Shown here one piece after another: positions 1-64,000 of a stretch of 64,000 bases of DNA (the first letter of the stretch is position 1; each line of letters begins with the position of its first letter). Under the pieces are notes generated by a model. The model was not told the DNA's origin. It saw only the letters and a list, made by a program, of their open reading frames with translations, and did no database searches. The position numbers and the translations under genes are program-made. This DNA comes from Chryseolinea sp. (GTDB lineage Bacteria > Bacteroidota > Bacteroidia > Cytophagales > Cyclobacteriaceae): positions 1 to 64,000 of the forward strand of contig JAICGJ010000006.1 of assembly GCA_025923195.1 (NCBI GenBank), given 5' to 3'.

Positions 1-671
1 CCCACGCCCTTTTGCCCATCGTTCGAGCCATGGAAAAAGCTCACCAGTGTGCAGGTTAGAATAAGTATGCCGCGTATCCATGTCGGGGGCGGCTTATCTT
101 TTTTTGGTTCCTTAAATAAACTCTCGCCATAAAAAGTTTTCTTTGTGGCTGATCGTATGATATACATCAAGACAATGGTGACTGAAAATCCAAAGAGAGG
201 TGATATCAATAGAGATAGTCCTATTTCCTGAGCCTTTCCCCAATTCACAGCATCACCGGCAGCTTCCGGCAACAGTGAGTAGGCCAAACCAACGCCTAAA
301 ATGGATCCAATTAACGTATGCGAGCTCGAGCAGGGAATACCGAGGTACCAAGTCAACAAGTTCCAGAAGATCGCGGTCAGCAGCAAGGCAACGACCATCG
401 ATAGACTATGCGCAATATTTTGATCTACGAGCGTTTCGACCGGAAGAAGGTTGATAATCCCAACTGCCACTGAAATACCCCCCGCAAAAACGCCCAAAAA
501 ATTCCATATGCCCGACCAGATAACTGCCACCCACGGCTTGAGTGAATGTGTGTAGATTACAGTGGCTACTGCGTTAGCTGTGTCGTGAAATCCATTTACA
601 AATTCAAAGGAGCAGGCGGCGATAAGACAAATAACAAGAAGAGCCGAGTAGGCAAAGTCCAGTTCGAACAT
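1..671 (-). CDS. Inorganic phosphate transporter, PiT family (partial, C-terminus missing)
   Basis: A reading frame on the minus strand opens with ATG at 671 and stays open to the window edge, so only the first 223 residues are present. It encodes a polytopic membrane protein. Near the N-terminus it has FVNGFHDTANAVATVIYT, the PiT family signature, and near the window edge FFHGSNDGQKG, the second-half repeat of the same signature. PiT proteins are inner-membrane, ion-coupled transporters of orthophosphate. No PhoU-like (DUF47) gene lies upstream; the region between it and the divergent pdeM-like gene holds a perfect 18-bp palindrome (777-794). The family call is secure; ion coupling and substrate affinity cannot be read here. 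Confidence 0.93.
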   Translation of the reverse strand, partial: MFELDFAYSALLVICLIAACSFEFVNGFHDTANAVATVIYTHSLKPWVAVIWSGIWNFLGVFAGGISVAVGIINLLPVETLVDQNIAHSLSMVVALLLTAIFWNLLTWYLGIPCSSSHTLIGSILGVGLAYSLLPEAAGDAVNWGKAQEIGLSLLISPLFGFSVTIVLMYIIRSATKKTFYGESLFKEPKKDKPPPTWIRGILILTCTLVSFFHGSNDGQKGV

Positions 672-776
672 AAATAAACTATTCGGTGTGCAATCTAGCC
701 GGAAAACCTGTTCTCAATGTTAACCTATTATTAACTTTTTTAACAAATATCGAAATTAACGATTGTATCGATTTGA

Positions 777-794
777 TTATCAATTAATTGATAA
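777..794. promoter_or_regulatory. 18-bp perfect palindrome in a divergent intergenic region
   Basis: TTATCAATTAATTGATAA is a perfect inverted repeat lying 32 bp before the start of the phosphoesterase gene and about 105 bp before the divergent phosphate transporter. Its length and symmetry suit a dimeric helix-turn-helix repressor, but no regulator is encoded next to it. It is AT-rich, so chance symmetry is possible. Confidence 0.4.
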
Positions 795-825
795 GACTAA
801 CTATTATTGTAGTCTTTAAATAGAA

Positions 826-1473
826 ATGGCGAAGGAAATTAATGTATTCAACGAAACATTGGAATTATGGCCTCAAAAGGCTGTTCGATGGAGAAAGCAC
901 AACGTGCTTTTCATTTCTGACCTTCATCTCGGAAAAATAAATCACTTCCGGAAGTCGGGTATAGCAGTGCCTACAAAGGCAAATGACAGAAATCTTGAAA
1001 TCTTGATTGACTTGTTGTACTTAACAAAACCTGACAGAGTCATTTGTTTGGGCGATTTATTCCATAGCCATTATAATCCCGAATGGGAGGTATTTGGTGA
1101 AGTAGTCAGGAACTTCAAATACATTTCATTTGAACTTGTATTGGGAAATCACGACATCATGAGCAAGATACAATATAACCGCAAGGGAATTCTCCTTCAC
1201 GACATCCTGCGCCTTGATCCCTTTATCTTTACACACCACCCAATGTCGGAAATGGCGCAACAGTGTTATAATATCGCCGGACATGTACATCCTGGCGTAA
1301 ATCTCCGAGGAAAAGGAAAACAATCGCTTACCTTGCCTTGCTTCTATTTTGGTGAATGTGCAGGCCTGCTGCCAGCTTTTGGAATGTTCACGGGGCTGGC
1401 AACAATACGGCCTAGAAAGGAAGACAAAATATTTGTGATCGTCGAAGACAAAATTGTTGAAGTCACCGGTTAA
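826..1473 (+). CDS. pdeM: PdeM-type metallophosphoesterase (ligase-associated DNA damage response family)
   Basis: A 215-residue calcineurin-like phosphoesterase with all metal-binding motifs: DLHLG at 32-36, GDLFH at 76-80, GNHD at 107-110, HHP near 137 and GHVHP at 152-156. Length and the N-terminal leader (WPQKAVRW) match the small phosphoesterase usually found beside an ATP-dependent DNA ligase, a Lhr-like helicase and a beta-CASP exonuclease in bacterial repair clusters. None of those partners is in this window, so here it is an orphan. The CapA-like gene begins 4 bp after its stop, which suggests co-transcription. The superfamily is certain; the repair role is inferred from family resemblance only. 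Confidence 0.85.
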   Translation: MAKEINVFNETLELWPQKAVRWRKHNVLFISDLHLGKINHFRKSGIAVPTKANDRNLEILIDLLYLTKPDRVICLGDLFHSHYNPEWEVFGEVVRNFKYISFELVLGNHDIMSKIQYNRKGILLHDILRLDPFIFTHHPMSEMAQQCYNIAGHVHPGVNLRGKGKQSLTLPCFYFGECAGLLPAFGMFTGLATIRPRKEDKIFVIVEDKIVEVTG

Positions 1474-1476
1474 CGT

Positions 1477-2610
1477 ATGAGATTCTTTACGGCATTTTCG
1501 TTCTGCCTTCTGCTGACACAGTCGTTCGCACAGGATACTACGCGAATCTCGTTACTCTTTGCTGGCGATGTTATGGGGCACGATTCACAAATTGCTTCGG
1601 CCTTTGATCCACAAAAAAAAGCTTACGACTATACCTCCTGCTTTCAATTTGTTAGGCCGTATGTTGACTCCGTTGACCTTGCCATTGCAAATCTTGAGGT
1701 CACGCTGGCGGGGCCGCCCTTCAAAGGGTATCCGCAATTCAGTTCTCCGGATGAACTTGCAATCACATTGAAGGACATTGGGTTCGATGCATTGGTGACG
1801 GCAAATAACCACTGCGTTGATAGAGGGCGGAAAGGTTTGGAACGTACTATTTCCATGCTGGATAGCTTTAAGATCGCTCATACAGGCACTTTCATCGATT
1901 CTGCCTCAAGACTAAACGAAACTCCCCTGATCATGGAGAAGAACGGATTCAGACTGGCCGTTCTCAACTATACCTACGGAACAAATGGAATCTCGGTAAC
2001 CAAACCCAATATTGTCAACCATCTTGATACTGCGATGATGCGTCAGGATCTTCTCAAGACAAAAGAAGCAAAGCCGGATGTTATCATAGTATTTACGCAT
2101 TGGGGCGACGAGTACCAGAGCCTTCCCTCAAAGTGGCAAAAAGATCTCACGGAGTTTTGCTTCAAGAACGGTGCTCAGCTGGTTATCGGTGCGCACCCGC
2201 ATGTTCTGCAACCGATGGAGTGGCGAAAGGAAAAAAATCAATTTGTAGCCTATTCGTTAGGGAACTATGTTTCAGGACAACGGAAGCGTTATACCGATGG
2301 GGGAGCGATGGCCTACTTGGAACTTAAAAAAATAAATTATGCTGCCGATAGCGCGCTGGTGACTATTGACAGCGCAGGATACTACTTAAGTTGGGTATAT
2401 CGAACTGTCGACGCTCACAAGGACTACTACATCCTTCCGGTCGACGGTCAACCGCACCTGAATTTTATTAAGGACACGGAATCCAGGGCCTCTTATAAAG
2501 TATTTGTGGAAGACTCTAGGCTCTTATTTAGGAAGTTCAGCAAGAATGTCGAAGAGATGAAAAGGATGCCAGTTGGTTATGCGGAGCCGCCGCCACTAGA
2601 GGGCCCTTAA
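1477..2610 (+). CDS. CapA/PGA-cap family metallophosphatase-like protein, secreted
   Basis: 377 residues with a signal peptide (about 1-18, ending SFAQ). The CapA fold motifs are in order: FAGDVMGHD around 28-36, ANLEVTL near 70, TANNHCVDRG near 108, THWGDEY near 207, GAHPHVLQP near 237 and SLGNYVS near 262. These residues form the dinuclear-metal site of the poly-gamma-glutamate capsule protein family. The protein is probably periplasmic. No capB, capC or capE homologue is present, so a capsule locus is not supported; many stand-alone CapA proteins have unknown substrates. Its stop codon overlaps that of the convergent EamA gene (TTAA shared at 2607-2610). Confidence 0.85.
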   Translation: MRFFTAFSFCLLLTQSFAQDTTRISLLFAGDVMGHDSQIASAFDPQKKAYDYTSCFQFVRPYVDSVDLAIANLEVTLAGPPFKGYPQFSSPDELAITLKDIGFDALVTANNHCVDRGRKGLERTISMLDSFKIAHTGTFIDSASRLNETPLIMEKNGFRLAVLNYTYGTNGISVTKPNIVNHLDTAMMRQDLLKTKEAKPDVIIVFTHWGDEYQSLPSKWQKDLTEFCFKNGAQLVIGAHPHVLQPMEWRKEKNQFVAYSLGNYVSGQRKRYTDGGAMAYLELKKINYAADSALVTIDSAGYYLSWVYRTVDAHKDYYILPVDGQPHLNFIKDTESRASYKVFVEDSRLLFRKFSKNVEEMKRMPVGYAEPPPLEGP

Positions 2611-3494
2611 CGCTGCCGCTTATTTAGTATATAGACTGCTGCAATTCCAAGCAACCCACCGAAGATTGTATGCGCCTCGATCTTTTCACCAAGAAAAATC
2701 CACGATCCTAACGCAGCAGAAAACGGGACGAGGAAAATAAAACTGCTGGCCTTGCTCGACCCAATCTTCGAAGTAGCCACGAAGTAAAACGTAGTCGCCA
2801 ATGATGTAGTGATCGTAGCACTGAAAAACAGATTGCCCCAGAATCTAAGGTCCGCATTTTTAAAAGTAGAGACGGTCGAATCAATCCCAGCAAACGGAAA
2901 CATCATACACGTGCTTATTCCATACATCAGAAAGCTGAACGACAGGGAAGAGCCATAGCGGTTTGCCCTTGAGGTGACGCGCGACAAGACTGACCATGCA
3001 ACAGCAGCAACCAGGAAATAAATATTACCTGCCCTGAAGATTTCATCAGCGTCTGAAACTAATTTTAGAAGAATTATCCCGGCTGCCAGGCCAAGGAACA
3101 GCCCCACGGATTCGTTACGAGTAGGCCTCCTTCGCGCGATAACTAAACCGATGGCATATGTAATGATTGGATTTAAAACAGTTACAAGCACGCCACCGGC
3201 TCCCGCCTTTCCTACACTGACCCCTTTAAAAAAGAGAAATGTATAAACTGATATTAGTACAGACGCAATTAGCAGATCAACGACACCTTTTCTGCTTATC
3301 AGCATTTTCTCCTTTAGCGGCGGAAGAATAAAAATGAGGGAAACAAACGTTAACGCAAATCTGTAAAAGGAAATGGTAATCGCATCGCCATAGGCCGAGA
3401 GAACTTTCCCAGCGGTCCAGCTAAAGCCCCAACATGTCATGCTCACAATCATTCCAAAAAGGAAAATTCTGTTGTCAGCGGTTCGTTCAATCAT
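2607..3494 (-). CDS. DMT-superfamily (EamA) transporter
   Basis: 295 residues, about ten hydrophobic segments arranged as two EamA repeats. Repeat one includes GFSWTAGKVLSAYG and the segment ISFYRFALTFVS; repeat two includes TITTSLATTFYFVATSKIGSSKAS followed by FLGEKIEAHTIFGGLLG, the classic end of the second repeat. Family members export metabolites such as amino acids or small cations; the substrate cannot be told from sequence. It starts with ATG and stands alone, convergent with the CapA-like gene. Confidence 0.9.
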   Translation of the reverse strand: MIERTADNRIFLFGMIVSMTCWGFSWTAGKVLSAYGDAITISFYRFALTFVSLIFILPPLKEKMLISRKGVVDLLIASVLISVYTFLFFKGVSVGKAGAGGVLVTVLNPIITYAIGLVIARRRPTRNESVGLFLGLAAGIILLKLVSDADEIFRAGNIYFLVAAVAWSVLSRVTSRANRYGSSLSFSFLMYGISTCMMFPFAGIDSTVSTFKNADLRFWGNLFFSATITTSLATTFYFVATSKIGSSKASSFIFLVPFSAALGSWIFLGEKIEAHTIFGGLLGIAAVYILNKRQR

Positions 3495-3530
3495 AAATGG
3501 CAGATCGCTTCAATTAGAGCCCTATATAAA

Positions 3531-3560
3531 GAAAATAACCTGCTCTTATGAGCAGGTTAT
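3531..3560 (-). terminator. Intrinsic terminator after the phosphonate minus-strand operon
   Basis: An 11-bp perfect stem (3535-3545 with 3550-3560, loop TTAT on the plus strand) is followed on the minus strand by a T-rich run (TTTCTTTATA). It lies 25 bp beyond the stop of the beta-barrel gene and would end that transcription unit. Confidence 0.75.
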
Positions 3561-3584
3561 GATGAAAGACTTAAAATTAAAAGT

Positions 3585-4295
3585 TTATCTTCGCTTCCTC
3601 CTCTTGGCAGGACTACTTCCTTGTCCGGTATCAAAAATAACTCCGATTGAGAATTCAAGTCCGGTCAAGTCGATCTTCGCGTCTGTGAACTCAACTTGCC
3701 TGGTTTCAAGGGCGGTCGTTCCCCCTGTATAATCCCCTTTCAAAGGAAATTCAGAATCACCCATCAGGTAATTACATTCCAACGAAATGCCTAGCTGCTG
3801 GGTTACATAGATTGTGAGTTCAGTGCCGAAGAGAAATCCCCAGCCGGGCTTGTTGTCATAAGTGAAATTGCTGTTTGCTACTTCCCAGTTTTCATAATTT
3901 CGAATCGCGCGATCAAAGTTGCCGTAATTGATCTTTTGGCTAAAACCGTAGAACCCGAATACCCCTCCCTTCACATCAAATTCTAGAGTCGACCCTTTTA
4001 GTTGAAAGACAATCTCGGCAGGCACCAGTATCGTAAAATTTGGCCCCACCAGCGCGTCCTTCGTTTCAAAGGGCAGATCTTTCACATTTAATCCGGACAT
4101 CCTGTAAAGGGAAGCCCCGGTTTCAAGCGCTATAAAGCGATTGACGTCGACGCCGATCCCCCGTATCGAAAAAGGACTGATAGGTGTAGAGAAATAACCG
4201 TTTTTTGGAATAAAATAGGAAAAAGATAATCCAAATTGTTGGCCCCATGCGGAGGTGCTCACCATCAATAGAATAAATACGATTCTATAAATCAT
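3585..4295 (-). CDS. Small outer-membrane beta-barrel protein of unknown function
   Basis: 236 residues from the ATG at 4295, chosen because it gives a clean signal peptide (MIYRIVFILLMVSTSAWGQQ); a TTG 33 bp upstream would add a charged extension. The mature part alternates polar and hydrophobic residues in short strands separated by turns, as in 8-10 strand porin-like barrels of Bacteroidota. It ends in a basic tail (AKRRKRR). I recognise no specific family. It overlaps the AEP transaminase gene by 11 bp and is the last gene of that operon, which hints at translational coupling, but its link to phosphonate metabolism is only positional. Confidence 0.7.
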   Translation of the reverse strand: MIYRIVFILLMVSTSAWGQQFGLSFSYFIPKNGYFSTPISPFSIRGIGVDVNRFIALETGASLYRMSGLNVKDLPFETKDALVGPNFTILVPAEIVFQLKGSTLEFDVKGGVFGFYGFSQKINYGNFDRAIRNYENWEVANSNFTYDNKPGWGFLFGTELTIYVTQQLGISLECNYLMGDSEFPLKGDYTGGTTALETRQVEFTDAKIDLTGLEFSIGVIFDTGQGSSPAKRRKRR

Positions 4296-5418
4296 TACTT
4301 GTTTTGCCTCCTTCGATGTTAAGACCAAAATCTAAATAGTCCTTTAGCTCTTGTAAGAAATTTTCAATATCACGCTTATGAAGATCTCCCAGCACCGACA
4401 GCCTGAAGGTTGCGGCCTTGGCGCCTTTGCCAGGATAAATCGTATAGCCGCGCTGGTATAAATAATCGTGCATGGTGTCAAAGTTGTATCTTGGGTCCGA
4501 GGGTTCAATTACAGCCAGAAGTATTTTGGATTGATGCCTTTCCGGCAACAAAAATTCAAACCTCAGTTTTTTAAGACCCTGACAAAGAGTTACCCAATTC
4601 TCCTGATAGCGATCCCACCGCCTTATTTCTCCCTCAACAAAATATTCGTCAAGCGCTTGTCGCAACGCATACGCTACCTGTACAGGTGGTGTGAATTGCA
4701 TTTGACCGGTTTTTTCAAAGCCAACATATTGGCTATACAGATCAAAATAGAATGATCGCTTTTGACCGCGCAGCGACGGTAACAATGCTTTTTTAAAAAT
4801 CACGAAAACCATTCCTGGCATTCCCTGTATGCACTTGTTTGATGACGAAATAAGATATCCGGCCCCCCATTGTTTAATGTCGATGGGTATCCCTGCGTAA
4901 GAACTCATGCAATCTACGATTACTTCCACGTCGAACTTTCGGGCAACGTCACAAATTGACTGTACAGGGTTCAACATTCCCGTTGTTGTTTCGTGGTGAA
5001 CCACCGCGATATGGCTCACACCGGCGTTTGATCTCAATAGGTTTTCGATGTGATCAACGTCAGGGTAGTCACCATAGGCCAGTTTATACAAAACGACTTC
5101 AATCTCAAATGTCGCTGCGATATTTGCCATACGGGCTCCATAAGCGCCATTGTCAACAATCAAGATTTTTTTTTCTCTGGGCACTGCCGATGTTATCGCC
5201 GCCTCAAGTCCGCCGGTACCGCTAGCTGTAAATAGAGCACAAACATAATCATCACCACCATGAACAACTTTTACAAGATCTTCCTTGACGGTGTCCAGCA
5301 GTTTACAAAAATCCTTTTCGCGAGGACAGATATCTTCTACAACCATCGCTTCCTTTACGGTGTCAGTTGTAGTGGCGGGTCCGGGGTTGAGTAAAATTTT
5401 GCGTCTTACATCCTTCAT
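4285..5418 (-). CDS. 2-aminoethylphosphonate transaminase (class V, PhnW-like, biosynthetic context)
   Basis: 377 residues, the usual length for AEP:pyruvate transaminases. LLNPGPATTT opens the protein; TASGTGGLEA (64-73) holds the PLP phosphate; VDC with Asp169 contacts the pyridine nitrogen; SSSNKCIQGMPG carries the Schiff-base Lys195, a signature shared with PhnW. The family interconverts AEP plus pyruvate and phosphonoacetaldehyde plus alanine. No phosphonatase (PhnX) or PhnY/PhnA genes are nearby, and the divergent operon makes phosphonoacetaldehyde, so here it should run in the biosynthetic direction to make AEP. It begins 3 bp after the phosphotransferase gene and is co-transcribed with it. 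Confidence 0.9.
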   Translation of the reverse strand: MKDVRRKILLNPGPATTTDTVKEAMVVEDICPREKDFCKLLDTVKEDLVKVVHGGDDYVCALFTASGTGGLEAAITSAVPREKKILIVDNGAYGARMANIAATFEIEVVLYKLAYGDYPDVDHIENLLRSNAGVSHIAVVHHETTTGMLNPVQSICDVARKFDVEVIVDCMSSYAGIPIDIKQWGAGYLISSSNKCIQGMPGMVFVIFKKALLPSLRGQKRSFYFDLYSQYVGFEKTGQMQFTPPVQVAYALRQALDEYFVEGEIRRWDRYQENWVTLCQGLKKLRFEFLLPERHQSKILLAVIEPSDPRYNFDTMHDYLYQRGYTIYPGKGAKAATFRLSVLGDLHKRDIENFLQELKDYLDFGLNIEGGKTSNDL

Positions 5419-5421
5419 GTT

Positions 5422-6408
5422 CTATGTGCGTAAGTTTAACCAGACCCAATACACTTTCAAAACAGAAAAAGTCTTAACGATCAATATGCAAATGCTTACT
5501 GATAAATAGGCAGTCAACATTGTAAATAGATAATCGCCGTATGTAAACCCCGGAACAAATAAAAGGAGGAGGCCGACAGGGCTGACAAAGTCTGTTGAGC
5601 GCTCCACTCCGTCGATCAGGTGCCCATACATGACTTTTCCAATATATAAACTCGCGTAGAGCGTCAGTAATACGAACAATTGAAATGATGTAAAAAATGG
5701 CAGCGCCAGTATGCCAACGACTGTCATGAGGAGGGTAAAAAACCAGAAGTCGGCTGTAACATCCGGAGTTCGTTTCCACGTTTTTATGAACGTAATTAGT
5801 CCGCCCAAAGAAGACAGTATTATCAGCGTCTCAATAAACGAATAGTTTTCAAATAAAATATAACTGAAAGTTGAATTGACAGTTGGAACGGAAGAAAACG
5901 CGATAAGCAACGCTGAAAGCAATACTCCCTCTAGTGATCCAACCGGTTCAAACGTCAGCCAGCCCGTTTTGAATTGCTCATAGAAAACGGCCATGTGTGC
6001 CCAGTACGAAATAATAATCACGGCTGCGATTACGGCTTTGTGAGAGATTCCGAAGACCGTGATCATGGTGAACATGATCACACCGTTGTTAAAGGCATCC
6101 AGGTAGTGATCGCAAAACTCGCCGAGCGCAGATCCCGTGCCTGTACGCTTGGCTTGCATTCCGTCAAGATGGTCACCAATAAGATAAAGGATCAAGCTGA
6201 CTGCAATTAGTAATGGATTTGCTTTGCCGAATAATTCGGGATTCAACGCGAGGTATAAGCTAACATATACAAAACCATTGGAGACCAATGTGATAATATT
6301 TGCTGGTATCGCCCAGGGAACGAATTTAATCAATGGAGTAATGATCCACCGTTTGAAAGACGGAGTTACTAATGAGAAATCCTTGCACCTGTATTGATAA
6401 GGTCTCAT
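5422..6408 (-). CDS. CDP-alcohol phosphatidyltransferase, eukaryotic CEPT-like; candidate AEP-lipid synthase
   Basis: 328 residues from ATG 6408; a TTG at 6525 would add 39 residues, but the ATG start already aligns with the N-terminus of choline/ethanolamine phosphotransferases (YQYRCKDFSLVTPSF, then PWAIPANIITLVS). The active-site motif runs D79-x2-D82-G83-x2-A86-K87-R88-x7-G96-x3-D100-x3-D104; all four Asp and both Gly are present, but the usual Ala-Arg is Ala-Lys followed by Arg. About eight to ten membrane segments follow. CEPT enzymes move a CDP-activated aminoalcohol phosphate onto diacylglycerol. Beside AEP-making genes, the likely donor is CMP-AEP and the acceptor diacylglycerol or ceramide; the substrate is inferred. 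Confidence 0.82.
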   Translation of the reverse strand: MRPYQYRCKDFSLVTPSFKRWIITPLIKFVPWAIPANIITLVSNGFVYVSLYLALNPELFGKANPLLIAVSLILYLIGDHLDGMQAKRTGTGSALGEFCDHYLDAFNNGVIMFTMITVFGISHKAVIAAVIIISYWAHMAVFYEQFKTGWLTFEPVGSLEGVLLSALLIAFSSVPTVNSTFSYILFENYSFIETLIILSSLGGLITFIKTWKRTPDVTADFWFFTLLMTVVGILALPFFTSFQLFVLLTLYASLYIGKVMYGHLIDGVERSTDFVSPVGLLLLFVPGFTYGDYLFTMLTAYLSVSICILIVKTFSVLKVYWVWLNLRT

Positions 6409-6618
6409 GGAGCAAATGAAGTGAAATAAATATTTAAAAAAACTTCGTGCTTCCCAATTTATTTTGCTTACATCTCCTGTGTATTGTTTCAAGCACAACT
6501 GTCTTATTCCGCGCTTTGTTAGCAAATGAAATGCGCTTCGACGCTTACCGAATGTTTGAAAATAGTGCTGATCGGCCCTTATTTTATCAGAGCATTAAAA
6601 AGATATTACGATAAGATG

Positions 6619-6626
6619 TATTTTTG
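6619..6626 (+). promoter_or_regulatory. TAnnTTTG (-7) element before the PEP mutase operon
   Basis: TATTTTTG matches the Bacteroidota -7 consensus and would start transcription near 6631, about 23 nt before the ATG at 6654. This argues against the TTG at 6624 as start, since it lies inside the motif. No convincing -33 TTTG was found at normal spacing. The 245-bp region 6409-6653 is the divergent control region for both phosphonate operons. Confidence 0.45.
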
Positions 6627-6653
6627 GCCGCATTTTTAACAGCAACTTTTAGC

Positions 6654-8252
6654 ATGAAGAAAACAACTCAGCTCCGGTCAATGGTCTTTTCGCCTGAAAT
6701 GGCTTTTCTGATGGAGGCTCATAACGGACTATCTGCAAAGATTGTTGAGGAAGCTGGCTTTAAAGGGATTTGGGGAAGCGGCTTATCCATTTCGGCTGCT
6801 CTTGGTGTAAGGGATAACAATGAGGCGTCCTGGACACAGGTATTAGATGTCCTGGAGTTTATGAGCGATGCTACCAGCATCCCAATCTTGTTGGACGGAG
6901 ATACTGGCTACGGCAATTTCAACAATATGCGTAGGCTGGTGAAGAAGTTAGAACAACGCGATATAGCGGCAGTCTGCATTGAAGACAAACTTTTTCCAAA
7001 GACCAACTCCTTTATTGGGGGAGAGAATCAGCCGCTGGCCGATGTGGATGAATTCAGCGGGAAAATCAAGGCCGCAAAAGACACCCAATCGGATGATGAT
7101 TTTATGGTTGTTGCCCGCCTGGAAGCGTTTATAGCAGGCTGGGGGTTAGACGAAGCCTTGCGCAGGGCCGATGCTTATCACAAGGCTGGCGCAGATGCCA
7201 TTCTTTGTCATAGCAAAAAGGCGGACTCTTCCGATATCGACGCTTTCATGAAACAATGGGGAAATCGATGTCCGGTGATCATTGTACCTACCAAATATTA
7301 TTCGATTCCCACGGATCATTTTAAAAGGATTGGTGTAAGTACCATTATCTGGGCGAATCATAATGTCAGGTCATCCATTAAGGCTATGCAGGAAACGTCC
7401 ATGCGAATATTTAAGGAACAAACGTTGATTAATGTAGAAGGAAAGGTTGTTAGCGTAAATGAGATCTTCCGTTTGCAAGGCGCGGATGAGCTTGAAGCGG
7501 CAGAAGAAAAGTATTTGCCGACGGCTGGAAAAAAAGTACATGGCATTATACTGGCGGCAAGCCAGGGGTCTCTTGGCGAGTTGACAAAAGAAGTCCCTAA
7601 GACGTTGTTGGAGGTGCATGGTAAATCTTTGCTTGCCACGCAGGTTGAAGAATTTAATCACCTAGGGATAAAGGATGTTACCGTAGTACGGGGTTTTAAG
7701 AAGGAAAAGGTAGCACTCAGTAACATTAGCACAGTAGACAACGATGAGTTTGCTACTACTAAAGAACTTTATTCATTATTCCTTGCGAAAGATGAGATCC
7801 AAGACAATACGGTGATCAGCTATGGTGACATTATTTTCAAGCGTTATGTGCTGCATGAGTTGCTCAATGATCAAAACGATATCACACTCGTTGTTGATGC
7901 GGATTGCGAAGAGGAGGGAATTGATAAAGATTTTGTAGCAGCCTCTGAAAAATACGATAGGACGAATTATTCAGCTACTTCTGTGTTTAAAAAAATGGGA
8001 TCGGACTTATACAAGAATGACATCGTTGGTGAGTTCATTGGACTTTGGAAAGTAAACAAAACCGGTGCTGCTCAGGTCTTGAGAGCGCTGGGTACATTAA
8101 GTAAGGATAAGAACTTTAAATCAATGACGTGCACTGATCTCTTTAATGAAATTGCCAGAGAACATACTATTGCTATCAAATATATTAGCGGTGCCTGGCT
8201 GGACGTTGATACACTTGTTGATCTTCAAAATGCTGGAAAACTTCGGCTATAA
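6654..8252 (+). CDS. pepM: Phosphoenolpyruvate mutase fused to a nucleotidyltransferase domain
   Basis: 532 residues. Residues 1-270 are PEP mutase: GVRDNNEAS with Asp54, DGDTGYG (81-87), the diagnostic [10 protein letters not shown] (110-119) that separates PEP mutase from isocitrate lyases, and ARLEAF with Arg155. It rearranges PEP to phosphonopyruvate, the entry step of nearly all phosphonate biosynthesis. From about 297 a GT-A fold nucleotidyltransferase begins, with [17 protein letters not shown] (301-317), a GDIIF metal site and a late DVDT motif. Its signature loop lacks the usual AAG and Arg (compare LAAGMGSRL in the gene at 9393), so it may be specialised or degenerate. First gene of an operon with ppd and a second nucleotidyltransferase. 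Confidence 0.95.
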
Positions 8253-8265
8253 CATTTAATCCGAC

Positions 8266-9393
8266 ATGATTAATACAAAAAACTTTGGTGATGAGATGAA
8301 AGGCTTGGGCTTCGACTTCTATTCAGGAGTTCCATGTTCATTTTTGAAGTCACTGATCAACTATGCTATTAACGACTGCGATTACGTAATGGCTGCTAAT
8401 GAGGGGGATGCTGTGGCAGTAGCATCCGGGGCCAGGTTGGGCGGTAAGAAGTCGGTTGTATTGATGCAGAATTCGGGACTAACAAACGCCACGTCACCCT
8501 TAACATCACTGAATTTTACTTTCAAATTGCCTGTGTTAGGGTTTGTAAGTCTGCGCGGCGAACCCGGGGTAAAGGACGAACCCCAACACGAATTGATGGG
8601 CCAGATTACAGAGAAAATGTTGGCGCTGATGAAGATTGAATGGGCTTATCTCTCTGCAGATGAGACTGAGGCATCATTGCAGTTGAAGCAGGCAAATGCT
8701 TTCATTGAAGAAGGACGTACTTTCTTTTTTGTTGTTAAAAAGGGAACTTTTGGAGATGTCAAACTGAATCCTCAACCCCTAAAACAAGTATCAAACCTTA
8801 AGCTGAAAAAATCTTCCTCAAAGCAAAGTTACCCGATTCGAACACAAGCATTAAAAGCAGTTTCAGACCTCGTGGATCAGCGTACGGTGTTGTTGGCTAC
8901 CACGGGCAAAACTGGAAGGGAACTTTTTGAAGTAGAAGATAAGCCTAATAACCTTTACATGGTTGGCTCAATGGGATGTATCAGCTCGTTAGGACTCGGT
9001 CTGGCGATGGCGCGCCCTGACAAGAAAATAATTGTCATTGACGGAGACGGCTCTGCACTTATGCGGATGGGTTGCTTTGCCACCAACGCCTACTATCAGC
9101 CGAAAAATCTGTTGCATATTTTGCTGGACAACAATGCTCACGACTCAACCGGTGGGCAGGCAACGGTTTCACATATCGTTGACTTTGCTTCAATGGCATC
9201 CGCTGTCAGCTATCCCGTTGCACTTCAGGTCAATACATTGGTGGAATTGGAAGAAGCTATCAAGCAATGGACTCTCGATAACGAACTTACCTTTATTCAC
9301 TTAAGAATAGCACAAGGTTCACCTCCGGAATTAGGCCGACCAGCGGTCAAGCCGTTTGAAGTAAAAGACAGACTGATCAAATTCATGGCCTGA
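8266..9393 (+). CDS. ppd: Phosphonopyruvate decarboxylase
   Basis: 375 residues, typical of TPP-dependent phosphonopyruvate decarboxylases. The N-terminal half has FYSGVPCSFLKSL and ANEGDAVAVASG, where Glu46 is the TPP-activating Glu; the C-terminal half has the TPP/Mg motif GDGSALMRMG (about 262-271) closing with LLDNNAHDSTGGQ. It converts phosphonopyruvate to phosphonoacetaldehyde and CO2, pulling the unfavourable PEP mutase equilibrium forward. The gene begins 13 bp after pepM and overlaps the next start codon (TGATG), so the three genes form a tight operon. Confidence 0.95.
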   Translation: MINTKNFGDEMKGLGFDFYSGVPCSFLKSLINYAINDCDYVMAANEGDAVAVASGARLGGKKSVVLMQNSGLTNATSPLTSLNFTFKLPVLGFVSLRGEPGVKDEPQHELMGQITEKMLALMKIEWAYLSADETEASLQLKQANAFIEEGRTFFFVVKKGTFGDVKLNPQPLKQVSNLKLKKSSSKQSYPIRTQALKAVSDLVDQRTVLLATTGKTGRELFEVEDKPNNLYMVGSMGCISSLGLGLAMARPDKKIIVIDGDGSALMRMGCFATNAYYQPKNLLHILLDNNAHDSTGGQATVSHIVDFASMASAVSYPVALQVNTLVELEEAIKQWTLDNELTFIHLRIAQGSPPELGRPAVKPFEVKDRLIKFMA

Positions 9394-10127
9394 TGAAATC
9401 TCAAGTTAAGACGGCAGTGATACTGGCCGCCGGAATGGGCTCTCGCTTGAAGGATCACACTGAGGATCAACCGAAAGGGTTTATTGAGATAGATGGACAG
9501 TCATTGATAGAAAGATCGATGAAATCCCTCCTACGGACGGGTTTCACAGAAATCATCATCGGTACAGGATACCTTCATGATCATTTTGAATTGCTGAAGC
9601 AAAAATATCCGGTCACTACTTTTCGCAGTGTGGACTACAGCACGACTGGAAGCATGTACACACTTTACGTATTAAGGCATTTGATCAAATCGCCATTTCT
9701 GCTTCTGGAGAGTGACCTGCTGTACGATCCAGCTGCCCTCGTGTTTCTGTTGGAGGATCCCTTGGAAGATATTATTCTGGCAAGTGGTGCCACGAATTCG
9801 GGTGACGAGGTTTTCATACAGGCCACCGCAGATAATAAGCTCCAGCAGATGAGCAAGGATCGGAATATATTGAAACATATCAGCGGCGAACTTGTGGGAA
9901 TAACAAAATTATCTGTTGCTACCCTCGCGAGGATGTGTGCCTTTTCAGAAACGCATTATAATAAAGGCAACAGGATGTTACACTACGAAGATGCACTTGT
10001 GGGTGCTGCTGCCTTACATCCCATTCACGTCAAAGTCGTTGAGGACCTCGCGTGGTGTGAGATAGATGATGATAACCATTTGAGCCGCGCCCTTAACCTG
10101 ATTTACCCGAAGCTGAAAGGAAAGTAG
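9393..10127 (+). CDS. Nucleotidyltransferase, candidate AEP cytidylyltransferase (PntC-type)
   Basis: 244 residues of GT-A nucleotidyltransferase with a canonical signature LAAGMGSRLKDHTEDQPK (11-28), the metal-binding LLLESDLLY (Asp108) and a late WCEIDDDNHLSRA motif carrying the second metal Asp. The same architecture is found in choline-phosphate cytidylyltransferase LicC and in AEP cytidylyltransferases of phosphonate clusters. Here it would make CMP-AEP from CTP and AEP, the activated headgroup that a CDP-alcohol transferase needs. Start and ppd stop overlap by 1 bp. Family is sure; substrate follows from context. Confidence 0.85.
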   Translation: MKSQVKTAVILAAGMGSRLKDHTEDQPKGFIEIDGQSLIERSMKSLLRTGFTEIIIGTGYLHDHFELLKQKYPVTTFRSVDYSTTGSMYTLYVLRHLIKSPFLLLESDLLYDPAALVFLLEDPLEDIILASGATNSGDEVFIQATADNKLQQMSKDRNILKHISGELVGITKLSVATLARMCAFSETHYNKGNRMLHYEDALVGAAALHPIHVKVVEDLAWCEIDDDNHLSRALNLIYPKLKGK

Positions 10128-10280
10128 ATATTATACAACTTAGTTGGATAGTGAATATTGTTATTTGTTGAGTATTCTAATTGGTCAAATTAGTTCTATG
10201 TCGATAAATTAGACATCCAATATTCGACATTCAGTAATGACCGTTCAAGAAACATGTAATAACAAATACAACGGATTTCA

Positions 10281-12110
10281 ATGAAGCAACGGCTGATCAT
10301 CCTCTTCTCCGGTTTTATTGCCTGGACGTTCATTTACCTCGTCGCACGAGGATTGTTCATGGTTTATCACAGCAATTTATCAAACGAGCTCACCATACCC
10401 GAAATGTTGCTCGTTTTTGTGCACGGTATCCGCATGGACTTTTCTATGGCGGGCTATTATTCGTTGTTTCCGGGACTGCTCTTTTCGCTCGGATTTTTTC
10501 TCAGTGGAAAGAGAATTTGGCCTATTTGGTTAGGCTATCAGGCAATTGTATTGTTTGTAACGACTTTCATTATCATTCTTGATTTCGAATTATACAAGCA
10601 TTGGGGATTCAGGCTTGACGCAACGCCATTGATGTACGTTGGAAAGGAAGCTGCGGGATCAGGCGATTTCTGGCAAACCATTTTCCTGATCTGTTACTGG
10701 CTGGTCATGTTTAGTGCCAGCGTGTTCGCATTTTATAAATATTTTAAGAAAAGGATCATTCGACTCCCCCCAACCGATTGGAAAGCCCTACCCGCAATTA
10801 TATTTGCTACGGCGCTCTTCATTATACCCATCCGGGGAAGTTTTGGTGTTGCTCCTATGAATTCTGGTTTCGTTTATTTTCATGAAAAAAAAATGTTCGC
10901 CAATCATGCCGCCGTCAACGGGGTTTGGAATTTTCTGTATGCTGTTCAAAAAATGCGCAAGCTAAAATATGCAGACAATTATTTTGACAGAGAAGCTACA
11001 AAACAAATTTTTGACGACCTGCTCTTGGATTCCGACAGCACCGCCAAACTATTGAACACCGACACCCCTAATATCGTCATTATTGCCATGGAGAGCTTTA
11101 CCAGCGGGTTCATTGAACCGCTGGGAGGTTTACCCGGAATCACGCCACGATTCAATGCGCTCATAAGGGATGGTGTACTGTTTGATCGTTTTTACAGCAG
11201 CGGCGACCGCACTGACAAAGGTATTGTGGCGATTCTAAATGGTTACCCTTCACAACCTCTTACCTCTATCATTAAGGAGCCAAAGCGCACAAAAAGCCTT
11301 CCTTATTTAAATAAGGCTTTCAAGGACCGCGGGTATCTGACTGAATTCACGTATGGGTACAATATCAATTATGCTAATTTTAATTCCTATCTGATTCACG
11401 CCGACTTTGATCACGTGACACACAGTGCGGATTTTCCGCAGGAATTGAACACAAGCAAATGGGGCGTTCATGATGAGTTTGTTTTTGATAAATTCTTTGA
11501 GGAGTGTCAAGAGGCATCAAGTCCTTTTTTTAAAGTAATGATGACTCAAAGCAGCCACGAACCATTTGATGTTCCGATGGAGACCGTTATCAATGGCAAT
11601 GACGAAATTTCTCAATTTCTGAATGCAGCTTACTATGCCGACAAGCACCTGGGAATATTCATCGACAAGGCAAAACAGAGCCCATGGTGGAAAAATACAA
11701 TTATCGTTATCACAGCAGACCATGGGCATCTGTACCCCAATAATCCCGGTGTATCAAATCCTGACCGGTTCAAAATCCCGATGTTGTGGTTGGGTGGGGC
11801 ATTGAATGTTAGGGACACCGTTATACATACCGTGGGGAGTCAGACAGATATCCCAAATACTATTCTTGGTCAGTTTGGTATGGACTCCCGCGATTTTAAA
11901 TTCGGTCAGAATATTTTAGGAACACCATACAATCCCTTTGCCGTTTACGTTTATAACAACGGTTTCGGCATGATAAAGCCAGACAGGCTTTTCGTTTATG
12001 ATAACGTATCCGGCTCTATTATTCAACGGGTGGGTGATATAAAAGATGATGACCTTTCTGAGGGAAAAGCGTTTATTCAAACCCTCTATTGGGATTTTAA
12101 TTCGCGTTGA
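10281..12110 (+). CDS. LtaS-type membrane sulfatase-fold transferase
   Basis: 609 residues: about five N-terminal membrane helices (roughly 5-27, 58-75, 82-102, 133-153, 172-187) and a periplasmic alkaline-phosphatase-fold domain from about 262. Metal and catalytic residues are visible: Glu271 in IIAMES, nucleophile Thr311 in SGDRTDKG, and ITADHGH near 475. Family members move glycerol-phosphate or phosphoethanolamine from phospholipid onto envelope polymers or lipids. A Gram-negative cell has no lipoteichoic acid, so the acceptor is unknown. It follows the phosphonate operon on the same strand after 153 bp; use of an AEP-lipid as donor is possible but unproven. Its last 25 bp overlap the convergent DUF2062 gene. 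Confidence 0.85.
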   Translation: MKQRLIILFSGFIAWTFIYLVARGLFMVYHSNLSNELTIPEMLLVFVHGIRMDFSMAGYYSLFPGLLFSLGFFLSGKRIWPIWLGYQAIVLFVTTFIIILDFELYKHWGFRLDATPLMYVGKEAAGSGDFWQTIFLICYWLVMFSASVFAFYKYFKKRIIRLPPTDWKALPAIIFATALFIIPIRGSFGVAPMNSGFVYFHEKKMFANHAAVNGVWNFLYAVQKMRKLKYADNYFDREATKQIFDDLLLDSDSTAKLLNTDTPNIVIIAMESFTSGFIEPLGGLPGITPRFNALIRDGVLFDRFYSSGDRTDKGIVAILNGYPSQPLTSIIKEPKRTKSLPYLNKAFKDRGYLTEFTYGYNINYANFNSYLIHADFDHVTHSADFPQELNTSKWGVHDEFVFDKFFEECQEASSPFFKVMMTQSSHEPFDVPMETVINGNDEISQFLNAAYYADKHLGIFIDKAKQSPWWKNTIIVITADHGHLYPNNPGVSNPDRFKIPMLWLGGALNVRDTVIHTVGSQTDIPNTILGQFGMDSRDFKFGQNILGTPYNPFAVYVYNNGFGMIKPDRLFVYDNVSGSIIQRVGDIKDDDLSEGKAFIQTLYWDFNSR

Positions 12111-12565
12111 GGAAATCTGAACCAACGACTGAACATCAGAAAAAATAAGTAATACAACACAAAGAAAAGAGGAATTGAAAAGGTTGCCCATACGCCAGCG
12201 CCCAGCATCAACGCGAGGCCTGCTTCCTTGAGCAACAAGAAAAAATCAGTGCGATACATTGTTATCAATTGATCCATATTATAAGGAAATGGATTAAGGT
12301 GAAAAAGTATCGTACCTACTTTGATAAAGGGAATTATGAAAAGTATTTGAAGAGGGGCGACGAGATAATTCACTAACTGGATAAGGGGAATATTTAGTCT
12401 GAATGCGATTGCTACACCGAAACAAAGAATGGTTGTCGTACCAAAAATGGGGAATATTCCAATCAACACGCCAGCAGCACAGGTTGCCGAAAGCTTATGA
12501 GGCGTTAGGCCTTGACGAAAGGCATCATACAATACTTTTTTAAAATGACGCCGGCTGAATTTCAT
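12086..12565 (-). CDS. DUF2062 membrane protein
   Basis: 159 residues. The family pattern is plain: basic N-terminus, FRQGLTPHKLSATCAAGVLIGIFPIFGTTT, then FRLNIPLIQLVNYLVAPLQI and two C-terminal hydrophobic segments. DUF2062 proteins are small inner-membrane proteins, sometimes fused to or beside glycosyltransferases and lipid acyltransferases; no biochemical function is established. It is convergent with, and overlaps by 25 bp, the LtaS-like gene. Confidence 0.85.
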   Translation of the reverse strand: MKFSRRHFKKVLYDAFRQGLTPHKLSATCAAGVLIGIFPIFGTTTILCFGVAIAFRLNIPLIQLVNYLVAPLQILFIIPFIKVGTILFHLNPFPYNMDQLITMYRTDFFLLLKEAGLALMLGAGVWATFSIPLFFVLYYLFFLMFSRWFRFPQRELKSQ

Positions 12566-12663
12566 AAATATGGTAAATTCTGAGTCATAAAAAATGAGTT
12601 GCTTTTGTCATCAGGCACCCAAAGATAATGGAATGATGTTTCATATATTGTGATTTGTTAATC

Positions 12664-14379
12664 ATGATTAGTCCGTCACTCTTAAAAATATATTGCATTT
12701 GCCTGGCAATACTGTTCGGGTGCTCTACCGAGAAAGTTGCTGATCTAGTGATTCTCGGAGGCAAAATTTACACTGCTAATGAGAAAGCCAAGATATCTGA
12801 GGCGGTCGCTGTTACTGGCGACAAAATAACTTTCGTTGGTGCGGAGGAGAACGCGAATAAATTGATTGGTGACAAAACAGAGGTGATCGATCTGGAAGGC
12901 AAAATTTTGACACCAGGATTTATCGAGGGCCACGGACACATTATGGGCGTGGGATACAATGAACTCGAACTGGATCTTTCGGACATCAAGAGCTATGACG
13001 AAATGGTTGATGTAGTAAGGCAAGCTGCTAGTAAATCAACGCCGGGGGAGTGGATACTGGGACGTGGGTGGCATCAGGAGAAATGGGAGATGAAACCGGA
13101 GGCGATGATCAATGGATTTCCCGTTCACGACAAGCTCAGCGCCGTATCGCCGGATAATCCCGTTTTTCTGCGCCATGCGAGTGGCCATGCAGGATTTGCG
13201 AATGCGAAAGCGATGGAAGTTGCTGGTGTGAATACACTTTCCACGGAAAAATATAAACGAGAAGACAGTGAAGGAGGTGAAGTTCTTCGCGATGCGTTGG
13301 GCAACCCAACCGGTATATTCAACGAACGGGCGATGGGCCTTATTGATGAACATATTCCAGAAAAGACGCCAGAAAAAGACGCCCAGGCATTAGATCTGGC
13401 GATCAGATCGTGTCTGCGGAACGGCATCACAAGCTTTCAGGATGCTGGCGCCTCGCGGGAGTCCATTCAACTCTTTCATAATTTCAAACGAGCCGGGAAG
13501 TTGGGAGTTCGTCTGTACGTCATGGTAAGTGGAAATGATCCGCAGCATGTTTACGAATGGTTTAAGAATGGGCCTGAAATAGATTCATCTGGTCAACTAA
13601 CGATACGTTCTATCAAGCTTCATTGTGACGGTGCCTTGGGATCCAGGGGTGCATGGTTGCTGGAGCCTTATAGTGATCGCCCCGGTTTTTCGGGAATGGC
13701 GACGTTGTCTATGGATACCGTTACGAAAATATCGCGAGAAGCCCTTAAGTCAGATTTTCAGGTATGCGCCCATGCGATAGGGGACAGGGCCAACCGGGAA
13801 GTGCTGGATCGCTATGAAATGGCCTTCAAAGAAAACCCCACGAAGGCGTCTGACCACCGGTTTCGTATAGAGCATGCTCAGCATATTCATCCTGATGATA
13901 TACCTCGCTTTGCAAAGCTGGGGGTCATCCCCGCAATGCAGGCGATTCACATGTCATCAGACAGGCAGTGGGCGATTGATAGGCTGGGAGAACAACGAAT
14001 TAAAGAGAGCGCATACATGTGGCAGGCCTTGTTGAAGTCCGGGGCAAAAATTGTAAACGGTACAGACGCACCTGTGGAGCCGCTGAACCCAATTCCGTCC
14101 TTTTACGCGTCTGTTACCCGCAAGACTTTGAAGGGATTTCCAGAAAGTGGCTATGAGCCGGAACAGAAAATGACGCGGATTCAGGCCTTGCGTTCCTATA
14201 CAATTGATGCGGCATTTGCAGCCTTTGAAGATTCAATCAAGGGTTCCATCGAGCCCGGGAAGTTGGCAGACTTCACCGTTTTCACACACGACCTCATGAC
14301 AGTACCAGAAGATCAGATTCTGCAAACTGAAGTATTCATGACGATCGTTGGCGGTAAGGTCGTCTATCGAAGGCCATAA
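12664..14379 (+). CDS. Amidohydrolase family 3 lipoprotein (YtcJ-like)
   Basis: 571 residues from ATG 12664 (a TTG 9 bp earlier is an alternative). The N-terminus is a lipoprotein signal with lipobox LFGC, so the enzyme should be anchored in the cell envelope. The metal-dependent hydrolase motifs follow: PGFIEGHGHI (first HxH), HCDGALGSRGA, CAHAIGDRANREVLDRYE, RIEHAQHI and NGTDAPVEPLNP with the catalytic Asp. YtcJ-like proteins hydrolyse amides or N-formyl groups; the substrate cannot be read from sequence. Single-gene unit; the TerB-like gene converges on it. Confidence 0.88.
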   Translation: MISPSLLKIYCICLAILFGCSTEKVADLVILGGKIYTANEKAKISEAVAVTGDKITFVGAEENANKLIGDKTEVIDLEGKILTPGFIEGHGHIMGVGYNELELDLSDIKSYDEMVDVVRQAASKSTPGEWILGRGWHQEKWEMKPEAMINGFPVHDKLSAVSPDNPVFLRHASGHAGFANAKAMEVAGVNTLSTEKYKREDSEGGEVLRDALGNPTGIFNERAMGLIDEHIPEKTPEKDAQALDLAIRSCLRNGITSFQDAGASRESIQLFHNFKRAGKLGVRLYVMVSGNDPQHVYEWFKNGPEIDSSGQLTIRSIKLHCDGALGSRGAWLLEPYSDRPGFSGMATLSMDTVTKISREALKSDFQVCAHAIGDRANREVLDRYEMAFKENPTKASDHRFRIEHAQHIHPDDIPRFAKLGVIPAMQAIHMSSDRQWAIDRLGEQRIKESAYMWQALLKSGAKIVNGTDAPVEPLNPIPSFYASVTRKTLKGFPESGYEPEQKMTRIQALRSYTIDAAFAAFEDSIKGSIEPGKLADFTVFTHDLMTVPEDQILQTEVFMTIVGGKVVYRRP

Positions 14380-14407
14380 AAGAAAAAGGGAAGGTTGATA
14401 CCCTCCC
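14380..14407 (-). terminator. Intrinsic terminator of the TerB-like gene
   Basis: On the minus strand a 7-bp stem (14401-14407 with 14388-14394, one G-U pair) with a 6-nt loop is followed by TTTTTCTTTT. It lies just past the stop of the TerB-like gene and against the stop of the amidohydrolase. Confidence 0.65.
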
Positions 14408-14428
14408 ATATAGTCCATCGTTTAGCGC

Positions 14429-14833
14429 TTATACTTTCAAAAATTTCATGGCTTTGGTTTTTACCATGTCGCGGTCAGCTGTGATAGTCGGGTCGCTGTA
14501 CACATGTTGTGAGACCTCTGCGACTACCGCCTTCTTGAAGCCAAGTCTATCTGCGATTTGTTCACAGAAAACTATTTCGCTGCGGAATACCTGCCCGTCC
14601 ATTTTCATCAACTGGATAAGGTGATATAAATGCTCAAACTTCTCATCTGAAGTCAGAGTGTCGATACCGCCGATAGGACGCGGGTTTTTGAGCATAGAAT
14701 CAACTTCATCCTTGCCAATGCCATTTGCCTTGCCAATGGTGTGAATAAGCTTTGATTCGCGAGAAGCCACATTTCTATCGCTCGCAGCCAAATTAATTAG
14801 GACATTCAATTCAGATTTCTTGTCAAAAATCAT
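14429..14833 (-). CDS. TerB-like (tellurite-resistance/DjlA N-terminal fold) protein, copy 1
   Basis: 134 residues from ATG 14833; a TTG at 14860 would add nine residues of unlikely sequence. All-alpha and soluble with no signal peptide. Pattern: LINLAASDRNVASRESKLIHTIGKANGI, then KNPRPIGGIDTLTSDEKFEHLYHLI and FRSEIVFCEQIADRLGFKK, matching the TerB superfamily. A clear paralogue lies at 39706-40092 with the same central block (NPxPI, DxKF, SEIxFC, LGFKK). TerB-like proteins are linked to stress and membrane-associated complexes, but this short form has no assigned role. Confidence 0.7.
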   Translation of the reverse strand: MIFDKKSELNVLINLAASDRNVASRESKLIHTIGKANGIGKDEVDSMLKNPRPIGGIDTLTSDEKFEHLYHLIQLMKMDGQVFRSEIVFCEQIADRLGFKKAVVAEVSQHVYSDPTITADRDMVKTKAMKFLKV

Positions 14834-14928
14834 ATGGTAACAATATTTGTGGAAATACAAATGTCAAGAAATGTCATTGGAAATTTAGTGTAAAATCGGC
14901 TGTTTTCGTACATCAGCAAAAATAACAC

Positions 14929-14949
14929 GCATGTGCAATGCATGTGCAA
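14929..14949. repeat. Two direct copies of GCATGTGCAA, 11-bp period
   Basis: GCATGTGCAA occurs at 14929-14938 and 14940-14949, one helical turn apart, immediately before a TAnnTTTG element and 45 bp before the DUF2807 gene. Two same-face sites at the -33 position suit an activator or repressor binding as a tandem dimer. Confidence 0.5.
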
Positions 14950-14953
14950 CCCT

Positions 14954-14961
14954 TATATTTG
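14954..14961 (+). promoter_or_regulatory. TAnnTTTG (-7) promoter element of the DUF2807 gene
   Basis: TATATTTG matches the Bacteroidota -7 consensus and lies 33 bp before the ATG at 14994. The -33 region is occupied by the direct repeats at 14929-14949 rather than a TTTG, which suggests an activator-dependent promoter. Confidence 0.55.
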
Positions 14962-14993
14962 CGCACTGTCTTTAGGTCAAATTTAAGCAACTC

Positions 14994-15680
14994 ATGAAGA
15001 ATTTCTGGTTCGCAATATTGCTCATCGGTACCACAAGTGGCTGTATATACGGTCAGACGTCTGAAACACGCCCTATAGGTTCATTTTCAGGCGTAAAAGT
15101 TACGGAAGGCGTTGATGTTTATCTCAACAAAGGCAATAAGGAAAGTGTGCGTGTGGAAGTCAGCGGTACGTCGGTAGACAATGTCATTACAGAAGTGTCT
15201 GGGTCCTATTTGAGGGTCCATATGAGGGATGGCGATTATCGAGGCAACGTGAATGCAAAAGTGTATGTTACGTACGTGATGGTAAATAAGCTTTTAGCCA
15301 GCTCTGCGGGCAGCATCTTCTCAGAAGATGCTCTGGAAGCCAACGAGATGGAGGTCAGCGCATCCAGCGCAGGGTCTATTGAAATTACCCTTAAGGCGAA
15401 TGCCGTTCAGGCAAGTGCTTCCAGCGCTGGCCAGATTGAATTACAGGGCAAGACCAAGGCGCTGGAGATTGAAGCCAGCACTGCGGGACAGATCGATGCT
15501 TATGACCTGGAAGCGCAAAAAGTATCAGCAGAAGCTTCAAGCGCCGGATCGCTTAAAATTACGGTTATCGAAGACTTAAAAGCAAACGCAAGCAGCGGTG
15601 GAAATATCCGCTATCATGGAAATCCTAACAGATCCTTCACCGATTCGAGCAGCGGAGGTTCGGTAAAGAAATCGAACTAA
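14994..15680 (+). CDS. DUF2807 (head GIN domain) secreted beta-solenoid protein
   Basis: 228 residues with a signal peptide (about 1-21, ending YGQ). The DUF2807 opening is present (IGSFSGVKVTEGVDVYL). From about residue 100 the motif S-S/T-A/G-G-S/Q-I/L recurs seven times at roughly 15-22 residue intervals (SSAGSI, SSAGSI, SSAGQI, STAGQI, SSAGSL, SSGGNI, SSGGSV), as expected for rungs of a parallel beta-helix with the Ser-Gly turns stacked. Such proteins are periplasmic or surface proteins of unknown function, common in Bacteroidota. The adjacent downstream genes are a two-component system. Confidence 0.85.
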   Translation: MKNFWFAILLIGTTSGCIYGQTSETRPIGSFSGVKVTEGVDVYLNKGNKESVRVEVSGTSVDNVITEVSGSYLRVHMRDGDYRGNVNAKVYVTYVMVNKLLASSAGSIFSEDALEANEMEVSASSAGSIEITLKANAVQASASSAGQIELQGKTKALEIEASTAGQIDAYDLEAQKVSAEASSAGSLKITVIEDLKANASSGGNIRYHGNPNRSFTDSSSGGSVKKSN

Positions 15681-15837
15681 GACCTATAAAGGGCTAACTC
15701 TCTCACCTTCAAGATTACTTCAAAAAATCATCTTTAATTTGATTCATGAAGTCGTCATTTTCTAGCTTTTCTATCTGTGCGAAAGAGGATAGGTGGAGCG
15801 TCAGCACTTCGAACTTCAACACCCCAACACTTGGCGC

Positions 15838-16521
15838 ATGAAAGTATTGATTGTTGAAGACAACGTCGACCTTGCTCGCAATATTCAGGATTTTTTAGTA
15901 CGAGAAGGGTACGTTTGCGAGTGGAGTGCAACCTGTAGTAATGCGCTCGAAAAACTGAGCTCCTTTGAATACGACTGTTTGGTGCTGGACATCATGCTGC
16001 CCGACGGTAGCGGTCTCAGCTTGGTTGAGCATATTAAACAGCAAAAGATCAGAACCAATGTGCTCATCATATCCGCAAAGAATTCACTGGATGATAAGAT
16101 TCATGGTCTTGACCTGGGTGCTGATGATTACCTTACAAAGCCTTTTCACCTTTCCGAACTAAACGCTCGGCTGAAGGCGATATACCGCCGAAATGCGCTT
16201 GATGGCGACAACACGGTAAGTTTTAATGAAATCATATTAAACACCGTCTCTCTGGAAGCCCGGGTTAATAATACATTGCTTGACCTCACGAAAAAAGAAT
16301 TTGATCTGTTGCTTTATTTCCTCATCAATAAGAACAGAATACTTACCAGGCAGTCCCTTGCTGAACATCTATGGGGCGACTATGCTGATAATCTTGCGAA
16401 TTTTGACTTCGTATATCAGCATGTGAAAAATTTAAGGAAGAAGATAAACGCGGCGCAGGGAAAAGATTACATCGGAACGGTCTACGGCATCGGTTACAAG
16501 TTTGATACCAATATCTCATGA
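15838..16521 (+). CDS. OmpR-family response regulator
   Basis: 227 residues from ATG 15838 (a GTG at 15793 would add 15 residues before the receiver domain). Receiver domain 1-115 with Asp7/Asp8, phosphoacceptor Asp51 (LDIMLPDGSG), Ser79 and Lys101 (YLTKPF). The C-terminal winged helix (about 130-225) has LTKKEFDLLLYFLINKNRILTR and VYQHVKNLRKKI, typical of OmpR/PhoB DNA-binding domains. The histidine kinase gene begins 78 bp downstream, then a TonB-type receptor, so the pair probably responds to an envelope signal and may control the receptor. Confidence 0.95.
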   Translation: MKVLIVEDNVDLARNIQDFLVREGYVCEWSATCSNALEKLSSFEYDCLVLDIMLPDGSGLSLVEHIKQQKIRTNVLIISAKNSLDDKIHGLDLGADDYLTKPFHLSELNARLKAIYRRNALDGDNTVSFNEIILNTVSLEARVNNTLLDLTKKEFDLLLYFLINKNRILTRQSLAEHLWGDYADNLANFDFVYQHVKNLRKKINAAQGKDYIGTVYGIGYKFDTNIS

Positions 16522-16599
16522 AATATCCGTGTATCATCGTTGATCACAACTTAGAATCGATTGGAGATTCGATCTGTTCAAAACATTAACAGCTGATAG

Positions 16600-17865
16600 G
16601 TGAAACTCATTAATAGTCTTACACTTTGGTATCTCGCCATTACGACGCTGGTGCTACTGGCCAGCGGTTTTATTGTTTTCTATCGCGTTCAGTCAGGAAT
16701 AGAAAATGAGGTAGCGAGAAGGTTGAAGCGTGATATTGACAGTGCCGCACAACTTCTTGAAAATGGGATTTCGGTGGATTCTGTTCGAGGAATGCAAATG
16801 GAAGTGGCGGAACTACCCTTCGATGCACCGTTGGTGGAGATGCAGATTACGGATTCTATGGGTTACTATTCGTTGCCTAGAAGGGCCGTAGACAGAAAAT
16901 TCACGGTCGCCTCCTCTTATAAGGTTGGTGGAAAACATTTCTATATTTCAGCCTACAATTTTATAGCCGAACCTGACGAGATCCTTGAGGGAATTCTCGC
17001 CTCTTTGGCGGCGACCTTGATTTTACTCATGACCTTTGTGTGGATCGCAAGCCGTTTGATGTCTCAACGAATCCTTTCAAATTTTAATCAGACTTTGAAA
17101 ACAATTCAAACCTTCAGCCTCAGGCAGAAGCATCGCATAAAGCTTGGTAATACAAGAACGCACGAATTCAAGGAGCTAAACCAATTCCTCGAGAAAATGA
17201 CAAGCAAGGCCTTGGATGATTACCGTTCGTTAAAGGAATTTTCTGAAAATGCGTCGCATGAATTGCAAACACCGTTATCCATCATCAGGGGGAAATTGGA
17301 CCTCCTGCTCGAAACCAATATTGACGAACGGCAAGCCTCGCTGATCGAGGGCATACAAAATTCGGTTCAAAAGCTTTCATCGGTGAATCAATCGCTGATA
17401 CTGCTCACAAAACTGGAGAATCAGGAGTATCCTGTCAGTTACAAAATAGACTTCAGTACGTTGGTTGAAAATTCGATCTCATCTTTTCGGGAACTGATCG
17501 AGATGAAGGCAATAGCGTTGACGAGTCAAATTCAGCCAGGAGTCAAAATAGATCTGAATCCGGTACTTGCCGATATATTGCTCATGAATTTGATTAGTAA
17601 CGCGATCCGGCATAACCATGTGAATGGCTCTATTACGATTGCATTGTCGTCGTCTGGCCTTATCGTTAGCAATACCGGTGATGCACCAACAGTGCCGACA
17701 AGTGAACTGTTCAAACGTTTCAAGAAGGATAAGCAAAGCGCGGACTCGACGGGGCTTGGATTGGCTATCGTGAAGCAAATTTGTGACATGAACAATTTTT
17801 CGATCAGTTATGAATTTATTGGTGCCGAACACGTGCTTAACATCAATTTTTTGCCGGTTAAGTAA
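16600..17865 (+). CDS. Sensor histidine kinase
   Basis: 421 residues starting at GTG. Two membrane helices (about 8-28 and 132-151) flank a short extracytoplasmic loop of about 100 residues. The cytoplasmic part has HisKA with His220 in ENASHELQTPLSIIRG (Gln in place of the common Arg), then the HATPase N box LLMNLISNAIRHNH near 325 and the G box STGLGLAIVKQ near 386. It is the partner of the OmpR regulator upstream. The Bacteroidota type with SHELQTP is often linked to envelope or metal sensing, but the signal is unknown. Confidence 0.95.
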   Translation: MKLINSLTLWYLAITTLVLLASGFIVFYRVQSGIENEVARRLKRDIDSAAQLLENGISVDSVRGMQMEVAELPFDAPLVEMQITDSMGYYSLPRRAVDRKFTVASSYKVGGKHFYISAYNFIAEPDEILEGILASLAATLILLMTFVWIASRLMSQRILSNFNQTLKTIQTFSLRQKHRIKLGNTRTHEFKELNQFLEKMTSKALDDYRSLKEFSENASHELQTPLSIIRGKLDLLLETNIDERQASLIEGIQNSVQKLSSVNQSLILLTKLENQEYPVSYKIDFSTLVENSISSFRELIEMKAIALTSQIQPGVKIDLNPVLADILLMNLISNAIRHNHVNGSITIALSSSGLIVSNTGDAPTVPTSELFKRFKKDKQSADSTGLGLAIVKQICDMNNFSISYEFIGAEHVLNINFLPVK

Positions 17866-17958
17866 ACTTCAAATTCTCCTCAAAGTGTTTTCAGAACTTT
17901 CGACTGCCAGGGGGGTTAGTTGAGAGGGGCTAGTTGAGTGATTCGAAAATTTGAGCTG

Positions 17959-20355
17959 ATGAAATACCTTTTTATATTTTTTACACTCTTATGTTGTACA
18001 GCATTTGCTCAGGATGGCGGCGAGGACGGACCGGCGATTACAGGATCCATTGTGGATCAGCAAAGAAATCCAGTTCCTTATGGCAATGTAGCAGTTCATA
18101 GTGCGGAGGATTCTACGCTCGTTACAGGCGGCGTCTCTGATGATCAGGGGAGATTTATTGTTCCCGTCAAGCTGGGCAATTATTTTGTCAAAATTAGTTT
18201 CCTCTCTTACGAAGAGGTAACAATTCCCAATGTGATCATTTCAGGTTCGACAATTAGCCTTGGCGTTATCACGCTCAACGAGAACAGCCAGGTTCTTGAG
18301 GAAGTGATTGTTAAAGGGGAAAAGGCCTCCATGGAGCTTCAGTTGGACAAAAGAGTTTTCAACATTCAAAAGGATCTAAGCAATGTCGGACAAAATGCCT
18401 CTGATATATTGGGTAATCTGCCGTCGGTAACTGTGGATGTCGACGGGACGGTGAGTCTACGCGGAAGCGAAAACGTTAGAATATTGATTGACGGCAAACC
18501 ATCAGGTCTCACATCGCGTGATCCTGAAGCGCTCCGCATGTTGCAGGGAAATTTGATCGAGAGCATTGAAGTAATCACCAACCCATCCTCCCGCTATGAC
18601 GCCGCGGGTGAGGTTGGAATAATCAACATCATATTAAAGAAGAATCAGGAGAAAGGGATTAATGGGACATTCAGCGCCAATGCGGGCTATCCTGCGCAGT
18701 ATGGAGGCACATATAGTATTAACATCCGAAAAAGAAATGTCAATCTGTTTTCGAGTTATGGCGTTGAATATGATAAAAGACCGGGTTACGGAGAGTCATA
18801 TCAACAATATTCAAGCGCGGATACCAGCTTTGCCTATGCGCAGCGCAGTGATGGCACCCGACAGGAATTTTCGCACAACTTCACGGTAGGGCTAGACTAC
18901 TTTTTTAATGACAATAGTAGCCTTACCGGTTCGGTTTTGTACAATACAGGGGATGGGCTGAGCAAGTCTGAAACGAATTATTTCGATTTGGATGAGAACG
19001 GCACAGTTATCCGCACAGTCAGACGAACCGAGCGTGAAGGGGAAGACGAAGAGAATATTGAAGCGTCATTAAACTACAAGAAGAATTTTGAACGGAAAGG
19101 ACAAACGTTTACGGCTGATTATAAGTGGATTAAAAGCGTCGATAACGAGACCACCGACTATACCGAGTCCGTTGATGAGGGCGCTGATTCATTGCAACGT
19201 TCCATTAATTTTGCGGATGAAATAAATTGGCTAATTCAATTAGATTATATTCATCCATTCGGGAGGGACGGCAAAATTGAGGCAGGGGTTAAAACCGCGT
19301 CACGAATAATCAACAATGATTATGGCCTCGAGTCGCAGGACGGCGAATCACTATCGTGGATACCTATCGCCCAATATACAAACAACCTTGAGTACACTGA
19401 AAGAATTCACGCGGCTTACGTAATGGCTAGCAATACGTTTGGAAAGATATCAATGCAGGGCGGCTTGCGAGGTGAACTGACGGATATCTCAACGGAGCTG
19501 AAGGATCCGTACATTTTCATCCCGCAGGATTACTTTAACCTGTTTCCGAGCGCCAGCTTGTCATACAAATTTCAGGAGAATAAAACCCTTCAACTGAGTT
19601 ACAGCTATCGAATTAGCAGGCCTGATTTCAGACATCTGTTGCCGTACTCCAATTTCAGAGATCCGCGCGTCTTATTTGGAGGTAATCCCACCCTGAGACC
19701 TGAATACACAAACTCCATCGAGATGGGCTACCTTTTGGATTGGGACGCAGGTTCCATTTTATCAAATGTGTATTATAGGCACAGAAATAATGTCATTGAA
19801 CGCATCATAACAGGACCTGATTCAGCCGGTCGCTCGATCATCGTGCCCATCAATTTATCCAATGAGAATTCCTATGGTGTGGAATTTAATTTCTCATTGA
19901 ATGTGCAGGATTGGTGGAGAATCAATACCAGCGCAAATTTCTACAGGGCCATCACGCAAGGATTTTATGAAGGTGAGGTTTTGGAAAGCGACACCTATAC
20001 ATGGACGTCTCGTGCAACATCCAAAATGACCCTCTTCAAAGCCCTTGATTTTCAAGTCTCTTTTAACTACCGGGCACCTCGGGTTACAACCCAGGGAAAA
20101 AATCTGTCCATATACACACTCGACCTCGGCCTTTCCCGTGATGTTCTTAAGGGTAAGGGTACGATCACCGCAGGCGTCCGCGATCTGTTAAATTCACGGA
20201 AAAGAAGAGTCATCATAGAACGAGAGGACTATTACTCCAATTCAACCTTTCAATGGCGCCCACGGCAGTTCACCGTCACATTTACTTATCGGTTGAACAG
20301 GGCCAAAGAGAAGGCGAGAAATAATCAGGAACAGCGGATAGAAGAAGAAGATTGA
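17959..20355 (+). CDS. TonB-dependent-receptor-like outer-membrane beta-barrel protein
   Basis: 798 residues from ATG 17959 (GTG 17938 is possible). Signal peptide 1-18 (MKYLFIFFTLLCCTAFAQ), a carboxypeptidase-regulatory-like domain (about 25-105, starting ITGSIVDQQRNPVPYGNV), then a plug domain (VSLRGSENVRILIDGKPSG, SIEVITNPSSRYDAAGEVGIINIILKKN) and a beta-barrel. This is the family of outer-membrane barrel proteins with CarboxypepD_reg domain, probably TonB-dependent uptake of an unknown ligand. There is no SusD partner, so it is not a glycan-uptake pair. It follows the two-component genes by 93 bp and may share their transcript or be their target. Confidence 0.9.
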   Translation: MKYLFIFFTLLCCTAFAQDGGEDGPAITGSIVDQQRNPVPYGNVAVHSAEDSTLVTGGVSDDQGRFIVPVKLGNYFVKISFLSYEEVTIPNVIISGSTISLGVITLNENSQVLEEVIVKGEKASMELQLDKRVFNIQKDLSNVGQNASDILGNLPSVTVDVDGTVSLRGSENVRILIDGKPSGLTSRDPEALRMLQGNLIESIEVITNPSSRYDAAGEVGIINIILKKNQEKGINGTFSANAGYPAQYGGTYSINIRKRNVNLFSSYGVEYDKRPGYGESYQQYSSADTSFAYAQRSDGTRQEFSHNFTVGLDYFFNDNSSLTGSVLYNTGDGLSKSETNYFDLDENGTVIRTVRRTEREGEDEENIEASLNYKKNFERKGQTFTADYKWIKSVDNETTDYTESVDEGADSLQRSINFADEINWLIQLDYIHPFGRDGKIEAGVKTASRIINNDYGLESQDGESLSWIPIAQYTNNLEYTERIHAAYVMASNTFGKISMQGGLRGELTDISTELKDPYIFIPQDYFNLFPSASLSYKFQENKTLQLSYSYRISRPDFRHLLPYSNFRDPRVLFGGNPTLRPEYTNSIEMGYLLDWDAGSILSNVYYRHRNNVIERIITGPDSAGRSIIVPINLSNENSYGVEFNFSLNVQDWWRINTSANFYRAITQGFYEGEVLESDTYTWTSRATSKMTLFKALDFQVSFNYRAPRVTTQGKNLSIYTLDLGLSRDVLKGKGTITAGVRDLLNSRKRRVIIEREDYYSNSTFQWRPRQFTVTFTYRLNRAKEKARNNQEQRIEEED

Positions 20356-20359
20356 ACTC

Positions 20360-20394
20360 AAACTTCCCGAAAGTTTTAAACTTTCGGGAAGTTT
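20360..20394. terminator. 17-bp perfect hairpin after the TonB-type receptor gene
   Basis: Arms 20360-20376 and 20378-20394 are perfectly complementary around a single T. It follows the receptor stop by 4 bp. The stem ends in GTTT but lacks a long T run on either strand, so it could be a terminator or an mRNA 3'-end stabiliser. Confidence 0.55.
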
Positions 20395-20520
20395 AAAAAT
20401 CACGTTTTCAGCCAGGGCTTAAATGTTAGCACATCGTGTAAAAAATACCCTCCGCAAACGTATTCTAAATAAAAAATTAAAATTGGAGATCATTTATTAA
20501 TGGGGTTTCGAAAATTCTAA

Positions 20521-20528
20521 TAGATTTG
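20521..20528 (+). promoter_or_regulatory. TAnnTTTG (-7) element of glnN
   Basis: TAGATTTG matches the Bacteroidota -7 consensus 32 bp before the glnN ATG, giving a leader of about 27 nt. No -33 TTTG at normal spacing, which may indicate activator dependence. Confidence 0.45.
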
Positions 20529-20559
20529 GGCGCAAAATAAGTTAAAATCCAACCCTTCT

Positions 20560-22722
20560 ATGGCCCATTTAAGATTTGAAGCTCTAAAAAAATTAAGCGA
20601 ACGTCCCCGAGTACATGTTGAACTGCCTAGCCCGCATGTTTCAAAATTTTTTGGAGAGCATGTGTTTGGCGCGGAACAGATGCGTGGTACGCTTGCACCA
20701 GCTGTTTACAAAAAAGTGAGCCAGGCAATTAAGAATCACGAAAAAATTGATGAAACCACTGCCGATGCAGTTGCAGCCGCTGCAAAATCATGGGCCATGG
20801 CTAAAGGGGCATCACATTTCACGCACTGGTTTCAACCTATGACTGGCGGAACCGCCGAAAAGCATGACTCCTTTTTTGATGCTCTTTCAGGAATAGAGAA
20901 GTTCAAAGGCAGTGAGTTAGTCCAGCAGGAGCCTGATGCGTCCTCTTTTCCAAGCGGAGGCATTCGTAGTACGTTTGAAGCCCGTGGCTATACAGCCTGG
21001 GACCCTACGTCTCCCATGTTTCTCTATGGAAAAACGCTTTGTATTCCGACCATATTTGTATCATACACTGGCGAGACGTTGGATACCAAAGCGCCATTGT
21101 TAAAAGCATTGACCGCAGTTGACAAAGCAGCGACCAAAGTGTGCCAGCTTTTCGACAAAGACATTCAACACGTGGTAGCGTCGTTGGGACCTGAACAAGA
21201 ATATTTTGTTGTTGATAAAGCTTTGTACAACGCCCGTCCCGATCTCGTAATGGCTGGTCGGACTGTATTTGGTCACCCTCCCGCGCGCGGCCAGCAAATG
21301 GAGGATCATTATTTCGGGTCTATACCGCCACGGGTGTACGACTTCATGAAGGATTTTGAGATCGAGTCATGGAAACTGGGGATACCTGTTCGGACTCGTC
21401 ATAACGAAGTCGCGCCGAGTCAGTTTGAGGTTGCGCCACTTTTTGAAGAAGTAAACGTGTCTAATGATCACAACCAATTGATGATGGATGTGATGAGCCG
21501 GGTTGCTGACCGTCATAACCTGCATGTAATATTCCATGAGAAACCTTTTGCTGGATTAAATGGAACCGGCAAGCACAACAACTGGTCGTTGATAACGGAT
21601 ACGGGGGTAAATCTGTACGCACCGACAAGCAGCGCACGCGATAACTTGATGTTCTTGACATTCTTCGTTACCACGATCAAAGCAGTCCACGAACATGCTG
21701 ACTTGCTTCGTGCCAGCATTGCCACGCCGGGTAATGACTTTCGCCTCGGAGCCAACGAGGCTCCTCCTGCAATCGTGTCAGTGTTTATAGGATCCCAGAT
21801 GACAGCGGTGTTGGATGAATTGGAAAAGAAAGGGAATGTAAAGATTGAGAAAGGCGACAACATGTACATGAAACTAGGAATTGATCAGATTCCCGAAATC
21901 ATCCTTGATGCCACGGATCGCAATCGTACATCGCCGTTCGCTTTTACAGGCAACAAATTTGAATTTCGCGCTGTAGGCGGCAGTGATAACTGTGCTGTTT
22001 CGATGACTGTCCTGAATGCAATTGTGGCTGATCAGCTTGAGAAATTCCACGATGCAGTTTCTAAAGAAATTGAAAAAGGAGAAGAAAAAAGGCTTGCCAT
22101 TGTGAGTGTTCTTAGAAAATACATCAAAGAATCAAAAGACGTCCGTTTCGAAGGCAATAACTATTCTGAGGAGTGGGTGAAGGAAGCGGAAAAAAGAAAA
22201 CTCGGAAACATAAAAAATATGGTTCACGCCCTAAATGCTTACCTCACCAAGAAATCGAAAGATCTTTTTGAAAGGCATGGAGTAATGTCCGAGAAGGAAG
22301 TGGAAGCCCGCGTTGAAATTAGGCTGGAAGCCTATATTAAGCGTGTTCAAATAGAAGCGAGGGTAATGGGTGATCTGGCGATGAATCATATCGTGCCAAC
22401 CGCTATTGCCTATCAAAACAAACTAATCGTAAACGCCAATGGGTTGAAAGGCCTGGGAGTCGACAACAAAGCCGTCGTGCAAACCATCAAGGAAATATCC
22501 AATCACATCGAGGTGATTAAAACCAATGTGCGCGCCATGGTTGCAGAACGCAAGCGCTTGAATAAAATTGCCGATACGCATAAACGTGCAATCGGTTATT
22601 GTGATGAGATTAAAGAAAAGTATTTTGAAGTCATTCGCGACTCAGTGGACAAACTGGAGTTGCTTGTAGATAACGAGGATTGGCCACTGGTAAAGTATAG
22701 AGAGCTTTTGTTCCTGCGTTAA
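20560..22722 (+). CDS. glnN: Type III glutamine synthetase
   Basis: 720 residues, the length of GSIII (about 700-730) and far longer than GSI or GSII. N-terminal FGEHVFG, then GSIII blocks: KGASHFTHWFQPMTGGTAEKHDSF, GPEQEYFVVD with catalytic Glu, RHNEVAPSQFEVAPLFEE, HEKPFAGLNGTGKHNNWSL and RLGANEAPPAI. It makes glutamine from glutamate, ammonia and ATP in the cytoplasm. Single-gene unit with its own promoter-like motif and a good terminator. No glnB or ntr gene is beside it. Confidence 0.97.
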   Translation: MAHLRFEALKKLSERPRVHVELPSPHVSKFFGEHVFGAEQMRGTLAPAVYKKVSQAIKNHEKIDETTADAVAAAAKSWAMAKGASHFTHWFQPMTGGTAEKHDSFFDALSGIEKFKGSELVQQEPDASSFPSGGIRSTFEARGYTAWDPTSPMFLYGKTLCIPTIFVSYTGETLDTKAPLLKALTAVDKAATKVCQLFDKDIQHVVASLGPEQEYFVVDKALYNARPDLVMAGRTVFGHPPARGQQMEDHYFGSIPPRVYDFMKDFEIESWKLGIPVRTRHNEVAPSQFEVAPLFEEVNVSNDHNQLMMDVMSRVADRHNLHVIFHEKPFAGLNGTGKHNNWSLITDTGVNLYAPTSSARDNLMFLTFFVTTIKAVHEHADLLRASIATPGNDFRLGANEAPPAIVSVFIGSQMTAVLDELEKKGNVKIEKGDNMYMKLGIDQIPEIILDATDRNRTSPFAFTGNKFEFRAVGGSDNCAVSMTVLNAIVADQLEKFHDAVSKEIEKGEEKRLAIVSVLRKYIKESKDVRFEGNNYSEEWVKEAEKRKLGNIKNMVHALNAYLTKKSKDLFERHGVMSEKEVEARVEIRLEAYIKRVQIEARVMGDLAMNHIVPTAIAYQNKLIVNANGLKGLGVDNKAVVQTIKEISNHIEVIKTNVRAMVAERKRLNKIADTHKRAIGYCDEIKEKYFEVIRDSVDKLELLVDNEDWPLVKYRELLFLR

Positions 22723-22754
22723 GTACTTCCTGATCCATCAATCCTGTAAAAATA

Positions 22755-22790
22755 AGCGGGTTCCTTCTATGAGGAATCCGCTTTTGTTTT
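22755..22790 (+). terminator. Intrinsic terminator of glnN
   Basis: Stem of 11 bp with one G-U pair (22755-22765 and 22772-22782), 6-nt loop, followed by TTTGTTTT. It lies 33 bp after the glnN stop. Confidence 0.85.
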
Positions 22791-22825
22791 GTACAATTTT
22801 TATCTTGCATAAACAACTTAACATC

Positions 22826-24301
22826 ATGCGCCTATTCCTGTTTTTCTTCGTGCTGATTGCAGCCGATTCATTTGCTCAGCGAAAAGTCATACAACTCATT
22901 GAAGAATCTGTCACATCTTTGGAATCGGAAGCACATCTCTCTTTTCTGGCTTCTGATGAAATGAGAGGACGTGATACAGGTTCGCCTGAAATAGACATTG
23001 CCGCAAAGTACATCAGCACGCAGTTAAAGATATTCGGAGTAAAGCCGGTGAAAGGAGACAGCAGTTACTTCCAGGAGGTCCGCCTTGATAAAATCGTTCC
23101 GGCGACGTCAGCTACCCTCACCCTTGGCGAGGACGTGTTTAAGCTGATTGACGACTTGCTTTACATTAGTGGCAATAGTGTTGTGCTTGACGGCGATGTG
23201 ATCTTTGTCGGTTATGGACTGACAACTGACTTCGAAAAGGTTGATGTCAAGGGCAAAATCGTCGTGGCTCTTGCTGGAAGCAATGCAACGACCAATGCTG
23301 TCCAGGCGCTCTTGACGGATGCGCCGGAAAAGGCCAAACGCGCTTCAGTTCATGGGGCAGCTGCACTGATCGAAGTCATGCTCTTACCCGGTTTGCCATG
23401 GCCGGCTTTAGTTAATTTTCTTGCCGCCGACCGGATGGTGACACAGAAGGAATCGTCCAAAGCGATACCACATCTTTTTATGAAAAAAACAGATGCGGCC
23501 AGCGTTGCGGCACTGATGCAGTCAAAAAGAGCGTCAGGTAAGCTAAGAGTTGAAGCGTATGCAACGCTACCCATACCCGCAAAAAATGTAGCGGGAATTG
23601 TTGAAGGAAGGGATGCATCGCTTAAAAACGAATGGATTGTAGTAACAGCCCATTATGATCACGTAGGGGTAAAGAAGAATGCGACTCCCGACTCCATCTA
23701 CAATGGTGCGCGTGACAATGCAATCGGTACGGTGGCACTCTTGCAGGCTGCCAAGTTCTTTGCCAAAAACCCGCCGAAACGGTCGATACTGTTTCTTGCC
23801 GTGACAGGTGAGGAAAAGGGACTTCTGGGCAGCGAGTGGTACTCCAATCACCCGTTGATCCCATTAAACCAAACTGTGTTTAACATGAATTGTGACGGTG
23901 CTGGCTACAACGATAAGACTATTGTTACACTGATGGATCTTAACAGGACATCCGTTGATGAGCTGCTAAAGAACGCGTGCCTTTCATTCGGATTGCAGCT
24001 GAAGGGGGATCCCGCGCCGGAACAGAATTTATATGAACGGTCAGACAATATTAACTTTGCCGTGAAGGGCGTTCCAGCTGTTGACTTCGCGCCAGGTGTA
24101 AAAGCTTTTGATAAAGATCTATTCAAATATTACCATCAGCCCCCTGACGAAGTCGCCTCACTCGACATGAACTATATCGAAAAATTTCATCGGTCATTCG
24201 TTTACAGTACCTATTTGATCGCTAACGACAAAAACCGACCTACGTGGGTGAAGGGTGATAAATTTGAAGAGGCCGGAAAGCGGCTGTATGGAAACAACTA
24301 A
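22826..24301 (+). CDS. M28 family zinc metallopeptidase, secreted
   Basis: 491 residues from ATG 22826, which gives a signal peptide (MRLFLFFFVLIAADSFAQ); upstream in-frame starts lie inside the glnN terminator. A PA-like insert (about 115-250) precedes the M28 catalytic domain: TAHYDHVG (zinc His), YNGARDNAIGT (bridging Asp), TGEEKGLLGSEWY (Glu-Glu), NMNCDGAGY and a late KYYHQPPDE His. It is likely an aminopeptidase of the periplasm or cell surface. It is convergent with the alpha/beta hydrolase; stop codons overlap at 24298-24301. Confidence 0.92.
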   Translation: MRLFLFFFVLIAADSFAQRKVIQLIEESVTSLESEAHLSFLASDEMRGRDTGSPEIDIAAKYISTQLKIFGVKPVKGDSSYFQEVRLDKIVPATSATLTLGEDVFKLIDDLLYISGNSVVLDGDVIFVGYGLTTDFEKVDVKGKIVVALAGSNATTNAVQALLTDAPEKAKRASVHGAAALIEVMLLPGLPWPALVNFLAADRMVTQKESSKAIPHLFMKKTDAASVAALMQSKRASGKLRVEAYATLPIPAKNVAGIVEGRDASLKNEWIVVTAHYDHVGVKKNATPDSIYNGARDNAIGTVALLQAAKFFAKNPPKRSILFLAVTGEEKGLLGSEWYSNHPLIPLNQTVFNMNCDGAGYNDKTIVTLMDLNRTSVDELLKNACLSFGLQLKGDPAPEQNLYERSDNINFAVKGVPAVDFAPGVKAFDKDLFKYYHQPPDEVASLDMNYIEKFHRSFVYSTYLIANDKNRPTWVKGDKFEEAGKRLYGNN

Positions 24302-25194
24302 TGGGTGGAGGCTTCCCTCGAGCCCGATAACAGGTTTAATTGTCTCATTACCGCATCGGTAATTAAGTGAGGATGACTCCAGGGGACAAAGTGATTCATA
24401 TCCTCAACCATAAGAGTTTCGACAGGAGCATTTACCAACATGGTTTTTGCAAAATCGGCGTTTTCCGCTGGAACCAACTCATCCTGCTTACCTTGAATGA
24501 CCAAAACAGGGCACTTAACTTCCTTCCACAATGGAAGCATTTTTTCTAGTTCAGGTTTAAGGTGATAGATCTCCTCGTTTGAAGCGCGAAATGAGGAAGG
24601 CAATATCCAGCTGAGAAAAGGAGTAGCAAGTGGCGCGCGAAACCATGTCTCGTTCGGTTCAAGTTCAGGATCAACAGACCCAGACACAATAACAACTCCA
24701 TCCACTAGATTTGGGAACTGCGCGGCCATACGCACAACGAGTGCACCAGCCAGCGAATGTCCAACCAAAATAATGGGTCGATTAATGCTATAATGATCCA
24801 GGATCGGTTTGAGAGCATCGGCCTGCTCCTTCAGTGAGCGTTCGCCATTGCCAAAGTTCGAATACCCAAACCCAGGCCGATCGGCAGTAATTAGCAAGGC
24901 ATGCTCAAGCAATGTGCTGTCGGCCAGGAAGTGAACAAATGCACTGAGTGAACCAGGTGACCCATGCAGAAAAAGTACCAGTGGCTTGGTGGGATCGCCT
25001 GCTTTAACATAATGTAATTCGCGGAACCCAACCTTGTAGCTGTGCTGCGTTGCAGTCAAATTCCTTGACTTAAAGAATTCGTCGATCTCAGTTGAACTCA
25101 TTCGAAATGAGATGCAGGAGTGAAAAAAGGCTATCAGACCAGCGCCAAAAGACAGAATGATCCAGCGGATTTTTCTTCCGACCCAGAGAGCCAT
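24298..25194 (-). CDS. Alpha/beta hydrolase with N-terminal membrane anchor
   Basis: 298 residues. A hydrophobic segment at about 10-26 anchors it. The hydrolase fold shows LFLHGSPGS (oxyanion loop), nucleophile Ser in VGHSLAGALV, Asp in IQGKQDELVP and His in DMNHFVPWSHP, so the triad is complete. The substrate is unknown. The gene starts 3 bp after the S41 protease gene stop, forming a two-gene operon with it. Confidence 0.9.
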   Translation of the reverse strand: MALWVGRKIRWIILSFGAGLIAFFHSCISFRMSSTEIDEFFKSRNLTATQHSYKVGFRELHYVKAGDPTKPLVLFLHGSPGSLSAFVHFLADSTLLEHALLITADRPGFGYSNFGNGERSLKEQADALKPILDHYSINRPIILVGHSLAGALVVRMAAQFPNLVDGVVIVSGSVDPELEPNETWFRAPLATPFLSWILPSSFRASNEEIYHLKPELEKMLPLWKEVKCPVLVIQGKQDELVPAENADFAKTMLVNAPVETLMVEDMNHFVPWSHPHLITDAVMRQLNLLSGSREASTH

Positions 25195-25197
25195 TTT

Positions 25198-26841
25198 CTA
25201 CTGTATATTAAGCAGCTTTTGGTATTGAGCATTATTGCGAAGTATGTCCGTGGCAGTCTTGATGTCCTTGTCGTATTTGAACCCTGACTCCACACTTCCT
25301 TTTTCCAAATGGTATCTTGACACAATGTCTTCTTCAAGCAACATTTTTATTTCATCCTTATGAAGTACCAACTCATTTTTCTTGCTTTCCGCTATCCGGG
25401 CCGTGACCAAGTCAAGCTGACTTTTTAACTCTGAATAATATCTTTCTTTCTTGGCCTCCTCTGTAAACTGTTGAAGTTGATACTCCATGTATGACTTGTA
25501 TGAATAGTTTTTGGTCTTCATCCAGCTCAAAAACTGCTGATACTCGTCATCACTTAATGAAAATGTTCTTGGATCCACGGGCTCTGGATGCTTGGATACA
25601 TACTGCGTGGCATAGTCAAATAAGAAACCTTTTTCAAAGAGCACTTGTGTCAACATATGCGACTCCGGATTTTGAGTTTTTATGTCGGGATCGATACCGC
25701 CGCCATCATATACTGTTCTTCCGTTGGTTGTTTTAAATGCCTTCTTCAACGAGTCGGGGATTGATCCGACGCTGCCATCATCCCGCCGGTGACCATAATC
25801 GAGCACCTGGATACAACGGCCTGTGGGCGTATAATATTTGGCGGTCGTAACTTTCAGTTGTGAATTGTACGACAACGGCCTGCTTACTTGAACCAATCCC
25901 TTCCCGTACGACTTTTCTCCAATAACAACAGCGCGGTCATAATCTTGCAACGTACCAGCTACTATCTCAGATGCTGAGGCGCTTCCGCGATTGATCAATA
26001 CCGCAACAGGAATTTCAGTATCCACTGGAAGATTTAAGGTTTCATAACTCAGATTATTTTCCGGAATCTTCCCCTTCGTACTGACCACAAGCTTTCCCTT
26101 CGGAATAAAAAGATTTGTAATATTTACGGCTTCAATAAGCAGTCCTCCGGGATTTGCACGCAGATCGATAATAGCGCCTTTAGCCCCTTTTTCTTTTAGC
26201 TGCACGAAAGCATTCTTAACCTCTTTCGCGGCGTCAGGGGTAAAGTCTGACAATTGAATATATGCAATATCATTATCTATCATCCCCGAATAGGGCACAT
26301 TGGTCAACTTAATACGCTCGCGTTTGAAATCAAGTTTGATAGGCTGATCTACTCCTACACGCTTTATGGTAAGGGATACCGGTGTGCCTACCTGTCCTTT
26401 CATCACCTGGCCAGACTCCTCGCGCGTAAGCTTGGAGAGGCTGATATCATCGATCTTTAAAATCTCATCACCAATTTTTAATCCACCCCGTTGTGCCCCG
26501 TAACCTTCCATAAGCATCGTGACCACGGTGCGGTCTCCGATCTCGCGCGTGATCGCGCCTATGCCTCCATATTGTCCGGTATTGACAGTTCTGAAATCTT
26601 CTACCTCATCCTCTGGAATGTAATTGGTGTAAGGATCTAGCGAACCAAGCATAGCGTCGATTCCTGTCCTCACCAGTTTGTTGGGATTAACTTCCTCAAC
26701 GTAGAGGGCATTTACTTCCTTGAACAGGGTCGCAAAAATGTCAAGATTCTTTGCAATTTCGAAATATCGCTCAGCGGGTTCTGTAAATGATAGTGCAAAG
26801 ATGAACGCAGCAACCGAGCCTAACCAGAAAATTTTCTTCAT
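25198..26841 (-). CDS. S41 family C-terminal processing peptidase
   Basis: 547 residues with a signal or anchor at 1-20. A PDZ domain (about 85-165) is followed by the S41 domain: IDLRANPGGLL, nucleophile Ser in NRGSASASEIVAGTL and catalytic Lys in IGEKSYGKGLVQ. A charged helical C-terminal region after about 400 is typical of Bacteroidota CtpA-like proteins. It acts in the periplasm, clipping C-termini of exported proteins. It heads an operon with the alpha/beta hydrolase. Confidence 0.93.
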   Translation of the reverse strand: MKKIFWLGSVAAFIFALSFTEPAERYFEIAKNLDIFATLFKEVNALYVEEVNPNKLVRTGIDAMLGSLDPYTNYIPEDEVEDFRTVNTGQYGGIGAITREIGDRTVVTMLMEGYGAQRGGLKIGDEILKIDDISLSKLTREESGQVMKGQVGTPVSLTIKRVGVDQPIKLDFKRERIKLTNVPYSGMIDNDIAYIQLSDFTPDAAKEVKNAFVQLKEKGAKGAIIDLRANPGGLLIEAVNITNLFIPKGKLVVSTKGKIPENNLSYETLNLPVDTEIPVAVLINRGSASASEIVAGTLQDYDRAVVIGEKSYGKGLVQVSRPLSYNSQLKVTTAKYYTPTGRCIQVLDYGHRRDDGSVGSIPDSLKKAFKTTNGRTVYDGGGIDPDIKTQNPESHMLTQVLFEKGFLFDYATQYVSKHPEPVDPRTFSLSDDEYQQFLSWMKTKNYSYKSYMEYQLQQFTEEAKKERYYSELKSQLDLVTARIAESKKNELVLHKDEIKMLLEEDIVSRYHLEKGSVESGFKYDKDIKTATDILRNNAQYQKLLNIQ

Positions 26842-26926
26842 ACTGTAGGGATCTCAAGGAAAACGAAACAACACCACAAATAGTTTGAGATGGCAATTTA
26901 CCGGAAAATAGGGTAATTTTTCAGAA

Positions 26927-27007
26927 CTAACGGCCAGGAATATTCTGCAGGTCAGGATTGGGTATGAATGCGAACAATAGACCGACTATGATCATGAATA
27001 TGGACAC
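26927..27007 (-). CDS. Possible small single-helix membrane protein
   Basis: A 26-codon frame from GTG 27007 (22 from ATG 26995) overlaps the stop of the M19 dipeptidase gene (TAGTG). It encodes one strongly hydrophobic stretch (IFMIIVGLLFAFIP) and a polar tail NPDLQNIPGR. The same frame stays open upstream inside the dipeptidase gene (KISKESLGL) but without an ATG. The coupling, amphipathic layout and position suggest a real small protein; its length makes chance occurrence possible. Confidence 0.3.
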   Translation of the reverse strand: MSIFMIIVGLLFAFIPNPDLQNIPGR

Positions 27008-28077
27008 TAAACCCAGGCTTTCCTTAGAAATCTTAACCAGTTTCCATGCATGACATTTTCGATGTCCTCGGGCCTATATCCTCTGTTTGACAGCAGATTT
27101 GGTATTTTCTGCAAATCTGCAATGGTTTCAAGATCGTATGGACATTGTTCTTTTCCGAACGCCCCGTCGAGGTCTGACCCGATGCCAATGTGTAAGGAAT
27201 TCCCGGCAAGTTGGCAAATATGGTCCATATGATCGATAACCTTTTCCAGATCGCAGTTCATTCCTTTAGGCGTGGATTCTTTTTTTATCCAATTGGGCAC
27301 CATCATCCATGCATCCAGGACACCCCCGATAACACTACCCCGGCTGATGAGCTCCCTCAATTGTTCATCGTTGAACTGACGATTGTGATCTACCAACGCC
27401 CTGCAGTTATGGTGACTTGCCCACACATAGCCATAAAAATTATCCATTGCTTCCCAAAAGCTCTCATCGCATAAATGCGTTGCATCCAGAATAATATTCA
27501 GCCTTTCCATTTCCTTGAGCAGTTCCCTTCCATCATTGCCCAGCCCTCCAGTTGCATTTGTTCCTTGCGCGTAACGACCTGGACCATAGTGGGCGGGACC
27601 GAGTGCCCTGAGACCGTAGGCATAAGCCTGTTCAAGGTGGTTTAATGTTACAATGGAATCCGCGCCCTCCAGGCTCAAAATATAGCCAATGGCTTTTGAC
27701 GAAACCGGGCCGTCATCATTCCAGTATCGCAAGTGATTTTCCAGCGTATTCCGGTCAATAATTTGCGAAAGCTCGCCTGCATCTTCCATAGCCTTGTACC
27801 ATGCAAGTTGTGCCTGCGTCTGAGCCCATGCCTGCTCTGGCGAGTGCCAGCCAGGAAGGGGATTACCAGGCGCAACGTAACGCGCGATCTGTGTAGCCAC
27901 CACCAGCCCAATTTCTCCCCGGCGCAATTCGGGAAAACATACAACGTTATTTCCCCGGTCGGGCTTGTCAGTCATTTCTTTTTCGCGCTCCCTGATCTCC
28001 CGGATGGATTTTCGCAAATCGCGGTTCCATTCCATAGCATTCATACTTAGGTCAAGGTGCGCATCGATGGTAAACAT
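27007..28077 (-). CDS. M19 family membrane-dipeptidase-like enzyme
   Basis: 356 residues. Renal-dipeptidase motifs: IDAHLDLSMNA (HxD metal pair; Leu occupies the variable position), LSLEGADSI with bridging Glu, LDATHLCDESFW, ASHHNCRALVDHNRQ (HH and the following His) and IGIGSDLDGAFG with a metal Asp. There is no signal peptide, so it is cytoplasmic, unlike many family members. M19 enzymes cleave dipeptides, including D-amino-acid-containing ones. Stands between DUF4159 and the S41 operon on the same strand with 91 bp to DUF4159. Confidence 0.9.
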   Translation of the reverse strand: MFTIDAHLDLSMNAMEWNRDLRKSIREIREREKEMTDKPDRGNNVVCFPELRRGEIGLVVATQIARYVAPGNPLPGWHSPEQAWAQTQAQLAWYKAMEDAGELSQIIDRNTLENHLRYWNDDGPVSSKAIGYILSLEGADSIVTLNHLEQAYAYGLRALGPAHYGPGRYAQGTNATGGLGNDGRELLKEMERLNIILDATHLCDESFWEAMDNFYGYVWASHHNCRALVDHNRQFNDEQLRELISRGSVIGGVLDAWMMVPNWIKKESTPKGMNCDLEKVIDHMDHICQLAGNSLHIGIGSDLDGAFGKEQCPYDLETIADLQKIPNLLSNRGYRPEDIENVMHGNWLRFLRKAWV

Positions 28078-28168
28078 TGTGCTTCAAATTAAGTTATTTG
28101 CTGGCTTTAAGAAATTCGCATCTAAAATCGTCATGCACTTGCTGTGGACTATCGACAATAGTCGTCGA

Positions 28169-28792
28169 CTATCTCATCAGTGCATACATGACAATGTTGA
28201 CACTAAACCGGGTGTTGTCAAATTTATAGAATCGCTTGTTACGAAAATCATAGTCCCATTCACATCCGTAGTCCTTATTGCTATAAAGGACGCCAATTTT
28301 TCCGTTGATTTCTATGGCCTTCAAGTAGTCATGGACAATATCATCGCCCCAGCCATTGAGTTCCTGGCCCGTCGTAGGCGGACCATCAAATTTGAAAAAG
28401 GCGGAATACAACGGATGGTTAGAGGGAATTTTTTTTAATTCATTAATCCCAAAAATTTTCGCCATTTGTGCCTCGAATGATTTTGCAAAAAGACCATCGA
28501 TATCGTGGTTGCAATCATCAACAAAAATGAAACCGCCATTTCGAATATATTTCTCAAAATTATCGCTCTCCTGCCGAGTAAATTCCACCAATTTGTGGCC
28601 GGTCAGATAGCAAAATGGACAATTGAAGATATCAGTGGTGCTGAGGGGTACAATGTTTTCCTGAGGATCAACGGGTAGGGTAGTGTATTCAATCAGTGAG
28701 TTTAGGATATTGGAAGGCATGCGCTGATCAACATCCCAGTCGCCTGACTCATATTGGAGTCGCGTAAAGAAAAATTTATTGGCAGTGGTCAT
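28169..28792 (-). CDS. DUF4159 domain protein
   Basis: 207 residues, without signal peptide. It matches the DUF4159 fold (glutamine-amidotransferase-like): FFFTRLQYESGDWDVDQRMP, LVEFTRQESDNFEKYIRNGGFIFVDDCN, then NHPLYSAFFKF. In Bacteroidota such proteins occur near MoxR/VWA gradient clusters, but no such genes are here. Function unknown. It lies 74 bp downstream of the TldE copy 2 gene on the same strand. Confidence 0.8.
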   Translation of the reverse strand: MTTANKFFFTRLQYESGDWDVDQRMPSNILNSLIEYTTLPVDPQENIVPLSTTDIFNCPFCYLTGHKLVEFTRQESDNFEKYIRNGGFIFVDDCNHDIDGLFAKSFEAQMAKIFGINELKKIPSNHPLYSAFFKFDGPPTTGQELNGWGDDIVHDYLKAIEINGKIGVLYSNKDYGCEWDYDFRNKRFYKFDNTRFSVNIVMYALMR

Positions 28793-28866
28793 AGTGATGC
28801 CATGTAGCCATACCTGTAAATGTGCTAAAAGTTATTAATATGAGGATTCGCCGTTGTTAACACGAA

Positions 28867-30201
28867 TCAAACGGCATCGGACAAGCTTGTAAAAGTAAAA
28901 TCCCTGATCTTCATAGGAGGCAGCAGGTAATTTGTGTTGGTCTCTACACTCACTGTTCTCTCCGGACGGCCTAGCTCTTCGAGGTTATTCAGCATAATGA
29001 CCGGGCTCTCGTTGAAACGGAAATTTTTGATAGGGAATTTGATGATGCCGTTTTCAATGTAGAAGGTTCCATCCCGCGTTAAGCCGGTCAGTAATAATGT
29101 TTGAGGATCGACATTACGGATATACCACAACCTGGTGACCAGAATTCCTTTTTTTGTGTCTTTGATGAGCTGTTCCAGTGTTTTAGAACCTCCATCCATA
29201 ATAACAGCATCAGGCGACGGAATAGCTTTAACTCCTTTTTTTTGTGCCCAGAATCTCGAGTATGTTAGATTCTTTACGACACCCTTTTCAATCCAGCTGA
29301 CTTTTTCGTGAGGCCTGCCATCTGAAGCCCAGGGACTAGTGGGCAGTTCGGGGTGCCATGGATCCGAATACATCGTAACACGTTCATCGACAAGTTTCTC
29401 CCCCAGGCTGGTTTTGCCGCCTGGCTTGCTCAAGAAACTTCTGCCTTCATCGGCCTGTCTCGCGTCTAGCCCAAATAGAATATTTTCGAGCAGGACGGCA
29501 GCGGCAGCAGGTTCCAGGATAACTGTATACTTTCCAGGCTCAATTGCCTGCGCTGTTGCGGATTTCAACCCCTTGTCGGCCGCAATTTTTGTTACGGCCA
29601 TAGCATCTAGTTTGGTGACATCATTATATCCGCGTGTAGCATAACCGGATCCTTTTCCGTCCTGCGTACGCATGGTTACAGAAAAATTCACGTTCGTCGC
29701 CGTATTATATGCAAACAACCCTTTCGAATTCATCATAGCGGCAAATCCATTTCTGTCCTCCAGAAATCCAGCAGAAATGAGATTGGCATCTTTGGCGACC
29801 TGTAAGCTCTGTGCTACGGCGTCGGCTCTAATTTTAGGGGTGATGGCCGCTGTTGCTGGAACGAAGGTGATGGAATCAGGATATATCTGCGGACCAAGAA
29901 ATGACACAAATTCGGGGTTTTCCGGAGCAAGCTGAGCTAATTCTTCCGATCTCCGGACAACTTTCTCCAGGGAGGCGGCATCCAGCTCGTTGATCGTAGC
30001 GACCCCTAACTTTTTTCCAAAGGCCGAAGAAACAACAAGATTTGTTTGGCTTATTCCTCCACTTGTTGAAACGGCATTGCGCGCATAGCGGATATTACCA
30101 TTATGGCTACCGTTGATATTGACTTCACATTCATCGGCCCTCGAATAACTCAATATTTTTTTTAGTAAAGCATGGGCTTCGTCTTTAGTGAGAATAGCCA
30201 T
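28867..30201 (-). CDS. TldE/PmbA-type subunit, copy 2
   Basis: 444 residues of the TldD/PmbA superfamily without the HExxH motif, hence the non-metal (TldE-like) partner. It starts 1 bp after the TldD copy 2 stop and aligns closely with the copy at 31852: YARNAVST, ELAQLAPENPEF, EPGKYTVILEPAAAAVLLENILFGLDARQADEGRSFLSKPGG and LLLTGLTRDGTFYIENG. TldD/TldE heterodimers degrade unfolded peptides and mature some modified peptides. No signal peptide is visible, in contrast with its TldD partner. Last gene of a four-gene operon. Confidence 0.92.
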   Translation of the reverse strand: MAILTKDEAHALLKKILSYSRADECEVNINGSHNGNIRYARNAVSTSGGISQTNLVVSSAFGKKLGVATINELDAASLEKVVRRSEELAQLAPENPEFVSFLGPQIYPDSITFVPATAAITPKIRADAVAQSLQVAKDANLISAGFLEDRNGFAAMMNSKGLFAYNTATNVNFSVTMRTQDGKGSGYATRGYNDVTKLDAMAVTKIAADKGLKSATAQAIEPGKYTVILEPAAAAVLLENILFGLDARQADEGRSFLSKPGGKTSLGEKLVDERVTMYSDPWHPELPTSPWASDGRPHEKVSWIEKGVVKNLTYSRFWAQKKGVKAIPSPDAVIMDGGSKTLEQLIKDTKKGILVTRLWYIRNVDPQTLLLTGLTRDGTFYIENGIIKFPIKNFRFNESPVIMLNNLEELGRPERTVSVETNTNYLLPPMKIRDFTFTSLSDAV

Positions 30202-30202
30202 A

Positions 30203-31840
30203 TTATCCTAGTTTTCTTGCTGTATTAATTACGTTAACCCCGTTAAACCTCGCAGTCGAAGAACCATGCGATACTGAACTGGTTTGCATTGGCTGACCTT
30301 TTCCATCGAAGAACGATCCTCCCAGTCGGTAGTCACTCTCATCGGCGATACCTGCGCACGAGTTCCAAAACTCCTGAGTATTGGATTGATACGCAACGTC
30401 CTTAAGCATACCAGCGATCTTTCCGTTCTTTATCTCATAATACAACTGGCCGCCAAATTGAAAATTGTAGCGTTGTTGATCGATGGAAAATGATCCATCT
30501 CCAATGATATAGATACCTTTCTCGACTCCCTTGATCAAATCGTCGATGCTTTTTTTCTCTTTTCCAGGCATAAGGGAAATATTGGGCATCCTTTGGAATT
30601 GAACGCTGCTCCAATTGTCAGCATAGCAACATCCCTGTGATTCGTTTAGTCCGAGAATGTGTGCCTGATCGCGTATGGCCTGATAGTTGACCAATAGGCC
30701 ACCTTTGATCACATCCCAGCGTCCGCATTTTACACCTTCATCATCGTAACCTGCGGCTCCCAACGATCCAGGTTGTGTTTTGTCTGCAAAAATGTTTACG
30801 ATGTTGTTCCCGTAGTTGAATTTTTTAGACTCCCATTTATCCAGCGTCAGGAAGCTTGTGCCGGCAAAGTTAGCCTCATACCCCAGCACGCGATCCAATT
30901 CTGTGGGATGGCCGGTCGATTCATGTATGGTCAGCCATAGGTGCGAAGGATCAAGAATCAAATCGTATTTGCCTGGTTCGACTGATTTTGCCGTTAGCTT
31001 TTCCGCTGACTGGGCCGCCGCCGCTTTCGCGTCTTCAAGCATGTCGTAACGATCCTTATAGAGGGTTGTTATGCCTTTGATTTTATCTTGGGGACGCGCT
31101 TCCAGGTATTCGTATCCCAGTCCCATTGGCGCACTTAAAGCATTTCGTGTCTCAAATTTTCCTGATGCGGAGTCGATCTTCGTGATAAAGAAGGTGGGCC
31201 AAATACGGTGAATGTCCTGATCTATATATGATCCATCGGTAGATGCGAAATATTTTTGCTCATTTACCATGAAAAGGTAGGAGTTGATAAAGTCCGCGCC
31301 TCCCTTCATGGCAGCATCATTCACACTCAATAACAGATCCACCTTTTCCTTGATTGGAATTTCAAATGCATTTTTTTCAATAGGCGCCCTCCAGCTTACC
31401 TCACCGTGCCCTTTCTGGGGTGCCAGCCTGACCGGTTCTGTTAGCAATCGCGAATTTTCTTTGGCGATGGCAACAGCGAGTTCTGCTGTCTTTGAAACGC
31501 TGTCATTATCCATTTTGTCGGTGGCTGCGAATCCCCAACTGCCATTAGCAATAACGCGTATACCCATTCCGTATGATTCCGTATTGACAATATTTTCAAC
31601 CCTGTCTTCACGGGTAATGATGTACTGATTGAGATATCGTCCAATGCGGACATCCGTATACGTAGCACCCTTCGCTCGGGCGGCATTCAAACCGACATCT
31701 GCCAATTTTTTCTTTGTTGACACATCGACACGTTCAAGAGACCGTTCAACGGATATGGGGCTGCCAATAAGTGGTATCCCGGGCAAAATCGAGGCTGTTG
31801 CGCCTAGCCCGGCAAGGTATATAAAATCTCTCCTTTTCAA
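30203..31840 (-). CDS. TldD-family metalloprotease subunit, copy 2, with Tat-like N-terminus
   Basis: 545 residues. The zinc motif HESTGH (306-311) with GHPTELDRVLGYEANFAG and a late Cys in FWNSC mark the catalytic TldD subunit. It starts at TTG with MKRRDFIYLAGLGATASILPG: two Arg then a hydrophobic stretch, resembling a Tat signal. It sits in the order TldD1-TldE1-TldD2-TldE2 with gaps of 21, 11 and 1 bp. The catalytic subunit seems exported while the TldE partner has no signal. Copy 1 at 33208 is its close paralogue. Confidence 0.92.
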   Translation of the reverse strand: MKRRDFIYLAGLGATASILPGIPLIGSPISVERSLERVDVSTKKKLADVGLNAARAKGATYTDVRIGRYLNQYIITREDRVENIVNTESYGMGIRVIANGSWGFAATDKMDNDSVSKTAELAVAIAKENSRLLTEPVRLAPQKGHGEVSWRAPIEKNAFEIPIKEKVDLLLSVNDAAMKGGADFINSYLFMVNEQKYFASTDGSYIDQDIHRIWPTFFITKIDSASGKFETRNALSAPMGLGYEYLEARPQDKIKGITTLYKDRYDMLEDAKAAAAQSAEKLTAKSVEPGKYDLILDPSHLWLTIHESTGHPTELDRVLGYEANFAGTSFLTLDKWESKKFNYGNNIVNIFADKTQPGSLGAAGYDDEGVKCGRWDVIKGGLLVNYQAIRDQAHILGLNESQGCCYADNWSSVQFQRMPNISLMPGKEKKSIDDLIKGVEKGIYIIGDGSFSIDQQRYNFQFGGQLYYEIKNGKIAGMLKDVAYQSNTQEFWNSCAGIADESDYRLGGSFFDGKGQPMQTSSVSHGSSTARFNGVNVINTARKLG

Positions 31841-31851
31841 AGTCTTCGTGA

Positions 31852-33186
31852 TTAAATTGCGTCTGATAAGCTTGTGAAAGTAAAGTCCCGGATTTTCATA
31901 TAAGGCAAAAAGAAATTTACGCCGCCACCTCCTGCACTGACTCGAACCTGTTTTCCGAGGGTTTCTAAGTTGTTGAGCATGATGACGGGACTTTCGTTGA
32001 AGCGGAAATTTTTGATCGGATGCTTTATTTTACCGTTTTCAATATAGAAAGTTCCATCTCGTGTTAGACCCGTATACAACAATGTTTGAGGATCAACGGT
32101 ACGGATATACCAGAAACGGGTTACTAAGATTCCCTTTTTGGTGTCTCTGATCATATCATCAAGGGATGCAGATCCTCCATCCATAATAGCATTGCCGGGA
32201 AACGGTACCGATTCCACATGCTTTTTTGATGCCCAATATCGGTCATAGAAGATATTTTTCACTACCCCATTTCGGATGATATCCATCTTTTTTCTTGCTT
32301 GTCCATCAGGCGTCCATGGTGCCGCGGGTACTTCACTGTGCGTTGGGTCCGTATAAAAGTTGATTCGTTCGTCATAGATTTTTTCGCCCAGTTTTGTTCC
32401 ACCCCCTTTTTTTGAAAGAAAACTTCTGCCTTCGTCGGCAGGCCGGGCATTCATATTGAATAACATGTTTCGCAAGAGCTCCGCTGACGCCGCGGGCTCA
32501 AGGATCACGGTATATTTGCCGGGCTCTATGGCTTTTGCATTTCGCGAATGTAGCGCCTTGTCAATGGCAACTAGCGATGCTTCGCCTATGTCCAGTTTAG
32601 TAACGTCATTAAAGTCGCGCGTTACCCATCCCGAGCCTGTGCCATCATCGGTTCGCATGGTTGCGGTGTATGTAACGTTAGTTGACTGATTGTATGCGAA
32701 CAATCCTTTACTATTCATCATGGCGGCAACGCTAGTCTCATCCACGAGAAATCCAGCCGCTGTAACACCTTTATTACGCGCAAGCTTTATACTGTTCGCC
32801 GCTGCATTAGCGCGAAAGTCTGGGGTAATTTTTGAAGTGGCTTCGGCATAAGTCGTGGATTCACCATAAGTCTGTTGAGGAAGCGGTTCCATGAATTCCG
32901 GATTTTCCGGGGCCAGAGTAGCCAGTTCCTCCGACATCCTGACTACCTTTTCAAGCGAAGCATCATCAAATTCATTTATTGTTGCAGTTCCTGATTTTTT
33001 CCCGAAATACGATTGCACTATCAGTGTAGCATCGTTGTTTTCGCCCGCGGTGGACACACTGTTGCGCGCGTAGCGGATATTTCCAATCGCCGCTCCCGTA
33101 AGGATAACTTCACAACCATCAGCTTTCGAGAACTTGACGACTTTTTCCAGTATTTGCCTGGCTTCCTCTTTTGAATATAACGACAT
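31852..33186 (-). CDS. TldE/PmbA-type subunit, copy 1
   Basis: 444 residues, identical in length to the TldE copy at 28867 and similar throughout (YARNSVST, ELATLAPENPEF, EPGKYTVILEPAASAELLRNMLFNMNARPADEGRSFLSKKGG). No HExxH, so it is the non-catalytic partner. It starts with ATG 21 bp after the TldD copy 1 stop and 11 bp before TldD copy 2. A duplication of the whole TldD-TldE pair explains the layout. Confidence 0.92.
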   Translation of the reverse strand: MSLYSKEEARQILEKVVKFSKADGCEVILTGAAIGNIRYARNSVSTAGENNDATLIVQSYFGKKSGTATINEFDDASLEKVVRMSEELATLAPENPEFMEPLPQQTYGESTTYAEATSKITPDFRANAAANSIKLARNKGVTAAGFLVDETSVAAMMNSKGLFAYNQSTNVTYTATMRTDDGTGSGWVTRDFNDVTKLDIGEASLVAIDKALHSRNAKAIEPGKYTVILEPAASAELLRNMLFNMNARPADEGRSFLSKKGGGTKLGEKIYDERINFYTDPTHSEVPAAPWTPDGQARKKMDIIRNGVVKNIFYDRYWASKKHVESVPFPGNAIMDGGSASLDDMIRDTKKGILVTRFWYIRTVDPQTLLYTGLTRDGTFYIENGKIKHPIKNFRFNESPVIMLNNLETLGKQVRVSAGGGGVNFFLPYMKIRDFTFTSLSDAI

Positions 33187-33207
33187 GGTTAGTGCTAATG
33201 AAAAGTT

Positions 33208-34842
33208 TTAAATTGTTCTTGCCGTATTGATGACGTTAATTCCATTAAACCTAGTCGTTGAACTACCGTGGGAAACAGCGCTCACCTGCGAGGGTTGACC
33301 CTTTCCATCAAAAAAAGATCCAAAGAGACGATAGTCTGTTTCATCGCATATCTTGACACAGCTATTCCAAAATTCTTGCGTATTCGACTGGTAGGCAACA
33401 TCATTTAGCATTCCTGCAATGGCACCGTTCTTAATTTCGTAGAAAAGAGTTCCACCGAATTGAAAATTGTAGCGTTGCTGATCAATGGAGTATGAGCCGC
33501 GTCCCGCTATATAAATTCCCTTTTCGACATCTCTGATCATTTGGTCGATAGTGTATTTATCCTTTCCGGGTGTCAGCGATACGTTGGGCATTCTTTGGAA
33601 TTGTACGTCACTCCAGCTTTGCGCATAGCAACAGCCATGCGATTCATTCTGGTTAAGGATATGCGCCTGATCACGTATAGCCTGATAGTTGACAAGGACG
33701 CCTTCTTTAATCAAGTCCCACTGTCTGCATTTTACGCCTTCATCGTCATATCCAGCGGCGCCCAGGGACCGCGGCTGAGTCTTGTCAGCAAAGATGTTTA
33801 CAATCTTGCTTCCATAATTAAAGTTGCCAGCCTTCCATTTGTCCATGGTTGCAAAACTGGTACCGGCGTAGTTTGCTTCATATCCAAGAACCCTGTCGAG
33901 CTCCAGCGGGTGACCAACAGACTCATGGATCGTAAGGCCAAGATGGTTCGGTTCCAGTATAATATCATACTTCCCCGGCTCAACTGATTTTGCACCGATC
34001 ATCGCCTTCGTTTGCTGCGCGGCTGCTATTGAATCCTCTATCAGATCATAACTATTTCTATACAGGGTAATACCCTCCGGGCCCTGAACTTTGTCTTTCG
34101 CTTTTGGGATCATGTATTCATACCCCATACCCATCGGTGCGCTAAGCGCCTGCCTGGTCTTGAACGTTCCTGAATTTCTGTCCGTTGTGGTAACCGTGAA
34201 TGTCGGCCAGATCCGGTGAATATCCTGATCGATATAAGAACCATCGGTGGACGCAAAATATTTTTGCTCATTTACCTGAAAGAGGTTTGAGCTAATAAAA
34301 TTTGCTCCCTTTTCAAGGGCCGCCGCGTTAGCTCTTAACAAGAGGTCGACTTTTTCCGAAACGGGCACTGAAAAAGGATTTATCTCTATCGGTGTTTTCC
34401 AGATGACTTCCCCATGGGCCTTTGCTGGAGCAAGTCGAACGGGTTCCGTTTGAAACTTTGAATTAGCTTTGGCAATAGCCGCCGCTTGCTGGGATGTACT
34501 TTTGATTGCATCCTCGGTTACAATATTAGTGGATGCAAATCCCCACGTTCCGTTCACAATCACTCTTATACCCACGCCGAACGACTCAGTATTGACAATA
34601 TTTTGAACCTTATTCTCCCGTGTAGTAAGAAATTGGTTCAAGTATCTGCCGATGCGAACGTCTGCATATGTTGCTCCCATCGACTTGGCGGCATTTAGTG
34701 CGACGTCGGCCAATTTTTTTTTCTGACTTGCATCCAAACGTTCCTCTGCAGCCAACGTGATGGGTATGCTATTTCCGATTACTGGTATGAGCATACCCCC
34801 GATGCCCAGCCCGGTCAGTTCAATAAATTTCCTACGTTTCAA
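33208..34842 (-). CDS. TldD-family metalloprotease subunit, copy 1, with Tat-like N-terminus
   Basis: 544 residues, catalytic motif HESVGH at 306-311, third-ligand candidate Cys in FWNSC. It starts at TTG, as its paralogue does; no in-frame ATG exists upstream for over 20 codons. N-terminus MKRRKFIELTGLGIGGMLIP carries two Arg before a hydrophobic stretch, as in Tat signals, though the motif is short. First gene of the duplicated TldD/TldE operon. About 195 bp precede it with no strong TAnnTTTG site. Confidence 0.92.
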   Translation of the reverse strand: MKRRKFIELTGLGIGGMLIPVIGNSIPITLAAEERLDASQKKKLADVALNAAKSMGATYADVRIGRYLNQFLTTRENKVQNIVNTESFGVGIRVIVNGTWGFASTNIVTEDAIKSTSQQAAAIAKANSKFQTEPVRLAPAKAHGEVIWKTPIEINPFSVPVSEKVDLLLRANAAALEKGANFISSNLFQVNEQKYFASTDGSYIDQDIHRIWPTFTVTTTDRNSGTFKTRQALSAPMGMGYEYMIPKAKDKVQGPEGITLYRNSYDLIEDSIAAAQQTKAMIGAKSVEPGKYDIILEPNHLGLTIHESVGHPLELDRVLGYEANYAGTSFATMDKWKAGNFNYGSKIVNIFADKTQPRSLGAAGYDDEGVKCRQWDLIKEGVLVNYQAIRDQAHILNQNESHGCCYAQSWSDVQFQRMPNVSLTPGKDKYTIDQMIRDVEKGIYIAGRGSYSIDQQRYNFQFGGTLFYEIKNGAIAGMLNDVAYQSNTQEFWNSCVKICDETDYRLFGSFFDGKGQPSQVSAVSHGSSTTRFNGINVINTARTI

Positions 34843-35036
34843 AATATTGGGTTTTAAACTGCTATCCGGTTCATCGCCGGAGGAATCTCCGTGATCATTT
34901 TTCGCACATCAAACGATGTAAAAAAAAATCAACGTGCTTTCATATTTGTAAAATACTCAAAAATCAAAAAAGCGCACAGGTTTATCCATCTCGGACAGAC
35001 TTAATATTATATGAATGGTGATCGTCGGACCGGCGA

Positions 35037-36389
35037 TTATTTGGGCAGCGACGCGAAATCGAAAGAAGTCTCCAGGAACTTCGTGGTGAATTTGCCGGAA
35101 CGGAACGTTGGGTTGTCCATCAATTTGATGTGGAACGGTATGGTTGTTTTGACGCCCTCAATGACGAATTCCTGCAAAGCTCGTTTCATGCGAGTGATCA
35201 CCTCCTCGCGGGACTGGCCGGTAATGATGAGTTTTGCGATCATGGAGTCATAGTTTGGTGGAATAGTGTAACCAGCATAAACGTGACTATCGATTCGCAC
35301 GCCATGTCCACCCGGCATGTGAAGGTTGGTAATTTTTCCCGGCGAAGGACGAAACCCATTAGCGGGATCCTCCGCATTGATCCGGCATTCCATTGCAAAC
35401 ATCTTTGGAAAATAGTTTGTACCAGAAATTGGTACACCGGCGGCAACCTTAATTTGCTCTTTGATCAAGTCATAGTCGGTAACTTCCTCGGTGATAGGAT
35501 GTTCCACTTGAATGCGCGTGTTCATTTCCATGAAATAAAACTTTCCATGCTTATCCAGCAGAAACTCAATGGTCCCGGCGCCTTCGTAGTTGATTGCCTT
35601 CGCGCCCTTTACGGCCGCGTCGCCGATACGTTCACGCAGCTCCTGGTTAACCGCAGGTGACGGCGTTTCTTCGACGAGCTTCTGATGTCTGCGTTGAATC
35701 GAACAATCGCGTTCAGATAGATGGCATACCTTTCCATATTGATCGCCCACCACCTGGATCTCTATATGTCTTGGTTCCTCAATGAATTTTTCAAGATATA
35801 ACCCATCGTTACCGAAAGAGGCCGATGCCTCACGTCTTGCATCGTCCCATGCCTTCTTAAATTCTGAATCGGAGTTGACGATACGCATACCCTTTCCACC
35901 ACCTCCTGCTGTGGCCTTAAGGATGACAGGATAACCAATATTCTTTGCGAGCTTGAGGCCTTCATCAACTGACTCAAGCAAACCATCCGAACCTGGTATG
36001 GTGGGTACTCCTGCTTTTTTCATGGTATCTTTTGCTGTGGATTTGTCACCCATAGCCTCGATCATCGTGGGAGTTGGACCTATGAACTTAATGCCATATT
36101 CATGACATATTGCGGAGAACTCGGCTCTTTCTGAAAGAAAACCGTATCCGGGATGAATGGAGTCGGCGTTAGTAATTTCTGCGGCAGAAATGATACGCGG
36201 AATGTTGAGGTACGAATCCTTGCTGGGAGCATCGCCGATACAAACTGCCTCGTCGGCAAATCGAACATGCAGACTCTCACGGTCGGCTGTGGAATAAATG
36301 GCGACGGTTTTAATATCCATTTCACGGCATGTACGTATGACGCGCAATGCAATTTCTCCACGGTTGGCAATAAGTACTTTCTTGAACAT
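35037..36389 (-). CDS. accC: Acetyl-CoA carboxylase, biotin carboxylase subunit
   Basis: 450 residues from ATG 36389 (a TTG three codons earlier is less likely). Biotin carboxylase N-domain [24 protein letters not shown]-grasp [41 protein letters not shown] and [18 protein letters not shown], all as expected. It carboxylates the biotin on AccB in the first step of fatty acid synthesis. It lies 91 bp downstream of accB in the same operon. Confidence 0.97.
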
Positions 36390-36480
36390 AGATTCCAATT
36401 AATTATATAATGATCAAATTCATGGTCGCAGGCACGACTCTGATATCCGAGCATGGTATTGCTGATGCCGTACGTATGAA

Positions 36481-37062
36481 CTAGTCTGGTTCCACAACAA
36501 ATAGCACTTGGTCGTATTCAACCGGCGTAGCATTTTCTAATGGAATTTTAACAATCGTACCCGATACTTCTGATTCAATTTCATTAAACAGCTTCATTGC
36601 CTCGATGATACAAACGGTTTGTCCTTTTGTGATCTTATCGCCTACAGAAACGAAAGGAGGGGTGTCGGGCGTTGAAGAACGGTAAAAAGTACCGATCATC
36701 GGGGATTTAATTTCTATAGTCTTTCTGGCCGGAGAGACCGATGCTGGAGGTTCAGGTCTGGACACAGGGGGAACTGGTGCTGAGGTAGGAGCAACAAGGG
36801 GAGCAACGGCCTGAATAGGCGCGGTCTGAGCTATTGCAGGGGACGACTTAAATATTTTTTGATCAGGTTCACGTTTTACGCTTAGCTTGAGTTCTTTAGT
36901 TTCAATGTTCACCTCATTTAGGCCAGACTTGGAGATGAAATCAATTAGGTCTCTTATTTCTGAAGTTTTCATTGAAGGGGGGGTTGCATTTGAATCAGAT
37001 GTTGCCCGTTCGGGCGACTCCTCTTTTGATATAGAAGCCTTTGATGCCTTTGTTTTGCTCAT
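36481..37062 (-). CDS. accB: Acetyl-CoA carboxylase, biotin carboxyl carrier protein
   Basis: 193 residues. An N-terminal acidic/Ser-rich leader, then [19 protein letters not shown], a Pro/Ala-rich linker (about 85-115) and the biotinyl domain with the biotin Lys in [12 protein letters not shown]. The N-terminal extension of about 30 residues before the usual start is somewhat long but common in the phylum. Starts 11 bp after efp. Confidence 0.96.
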
Positions 37063-37073
37063 TGAAAATAGAA

Positions 37074-37637
37074 TTATTTTACACGTTCAACATATTCGCC
37101 GGTACCCGTGTGTATTTTGATCTTGTCGCCTGTGTTTACAAAAAGTGGAACTCGGATTTCGGTTCCGTTTTCGAGCGTCGCGGGTTTCAATGTACGCGTT
37201 GCCGTATCACCTTGCATACCTGGCTCGGTATATTGAACTTCCATTACTACGTGCGTTGGAGGCTCGGCTGTGATCGCGCTATCTCCGTTTTCAAATGCGA
37301 TCAATAGTGTTACACCTTCCTTAATATAATTAACGGCATTCCCCAAGAGTTTTTTGTCAATATAAACCTGATCGAAAGTGATGTTGTCCATACACACTAG
37401 ACTATCACCGTCATTGTAGAGATACTGATACTCCTTTGTTTCGACCCGGAGGATTTGTACTTCATCACCCGGTCTGAAGCGATTTTCGGCAATCTTTCCA
37501 TTGCGTACGTTGCGCATTTTGATTTGATAAAAGGCACGCAAATTCCCTGGAGTGCGATGTTGCAATTCTTCTACCTGCATCACTTCACCATTAAAACGAA
37601 CAAAATTACCTTTGCTTAAATCGGAAACAGTAGCCAT
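37074..37637 (-). CDS. efp: Elongation factor P
   Basis: 187 residues, full-length EF-P with domains [23 protein letters not shown], the [19 protein letters not shown] segment, and a C-terminal [18 protein letters not shown] rescues ribosomes at polyproline. The domain I loop reads [10 protein letters not shown], so the tip residue is Asn32 where other bacteria have a modifiable Lys or Arg. No EpmA or EarP gene is nearby. In a block with fabH and accBC. Confidence 0.97.
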
Positions 37638-37723
37638 AAAATGTTAAAAACTTTAATTTACAAATGAACTGAATAATTACAAGAAATCCATTGGAGCCCT
37701 GGTTTGGCAATTAGGCGCGATGC

Positions 37724-38719
37724 TTAGCTGTTGTAGGCCCACTTAACAAAAATAGCGCCCCAAGTAAATCCTCCTCCAAACGCCGAAATAATCAGGTTAT
37801 CACCTTTTTTAAGTTTCTTCTCATAGTCCCAAAGCAACAATGGAATCGTGCCACCGGTTGTGTTTCCGTACCTCTCGATGTTCATCATCACCTTATCTTC
37901 CGTGATCCCTACACGCTCGGCAGTAGCGTCGATAATTCTCTTATTTGCCTGATGCGGAACCAGCCAGTCAATGTCCTCCGGCCTCAGGTTGTTGCGTTCT
38001 GCAATCTGTGCTGATACTTCGGCCATATTGGTGACAGCAAACTTAAATACTGCCGCTCCCTCCTGATAAACAAAATGTTGGCGTGCATTGACCGTCTCCA
38101 TAGTAGCGGGGTATCTGCTTCCCCCCGCTTTCATATGAAGGTAAGCTTCGCCGCTTCCGTCGCTCTTCAAAATATAATCTATTATACCCTCGTCGTTGGT
38201 GGTAGGCTCTAACAGAACACAACCTGCTCCGTCCCCAAATATGATGCAGGTCTTTCGGTCTGTGTAGTCCATGATGGCTGACATTTTATCTCCGCCAATA
38301 ACCACAACTTTCTTATACATTCCCGACTGGATATAACTCGCGCCGGTCGTAAGGGCAAAAATAAATCCCGAGCAAGCGGCGCTCATATCGAAACTAAATG
38401 CATTAATGGCACCAACCGCTGTGGCTACTATGTTCGCCGTTGCCGGAAACGTCATATCCGCCGTGACAGTGGCAAAAATTACAAGATCGATCTCCTTCGG
38501 ATCTAGTTTGGTTTTAGCGATTAAGTTCTTAACAGCTTCGATACCAAGCACAGAAACCCCTTGGCCCTCACCTTTTAAGATTCTGCGTTCCTTAATGCCA
38601 GTTCGTGAAGTTATCCATTCGTCACTTGTTTCCACCATGGTTTCGAGTTCCTTATTCGTCAGGATATACTCGGGTACATACCCTCCTACACCAGTTATAG
38701 CAGCTCTTATATTGGCCAT
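37724..38719 (-). CDS. fabH: 3-oxoacyl-ACP synthase III
   Basis: 331 residues of FabH. Catalytic Cys in [11 protein letters not shown], His in [11 protein letters not shown] and Asn in [13 protein letters not shown]. It condenses an acyl-CoA primer with malonyl-ACP to start fatty acid synthesis. In related genomes plsX often sits directly upstream; here 182 bp without a gene separates fabH from rpmF, with a terminator-like hairpin at 38762-38791 and a second 6-bp hairpin close to the start codon. Confidence 0.96.
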
Positions 38720-38761
38720 ATTAATGAGTTTTTCAGCCGCTGGGCTGACCGTTGCAATTCC

Positions 38762-38791
38762 GTAAAAAGAAAAAGCCCGGCAAGACCGAGC
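38762..38791 (-). terminator. Intrinsic terminator between rpmF and fabH
   Basis: On the minus strand GCTCGG-TCTTG-CCGGGC (38786-38791 with 38775-38780) is followed by TTTTTCTTTTT. It would end yceD-rpmF transcripts about 40 bp before the fabH ATG. Confidence 0.7.
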
Positions 38792-38901
38792 AATAAAGTA
38801 TTCACAATTGGAAAATGTCTTCAGAATTCGTTCTCCCCACTATCATTGCTTCGCTGGTTTCTGTCAACCGAAGGTCGTCGAAGTAGATCGAACTCATGTA
38901 A

Positions 38902-39093
38902 TTAAGCCAATACTTCCTTTTCCATCACTACTTTTCCGTGGTAATAAAGCTTGCCTTCATGCCAGAAGCCGCGATGAGGTAGATGATGTTCGCCTGTTGT
39001 TGGACAAACCGTTAATTGCTTGGCATGTGCCTTATAGTGAGTTCTTCTTTTATCTCTTCGCGTTTTCGAGGTTTTGCGTTTTGGATTCGGCAT
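38902..39093 (-). CDS. rpmF: 50S ribosomal protein L32
   Basis: 63 residues starting [22 protein letters not shown], the universal L32 start. The middle has a single Cys (TVCPTTGE), so the four-Cys zinc ribbon is absent. It starts 12 bp after yceD, the standard pairing. Confidence 0.97.
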
Positions 39094-39105
39094 GGCGTAA
39101 TCAGT

Positions 39106-39624
39106 TTATTTTAATTTCTTCAAAATATTCCAGCGAGGATCTATTTCCTCCTCATCATTCTTTTCTTCGGATGTTTGGGAAGAATAGACAATTTTTCCCT
39201 CAACATCATTTTCTTCTGCTTCATCTTTGAACCTCGGATGAAGTTTTTTTAACGGTACAGCGAGGGAAATGAACTCATACATATACTGTCCAAGCTCCAA
39301 CGCTGCTGTGTCCCGAGGAATAACGATGATCTCATCCGTAATTTCCTGGAGTTGTTCACCGTACTTGAAAACAATCTTGCTGACGTTTTCTATAGGGTAG
39401 TCAAAGGGTTCCAGGCTTCGGTCACATATTAAACGGGCCGCACCTTTCGTCCTAAACTCCGTTTCTATAAAGGTCTCATGTTTGGTAAGCAGTACGTCGA
39501 CCTGGAACTTTCCCTCTGAAAGAAGGTCTGTACCATATTTCCTGAAGAAGTCATGATCAATATCATATTGAAAATGATGCTCCTTATTGCTCAGGCCGAC
39601 AATATTCACACTGTAAGCCGCCAC
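39106..39624 (-). CDS. DUF177 (YceD-like) protein
   Basis: About 172 residues; the start is uncertain because no ATG exists, with GTG at 39624 or TTG at 39630 as candidates. The family signs are present: the beta-rich N-terminus (YSVNIVGLSNKEHHFQYDID), CDRSLEPFDYPI with a conserved Cys, LELGQYMYEFISLAVPLKKLHPRF and the C-terminal DPRWNILKKLK. YceD-family proteins pair with rpmF and affect rRNA processing in some bacteria. First gene of the yceD-rpmF unit. Confidence 0.88.
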   Translation of the reverse strand: MAAYSVNIVGLSNKEHHFQYDIDHDFFRKYGTDLLSEGKFQVDVLLTKHETFIETEFRTKGAARLICDRSLEPFDYPIENVSKIVFKYGEQLQEITDEIIVIPRDTAALELGQYMYEFISLAVPLKKLHPRFKDEAEENDVEGKIVYSSQTSEEKNDEEEIDPRWNILKKLK

Positions 39625-39705
39625 TCCCAAAGCCGTATCCTTTAAAAATTAGTCGGCAAATTTAGAACAATAAATGAGAAAAATAAAAACTAGCCTGAAT
39701 AATGG

Positions 39706-40092
39706 CTAAATGAAGTTATTTATTGCGATTTCTCGGAACTCCTGGCGGGACTTCTGTTCATAATTTTCAATAAAATAGTCAATTATGCCCTTTTTGAAAC
39801 CTAACTTGATCGCAATATTCTTGCAAAAAATGATCTCGCTTTCAAACACATTCTGATCCACGAAAACCAGCTCAATGGCCGACATCAGGTAATCAAATTT
39901 TTGGTCCAGGGAAAGTGCCCCTAATGAATCAATGGGTTGGGGGTTCCGGATGAGTTCATTGACCTCCTCATCTGAGAAATTGCGTTCGCGCGCGATCTTA
40001 AAGATCAAATCCCGTTCAATCTTAGCAAAATGTTTATCGGCTTCCGCTAACTGAATAAGTATGTTCAACTGCTTCTTGGTGACTATATCCAT
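39706..40092 (-). CDS. TerB-like protein, copy 2
   Basis: 128 residues, all-alpha, soluble. Paralogue of the protein at 14429: LIQLAEADKHFAKIERDLIF, IRNPQPIDSLGALSLDQKFDYL, then FESEIIFCKNIAIKLGFKK. The shared Cys and KKG/KKA block is not a general TerB feature, which suggests a lineage-specific subfamily. Function unknown. Lies between pdxA and yceD on the same strand. Confidence 0.7.
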   Translation of the reverse strand: MDIVTKKQLNILIQLAEADKHFAKIERDLIFKIARERNFSDEEVNELIRNPQPIDSLGALSLDQKFDYLMSAIELVFVDQNVFESEIIFCKNIAIKLGFKKGIIDYFIENYEQKSRQEFREIAINNFI

Positions 40093-40184
40093 TTCAACTG
40101 ATACTTCAAGGCCAAATATATGTAATTAAAAAAAATAAGTACTAAAGTGCGGGTAAATGGTGGAATTGAGGCTCTTAAATAATG

Positions 40185-41207
40185 TTATTTTTCTTTAGAT
40201 GGTTCGTTGCGCTGCCTAAATATTTCGGCTGCCTGATAAATTGCCTCGCGCAAAGATCCATCATTCGCCTGGTTTTTACCGGCGATTCCATAGCCCGTGC
40301 CATGGTCGGGCGATGTCCTTATCACCGGTAATCCGGCCGTAAAGTTAACCCCATCACCAAACGCAATTGACTTAAAAGGCACCAATCCCTGGTCGTGGTA
40401 CATTGCCAAAACCCCATCATATTTTGAATATGTACCTGCAGCAAAGAAGCCATCGGCCGGAAATGGCCCATAGACTAGCCTTCCTTTGTTTTTTTGATCC
40501 GCTATTACTGGCCTTATAATCAAGTTTTCCTCTTCGCCAAGGAGTCCATTATCCCCTGCATGAGGATTCAGGCCCAATACGGCAATTTTGGGTTTAACGA
40601 TCCCGAAGTCCTTTCTCAGGGAATGATCCATCACTTTAAGTTTGGACTCTATTTTTTCCTTCGTTAAGGATGCTGCAATGTCTTTTACAGGAATGTGTTC
40701 CGTCACAAGTCCTACGCGGAGCTTGTCGCTGATCATGAACATAAGGCTGTCGGACGCTTCAAAAAACTGAGTTAGAAATTCAGTGTGGCCCTTAAATGGA
40801 AACTCGTCGCTGTGAATAGTATGCTTGTCAATTGGGGCGGTAACGAGCGCGTCGATATGACCCTCTTTGAGTTCAGAAGAAGCTTGCTTGAGCGCTATGA
40901 AAGCTGCCTTTCCACTTTCTGTAGAGGCCCTTCCAGGGCTGATCTCAAAAGTGTCTTCGCTCGAAGTGTTTATTACATTGATACCCTTTTGGGCATACTG
41001 ACCTTTGTTTCGAACCTGAGTGTAATTGAGCTCGTCGATATTGAAGAGCTTCTTGTAGTATGATATCACCCGACTGGAACCATAGATCACTGGTGTAACA
41101 AAATTAAGTATCCGGTTGTCCGAGAGCGCTTTCAACACTACCTCGGGCCCTACGCCGTTGTAATCACCTAGAGTAATGCCAATGCGAGGTTTATGTGTTT
41201 GAGTCAT
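40185..41207 (-). CDS. pdxA: 4-hydroxythreonine-4-phosphate dehydrogenase
   Basis: 340 residues. Motifs GDYNGVGPEVVLKAL, TAPIDKHTIH, PFKGHTEFL, LGLNPHAGDNGLLG, AMYHDQGLVPFKSIAF and TSPDHGTGYGIAG with the metal His residues. It oxidises 4-phosphohydroxy-L-threonine in pyridoxal-phosphate synthesis. Divergent from rsmA with 62 bp between starts. Confidence 0.96.
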   Translation of the reverse strand: MTQTHKPRIGITLGDYNGVGPEVVLKALSDNRILNFVTPVIYGSSRVISYYKKLFNIDELNYTQVRNKGQYAQKGINVINTSSEDTFEISPGRASTESGKAAFIALKQASSELKEGHIDALVTAPIDKHTIHSDEFPFKGHTEFLTQFFEASDSLMFMISDKLRVGLVTEHIPVKDIAASLTKEKIESKLKVMDHSLRKDFGIVKPKIAVLGLNPHAGDNGLLGEEENLIIRPVIADQKNKGRLVYGPFPADGFFAAGTYSKYDGVLAMYHDQGLVPFKSIAFGDGVNFTAGLPVIRTSPDHGTGYGIAGKNQANDGSLREAIYQAAEIFRQRNEPSKEK

Positions 41208-41269
41208 GGATGAAATTCAATTCTTTGCGATTTAACAAAAATATCTATTTGTTCCTTGTAGATTGGCGG

Positions 41270-42082
41270 ATGTATGCTAATAGAAAAAGCAATAAGGTAA
41301 GACCAAAGAAGTCGCTGGGCCAACATTTTTTGCATGATGTGTCCGTGGCGCAGCGAATTGTGGGTGCCTTACAAAGCAAATCTGCTGCTCACCGCGTTCT
41401 TGAGATCGGACCAGGAATGGGGATACTCACGAGGTATCTCATGAAACGTGATGACATCGATTTAAGCGTCGTCGAAGTTGATCGGGACTCTGTTGCCTAT
41501 CTGAAAGAACATTACCCGGCACTGAAGGAACGGATCATCGAGGGTGACTTTTTAGAGATGGAGATGGAAAAAATCTTCAGAGAGAGATTCTCCGTCATTG
41601 GCAATTTCCCTTACAACATATCATCTCAGATTTTTTTTAAGATACTAGCCGCCCGGGCTTATGTAGATCAGGTTGTATGTATGCTTCAAAAAGAGGTGGC
41701 CGATAGAATAGCAGCTCCACCAGGAAGCAAAACATACGGTATTCTAAGCGTGTTGATCCAGGCTTATTATAATGTTCAGAATTTGTTCAAAGTTATGCCG
41801 GGAGCCTTCACTCCGCCGCCAAAAGTTATCTCTTCGGTGATTAGGCTCGAACGAAATAATGTTGTGAAGCTAAGCTGCGATGAATTCCTTTTTGTTACGG
41901 TAGTAAAACAAGCTTTCAATACGCGACGGAAGACCTTGCGCAACGCGCTAAAAAATCTAAATTTGGCAGCCGAAATTGCAGCGCTCCCCCTACTGGACAA
42001 GCGAGCGGAACAATTATCAGTCAAGGACTTCGAAAACATTACGCTATTAATCGAAAAAAGTCGTGGAGCAGTTAGCGATTGA
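41270..42082 (+). CDS. rsmA: 16S rRNA dimethyladenosine transferase
   Basis: 270 residues from ATG 41270; earlier in-frame starts would read into the divergent pdxA region. KKSLGQHFLHD opens the protein, VLEIGPGMGILT binds SAM, and the catalytic IGNFPYNISSQ has the N-F-P-Y form of the adenine dimethylase motif. It dimethylates two adenines near the 3' end of 16S rRNA. The gene overlaps mgtE by 20 bp. Confidence 0.96.
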   Translation: MYANRKSNKVRPKKSLGQHFLHDVSVAQRIVGALQSKSAAHRVLEIGPGMGILTRYLMKRDDIDLSVVEVDRDSVAYLKEHYPALKERIIEGDFLEMEMEKIFRERFSVIGNFPYNISSQIFFKILAARAYVDQVVCMLQKEVADRIAAPPGSKTYGILSVLIQAYYNVQNLFKVMPGAFTPPPKVISSVIRLERNNVVKLSCDEFLFVTVVKQAFNTRRKTLRNALKNLNLAAEIAALPLLDKRAEQLSVKDFENITLLIEKSRGAVSD

Positions 42083-43421
42083 TTTTGAATTAACAAAGGA
42101 ATTTCGCGATCGCTTTCAGCAAGCGTTAGACGAGCGCGATCAACAATTTATCCGTACTTCGCTAGCACACGTTAAGGCCGCTGACATCACATCGTTATTG
42201 TACGAATTCAATTCGGAAGAATCCAAATATGTCATGGATCTTCTGCCAATTGAAACGCAAGCCGAAATCATCAGCGATCTCGATCGTGAAACCCGCAAAA
42301 AATTTCTAAAGGTTTATCCTCCCTCCGAGATCATAAATTTTCTTAATCAGTTGGCATCCGATGATACAGCTGATATCCTGAATGAATTGCCTATTAAGGA
42401 AAGGGAGGAAGTTTTGTCCGGATTGGAACAGGAACTTAAGGTACAGGTAACTGAGCTTCTGCGGTATGAGGAAAATGTAGCTGGTGGCTTGATGGCTAAG
42501 GAACTCATAAAAGCCCGATATAATTGGACTGTTGTTCAATGTGTGGACGAAATCCGGAAACAGGCTGAGAGCGTTAATAAATTTTATACGGTTTATGTCG
42601 TTGATGAGAGGGACAAACTTCTGGGAAGAGTGCCGTTGCAGGATTTAATAGTCTCCGACGCCAGGACAATAGTAGCAGATATCTACGAGAAGGATGTAGT
42701 AGCCGTTGAGACATACTTAGAAGACTGGCAGGTAGCAGAAATCATGCAGAAGTACGACCTGGAATCCGTGCCCGTTGTTAATGTACAAGGTCAGTTAGTA
42801 GGAAGGATCACTATCGACGACGTTGTGGATGTTATCACGGAGCAGGCGGAAGAAGAACGCCAGATCATGGCAGGTATCAGCGAAGATGTAGAGGAGGATG
42901 ACAGCGTTTGGAGAAACACGCGTGCGCGCTTACCCTGGTTGTTGATCGGCATTGTAGGAGGCTTGATGAATGCAAAATTCATGGGGCTGTTCGAAGCAGA
43001 ACTTGCGCGGGTCACGGCCATTGCTTTTTTCACTCCCTTGATCCAGGCAACAGGTGGCAATGTGGGCATTCAATCTTCATCTCTTATTGTGCAAAGTCTT
43101 GCGAATCCGGATTTTGTTGATGAAGGTCTTTGGAAGCGTTTGATCAAGGTTTTTTTTGTTGCTATCCTAAATGGTCTTGTCTTAGCTATTATCGTCTTTG
43201 GGGCCAATGTATTGCTATTTGGCGAGTATGAGTTGTCGATGGTAGTCTCGCTGGCACTCTTTAGTGTAGTATTATTTGCCTCTTTTATTGGAACGGTTAC
43301 CCCGTTAATATTGAACCGTCTTAACTTTAATCCGGCCCTCGCAGCAGGCCCTTTTATTACTACCATGAATGATCTACTGGGTCTCACGGTCTATTTTTTC
43401 ACGGTGCATATACTACTTTGA
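42063..43421 (+). CDS. mgtE: Magnesium transporter MgtE
   Basis: 452 residues from GTG 42063, inside the end of rsmA. Superhelical MgtE N-domain (SSDIAELLNEL-type: SDDTADILNELP), a CBS pair (about 135-255), a plug helix, and five membrane segments with the Mg-selective region FTPLIQATGGNVGIQSSSLIVQ and LNFNPALAAGPFITTMNDLLG. Mg channel of the inner membrane gated by cytosolic Mg. Overlaps the following gene by TGATG. Confidence 0.95.
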   Translation: MEQLAIDFELTKEFRDRFQQALDERDQQFIRTSLAHVKAADITSLLYEFNSEESKYVMDLLPIETQAEIISDLDRETRKKFLKVYPPSEIINFLNQLASDDTADILNELPIKEREEVLSGLEQELKVQVTELLRYEENVAGGLMAKELIKARYNWTVVQCVDEIRKQAESVNKFYTVYVVDERDKLLGRVPLQDLIVSDARTIVADIYEKDVVAVETYLEDWQVAEIMQKYDLESVPVVNVQGQLVGRITIDDVVDVITEQAEEERQIMAGISEDVEEDDSVWRNTRARLPWLLIGIVGGLMNAKFMGLFEAELARVTAIAFFTPLIQATGGNVGIQSSSLIVQSLANPDFVDEGLWKRLIKVFFVAILNGLVLAIIVFGANVLLFGEYELSMVVSLALFSVVLFASFIGTVTPLILNRLNFNPALAAGPFITTMNDLLGLTVYFFTVHILL

Positions 43422-44371
43422 TGCCACTACCAAAATGTCTTATAATCGATCCCATGCATGAAAGCATCTTCGGTATGCTGCAGGATATTGGATGGGATGT
43501 AGATTACTATCCCAACATCACTCGCGAAGAGATAAAGACAGAACACCACGGTTATCAGGGCCTGATTGTAAGGAGCAAAACCTTCGTTGACCGCGACTTG
43601 CTTGGGCCCAACCCAACGGTAAAATTCATAGCGAGGGCAGGAGCAGGGTTGGACAACCTTGATCTTCCTTATTTGCTTGAAAAAAAAATTCATGTAGTTC
43701 ATGCTTCCGAAGGTAACCGCGATGCAGTAGGAGAGCACGCAGTCGGACTCCTGCTGGCTATCATTCGGAAGATCGTGAAAGCTGATACTGAAGTGAAAAA
43801 ATTTGTTTGGGCTCGTGAGTCGAACCGTGGAAGTGAGATCATGAGTAAAACGGTCGGTATTATAGGATACGGAAATACAGGCCAGGCATTTGCGAGACGT
43901 CTGTCAGGGTTTGGATGTAATGTTTTAGCATATGATAAGTATAAAAGCATTATCTCTAATCCGCTTTGTAAAGAGGCAAAAATGCAGACCATCTTTGAAG
44001 AAGCTGATGTTCTAAGCCTCCATATTCCACTCACAGACGAAACAAGGATGTTGGTAGATATCAATTACTTGAAAAGATTTAAAAAGCCTATTATACTTAT
44101 TAATACAGCAAGAGGAGAGATCGTATCTATGGCCGCTGTTCATCAGGCATTGACCGAAGGCTACCTTCGAGGTGCAGCACTAGACGTACTGGAAAATGAA
44201 AAACTGGATAGATTAACGCCGTCCCAAATTGAGGCATTTAATTTTTTGCGTGAAAGGTCTGATGTAATATTCACCCCCCACATTGCGGGCTGGACGTATG
44301 AATCGCATGTGAAAATAAATGTAGCTTTGGTGCAAAAAATTACCGCCTTGCAATTGACTAAACCTATCTAA
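43421..44371 (+). CDS. D-2-hydroxyacid dehydrogenase (phosphoglycerate dehydrogenase-like)
   Basis: 316 residues. NAD-binding GIIGYGNTGQAFARRLSGFG, catalytic Arg in NTARGE, Glu in LDVLENEK and His in TPHIAGWT. The substrate-binding domain opens KCLIIDPMHESIF. No ACT domain, so it is the short form; true substrate uncertain (3-phosphoglycerate or another 2-hydroxy acid). Overlaps the mgtE stop, third gene of the rsmA operon. Confidence 0.9.
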   Translation: MPLPKCLIIDPMHESIFGMLQDIGWDVDYYPNITREEIKTEHHGYQGLIVRSKTFVDRDLLGPNPTVKFIARAGAGLDNLDLPYLLEKKIHVVHASEGNRDAVGEHAVGLLLAIIRKIVKADTEVKKFVWARESNRGSEIMSKTVGIIGYGNTGQAFARRLSGFGCNVLAYDKYKSIISNPLCKEAKMQTIFEEADVLSLHIPLTDETRMLVDINYLKRFKKPIILINTARGEIVSMAAVHQALTEGYLRGAALDVLENEKLDRLTPSQIEAFNFLRERSDVIFTPHIAGWTYESHVKINVALVQKITALQLTKPI

Positions 44372-44392
44372 AATCAGGCACTCCACTTATTC

Positions 44393-45238
44393 ATGGGTAT
44401 TTTACAAAAACGATTTAAGAAAGTAGGTGAGTTTTTCAATTCAATCATTGAAAAGCCGCTTTTAACTTCTACCATAGTTTTGGTATTGGTATCCATACTC
44501 GTGCTTTCGCTGAGCATGCCGTATTATGTTTCTGATTTCAACACGTTCATAATTCAAGTGCTTGCAGAAGCGCACGGAATGATCTTCGACATCGCGGTCA
44601 TTGGTATTCTGATTTTCTGGCTTAACAAAAACGGTGAAACTCGCCAGCGAATCAGAACCTACAAAGATGAAATTGACGATTTTAGATTATGGGAATCTGA
44701 AGAAGCCGCGTTTCGTACGGTCGGTAACATCAAAAGGCTAAACCGACACAAGATTCACGAAATAAACCTCGTGAATTGTTATCTTCCGCGAACCAATCTT
44801 AACTACGTTAATCTGGCGGGCTCTAATCTCAATTCCGCGAACATATCTCAATCGTCGTTGATTGAATCAAATCTTGAAAGCGCCCGATTGAATCAAACGA
44901 ATTTTGAAAATTCTAATCTCAATCAGGCAAACCTAAAAAGCGCTTACGCGAGTGGTGCAAATTTCAAGGATGCGTTTCTTATCAAGGCATACTTCGAAAA
45001 TGCCTTTTTAATTAAGGCCAATTTTTGCAATGCATTTCTTATGGAGGCCGACCTTAAGAATTGCTACCTCATGGGCGCCGATTTCGAGAATGCAAGTCTA
45101 TATAAAGCGGATCTCCGCGGTGCTAAAGGTTTGACCGTCGAACAACTTTCAAAAGTAAAAACCCTCTATTTGGCAAGATTTGACGAGGAAATTCTGGAAC
45201 AGATCAAAACCAACCTCCCAGAACTAGTAGGAGCCTGA
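44393..45238 (+). CDS. Pentapeptide-repeat membrane protein
   Basis: 281 residues. Two membrane helices (about 25-45 and 56-78) followed by a short helix and then a pentapeptide-repeat solenoid from about 125 to 240 with A/S-N/D-L/F-x-x units (LNYVNLAGSNLNSANISQSS, ANLKSAYASGANFKDA). The C-terminal tail is alpha-helical. Repeat proteins of this type form a right-handed quadrilateral beta-helix; the role is unknown, and a membrane anchor suggests a scaffold. Follows the dehydrogenase by 21 bp. Confidence 0.85.
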   Translation: MGILQKRFKKVGEFFNSIIEKPLLTSTIVLVLVSILVLSLSMPYYVSDFNTFIIQVLAEAHGMIFDIAVIGILIFWLNKNGETRQRIRTYKDEIDDFRLWESEEAAFRTVGNIKRLNRHKIHEINLVNCYLPRTNLNYVNLAGSNLNSANISQSSLIESNLESARLNQTNFENSNLNQANLKSAYASGANFKDAFLIKAYFENAFLIKANFCNAFLMEADLKNCYLMGADFENASLYKADLRGAKGLTVEQLSKVKTLYLARFDEEILEQIKTNLPELVGA

Positions 45239-45269
45239 TTTTGCATTCATTAATAAAGTATTACCTTTG
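45239..45269 (+). promoter_or_regulatory. Full Bacteroidota promoter (TTTTG-N18-TACCTTTG)
   Basis: -33 TTTTG at 45239-45243 and -7 TACCTTTG at 45262-45269 with an 18-bp spacer, matching the primary-sigma consensus of the phylum. Predicted start is about 45274. A strong terminator-like hairpin begins within two or three nucleotides of it. A second -7 element, TAAGTTTG at 45344-45351, sits closer to greA. Confidence 0.65.
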
Positions 45270-45275
45270 CATTAG

Positions 45276-45310
45276 CAACGGTCTCCGACGAGGCCGTTGT
45301 TTCTTTTTTT
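45276..45310 (+). terminator. Intrinsic terminator or 5'-end hairpin upstream of greA
   Basis: A 10-bp stem with one G-U pair (45276-45285 with 45290-45299) closes a 4-nt CGAC loop and is followed by TTTCTTTTTTT. It ends transcripts from the pentapeptide gene; relative to the promoter at 45239 it begins at about +1. Confidence 0.8.
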
Positions 45311-45439
45311 GATCGCAGCGAACGGAGTGCTGTTGGTCTCAAATAAGTTTGCACGTATAATTTGAGAAACACACGGCATGGGTCGGACATACACCCTTTC
45401 GGTTGTCCTGAGCCATGAGGTGAACTAAATTTATTGGTT

Positions 45440-45916
45440 ATGAACAAGAAAGTATCATACTACACAAAAGAGGGACTGGAAAAGCTACAGAATGAGTTAA
45501 GTACCCTTAAGTCTAAAGGACGTCAGGAAATTGCACGCCAAATAGCAGAAGCGCGCGATAAAGGCGATCTGAGCGAAAATGCTGAGTACGATGCCGCTAA
45601 AGATGCCCAAGGCCACCTGGAAGCAAAAATTGCCCAGCTGGAAGATCTCGTATCCAATGCCAGATTGCTGGACGAAAGCAATATCGACACTTCTAAGGTG
45701 TCCATACTTTCGAAGGTGACCATCAAAAACAAAAAAAATGGCGCTTCTGTCACCTATACTTTGGTGTCTGAAGAAGAAGCTGACTTAAAAGCGGGAAAAA
45801 TTTCGACTATGTCGCCGATAGGCAAGGGCCTATTGGGCAAAAAGATGGGAGAGGTAGCGAACATCACTACCCCGGCAGGCGAGATGGCGTTTGAAATAAT
45901 GAAAATTTCGAGTTAG
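45440..45916 (+). CDS. greA: Transcription elongation factor GreA
   Basis: 158 residues from ATG 45440. Coiled-coil N-domain with the acidic tip GDLSENAEYDAAKD (about 42-55) that stimulates RNA polymerase cleavage, and a C-terminal FKBP-like domain ending PAGEMAFEIMKI. Rescues backtracked RNA polymerase. The HIT gene begins 11 bp after its stop. Confidence 0.96.
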   Translation: MNKKVSYYTKEGLEKLQNELSTLKSKGRQEIARQIAEARDKGDLSENAEYDAAKDAQGHLEAKIAQLEDLVSNARLLDESNIDTSKVSILSKVTIKNKKNGASVTYTLVSEEEADLKAGKISTMSPIGKGLLGKKMGEVANITTPAGEMAFEIMKISS

Positions 45917-45926
45917 AAGCTGTACC

Positions 45927-46328
45927 ATGGCAAGCATCTTCACTAAGATAATCAACCGCGAGATCCCGGGCCATATAGTGGCCGAAGATGATCACTATAT
46001 TGCTTTTCTGGACATTAACCCGCTTGTACTAGGCCATACGTTGGTCGTTCCCAAGAAAGAGGTTGATTTTATATTTGACCTGGATGATGATACGCTTGCA
46101 GGACTTCACCTGTTCGCAAAAAAAGTCGCCCATGCCATCAGGAAAGCAGTGCCCTGCAAAAGGATAGGGGTGGCCGTTATCGGGTTGGAGGTTCCGCATA
46201 CCCACGTCCACCTCGTACCTATGAACTCTATGGGAGACCTGAATTTTACGCGGCCCAAACTTTCTCCGTCGAAGCCAGAGCTCGAGGGGATCAACAAGAA
46301 AATTCAGCAGGCTTTTAATGATCAATAG
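45927..46328 (+). CDS. HIT family nucleotide hydrolase
   Basis: 133 residues. Histidine triad HTHVHL with His91, His93 and His95, plus the N-terminal IFTKIINREIPGHIV and ALDINPL-type segment (FLDINPLVLGHTLVVPK). HIT proteins hydrolyse AMP or GMP adducts such as adenosine 5'-phosphoramidate. Likely co-transcribed with greA. It converges on pgk. Confidence 0.93.
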   Translation: MASIFTKIINREIPGHIVAEDDHYIAFLDINPLVLGHTLVVPKKEVDFIFDLDDDTLAGLHLFAKKVAHAIRKAVPCKRIGVAVIGLEVPHTHVHLVPMNSMGDLNFTRPKLSPSKPELEGINKKIQQAFNDQ

Positions 46329-46438
46329 AGAGTTATGGAGATCCTGCTGATTCAGCAGCGGTTATTTGCGCGACCTGTCAAATTCATTCTATTGTTCGGG
46401 AGCTGTTGTGTAACTACTAACGTAAATTGTCGCTTTGT

Positions 46439-47623
46439 TTACGCAAGCGCCTTGACGCCGGGTAGTACTTTCCCTTCAAAATATTCAAGCAAGGCGCCGC
46501 CACCGGTAGACACGTAGCTAACGTCGTCGCTGAATCCTAGTTGCGCAACTGCAGCCGCAGAATCTCCGCCGCCGATCAGCGAGAATGCTCCTTTTTTGGT
46601 AGCGTTCACAACGGCTTGTGCGATGGATTTTGTACCGTCAGCGAACTTCTCCATTTCAAACACCCCCATGGGGCCATTCCATAAAATGGTCTTGGACTCC
46701 TCGATGGCTTTCTTGAATACACTGATGGCCTGCGGACCTATATCGAGACCCATCCAACCATTTGGAATCGCATTATTATTCGTTACCTGTGTATTTGCAT
46801 CAGCTGCGAATTTATCGGCCACAACGGAATCGATAGGCAAAATTAACTCGACACTCTTGTTCTTTGCTTTTTGAATCAGCTCCTTGGCAAGGTCGAGTTT
46901 GTCTTCCTCTACCAACGAATTTCCAACAGCACCACCCAAAGCCTTGAAGAAGGTATATGCCATCCCGCCTCCAATAACGAGGTTGTCCACTTTGTCAAGA
47001 AGATTTTCAATGATGAGAATTTTGTCGCTGATTTTTGCACCACCCATGATGGCAGTAAATGGCTTGGCAGCCTTTTCAATCACCCTCCTGGCATTGTCAA
47101 GTTCTGCTGCCATCACCAGTCCCGCACACTTTTCTTTAAAAAACTGCGCCACGATCGTCGTTGAGGCATGAGCACGATGAGCGGTTCCGAATGCATCGTT
47201 CACATACAAATCTCCATGCTGGGAAAGCTTTTTCGCGAATGCTTCATCTCCCTTCTCTTCCTGTTTGTAAAAACGGAGGTTCTCTAATAATAAGACTTCG
47301 CCAGCCTTCAAATCAGCAGAAGCCTTAAAGGCCTCGTCGCCGATACAATCGTTGACGAATTTCACTTTCTGACCCAATAACTCTTCGGTCTTATTGACGG
47401 TGTGTCGAAGCGAGAACTTGTCCTCAGGACCCTCCTTAGGCCTTCCAAGATGTGACATCAGAATGCAGCTTCCACCATCGTTAAGGATTTTTTTCAAGGT
47501 AGGTATGGTAGCCCGTATACGATTATCATCCGTCACATTAAAGCTTTTGTCTAATGGCACGTTGAAATCAACGCGTATTAGTGCACGTTTCCCTTTAAAG
47601 TTAATGTCGTTGATGGTTTTCAT
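46439..47623 (-). CDS. pgk: Phosphoglycerate kinase
   Basis: 394 residues from ATG 47623; the first 17 codons of the longer frame do not belong. [14 protein letters not shown] opens the substrate domain, [11 protein letters not shown], then [31 protein letters not shown] and the nucleotide site [12 protein letters not shown]. Glycolytic transfer of phosphate from 1,3-bisphosphoglycerate to ADP. Confidence 0.97.
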
Positions 47624-47887
47624 TGGATGTCGTGTAATTGTAGTGGGCGAATTTAGGAAAAGTACCATTCGCAATGCAGGGTCGGGGTGGTTTTTTCCAC
47701 AAACGATTGCGTCTGATTTGTTTTAGTTCCTTCAAAATGAAATCAATTCGAACGCACCGACAATTCGCTCCTCCTAAGTTCCCGACGGTACTTTCAAGCA
47801 TTTGGATGGCGAAATCAATGGGAGATAGCCCGGGCAATAATTATGGTTGACTTTGCAATATACGCTAATCAGTCACTGGTATGACCA

Positions 47888-48979
47888 TTAGTCGCCGAAC
47901 GTTATGTTCAATCCCTTGGCGGCCTGTACGAGATACAGATCTTTGCTGACAAAATTCGGTTGCTTTGTCGCCTCTTCTAATGTGACATATGTGATCTGGT
48001 TGTTTTTGAACGCAACCATGTTTCCGAATTTTTTTTCCTTCGCTAGCTCAAATGCCTTTACCCCGAACAACGTGGCCAATATACGGTCGAACGCTATAGG
48101 ACTTCCCCCGCGTTGCACATGCCCGAGAACGGTTTCCCGGATTTCAGCTTTGCATCCTGCATCTTTGAGTTGTTTTGACAACTGGTAGGCAACTCCACCT
48201 AGGCGAACATGTTCGGAACCCTTTTCGCCTGCCGCGGCCGTGATCGTCCCCTCTTTCGGTTTTGCACCTTCCGCGATTACAATATTTACAAAACCACGAC
48301 CTCTTCGGTAGCGGGTTTCTATTCGCTTCACCAGCTTCCGCACATCGTAGGGGATTTCCGGTATCAAACAAATTTCGGCGCCACCTGCAATGGCCGAATA
48401 CAACGCAATCCATCCAGCGTCGCGACCCATCACTTCCATGATCATCACCCGATGATGGCTTTCAGCAGTGGTCACCAATTTGTCGAAACTGTCGGTGGCG
48501 ATCTGAACTGCAGTATGGAAACCGAAAGTGATATCAGTTGCCGACAGGTCATTGTCGATGGTCTTAGGGACTCCAATTATAGGAATACCTTTATTATACA
48601 GTGCCTTGGAAATTTTTTGCGAACCGTCACCACCGATATTAATGATCGCATCAAAGTTTAGCGACTTTAGCCTTTCTACTAGCTCATCGGATCGATCTAT
48701 ATATTTCGTAGTTCCGTCAGATTGCAGAACAGGAAAATTTATCGGATTTGCCTTATTTGTTGTTTTTAAAATCGTTCCGCCCCGAACGTGGATCCCTGCT
48801 GTTTTTGTGCTCGTCAGTTTGATAAGCTCGTGTGGACTATTAAATACTCCGTTAAACCCTTCAATGCATCCAAACACTTCCCAGTCTTTTTCTTTACGCG
48901 CTCGCTTTGCCACTCCGCGAATCACGGCATTAAGTCCCGGACAATCGCCACCACCGGTAAGTATTAGGAGTTTTTTCAT
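47888..48979 (-). CDS. pfkA: 6-phosphofructokinase
   Basis: 363 residues from ATG 48979 (ATG 48985 possible). TGGGDCPGLN (8-17), GGDGS at 116-120 and PKTIDND at 138-144, then MEVMGRDAGWIA and HVQRGGSPIAFDR. Gly119 at the phosphoryl-donor position points to ATP, while Lys139 is the residue of pyrophosphate-dependent and mixed-type enzymes. Catalyses fructose-6-phosphate to fructose-1,6-bisphosphate. Length exceeds the 320 residues of the E. coli enzyme. Confidence 0.95.
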   Translation of the reverse strand: MKKLLILTGGGDCPGLNAVIRGVAKRARKEKDWEVFGCIEGFNGVFNSPHELIKLTSTKTAGIHVRGGTILKTTNKANPINFPVLQSDGTTKYIDRSDELVERLKSLNFDAIINIGGDGSQKISKALYNKGIPIIGVPKTIDNDLSATDITFGFHTAVQIATDSFDKLVTTAESHHRVMIMEVMGRDAGWIALYSAIAGGAEICLIPEIPYDVRKLVKRIETRYRRGRGFVNIVIAEGAKPKEGTITAAAGEKGSEHVRLGGVAYQLSKQLKDAGCKAEIRETVLGHVQRGGSPIAFDRILATLFGVKAFELAKEKKFGNMVAFKNNQITYVTLEEATKQPNFVSKDLYLVQAAKGLNITFGD

Positions 48980-49018
48980 CAACATTGAAATTTAACGGGG
49001 CGAAGATAATAAAAGTGC

Positions 49019-49102
49019 CGGAGTGTTGAAGTTCTAAGTGTTGAAGTTGATGCATATTCAAAAGTGACTTCGTCACTTCAACACTCCGAACCTCAACACT
49101 TA
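49019..49102. repeat. Complex inverted-repeat element between sua5 and pfkA
   Basis: GTGTTGAAGT occurs twice in direct orientation (49023-49032, 49037-49046), followed by a 7-bp hairpin (TGAC-TTC-GTCA core, about 49062-49078) and two inverted copies, 49075-49088 and 49089-49102. Arms 49019-49032 and 49075-49088 are a 14-bp perfect match. The element reaches into the last codon of sua5 and lies 34 bp from the pfkA start. Confidence 0.6.
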
Positions 49103-50047
49103 ACGTCCTGCCGCCCGCTTCAAACGGTCATTAATTGCTTTTCCCAATCCTATATCAGGGACGGGTTCAGCAATGATAATTTCAATTGGCATTTTATCCA
49201 GATTCCGGAGTGCCGAAAAAAGATTTTGTGCTGCTTCGTTCAGTTGGCCGGACGGGGAAAGAATAAATTGAAACCGTGACTGAAAATCATGTTGATATGA
49301 AAGGATCCCACAACTTTTTCCAGCGTGTAGCCTCATAAGCTCAGAGATGTTGCCCAGTACAAGTTTCTTGCCGGGAGCATAGTGGCCCACAAGCTGGCCT
49401 GGCGATTTTGGATTTGATGTGGAGTTGGTGCGGACAGCCACAGTGCCGACGACGCCTTCAACTTGTTCGAGGGTAATTCCTCCGAATCTGAAGATCACAG
49501 GCAGTCCATCCTCAAATCCAACAATGGTTGACTCGATGCCAATCTTAGATGGACCGCCGTCCAGAATATAGGAAATCCGGTTGCCGAGTTGTTCTTCGAC
49601 ATGCTGTGGGCGGGTTGGGCTGACGTAACCAAACGGATTCGCACTTGGCGCAGCAAGCGGAAATGTGAGGGAACCCAGGAGCGCTTGTGTCAATGGGTGG
49701 TCGGGACAGCGCATTCCTACGGTATCCAAGCCCGACGTCACTAAATCACTGATGTTAGATTTTTTTTTTAACAACAATGTTAACGGACCGGGCCAATACT
49801 TATGAGCCAGGAGTCGGGCTTGATCCGGAAGGTTAGTGGTATATTGTTGAGCTGCAATTAGGTTGGGGACGTGTACGATCAGCGGATCAAATTGTGGCCG
49901 GCTCTTTACCTCAAATATTTTTGTGACAGCAGAAAGATCTAGCGCATTGCCTGCCAGGCCATAAACGGTTTCGGTGGGAATAGCAACCAGTTCACCCGCG
50001 ATGAGTAAACTCTTTGCTTTTTCTATGTCAGAACCGATTTCAGCCAT
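49100..50047 (-). CDS. L-threonylcarbamoyladenylate synthase
   Basis: 315 residues: YrdC domain (about 1-205) with PTETVYGLAGNA, KSRPQFDPLIVHV, WPGPLTLLL and PLAAPSANPFGYVSPT, then a Sua5 C-terminal domain (LVGHYAPGKKLVLG onward). Two-domain Sua5 type rather than single-domain TsaC. It makes the threonylcarbamoyl adenylate for t6A in tRNA. Divergent from the serine hydrolase gene. Confidence 0.94.
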   Translation of the reverse strand: MAEIGSDIEKAKSLLIAGELVAIPTETVYGLAGNALDLSAVTKIFEVKSRPQFDPLIVHVPNLIAAQQYTTNLPDQARLLAHKYWPGPLTLLLKKKSNISDLVTSGLDTVGMRCPDHPLTQALLGSLTFPLAAPSANPFGYVSPTRPQHVEEQLGNRISYILDGGPSKIGIESTIVGFEDGLPVIFRFGGITLEQVEGVVGTVAVRTNSTSNPKSPGQLVGHYAPGKKLVLGNISELMRLHAGKSCGILSYQHDFQSRFQFILSPSGQLNEAAQNLFSALRNLDKMPIEIIIAEPVPDIGLGKAINDRLKRAAGR

Positions 50048-50101
50048 TTGGCTGCAAAGCTAGAATTTATTTGCCACCTACCCTTAAAGCGATTAAGTTG
50101 C

Positions 50102-51028
50102 ATGAGATATATTTCTTGCATGCGACTTTGGTTAGTTCCTTTATTGATCTTGCTGCAACTTTCAGCGGAAGCACAAAAGCAAGAGAAAATTTTGACTCAG
50201 AAATTAACGAACCTTCTGGAAGGCTTTCGTGGTGAAGCGGGAATTTATGTTCGGCACCTCCGAACCGGAAAAATGGTTGCGATTAATGCTGATACCATTT
50301 TTCCAACGGCCAGCATGATTAAGATTCCCATCACGATCGGGATATTTGATAAGATTGAAAAAGGTCTGTTGTCGTATGATTCTACTTTAATTTACGATGA
50401 TTCGCTCTTATACGAAGGTGAAGATATTCTGGGATCCTTTAAGAGCGGAGAAAAAATTTCGCTCTCCAAAGTACTGATGCTGATGATCACCACTAGCGAT
50501 AATACAGCAAGTTTATGGTGTCAACAGTTAGCAGGCACGGGAGCATCGATAAACCAATGGTTAGAAAATAATGGCTTTAAGCATACACGCGTCAATTCCA
50601 GGACACCAGGTAGAGAACCAAGCCGGTCCAAGTACGGATGGGGCCAAACAACGCCAAGGGAAATGTCGGAGTTGGTTGTCAAGATCAGGGAAGGAAAAGT
50701 AATCAGTCCACGGGCGAGTGAGCGCATCTACAGAAATTTGATTCGCATTTATTGGGATAGGGAATCATTATCTCAAATTCCCCCTTACGTTCAAGTCGCA
50801 TCCAAGACTGGATCGCTGGACCAATCGAAATCCGAAGTGGTATTAGTGAACGCACCTCACGGTGACTACGTGTTTTGTGTAATCACAAAGAATCAAGAGG
50901 ATCAGCGCTGGGTCAGGGACAACGAAGGTTCTACCTTGCTGCGAAATGTTTCGAAAATGCTCTGGCAATATTTTGAACCTGATTCTAAATGGAGCCCGGC
51001 GGAGGGGATAAGTGAATGGGGATATTGA
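50102..51028 (+). CDS. Beta-lactamase class A-like serine hydrolase, secreted
   Basis: 308 residues from ATG 50102 (ATG 50120 also gives a good signal peptide, MRLWLVPLLILLQLSAEAQ). The serine-hydrolase motifs are complete: S71-M-I-K74, S132-D-N134 and K235-T-G237. A Glu at 172 (GREPSRSKYG) sits where the omega-loop deacylating Glu is expected, but the usual Glu-x-x-Leu-Asn is not present, so lactam hydrolysis is not assured. Could be a cell-wall DD-peptidase-like enzyme. Divergent from sua5. Confidence 0.88.
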   Translation: MRYISCMRLWLVPLLILLQLSAEAQKQEKILTQKLTNLLEGFRGEAGIYVRHLRTGKMVAINADTIFPTASMIKIPITIGIFDKIEKGLLSYDSTLIYDDSLLYEGEDILGSFKSGEKISLSKVLMLMITTSDNTASLWCQQLAGTGASINQWLENNGFKHTRVNSRTPGREPSRSKYGWGQTTPREMSELVVKIREGKVISPRASERIYRNLIRIYWDRESLSQIPPYVQVASKTGSLDQSKSEVVLVNAPHGDYVFCVITKNQEDQRWVRDNEGSTLLRNVSKMLWQYFEPDSKWSPAEGISEWGY

Positions 51029-51076
51029 GCGAACGACGTTGGTTTGCGTATATATGTTATACTTTTAATTGAAGCC

Positions 51077-51238
51077 ATGAGCAACAAAGCACGTTCTGTT
51101 TTAAAAGGTCTTGCAGTAGTTCTTGTCCTACTCGCAGTAGCGATGCAACTGGGCTGGGTAATTGTGCCCTCCATTTCCGTTTATAAATTTTGGTTTGTCG
51201 TTATCGCTTTCGGGCTGTTATTGATTAGTTCGAAGTAA
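51077..51238 (+). CDS. Small two-helix membrane protein
   Basis: 53 residues from ATG 51077, the start that leaves a basic N-terminus (MSNKARSVLKG) before two hydrophobic segments (about 12-32 and 36-50) and a short SSK tail. Type and length match uncharacterised small membrane proteins of Bacteroidota. No motif recognised. It lies 48 bp after the serine hydrolase gene and may be co-transcribed. Confidence 0.6.
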   Translation: MSNKARSVLKGLAVVLVLLAVAMQLGWVIVPSISVYKFWFVVIAFGLLLISSK

Positions 51239-51590
51239 ATTGGTGTTGGTGATAATAAGCGAAACAGTCTGCTGACCTTGTCGACCATTCTCATTATGGA
51301 CGGATTAAGGAATATCAATCCATGGCGATCCACGCGACGTCATGTGATTCTATCGGCTTCAAACATATTACGGATATTATAATGGAGGGTGATCGGAAAG
51401 CCGGTCCGCGTGTCCCCAGGCCACAGAAGGGTACTAACCAGAACTAAAAGATGAGCCAACTGACTGGAATGAAGTGAGGAACTATGAGGATAAAATCCTG
51501 AGTGCTTCTAATCAATTGGAAGCCTTCCATTCGCCACATTTGAGTCCATGTTTACCTCTGAAATAGAGGTAAATTCGATAGGAGAAACGC

Positions 51591-51671
51591 ATGACTAAAG
51601 ACGAAAAGAAATTACTCCAAGACCTCAGATTTTTACATAAGAATGACTTAGCAAGGCCTACGAGGTTTTAA
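51591..51671 (+). CDS. Possible 26-residue basic peptide
   Basis: MTKDEKKLLQDLRFLHKND then LARPTRF; amphipathic and basic. An AGGAG at 51580-51584 precedes the ATG by 6 bp, unusual in a window where Shine-Dalgarno sites are rare. A 9-bp hairpin lies 17 bp before the ATG. Too short to be sure. Confidence 0.25.
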   Translation: MTKDEKKLLQDLRFLHKNDLARPTRF

Positions 51672-51691
51672 TTTTATGCATACCCTTGTTT

Positions 51692-51699
51692 TAACTTTG
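51692..51699 (+). promoter_or_regulatory. TAnnTTTG (-7) element before the antiporter gene
   Basis: TAACTTTG matches the -7 consensus and would give a leader of about 74 nt. No matching -33 box at standard spacing. Confidence 0.4.
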
Positions 51700-51777
51700 A
51701 AAATCACGGTTATAAATGATACTGAAAAAAAATAATAAGTTATTGTTTCTCTTGAATCAAAAAAATATCCCTTCACT

Positions 51778-52980
51778 ATGCATGACTACCCTGTAATTGT
51801 TTTCACCGCCTTATTGATTTTAGGTTATGGGATATTCTCAAAATTATCGGAGAAGTCGATCATCAGCGCGCCTATGGTTTTTGTTACCGTGGGTATCATC
51901 ATCAGTTTTTTTGTAGGTGAAGAATGGAAAGAAGGCATTACTGCTAGGTGGGTAGAGCCGATTGCGCAGATAACCCTTGTTCTTGTGTTGTTTATTGATG
52001 CGTCAACGCTAGACCTAAAAACGCTTCTAAAAGAGAGACGCTTACCCATGCGTTTGCTTTTTATCGGGTTGCCCATCACCATGATACTGGGTGTATTGCT
52101 CGCGATTCCTATGTTTCCAGGCATTGACTTGTGGCCGCTCATCCTGATGGCGGTCATACTTTCACCAACGGATGCCGCACTTGGCCTTGCGGTGGTGACC
52201 AGTGAAATTGTTCCTTTAAAAATCCGTCAAACCATTAATGTTGAAAGCGGTCTTAATGATGGCATCGCGTTCCCTCCACTGTTAATTTGTATTGCCGTGT
52301 TGTCGGGAGAACCATCCGGAGAATCAGGATTTTCTTACTGGGGTTTATTTATTTTAAAACAATTTGTTTACGGCCCGTTGATTGGAGGTCTGATCGGATG
52401 GTTTGGTGGTTACCTCGTAGACATTTCTTCCGAACGGGGTTGGATGAACCACACCTTTCAGCGATTAGCTTCTATTGCCATCGCGGTGCTCGCTTATTCA
52501 CTGGCTGAAATGTTTCACGGTAATGGATTTATCGCAGCTTTCTTTGCCGGTATGTTATTGGGAACACGAACAGCATCAATCCGTGAACGCATTCATGAAT
52601 TTGGTGAAGCCGAAAGTCAGGCGCTGATTCTTTTTATTTTCCTTTTATTCGGAATGATACTGGTTCCATTTTCTTTTCCGTATTGGAATCTTCCGGCAAT
52701 CATCTACGCCGTGTTGAGTCTCACCGTTATCCGCTTGGTTCCCGTTGCCCTTAGTTTACTGGGCACCGAACTAAGCTGGAGGACTATCGGATTCATTGGC
52801 TGGTTTGGTCCGAGAGGTATAGCATCGGTTTTGTATCTGTTGATGGTTGTCATCGCCTTAGGCCGTGATGAATATGCCCAGATTTATGCCGTGATCACGC
52901 TGACGGTTTTGATGAGTATTTTTTTACATGGCATTACAGCAGTTCCCTTTTCAAAGTTGTTTCGCGAGGAAAAAAAATAA
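51778..52980 (+). CDS. Na+/H+ antiporter, CPA1 (NhaP) type
   Basis: 400 residues, about twelve membrane helices. CPA1 signatures: SPTDAALGLAVVTSEIVP and NVESGLNDGIAFP (in place of the commoner ESLLND), ALAEMFHGNGFIAAFFAGM-type segment (AEMFHGNGFIAAFFAGMLLG), and WFGPRGIASVLYLLM near the C-terminus. Exchanges Na+ or K+ for H+ across the inner membrane. No cytoplasmic TrkA-C tail. Confidence 0.92.
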   Translation: MHDYPVIVFTALLILGYGIFSKLSEKSIISAPMVFVTVGIIISFFVGEEWKEGITARWVEPIAQITLVLVLFIDASTLDLKTLLKERRLPMRLLFIGLPITMILGVLLAIPMFPGIDLWPLILMAVILSPTDAALGLAVVTSEIVPLKIRQTINVESGLNDGIAFPPLLICIAVLSGEPSGESGFSYWGLFILKQFVYGPLIGGLIGWFGGYLVDISSERGWMNHTFQRLASIAIAVLAYSLAEMFHGNGFIAAFFAGMLLGTRTASIRERIHEFGEAESQALILFIFLLFGMILVPFSFPYWNLPAIIYAVLSLTVIRLVPVALSLLGTELSWRTIGFIGWFGPRGIASVLYLLMVVIALGRDEYAQIYAVITLTVLMSIFLHGITAVPFSKLFREEKK

Positions 52981-53255
52981 TTGTTCAGTCATCATGAACC
53001 GCCAGCGGCCTGATCATAGTCATAATTGGAAACTATACTTTTTTCTTTCTGCTGGTAGCATCAGTCTTACGTGGCTGGCGCATGAGCCTGCCTTTACGCG
53101 AGTATGATTGTCACAGCGCTTCAAAATTGGGAAACAAGTTGGTCTTCCTGTATTCAAGCAATAGCGTTTGACTGAATTGTTTAAAGTATCGCGATTTCAA
53201 TTTTCTTACTATTGGAACGGAAGATCTGGCAATACTTTAGCGATCATTTGTCCAA

Positions 53256-54692
53256 CTAAAATTCTGCATTCCCTGGATAACGGGGAAAGGGAATAACATC
53301 TCTGATATTTGTCATTCCTGTAACGAACTGGATCAGGCGCTCGAAACCAAGTCCAAAGCCGCTATGAGGCGCAGAGCCAAACTTCCGGAGCTCGAGGTAC
53401 CACCAAAGATCTTTTTCGGGGAGTTTTAGTTCCTGAATGCGTTTTACAATTTTCTCGTACCGTTCTTCGCGTTGAGATCCCCCGATGATTTCTCCGATGC
53501 CAGGAAAGAGTACATCCATGGCTGCAACAGTTTTCCCATCCTCATTTTGCCTCATGTAAAAGGCCTTGATGTCTGCAGGATAATTGTACAGGATCACCGG
53601 CTTTTTAAAATGTTTCTCTACGAGGAAACGTTCGTGTTCTGATTGCAAGTCAACGCCCCATGCATCTATAAGAAATTGAAATTTCTTTTTCTTATTTGGA
53701 TTTGAGTTTTTCAGGATATCTATGGCTTCCGTGTAAGACAATCGCTGAAATTCATTTTCTGCAACGAACTTCAATCGGTCTGTCAGACTTAATTCACTTC
53801 GCTGATCCTTCGGCTTGCTATCCTCTTCGTCTTTAGCACGCCTGCTCAGGTACTCCAAATCGTCATTGCAGTTTGCAATCGCATAACGCACCAGGTACTG
53901 GAGAAAATCCTGTGCGAGCTGCATGTTGTCGTGAATGTCATAGAAGGCCATCTCTGGCTCGATCATCCAAAACTCAGCGAGATGGCGTGTAGTGTTTGAG
54001 TTTTCGGCCCTGAACGTCGGTCCAAAGGTGTAGATCTCGCTCAACGCGAGCGCATATGTTTCACCCTCCAATTGACCGGAGACTGTCAGGTTTGTTTCTC
54101 TTCCGAAGAAATCTTCCTTGAAATCGACTGAACCAGTCGTGTCGCGGGGTGGGTTGTTTGGATCCAACGTGGTGACCCTGAACATGGCGCCCGCTCCCTC
54201 GGCATCGGAACCGGTGATGACGGGAGTGTGGATATAATAGAATCCTCTCTCGTTAAAGAAATTATGAACTGCGAATGCCATAGCATGCCGTACACGCATT
54301 ACAGCGCTGAACGTGTTCGTCCTTGATCGCAGGTGGGCTATCTCCCTCAGGTACTCCAGACTCGGCCTGTTCTTGAGTTGAAGCGGGTATTTCTCCGGGT
54401 CACAATCTCCGAGGATTTTTAATTCGCTCACCCTAACCTCAACGACCTGGCCCTTTCCCAAAGATGCTACCAGTTCTCCTGTGAGTGTCAAGCATGTCCC
54501 GGTGGTAAGCCTTCTCAATACAGATTCCTCTATGCTGTCGAGTTCAATGACTGCTTGCAAGTTCTGGATGGTAGAACCATCATTTATCGAAATGAATTGA
54601 TTATTGCGGAACGATCTGACCCAACCACTGACGGTCACCAATTGATTCGAGGGAGAAGACGCTAGTAATTCTTTAATTTTAGTCCGCTTCAT
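53256..54692 (-). CDS. asnS: Asparaginyl-tRNA synthetase
   Basis: 478 residues. OB-fold anticodon domain ([13 protein letters not shown]), class II motif 2 ([26 protein letters not shown]) and motif 3 ([15 protein letters not shown]), ending [12 protein letters not shown], the AsnRS tail. Charges tRNA-Asn. Divergent from rpoN with 224 bp between them. Confidence 0.97.
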
Positions 54693-54875
54693 TTCGGTGA
54701 AATTGTGTTGCTCTGCCTAATTTTAGCAGCAGTTAAAAGTTCGCAAAAAACGAAAAAACTTAGTGAATTTCATAACTTCATTCGGAGTTATTGGTTGTTA
54801 AACCCAGGATATCATAAAGGCCAATGAGTAGTTTTTAGACCAGTTGATTGACCGTGAACCTGTGGACAATTTTTT

Positions 54876-54883
54876 TAACTTTG
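54876..54883 (+). promoter_or_regulatory. TAnnTTTG (-7) element of rpoN
   Basis: TAACTTTG lies 34 bp before the rpoN ATG. A TTG at 54848-54850 is 25 bp upstream, longer than the usual spacer. Confidence 0.4.
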
Positions 54884-54916
54884 CAAAATACATAGTTGAT
54901 ATAAAGATTTCGATAC

Positions 54917-56383
54917 ATGCAAAAGCTTGGTTTAAGCCAGTCATTACAACAAAAGTTATCCCCGCAACAAATTCAGTTTATTAAACTGTTGCAAGTACCT
55001 ACAGCTGAGCTTGACGCTAGAATTGAAGAAGAATTGGAAGTAAATCCGGCATTGGAAGAAGGAGAAGAGCAGGAGCAGGAGAAGCCCGAAGAGTCAGCCC
55101 CAGAAACACAGACTGAGGAATTTGAGGCATCGGCCAGCAGCGACGATGATGTCGACATTAAGGACTACTTGCGAGACGATGACTATAGCGGGTATAAAAT
55201 GCAGGGGGATGGCGATGATGATGAAGACAATCGGGAGATGCCGATCCCTATGGCTTCGTCGCTTCATGAGCAATTGATGAATCAGCTTGATTTTCTAGGC
55301 CTAAGTGAAAGAGAGCTGTCAATTGGAAAGCAACTGGTGGGGAGCATTGAAAGCGACGGGTATATTAGGAGAGACCTGGAGGCGATCGTAAATGATATGG
55401 CCTTTTCGCAGGGAATAGAAACGACAGCAGAAGAAGTTGAGGCTGTTCTGAAGAAAATTCAGACTTTTGATCCCCCGGGTATAGCCGCCAGGAATTTGCA
55501 GGAGTGCCTGTACCTGCAGCTTGACCGAATGGACAATGGCCACGACATCGATGTGGCTGTGGCTAAGAAGATCATTACCGAATGTTTTGAAGAGTTCACA
55601 AAAAAGCATTATCAGAAAATACAAAAGAAGCTTGATACGGAAGATGAAAACTTTGTAAGAGATGCAATCGAAGTGATCATTAAACTCAATCCTAAACCAG
55701 GCGGTGGAGGTGGACCCACGGCAACTAAGAATCAGTACATCATTCCGGATTATATATTGACGAACAATAATGGAAAGCTCGAGCTTGCCCTGAATAGCCG
55801 AAATGCTCCGGAGCTTCGAATCAGCAGATCCTACACCGACATGTTCAAGGCATATGATAAGAGCAACAAAAAGGATAAAAAACTGAAGGAGGCCGTTACA
55901 TTCGTCAAACAAAAACTGGATGCTGCGAAATGGTTTATTGATGCCATAAAACAGCGCCAGCATACATTGTTGCGCACGATGAAAGCCATCATCGATTTCC
56001 AGTATGACTTTTTCCTGGAAGGGGATGAGACAAAGCTCAAGCCAATGATTTTGAAAGACATCGCCACGATGATTAACATGGATATTTCCACTGTATCCCG
56101 TGTGGCAAGTAGCAAGGCTATTCAGACTGACTTTGGAATTTACCCTTTGAAGTACTTCTTCTCGGAAGGTATTTCAACGGATTCGGGTGAAGAAGTGAGC
56201 AGTCGCGAAGTAAAACAAATCATTAAGGATATCATTGAAAGTGAAGATAAGGACAAACCTTATTCAGATGATAAACTCGAAAAAATCCTGAACGACAAAG
56301 GATATAATATTGCGAGACGGACCGTTGCCAAGTATCGCGAACAACTCAACATCCCCGTTGCACGTCTAAGAAAGGAGATGTAA
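54917..56383 (+). CDS. rpoN: RNA polymerase sigma-54 factor
   Basis: 488 residues. Region I LGLSQSLQQKLSPQQIQFIKLLQVPT, a very acidic region II (about 50-110), the core-binding and HTH domains (DISTVSRVASSKAIQTDFG), and the RpoN box ARRTVAKYRE at about 466-475. Directs transcription from -24/-12 promoters with an AAA+ activator; one such protein, lacking an HTH, is encoded 2 kb away at 58326. Confidence 0.97.
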   Translation: MQKLGLSQSLQQKLSPQQIQFIKLLQVPTAELDARIEEELEVNPALEEGEEQEQEKPEESAPETQTEEFEASASSDDDVDIKDYLRDDDYSGYKMQGDGDDDEDNREMPIPMASSLHEQLMNQLDFLGLSERELSIGKQLVGSIESDGYIRRDLEAIVNDMAFSQGIETTAEEVEAVLKKIQTFDPPGIAARNLQECLYLQLDRMDNGHDIDVAVAKKIITECFEEFTKKHYQKIQKKLDTEDENFVRDAIEVIIKLNPKPGGGGGPTATKNQYIIPDYILTNNNGKLELALNSRNAPELRISRSYTDMFKAYDKSNKKDKKLKEAVTFVKQKLDAAKWFIDAIKQRQHTLLRTMKAIIDFQYDFFLEGDETKLKPMILKDIATMINMDISTVSRVASSKAIQTDFGIYPLKYFFSEGISTDSGEEVSSREVKQIIKDIIESEDKDKPYSDDKLEKILNDKGYNIARRTVAKYREQLNIPVARLRKEM

Positions 56384-56389
56384 ACGGTG

Positions 56390-57010
56390 ATGCTATTGGC
56401 TCGTATTATTTCTATAATCTTTCATCCGTTATTGCTTGCCACATATCTTTTTGGCGTTCTCACCTATATTTTCCCAGTGGCACTCGATCCGCTGAAGGAA
56501 GACGGCCATCTGAACTTTATTTTTCTGATCTTTTGTGTCACCTTTCTTTTTCCTGCCTTGAATGTTGGCATTTTCAAGACTTTTGGTTCAATTCGAACAT
56601 TGGCAATGAGAGACCGGCACGAACGAATCGTTCCATTTTCTTTTATTACAATTTTGTATATCCTCGTCACTTATCTGTTTTATACACGCACGCGAATCGG
56701 GGTTAACGATAATTTACTGAAGTTTCTGGTTATCATCGACGCCTTGGTGCTGGTTGGAACAGTGGCTACATATTTTTACAAGGTGAGTATGCACAGCCTC
56801 GGAATTTGCGGCTTGGTCGGAATTCTATTACCCTTGAATAAGATCTCGGAGGACGGTGCGCTTTTCTATCCTACCGTTGTGACGATCGTCCTGGCCGGAG
56901 TTGTCATGTCGGCGCGTCTTCAACTGAATGTTCACTCGCCGCGTGAAGTAATGATCGGTGGCGTATTGGGCTTTACGACAAGTTTTCTGCTAATGTTTTT
57001 TCTCTTTTGA
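56390..57010 (+). CDS. PAP2-like membrane protein
   Basis: 206 residues, six membrane helices. Degenerate phosphatase motifs: MRDRHERIVPF where KxxxxxxRP is expected, SMHSLG for the PSGH motif and LNVHSPREVMIGG for the SRxxxxxHxxxD motif. The call is a distant PAP2 relation common in Bacteroidota. Whether it is a lipid-phosphate phosphatase is doubtful. Starts at ATG 56390 (GTG 56387 possible), 6 bp after rpoN, so probably co-transcribed. Confidence 0.7.
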   Translation: MLLARIISIIFHPLLLATYLFGVLTYIFPVALDPLKEDGHLNFIFLIFCVTFLFPALNVGIFKTFGSIRTLAMRDRHERIVPFSFITILYILVTYLFYTRTRIGVNDNLLKFLVIIDALVLVGTVATYFYKVSMHSLGICGLVGILLPLNKISEDGALFYPTVVTIVLAGVVMSARLQLNVHSPREVMIGGVLGFTTSFLLMFFLF

Positions 57011-57395
57011 ATTGTCCACGGCACACCGAGGCTGTGTAAAAAACAAAAAAAAGAGGTAAAATCTTTCAAATACAGGGCGGCCTTAAGTTTACTTCATGAT
57101 AAATTGAATGCTTGTCATCCAAAATTTAAGCGCAGAGCGCTGAGAAAAAAGCCACGCAGAGAAGCCGCCGAGAGTATGGAAGTTAGCTTCCTCTGCGTGT
57201 ATTTCCTCTGCGCTAAAACTTTCTATCTTGCAGACGCGACTATTGTTCCAGAGGTCCCCGTTACAAAATCAAAGCCGAGGATCGTCAAAGTAATCATTTT
57301 TCACAGCCTCCACCGTCGACGGATCACAGCAAGTATGGTCTAGACTCCAAGCGAGATGTTGATGATGTGGACTGTATTGATTCATTTCGCATCCA
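57011..57395. other. 385-bp intergenic stretch containing an inverted-repeat element
   Basis: No gene supported. The interior holds the nested inverted repeat described at 57125-57217; the flanks are unremarkable. A 79-codon frame across it is fully explained by the repeat. Confidence 0.6.
57125..57217. repeat. Nested inverted-repeat element with CGCAGAG arms
   Basis: Outer arms 57125-57137 and 57206-57218 pair with one mismatch; inner arms CACGCAGAG (57153-57161) and CTCTGCGTG (57191-57199) are perfect. All four arms contain CGCAGAG or its complement. RNA from either strand would fold as two stacked stems. It resembles the short palindromic intergenic repeats scattered in many genomes. Confidence 0.6.
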
Positions 57396-58190
57396 TTATT
57401 TCATATAAACTGTTTTAAAGCGGGCGAGCGGAGCCATGCGAGCTTTATTCAAGACCAGCATGTCGCCGTTGATGTTGAAGTTGTCTGCTTTTTGGAGGGC
57501 ATCTAAAAATTCCTGTTCCAAATCCATTCTCGGACACGCCATTTTTGTTGAAATTGTTTTTGAAATAGCGATACGATTGAGACCTTCTATTCTGACAGAG
57601 CCTGAAATGTTATTGCACCCCCCATTGCCGTTCATCCTGTTGTCACTTTCTTTAAAGATAATATGCGGTTCTTTGACGAATGTACTGTCAACCGCCACAG
57701 GCCTGCCGTTTAGTTCAACTAGTTTCCAATATTTTTCAAGGATAGCATAGTTTGATTTTGTAAGAATGTTACTAGCAGCATTTTTACCCGTAATTTTTTT
57801 GCTCTGCATGTCCAGCTGGGTGAGGATGTTCTCCCCCACGAGATATTGCGAACCCTGACCTTTCTCGCTTGGGATCAATAAGATGGTGTTCCCTTTTTCG
57901 TTCCAGCCGAATTTCCCGGAGCTTTCGTACACCGTATCGGATTTCCCGAGGTATTTCGTTTTTGTTGTAAAACTTAAATCCTTTCGTAGGTAAATGGTGG
58001 TTTGAATTCCCTCGCAATCGGCACAGGGAAGAATGCCGCGGTATATTCCATCCCAATCCAGGGAGTTTTGACTTGTATGAGTCGAGCCGGGTTTTTCCAT
58101 TTCTACCTGATCTGTCGGAGGGGCAGAAGATTGTGTTCCTTTGCAGCCAAATATCACGACGATTGCAATGACGGTGATGATATTTTTCAT
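57396..58190 (-). CDS. Lipoprotein with NlpE N-terminal and META domains
   Basis: 264 residues. Lipobox VIFGC at about 12-16. The NlpE-like N-domain has GIYRGILPCADCEGIQTTIYL, a Cys-x-x-Cys pair. The META (HslJ-like) domain from about 155 has WKLVELNGRPV, GNGGCNNISGSVRIEG and STKMACPRMDLEQEFLDAL. In E. coli NlpE triggers envelope stress signalling and HslJ binds the membrane; this fusion is common in Bacteroidota. Function is inferred. Confidence 0.85.
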   Translation of the reverse strand: MKNIITVIAIVVIFGCKGTQSSAPPTDQVEMEKPGSTHTSQNSLDWDGIYRGILPCADCEGIQTTIYLRKDLSFTTKTKYLGKSDTVYESSGKFGWNEKGNTILLIPSEKGQGSQYLVGENILTQLDMQSKKITGKNAASNILTKSNYAILEKYWKLVELNGRPVAVDSTFVKEPHIIFKESDNRMNGNGGCNNISGSVRIEGLNRIAISKTISTKMACPRMDLEQEFLDALQKADNFNINGDMLVLNKARMAPLARFKTVYMK

Positions 58191-58325
58191 TTCTTACTTG
58201 TTAGGGCATCTAAATTGCATGACATAGTTCTTCTGTTCGATCATTATACTATGCCGTTTATGTAATTCCAAACTGTCTGCGAGCAAACGGCGCATTTCAA
58301 TTAGCGAGCACATGCTCTCAGAGAT

Positions 58326-59477
58326 CTACAGATAGTTCTTTACGTCGTCTTCAGTTATATCACCGCCGCTCATGATCACCAGCCGCTCAATGACATTCCT
58401 TAATTCGCGAATGTTTCCTGTCCAGTTATATTTCTTTAACGCTTCAAGTGCTTTTGGTTCGATATTTTTTTTCTTGGCGCCATACTCTTCCGCTATGTCT
58501 TCCAAAAATTTTTCCGTCAGCAAGGGTATGTCTTCTTTCCTGTCGTTAAGTGCAGGTACTTTTATGACGATGACGCTCAACCTGTGATATAGATCCTCCC
58601 GGAATTTGTTATCCTCGATTTCCTTTCTCAGATCCTTGTTAGTGGCTGCGACAATTCGCACGTGAACATTTATTTCCTTATCACCACCAACGCGGGTGAT
58701 CTTATTTTCCTGAAGCGCCCGAAGCACTTTAGCCTGAGCTGAAAGGCTCATATCACCGATCTCATCAAGGAAGAGGGTACCGCCTTCGGCAAGTTCGAAC
58801 TTTCCAAGCCGCTGCTTGATGGCGGAAGTGAAAGATCCCTTCTCATGGCCGAATAATTCGCTTTCGATGAGCTCCGAAGGTATAGCCGCACAGTTGACTT
58901 CTACCATTGGACCATTCGCCCGTTTGCTACTTTCGTGGATCCACCGCGCCACGAGTTCTTTGCCTGATCCATTGGGTCCTGTCACCAATACGCGAGCATC
59001 GGTAGGTGCTACTTTCTCTATCATTTCCTTTACTTGCCTCATAGCCTCCGACTCGCCTACCATCTCGTTCTTTTTAGAGATCTTCTTTTTTAGCGTCTTT
59101 GTTTCTCGTTGGAGCGTCGATTTATCGAGTGCATTTCTCAGTGTTATTTCAAGTCGTCCCAGGTCAAAAGGTTTCTGAAGAAAGTCGAAGGCTCCTTTCT
59201 TGACAGCTTCAACGGCTACGTCGATTGTGCCATGCGCGGAGATCATGATGAAATTCGTACCCAGTTCGGCTTCCTTGGCTTTCTCTAATACTTCCATGCC
59301 ATCCATCTTCGGCATCTTGATATCACATAAACAAAGGTCATATATTCCCTGTTCGAGTTTCTTGAGGCCCTCCAGCCCGTCAGCGGCATCATCTACTTCA
59401 TGGTGTTTTTCTTCCAGGATTTCCTTCAGTATTGACCTGATTTTGTTGTCGTCTTCAATGACGAGGATTTTTGACAT
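58326..59477 (-). CDS. Sigma-54-interacting response regulator lacking a DNA-binding domain
   Basis: 383 residues. Receiver domain 1-115, phosphoacceptor Asp52. AAA+ domain with Walker A GPNGSGKE (167-174), ESELFGHEKGSFTSA (206-219, the sigma-54 loop GAFTGA reads GSFTSA), Walker B LFLDEIGD (235-242), and R-finger region NKFREDLYHRL (290-300). It ends NYL at 383, right after the AAA+ lid, so there is no Fis-type HTH. The family normally has about 450 residues. It lies just past the RNase P RNA terminator. Confidence 0.92.
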   Translation of the reverse strand: MSKILVIEDDNKIRSILKEILEEKHHEVDDAADGLEGLKKLEQGIYDLCLCDIKMPKMDGMEVLEKAKEAELGTNFIMISAHGTIDVAVEAVKKGAFDFLQKPFDLGRLEITLRNALDKSTLQRETKTLKKKISKKNEMVGESEAMRQVKEMIEKVAPTDARVLVTGPNGSGKELVARWIHESSKRANGPMVEVNCAAIPSELIESELFGHEKGSFTSAIKQRLGKFELAEGGTLFLDEIGDMSLSAQAKVLRALQENKITRVGGDKEINVHVRIVAATNKDLRKEIEDNKFREDLYHRLSVIVIKVPALNDRKEDIPLLTEKFLEDIAEEYGAKKKNIEPKALEALKKYNWTGNIRELRNVIERLVIMSGGDITEDDVKNYL

Positions 59478-59499
59478 GTATCTTAGTAGTTAATCGCTA

Positions 59500-59536
59500 A
59501 AAATAATAAACCTGTCAGCGTTTCGTAACTGACAGG
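59500..59536 (-). terminator. Intrinsic terminator of RNase P RNA
   Basis: 8-bp stem CCTGTCAG (59511-59518) with CTGACAGG (59529-59536), followed on the minus strand by TTTATTATTTTT. It lies 15 bp downstream of the mature 3' end. Confidence 0.75.
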
Positions 59537-59551
59537 CTTAAAATAAAAAAA

Positions 59552-59952
59552 CGCAAGCTGATAAGCCGGGTTCTGTTTCCTCCGCCAATTGGCGGGGGAC
59601 CCTTATCATTTATCTGGTCATGCCATCGCTGGCATGATCTATCAGTCTACCCGTCACGCCTGGTATTGTTAACGAGCCGCTAACCACTTGCGTGGGCGTA
59701 ACCTATTTGACCTTTCAACGCGTAAGGTTTACCATGCTCACGCCATCACTGGCGTGACGGTGAGCTCTTACCCCACCTTTTCACCTTTTCCCTCCGCCAG
59801 CTGGCGGAGGGTAGTTTATTTTCTGTGGCACTATCTGTTGATGGCGTTGTTGGGCGCCACCACCTTCCCGTTAGGAAGTACGCCGCTCTATGTTGCCCGG
59901 ACTTTCCTCCCTGGTGCCCGGTGAAGAGCCCCAGAGCGATAAGGTCGCTTGC
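59552..59952 (-). ncRNA. rnpB: RNase P RNA
   Basis: Minus-strand RNA of about 401 nt. The catalytic-core landmarks are in order: GAGGAAAGTCCGGGC near the 5' end, ACAGAAAATA, GGTAAGAGCTCACCG, GGTAAACC, AAATAGG and AGAACCCGGCTTA near the 3' end; GCAAGC and GCTTGC pair as helix P1. Four peripheral hairpins (59579-59598, 59618-59637, 59738-59757 and 59790-59811), at the expected places of P19, P18, P14 and P12, share a GCCA-TGGC core. RNase P cuts the 5' leader from tRNA precursors. Confidence 0.95.
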
Positions 59953-59956
59953 ATTC

Positions 59957-59964
59957 CAAAGTTA
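59957..59964 (-). promoter_or_regulatory. TAnnTTTG (-7) promoter element of rnpB
   Basis: On the minus strand TAACTTTG lies exactly 4 nt before the predicted RNA 5' end, the correct distance for the phylum. No -33 TTTG found at the usual 19-bp spacing. Confidence 0.65.
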
Positions 59965-60113
59965 ATGGTTATTAGATATCTATTCTGTATCGGCAAAAAT
60001 CTTAAGCTATTTGCTTTAGATACATGATCCGAACAGAAATTTCATGTGAGGAGTTCCGGGCCGTATGTCCTTGAAAAACGCTCAAATGAGCAACATCAAG
60101 TTACCTAGCCACT

Positions 60114-60169
60114 ATTAACTATTAACTAATAACTAATAACGATTAACGGATAACAGATAACGGTTAACG
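60114..60169. repeat. Eight tandem heptamers, consensus A/G-A/T-TAAC-T/G
   Basis: Units: ATTAACT, ATTAACT, AATAACT, AATAACG, ATTAACG, GATAACA, GATAACG, GTTAACG. All keep TAAC at positions 3-6. The array starts 162 bp upstream of the rnpB 5' end and stops 10 bp before the end of the YbjN-like gene. Reads like a short tandem repeat that has diverged by one-base steps. Confidence 0.7.
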
Positions 60170-60178
60170 TACACCCGG

Positions 60179-60577
60179 CTAATGAATATCCTTACCCGTC
60201 AGTTTTAGTTCGTAATAGTCAGCAAGCTTCGCGACTTCCTGAACCATTTCTTTTACCTGGTCCTGCGAGGCCGTTGACGTGAGGCACGACGCTTCGACTT
60301 TTAGATAGCCTTCCTCCAGCACAAATTTGCTATAATCAAAATCAGCATTCTTTTCCAAAAGAGATTTCAGATCAAGACTGGTAGTGTATGCGCAGACCTT
60401 TGATGTAAAAATTGCCTGGTCTCTCCCCGACACCGGACTGGTTTGTTTGACGGCTAAAACAGTTTGAAATCGACTTCCATTAATGGGGATAATTACAACG
60501 GACTTACTGCTATCGTAATCCGTGAATTGTCCCCCGATTTGTTCGGCATACTGCTCGAGGTACTGCATGATATCCAT
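60179..60577 (-). CDS. Small YbjN/secretion-chaperone-like protein
   Basis: 132 residues, soluble, no signal. Alternating beta strands and one long C-terminal helix (SQDQVKEMVQEVAKLADYY) resemble the YbjN/type III chaperone-like fold, though the match is general. DYSSKSVVIIPINGSRFQTVLAVK and FEEGYLKVEASCL-type segment (VLEEGYLKVEASCLT) are notable. Function not known. It starts 79 bp after the DUF2279 gene stop. Confidence 0.5.
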   Translation of the reverse strand: MDIMQYLEQYAEQIGGQFTDYDSSKSVVIIPINGSRFQTVLAVKQTSPVSGRDQAIFTSKVCAYTTSLDLKSLLEKNADFDYSKFVLEEGYLKVEASCLTSTASQDQVKEMVQEVAKLADYYELKLTGKDIH

Positions 60578-60655
60578 AAAAAAATTGGTTAAAGGAGACT
60601 GAATTTAAGGAATAAGAAGCATCCTTTCGTCAGAACAGACACATTAATTTTACAC

Positions 60656-61528
60656 TCAAAAGTACAAGGGATGGAACTTTACGCCTTTTTGAGAAAACCC
60701 GATCGTTGGCGCCGGGATCTTGATCATGTTAGCAAGGAACAGCAAAGTATTTATCGCCTTGGAACGCGATTTAATAGCTGTCAGGTCGAAGTCAATGGCA
60801 AGGTAATACTGGCGAAAGGGCTTGGCATGGCCGGCCTCAATGTTTTGGTAGTCGCGCGCGTAAACCATCCCTTCGGCGCCGTAGCCTACTGCAAAATTCA
60901 ACCAACGCGGAAACTTTGTAAACTTATCAATATCGAACGATAACCAGAAAGTCTGGCCATTGTAATCCTTAAAGATTTCACTCGTGAGATCGCCCCCAAG
61001 AAGGTCAGATCGCATTTCGGCATAGCGAGTTCGGTGAAATGAGAACTTAGGATGGATCCTGACTTCTTTCCAAAGTCGTGACTGGACCAAATAGAATGCT
61101 GACCCTGCCGCATTCGCAACCAGATCGCCTCCAGAAGCGCCGTAGGCGTCGGAAAAACCATCAAGGATCTCAATGGGCAACATTAACCCAAACCCAACGA
61201 GCGACCCGATGAGATCAGATCTTTGAGGTTCAACATTGCACCACTGCAAGGCCCTCGAAGTTCCATAGCTGAAATAAAAGCTTGAAAAGAAATGCCCGGC
61301 CTTGTCCATTTGTTTCCACTCGGCATTATCGTTAAAAAATTGAAAGGGCTGACTCTCAGCTTCCGAATACCATAGGTGGCTGAGGCCCGCTAACGCGATA
61401 CTATATGCAACGGTCCCGCCAATCGCGAATGTCTTCAGACGTTTTTTATTGACCCCAGATACAGAATCAGCAACTTGGCTAAAGGATACGCATGGAAGGA
61501 GCACAAATATGAGAAACCACTTACTCAT
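60656..61528 (-). CDS. DUF2279 (YfiM-like) envelope protein
   Basis: 290 residues from ATG 61528, which gives a signal peptide (MSKWFLIFVLLPCVSFSQ) and overlaps the TamB stop by 8 bp; an ATG at 61549 is also in frame. DUF2279 hallmark QMDKAGHFFSSFYFSYG, LMLPIEILDGFSDAYGASGGDLVANAAGSAFYLVQ, then a strand-rich C-terminal region. Membrane or outer-membrane protein of unknown function. Coupling to TamB suggests a role in outer-membrane assembly. Confidence 0.85.
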   Translation of the reverse strand: MSKWFLIFVLLPCVSFSQVADSVSGVNKKRLKTFAIGGTVAYSIALAGLSHLWYSEAESQPFQFFNDNAEWKQMDKAGHFFSSFYFSYGTSRALQWCNVEPQRSDLIGSLVGFGLMLPIEILDGFSDAYGASGGDLVANAAGSAFYLVQSRLWKEVRIHPKFSFHRTRYAEMRSDLLGGDLTSEIFKDYNGQTFWLSFDIDKFTKFPRWLNFAVGYGAEGMVYARDYQNIEAGHAKPFRQYYLAIDFDLTAIKSRSKAINTLLFLANMIKIPAPTIGFSQKGVKFHPLYF

Positions 61529-64000
61529 CTTCTTTGAGGGCTTCCACATTCATGTCTATAACTTCAGGATCGGCGTTTCTTTCTTCTCGCGACGAACGGA
61601 AAAGGTCTCTAAGCTCATTGAAAGATTGCGTATATATGAGACTGGCACCGGTAGTCATTGCCGTTTGATTGTTCACGGAGCTGAGGATTGCATTATAGTT
61701 TGTTCTGCTATACATCTTGACCCGCAGTTTGCCATCCGCTGTGAGTTTATATTCTACAGCCCAGTCACCCGCGAGACTGGACGGGTTAGGCTGATTGCCT
61801 GGATTTTGACTTGTGTTATTGAACGTACCATCACCAGACACTCTTAAACGGCCATTCATAAACGTATAGGCGAACCGTAGCTGGAAGGTATTGAATGACT
61901 CCTGATCCATCGACGAGACATCGACATCGATTTCCAAATTCTCATCCACCTGGCTCATCCAATAACTAAGCTGGTTCGAGAGTAATTCACTTAAGCTGCT
62001 GACGACGGATCCGCTGGTGTTAAATGATTCGGGTGATGAAAATCTTCGCAAGATAATCAGACTGAACACCTGGCGATTTAGCTCCTGCTCATCCAATCTG
62101 TTTTTAAACGCTGTAAATTCTAAATCTAGGTTCAGCGGCCCGGCGTTAGGTGAGACACCGGCATTCTGTGGAAGGTCCGTTGCCGTGATTTCAAAATTGA
62201 TATCAGGGGATAACATCTGTCCGTCCATTTTCATCAGCACCTGGACGGGGTATTTGCGTCTCGCCGCGGGAATAGGATCGATAGCATGCGCTTCAGGAAG
62301 TATAGGGAGCAATGAAGCAAGCTGGCTGTAGGTGGCCCTGATATCGACGACAGCCTCATAAGGGTCTCCCAGCCAGGTAATCCTGCTCCCTTTCAGTATC
62401 TCAAACTCTTTGTTGATAATATCATAGAGGGTAAAATTGTACCACCCTTCTGTAAATTCGACGGATCCAAGCATGCTGAACTCGCCCTTTGTATCAATTT
62501 GGAGTTTGAGGTCTCCGTCTCCTCTACCTCTGATAATATCGCCGGACTTCAGATCGATAATGATTTCGCAATATGCCTCAGGCGTAACGTCAAGATTCAG
62601 GTCGAATGTGATGCCTGTTAAATTTACTTTCTTATCCGCGGCTCGTTCTATTTTTTTAGTAAAGGTGGTATCTGTAAAATTCACAAAGGTTATAAAGTCT
62701 TTGCGATCAATGGAAGATACTCCACTGATGGGTATGTAAACCCTTGTGTTTTTTTCTGTTCGGGCATTCGATGTGATGCGCAAATTCGATAGTGGTCCGC
62801 TAAATTTTACCTCTCCCGTTGCATAGGCCTGACCATAAAACAGGCTGTTGTCCTTGACCGTTGTATTTAAGACCTGAAAATTCCTGAATGATGCGTCTAA
62901 CGAGATGGCCATGCTACCGAAGTCAGCGTGCGTTATGGCGCCGTTTAATTTTCCATTATTCCGGGAAGCGTCTGTCAAAACAATATCCTTAAAATAGATG
63001 GAGGTTGGTGTCAGCCCGATGTTCCCTGTAAAACGGTACATGGTTCGAAGATAGTTGATCATGATCTGCGCGTCTGAGACGCTTCCCTCACCATTTATCT
63101 GGGGTGAGGCAAGTTGGCCCACAATCTTGAATTCACCGGAAATAGTCCCTTCAATATTGCTCAAAATATCATCAATAAAGGGTTCGACAATTTTGAGGTT
63201 TGCATTCTTTAGATTTGCAGTGATGTCAATTGGACTTTCCTTTCGCGACGGTGTATAATCGCCTGTAACGTCGAGTATTCTTTCCTGGGTTCTGTCGATC
63301 ACAAGATTAATGTTGAATTTATGCTGAGCCGTGTCCCACTCGTTCTTGCCAGCTATATCCCCGATGAGGAATTCGTTAATATTCAGATCGCGAATGCCAA
63401 TCTCATTTTGAAGCGACGGATCTCCGTAATAGTTGCTCATCTTCAATTGGGCATTCATGGTGCCTGTAAATTTTTTGTCTGTCAGCACATTGAACAGTGA
63501 TAAATCGAGGGCATGCACGTCTAATGACAATAGATGAGACGGGTTCTCCGAAACAATTCCATCAAGAGTAATGGATTGCTCACCGTTTACCAGGGCCAAT
63601 TCATTAAAACGCCAGCCACTGTTCTTCACATTGATGAAATTACCTTCGCGAAACGTCCATTCACGCTCCAGCAGTTTTAAAGTTGACCGCGCCATGGTGA
63701 TCCTCGTGCTGTCGGACAGGAAATCCACGGTGCCATCCAGCCTGATGTTATTAGATTGGTCAACCTGGTCAACATCCACGCCGAAGTCAATGTGACTGCG
63801 ATCCCAGATTGCCTCAGCTAACAGGTTCTTTGTTTTAATATGGGGACCTATAGACTGATTTTCAGAATTTATGGAAAGCATAGCAAGCACGTTGGTGCTA
63901 TCGCTGACCTTCGACGCTGTTAGATCGATTTCGCTGTTGACGAATAGTGAATTTTCAAATTGCAGGGAGTCAAATCTTGTATAGCCCTGAAAAATGGTCG
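61521..64000 (-). CDS. TamB-type translocation/assembly module protein (partial, N-terminus missing)
   Basis: The frame is open to the window end, so 826 C-terminal residues are visible. Long beta-rich solenoid of the AsmA/TamB superfamily, then the DUF490 C-domain: SSLSELLSNQLSYWMSQVDENLEIDVDVSSMD and FQLRFAYTFMNGRLRVSGDGTFNN. TamB spans the periplasm, moving phospholipid to the outer membrane and aiding barrel insertion. The tamA partner is not visible. It ends with EDE, eight bases overlapping the DUF2279 gene. Confidence 0.93.
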   Translation of the reverse strand, partial: TIFQGYTRFDSLQFENSLFVNSEIDLTASKVSDSTNVLAMLSINSENQSIGPHIKTKNLLAEAIWDRSHIDFGVDVDQVDQSNNIRLDGTVDFLSDSTRITMARSTLKLLEREWTFREGNFINVKNSGWRFNELALVNGEQSITLDGIVSENPSHLLSLDVHALDLSLFNVLTDKKFTGTMNAQLKMSNYYGDPSLQNEIGIRDLNINEFLIGDIAGKNEWDTAQHKFNINLVIDRTQERILDVTGDYTPSRKESPIDITANLKNANLKIVEPFIDDILSNIEGTISGEFKIVGQLASPQINGEGSVSDAQIMINYLRTMYRFTGNIGLTPTSIYFKDIVLTDASRNNGKLNGAITHADFGSMAISLDASFRNFQVLNTTVKDNSLFYGQAYATGEVKFSGPLSNLRITSNARTEKNTRVYIPISGVSSIDRKDFITFVNFTDTTFTKKIERAADKKVNLTGITFDLNLDVTPEAYCEIIIDLKSGDIIRGRGDGDLKLQIDTKGEFSMLGSVEFTEGWYNFTLYDIINKEFEILKGSRITWLGDPYEAVVDIRATYSQLASLLPILPEAHAIDPIPAARRKYPVQVLMKMDGQMLSPDINFEITATDLPQNAGVSPNAGPLNLDLEFTAFKNRLDEQELNRQVFSLIILRRFSSPESFNTSGSVVSSLSELLSNQLSYWMSQVDENLEIDVDVSSMDQESFNTFQLRFAYTFMNGRLRVSGDGTFNNTSQNPGNQPNPSSLAGDWAVEYKLTADGKLRVKMYSRTNYNAILSSVNNQTAMTTGASLIYTQSFNELRDLFRSSREERNADPEVIDMNVEALKEDE

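Follow-up and report, generated by a model that had tools for sequence, protein, structure and literature searches.

The locus raises the question of what a bacterium equipped to make and activate AEP (phosphonoethanolamine) does with the product. The initial annotation of the window (the whole stretch of 64,000 nucleotides analysed) had placed five phosphonolipid genes at 4285-10127 in two divergent operons, and all five were found there, 4285 being the stop end of the AEP transaminase (AEPT) gene and 10127 that of pntC (Table 1). They encode AEPT, a CEPT-type CDP-alcohol transferase, PEP mutase, phosphonopyruvate decarboxylase and PntC, so that AEP genes and a CDP-alcohol transferase lie together as in a phosphonolipid biosynthetic cluster. 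The downstream limit did not hold, as the conserved gene order continues beyond 10127; an LtaS-like gene and a DUF2062 gene, both absent from that annotation, follow pntC. The reading we favour, at a probability of roughly 45%, is that an AEP-lipid is made and used as a donor from which the LtaS-like enzyme moves AEP to an envelope acceptor.

Table 1. Features of the phosphonate locus and its flanks (positions in the window)
Feature	Position	Strand	Basis
Predicted outer-membrane protein (OMP), downstream of AEPT; slot flank	3585..4328	-	By appearance, without family match
AEP transaminase (AEPT)	4285..5418	-	TIGR03301; Lys195
CEPT/CPT1-type CDP-alcohol phosphotransferase, proposed CMP-AEP:diacylglycerol transferase	5422..6408	-	PF01066; 8ul9 fold; motif
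Intergenic region between divergent operons, presumed to hold both promoters	6409..6653	.	Gene positions
PEP mutase fused to divergent PF12804 nucleotidyltransferase domain	6654..8252	+	TIGR02320; 1m1b match
Phosphonopyruvate decarboxylase	8266..9393	+	TIGR03297; TPP motif GDG...NN
PntC, AEP cytidylyltransferase	9393..10127	+	6pd1 match; R18, K28, K155, E106, E199
LtaS-like membrane phosphotransferase, proposed AEP (phosphonoethanolamine) transferase	10281..12110	+	PF00884, 132.3 bits; pntC/HAD then LtaS-like in relatives
DUF2062 small membrane protein, convergent with LtaS-like gene (25 bases shared)	12086..12565	-	PF09835
Amidohydrolase, other slot flank	12655..14379	+	PF07969, 357.3 bits

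AEP synthesis, activation and lipid loading

The enzyme assignments of the initial annotation were borne out by family models and key residues. AEPT scored 430.5 bits against TIGR03301 (cut-off 360.8) and carries the lysine named there. It also exceeded the cut-off of NF010006 (371.3 bits; cut-off 296) and fell below that of TIGR02326 (358.2 bits; cut-off 400.8), which leaves the direction of the reaction undecided by these models. The PEP mutase (393.5 bits, cut-off 319.55; likely start corrected to ATG 6654, giving 532 aa) contains the ten-residue EDKxxxxxNS motif of this enzyme (PMC6697681) and matches the solved PEP mutase 1m1b with a phmmer E value of 1.2e-139. The phosphonopyruvate decarboxylase scored 407.8 bits (cut-off 312.5). 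The nucleotidyltransferase, noted earlier for its intact signature, aligns over residues 5-241 with the solved and assayed Treponema denticola PntC (6pd1; phmmer E 4e-66), and Arg15, Lys25, Lys153 and the AEP-facing Glu104 and Glu196 of Tde-PntC all have their counterparts in R18, K28, K155, E106 and E199, respectively. It is well supported as a PntC-type protein predicted from these residues to make CMP-AEP.

The CDP-alcohol transferase (likely start corrected to ATG 6408, 328 aa) scored 33.4 bits against PF01066 (cut-off 22), and its model matched cholinephosphotransferase 8ul9 over 327 of 329 residues (Z 33.5, 17% identity), compared with Z 14.6 over 187 residues for the next fold type. The four-Asp/Gly motif is present (DHLDGMQAKRT...GEFCDHYLD). 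CDP-alcohol phosphotransferases carry the motif DGxxAR with an arginine. The window protein has a lysine in its place (AKRT) with arginine one residue later, as does every aligned pepM-linked Bacteroidota homologue; arginine is found in L109, in the spirochaete homologues and in G142 and G036. AKRT was considered as an AEP-specific mark and dropped, being found in three homologues with no pepM in the stretch examined (L110, L114, L116) and not in the pepM-linked L109. A spirochaete homologue (L122) initially treated in the transferase tree as standing alone was withdrawn from that role, since the next gene encodes an NTP transferase with a fused choline/ethanolamine-kinase-like domain, which suggests that it belongs to a Kennedy-type route; the family as such is thus not AEP-specific. 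The window enzyme shares the whole-length fold and four-Asp motif of eukaryotic CPT1/CEPT1, from which it differs in its low identity (15-17%), in the lysine for the motif's first arginine and in its presumed substrate, CMP-AEP rather than CDP-choline or CDP-ethanolamine. Taken together, the family, residue and fold tests give good support to the CEPT fold and to each step as far as CMP-AEP, and with them to the earlier proposal of AEP synthesis, CMP-AEP activation and CEPT-fold transfer to a lipid acceptor.

A scan for sigma-70 consensus promoters returned 14 sites against 19.3 in shuffled sequences, with no excess. The OMP gene was discarded as a candidate member of the cassette, since 18 of 21 genomes tested have it whether or not they carry pepM. 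A terminator-like hairpin lies behind it (3560-3535); such sites were hardly commoner than in shuffles (10 compared to 8.6). The absence of a degradation gene claimed earlier is true of the cluster, but the genome has an adjacent pair of Phn-HD-like and PhnX-like genes at another site, both scoring just below the NCBIfam cut-offs. PhnJ was not found in the genome, and the phosphonatase model TIGR01422 returned only proteins below its cut-off, likewise in all 14 control genomes. PE synthesis is still expected, as the genome retains PssA and a Psd-family protein.

The LtaS-like gene and its linkage to the cassette

The window LtaS-like protein carries the catalytic residue T311, metal-binding E271, D480 and H481 and substrate-binding H426, as expected of an LtaS/EptA-like enzyme, and the structures nearest to its model were 3lxq, LtaP and LtaS. 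Among 32 aligned LtaS-like proteins the E, H, D and H were invariant and position 311 was Thr in 26 and Ser in six, none of the six being tied to a pepM fusion. Like LtaS/LtaP (PG to lipoteichoic acid) and EptA/MCR (PE to lipid A), the protein combines an alkaline-phosphatase-type domain with N-terminal helices and shares their catalytic Thr, metal ligands and substrate His; unlike theirs, its gene is linked to phosphonate synthesis genes. LtaS residues D349, F353, W354 and R356 are replaced by Y, Y, A and F, and as Y360, A365 and F367 occupy the glycerol-phosphate ligand sites D349, W354 and R356 (2w5q alignment), we did not file the protein as LtaS proper.

The cassette arrangement was found in other genomes as well, so it is not due to chance. 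On all eight Bacteroidota pepM-fusion contigs that were long enough, an LtaS-like gene follows pntC, directly in five and past one HAD gene in three. The gap is 153 bases in the window, and in L102 and L104 the two genes overlap by 4 bases. Five loci that end within the cluster or carry a piece of it (L106, L108, L111, L115, L124) were excluded from the linkage counts on those contigs. Cultured carriers include Splendidivirga corallicola BMA10 (L107) and Fulvivirga lutimaris KCTC 42720 (L106, with part of the cluster visible). In two other pepM-fusion genomes the LtaS-like gene sits on a separate contig beside a partial pntC or HAD gene, bringing the association to 10 of 10 pepM-fusion Bacteroidota genomes, whose loci sit in several different neighbourhoods. 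The DUF2062 gene adjoins the LtaS-like gene in 9/10 of these genomes compared to 0/10 OMP-type loci. A second pepM lineage, fused to PF01467 (L112, L113), also has a CDP-alcohol transferase and an LtaS-like gene, and two genomes without a pepM match combine a distant CDP-alcohol transferase with LtaS-like and DAG kinase genes. An ORF in L094 (G075) taken for a CDP-alcohol transferase beside HAD and LtaS-like genes (31%) was rejected, having no Pfam match and lacking the motif. Nine other genomes (of 148) have a different pepM-like gene, and none of these had a CDP-alcohol transferase or close LtaS-like relative. It is this conserved linkage that suggests that the LtaS-like gene works with the cassette.

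Only three of 609 alignment columns (360, 364 and 421) were diagnostic for the ten pepM-linked LtaS-like proteins, and 360 and 364 align with the headgroup-binding D349 and F353 of Staphylococcus aureus LtaS. Y360 and Y364 occurred together in 10/10 pepM-linked proteins compared to 0/50 others. In the L112 and L113 proteins, encoded beside phosphonate genes, these residues are G360 and F364 and the nucleophile is Ser; a phosphonate link thus does not always require the tyrosines. A single clade of pepM-linked proteins was compatible with the tree (AU p 0.32), so the three columns may mark descent. Three long-branch proteins (G041, G063, G075) were left out of the careful tree and kept in the column counts.

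The position between the OMP and amidohydrolase genes is empty in two genomes of the same genus (L153, L154), where these genes directly adjoin, and is occupied by a different LtaS-like gene alone at nine loci with both flanks visible; the window protein is not of that type (AU p 2.8e-5). A clean swap of the cassette into this slot was set back by TerB-like and/or DUF2807 neighbours that two cassette loci (G107, L103) and the pepM-free L094 have in common with the window, and a tree of the OMP flank did not reject the alternative (AU p 0.0975). Inheritance of the genes together at an old locus, followed by losses, is another possible history. In other genera, LtaS-like genes adjoin the same amidohydrolase, TerB-like and DUF2807 neighbours where pepM is absent. 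Part of this neighbourhood is retained beside the cassette in G107 and L103, so that at these two loci the phosphonate genes may have arrived next to an LtaS-like gene already in place. The position of the LtaS-like gene thus partly predates the phosphonate genes; this makes the argument from linkage weaker, and the shared neighbours moved a little of our confidence from the donor reading to that of an AEP-lipid as end product.

Fate of the activated AEP

In the donor reading, PEP mutase, the decarboxylase and the transaminase would make AEP, PntC would turn it into CMP-AEP and the CEPT-type enzyme would place AEP on a lipid, presumably diacylglycerol, to form an AEP phosphonolipid. The LtaS-like enzyme, for which we infer AEP as headgroup, would then act on the outer side of the inner membrane and pass AEP from this lipid to a putative acceptor on the surface, freeing diacylglycerol that the CEPT-type enzyme could recharge. 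EptA with PE and LtaS with PG follow the same logic, from which this scheme would differ in its carbon-phosphorus headgroup. In its most specific form, which we hold as tentative and rather doubtful, the LtaS-like protein would be a phosphonolipid-dependent phosphonoethanolamine transferase supplying the missing last step of phosphonyl tailoring, with its pocket retuned at Y360, Y364 and M421, and, in the genus of the window, the cassette with its own LtaS-like gene would fill a slot that in other genera holds a presumed phosphate-ester LtaS-like gene.

The initial annotation had AEP-lipid replacing or supplementing PE as the end product, which is now one reading only, given the retained PE route and the linked LtaS-like transferase. 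An AEP phosphonolipid as end product, a bulk or minor lipid beside PE with the LtaS-like neighbour acting on another substrate, is a serious contender at somewhat better than one chance in three; with a headgroup transferase linked to the cluster, a donor role is roughly as probable. The route to AEP-lipid is complete, with a whole-length CEPT fold, and Desulfobacterales L109 has the pepM fusion and CDP-alcohol transferase with no LtaS-like gene within the 21 kb examined, so that AEP-lipid can end a pathway. LtaS-like proteins are moreover common in Bacteroidia (119/395 genomes, the best 28 new loci of this survey being read) compared to the pepM fusion (1/395), and the neighbourhood of the LtaS-like gene partly predates the cassette. 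Against this stand the association in all ten pepM-fusion Bacteroidota genomes across several neighbourhoods and the departure of the pepM-linked proteins from their kin at the headgroup loops.

Other fates are less probable. The CDP-alcohol transferase might load AEP onto ceramide, giving a sphingophosphonolipid of the Bdellovibrio (Bacteriovorax) stolpii kind, or onto a glycolipid. The acceptor is not readable from sequence and a 1-hydroxy-AEP sphingolipid has been recorded in a bacterium (Watanabe 2001, cited in PMC4642753), but the nearest folds are choline/ethanolamine phosphotransferases, one of them solved with diacylglycerol, and we consider another acceptor improbable. More improbable still is a free or glycan-bound phosphonate made by another route, its product fixed by the fused domain instead of PntC. 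This second PF12804 domain, absent from the initial annotation, is kept in all 11 pepM fusions and cell-surface tailoring is said to take most bacterial phosphonate capacity (PMC6697681). However, the ten-residue signature of the domain is without the signature arginine in 11/11 fusions, an arginine whose loss takes Tde-PntC activity below 10%, and no glycosyltransferase or LicD family was found by a Pfam family scan of the ten proteins at 1477-12565.

Known relatives and significance

The initial annotation knew of no characterised cluster with exactly this layout in Bacteroidota, but the gene set had already been drawn for a lichen Nostoc, where pepM, ppd, AEPT, an NTP transferase and a CDP-alcohol transferase are depicted as a phosphonate/phosphonolipid cluster with a Burkholderia homologue (PMC5987646). 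The window has the same five kinds of gene together; by its description, the Nostoc cluster differs in an oxygenase and other genes, and its legend names no LtaS-like or sulfatase gene. The set is therefore of a known, predicted kind that is rare in the genomes sampled. The Pnt clusters described for T. denticola and A. rimae share the PEP mutase-nucleotidyltransferase fusion, AEP genes and a separate PntC with the same catalytic residues, but the neighbours named there are LicD-like or glycosyltransferase genes (PMC6697681), in contrast to the CEPT-type lipid transferase and LtaS-like transferase of the window. Titles and abstract beginnings among the matches listed from openly licensed literature gave no LtaS-like or sulfatase-fold transferase in a phosphonate cluster, which is weak as an absence.

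The steps after CMP activation in the attachment of phosphonates to bacterial surfaces have been called enigmatic (PMC6697681), and the cassette gives candidates for both that remain, a lipid loader and a surface transferase. It also offers sites for mutagenesis and, for comparison, loci that form a natural series (empty, plain and phosphonate). If the slot reading is true, the same envelope acceptor would bear carbon-phosphorus-bonded AEP instead of a phosphate-ester headgroup. The aminoethyl part of such a headgroup is not cleavable from phosphorus by ordinary phosphodiesterases, and dead cells carrying it would release phosphonate into the environment.

Core genes and the route to CMP-AEP

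The five genes of the 2-aminoethylphosphonate (AEP) phosphonolipid set lie where the initial annotation placed them, and all five match their own families. The window's AEP cytidylyltransferase (PntC) is homologous over nearly its full length to the assayed and structurally solved T. denticola enzyme (E = 4e-66); it retains three residues important for activity and two glutamates facing AEP. Loss of any of those three residues leaves less than 10% activity in the T. denticola enzyme (PMC6697681).

Features of the locus (window coordinates)
Feature	Position	Strand	Remark
OMP gene	3585-4328	minus	
AEP transaminase (AEPT)	4285-5418	minus	family match
CDP-alcohol transferase	5422-6408	minus	family match
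PEP mutase (pepM)	6654-8252	plus	family match
Second nucleotidyltransferase domain	7548-8252	plus	PF12804; fused to PEP mutase in the same gene; missed initially
Phosphonopyruvate decarboxylase (PPD)	8266-9393	plus	family match
PntC	9393-10127	plus	family match
LtaS-like membrane protein	10281-12110		downstream of pntC; PF00884; missed initially
DUF2062 gene	12086-12565		convergent with LtaS-like gene, 25 bases shared
Amidohydrolase gene	12655-14379	plus	

The AEPT and OMP reading frames share 44 bases (4285-4328) with the OMP TTG start at 4328, and 11 bases with an ATG eleven codons in.

A structure model of the CDP-alcohol transferase (20 aligned sequences, mean pLDDT 91.7) matched CPT1/CEPT1 over 327 residues, nearly its whole length (Z 33.5, 17% identity), with archaeal and bacterial CDP-alcohol transferases far behind (Z ≤14.6, at most 191 residues). 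This bears out the label "CEPT-like" and makes a diacylglycerol-type acceptor the obvious guess. The route up to CMP-AEP plus a CEPT-type loading step is well supported.

Fusions of PEP mutase to a nucleotidyltransferase domain are common, with 33% of Ppm proteins bearing it (PMC6697681). All 11 fusions compared, including one from Desulfobacterales, show LAASQG(S/T/N) in place of the GxG(T/S)R signature: it is one residue shorter, keeps the lysine and has no arginine. The arginine is present in all 10 PntC compared (nine separate, one fused to AEPT). The acidic residues of the downstream GD and WLD(V/I)D motifs are invariant in six aligned fusions. The fused domain is probably not the maker of CMP-AEP and is possibly a pseudo-enzyme or regulatory domain.

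Linkage of an LtaS-like gene to the lipid-type cluster

Ten Bacteroidota genomes (G numbers; L numbers are loci) with the pepM fusion were compared: the window's, L101 (G015, of the window's genus), L102-L105, L107 (G016), G107, G110 and G046. An LtaS-like gene lies downstream of pntC in all eight contigs extending past ppd, directly in the window, L101, L102, L104 and L105 (the two ORFs overlap by 4 bases in L102 and L104) and separated from it by a single HAD gene in G107, L103 and L107. In G046 and G110 it is on a separate contig, adjoining a partial pntC or HAD gene. The DUF2062 gene adjoins it in 9 of the 10 genomes and is absent in L107.

A different pepM-like gene (35-40% identical) was found in nine of 148 genomes (G032, G035, G051, G060, G102, G103, G131, G133, G141), none of which has the CDP-alcohol transferase or any LtaS-like relative stronger than roughly E 1e-5, so the LtaS-like link is with the lipid-type cluster and not with pepM as such. 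A second pepM lineage (L112 and L113; fused to PF01467, PPD 37% identical) has phosphonate clusters that also include the CDP-alcohol transferase and an LtaS-like gene. G142 and G036 (L019, L020), with no pepM match, carry a distant transferase (27-28% identical, last Asp of the motif replaced by Glu); it diverges from a DAG kinase and an LtaS-like gene, and this may be a further headgroup pathway built on the same plan. In L014 (7594-9537) and L116 (7459-9396) the gene just upstream of the transferase encodes a third LtaS-like paralogue (~23% identical); the 17.8 kb L116 contig has no pepM. The 21 kb covered for the Desulfobacterales cluster L109 contain no LtaS-like gene, which counts against linkage. 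The cluster's pepM fusion, ppd, PntC-AEPT fusion and CDP-alcohol transferase lie on one strand (L109:5388-10987), and the next ORFs resemble, by eye, a macro-domain protein and an RNA 2'-phosphotransferase.

CDP-alcohol transferase matches occurred in 9 of 148 genomes family-wide (two distant homologues and one fragment among them), and transferase profile matches in 6 of 390 order-wide (one marginal, with stops). The pepM fusion was found in 6 of the 148 at at least 67% identity and class-wide (E 1e-30) in a single genome of 395, that of the window; LtaS-like relatives (E 1e-60) were found in 119 of the 395. A scan of named genomes yielded 24 loci, including Chryseolinea sp. H1M3-3, Splendidivirga corallicola, Fulvivirga lutimaris, Cyclobacteriaceae and Flammeovirgaceae MAGs and one Desulfobacterales MAG. 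Among spirochaetes, five loci (L117-L121) carry the transferase but none of the other cassette genes; in L122 it adjoins an NTP transferase fused to a choline/ethanolamine-kinase-like domain. This Treponema transferase homologue (25% identical) and fusion look like a compact Kennedy-type pair (L122:2645-5333).

The putative headgroup pocket of the LtaS-like protein

Metal and histidine residues are kept in 32/32 aligned LtaS-like proteins; as nucleophile, six have Ser and 26 have Thr, among the latter all ten pepM-fusion-linked proteins. Among these ten, 150 of 609 columns are invariant, and just three of the 150 (Y360, Y364, M421) are shared by at most two of the 22 other proteins. The phmmer alignment with S. 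aureus LtaS (2w5q), in which chain position 130 was assigned to His347 by motif spacing, puts Y360 and Y364 opposite Asp349 and Phe353, and A365 and F367 opposite Trp354 and Arg356, four residues named as substrate-binding in LtaS (PMC12732334). M421 is five residues ahead of the counterpart of the substrate histidine His416. The chance that three random columns of the 150 all fall in these two loops is 0.0005, a post hoc figure; the same scan of the other LtaS-like type, found elsewhere between the OMP and amidohydrolase genes, picked out four columns, all of them outside these loops.

The 28 best further proteins of the class-wide sample (where the pepM fusion is in the window's genome only) all have G at position 360; 27 have F at 364 and two have M421. 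Y360 and Y364 occur jointly in 10/10 pepM-linked proteins vs 0/50 others, each singly once among the 50; L112 and L113 have G and F despite their phosphonate clusters. A single clade of pepM-linked proteins (AU p 0.32) may exist, and the diagnostic columns could then mark ancestry. Unlike in LtaS proper, Asp349, Trp354 and Arg356 are all replaced, so the window protein is not LtaS proper; the structures nearest its model are 3lxq (uncharacterised), LtaP and LtaS.

History of the locus and possible role of the AEP-lipid

In ten pepM-free loci the OMP gene comes after an LtaS-like gene, whose other side holds the window's amidohydrolase in nine (the tenth contig is short) and PGA_cap and phosphoesterase genes too in six. 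In L153 and L154, cassette-free loci of the window's genus, the amidohydrolase adjoins OMP with nothing between; the AEPT-to-DUF2062 stretch fills this gap in the window and Chryseolinea H1M3-3. The window LtaS-like protein is not of the type otherwise found at this site, and forcing it there was rejected (delta lnL 97, AU p 2.8e-5). The OMP tree groups the window with genomes holding that other type, and forcing it with G107, G142 and G036 was not rejected (AU p 0.0975). The cassette may have come in together with its own LtaS-like gene. That account is weakened by shared neighbours: the window's TerB-like and DUF2807 genes also stand beside the cassette of G107, DUF2807 does so in L103, and in L094, which lacks pepM, the LtaS-like gene has DUF2807, TerB-like and amidohydrolase genes close by. 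Because of these, the LtaS-like gene may be old here; the phosphonate genes would then have joined it and disappeared again from some lines. The cassettes of L102, L104, L105, L107 and G046/G110 have none of the TerB-like, DUF2807 or amidohydrolase neighbours in the stretches examined, so LtaS-like gene and cassette occur together in several settings.

The window's genome retains PssA (TIGR00473, 111.1 bits vs cut-off 107) and a Psd-family protein (NF003678, 274.3 vs 225), so phosphatidylethanolamine should be made. The initial annotation had the AEP-lipid replacing or supplementing phosphoethanolamine headgroups; on this basis replacement is not forced. The genome has one match only to the LtaS-like protein, and no PhnJ. 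On a contig other than the cassette's, a Phn-HD oxygenase-like gene (G000:C85, L184:795-1361, minus; 213.7 bits, just under the NCBIfam cut-off of 214.6) and a PhnX-like hydrolase gene (L184:1450-2184, plus; 210, just under 218.9) lie divergent, side by side, a candidate phosphonate-degradation pair.

The gene set without the LtaS-like enzyme is of a known predicted kind (PMC5987646, PMC6697681); its coupling to an LtaS-like transferase appears in none of the matches listed in open-licence literature, as titles and abstract starts. That the AEP-lipid is itself the end product stands close behind the reading we prefer. What best ties the linkage to the pocket, both read from sequence, is a reading in which the AEP-lipid would serve as donor for the LtaS-like enzyme.
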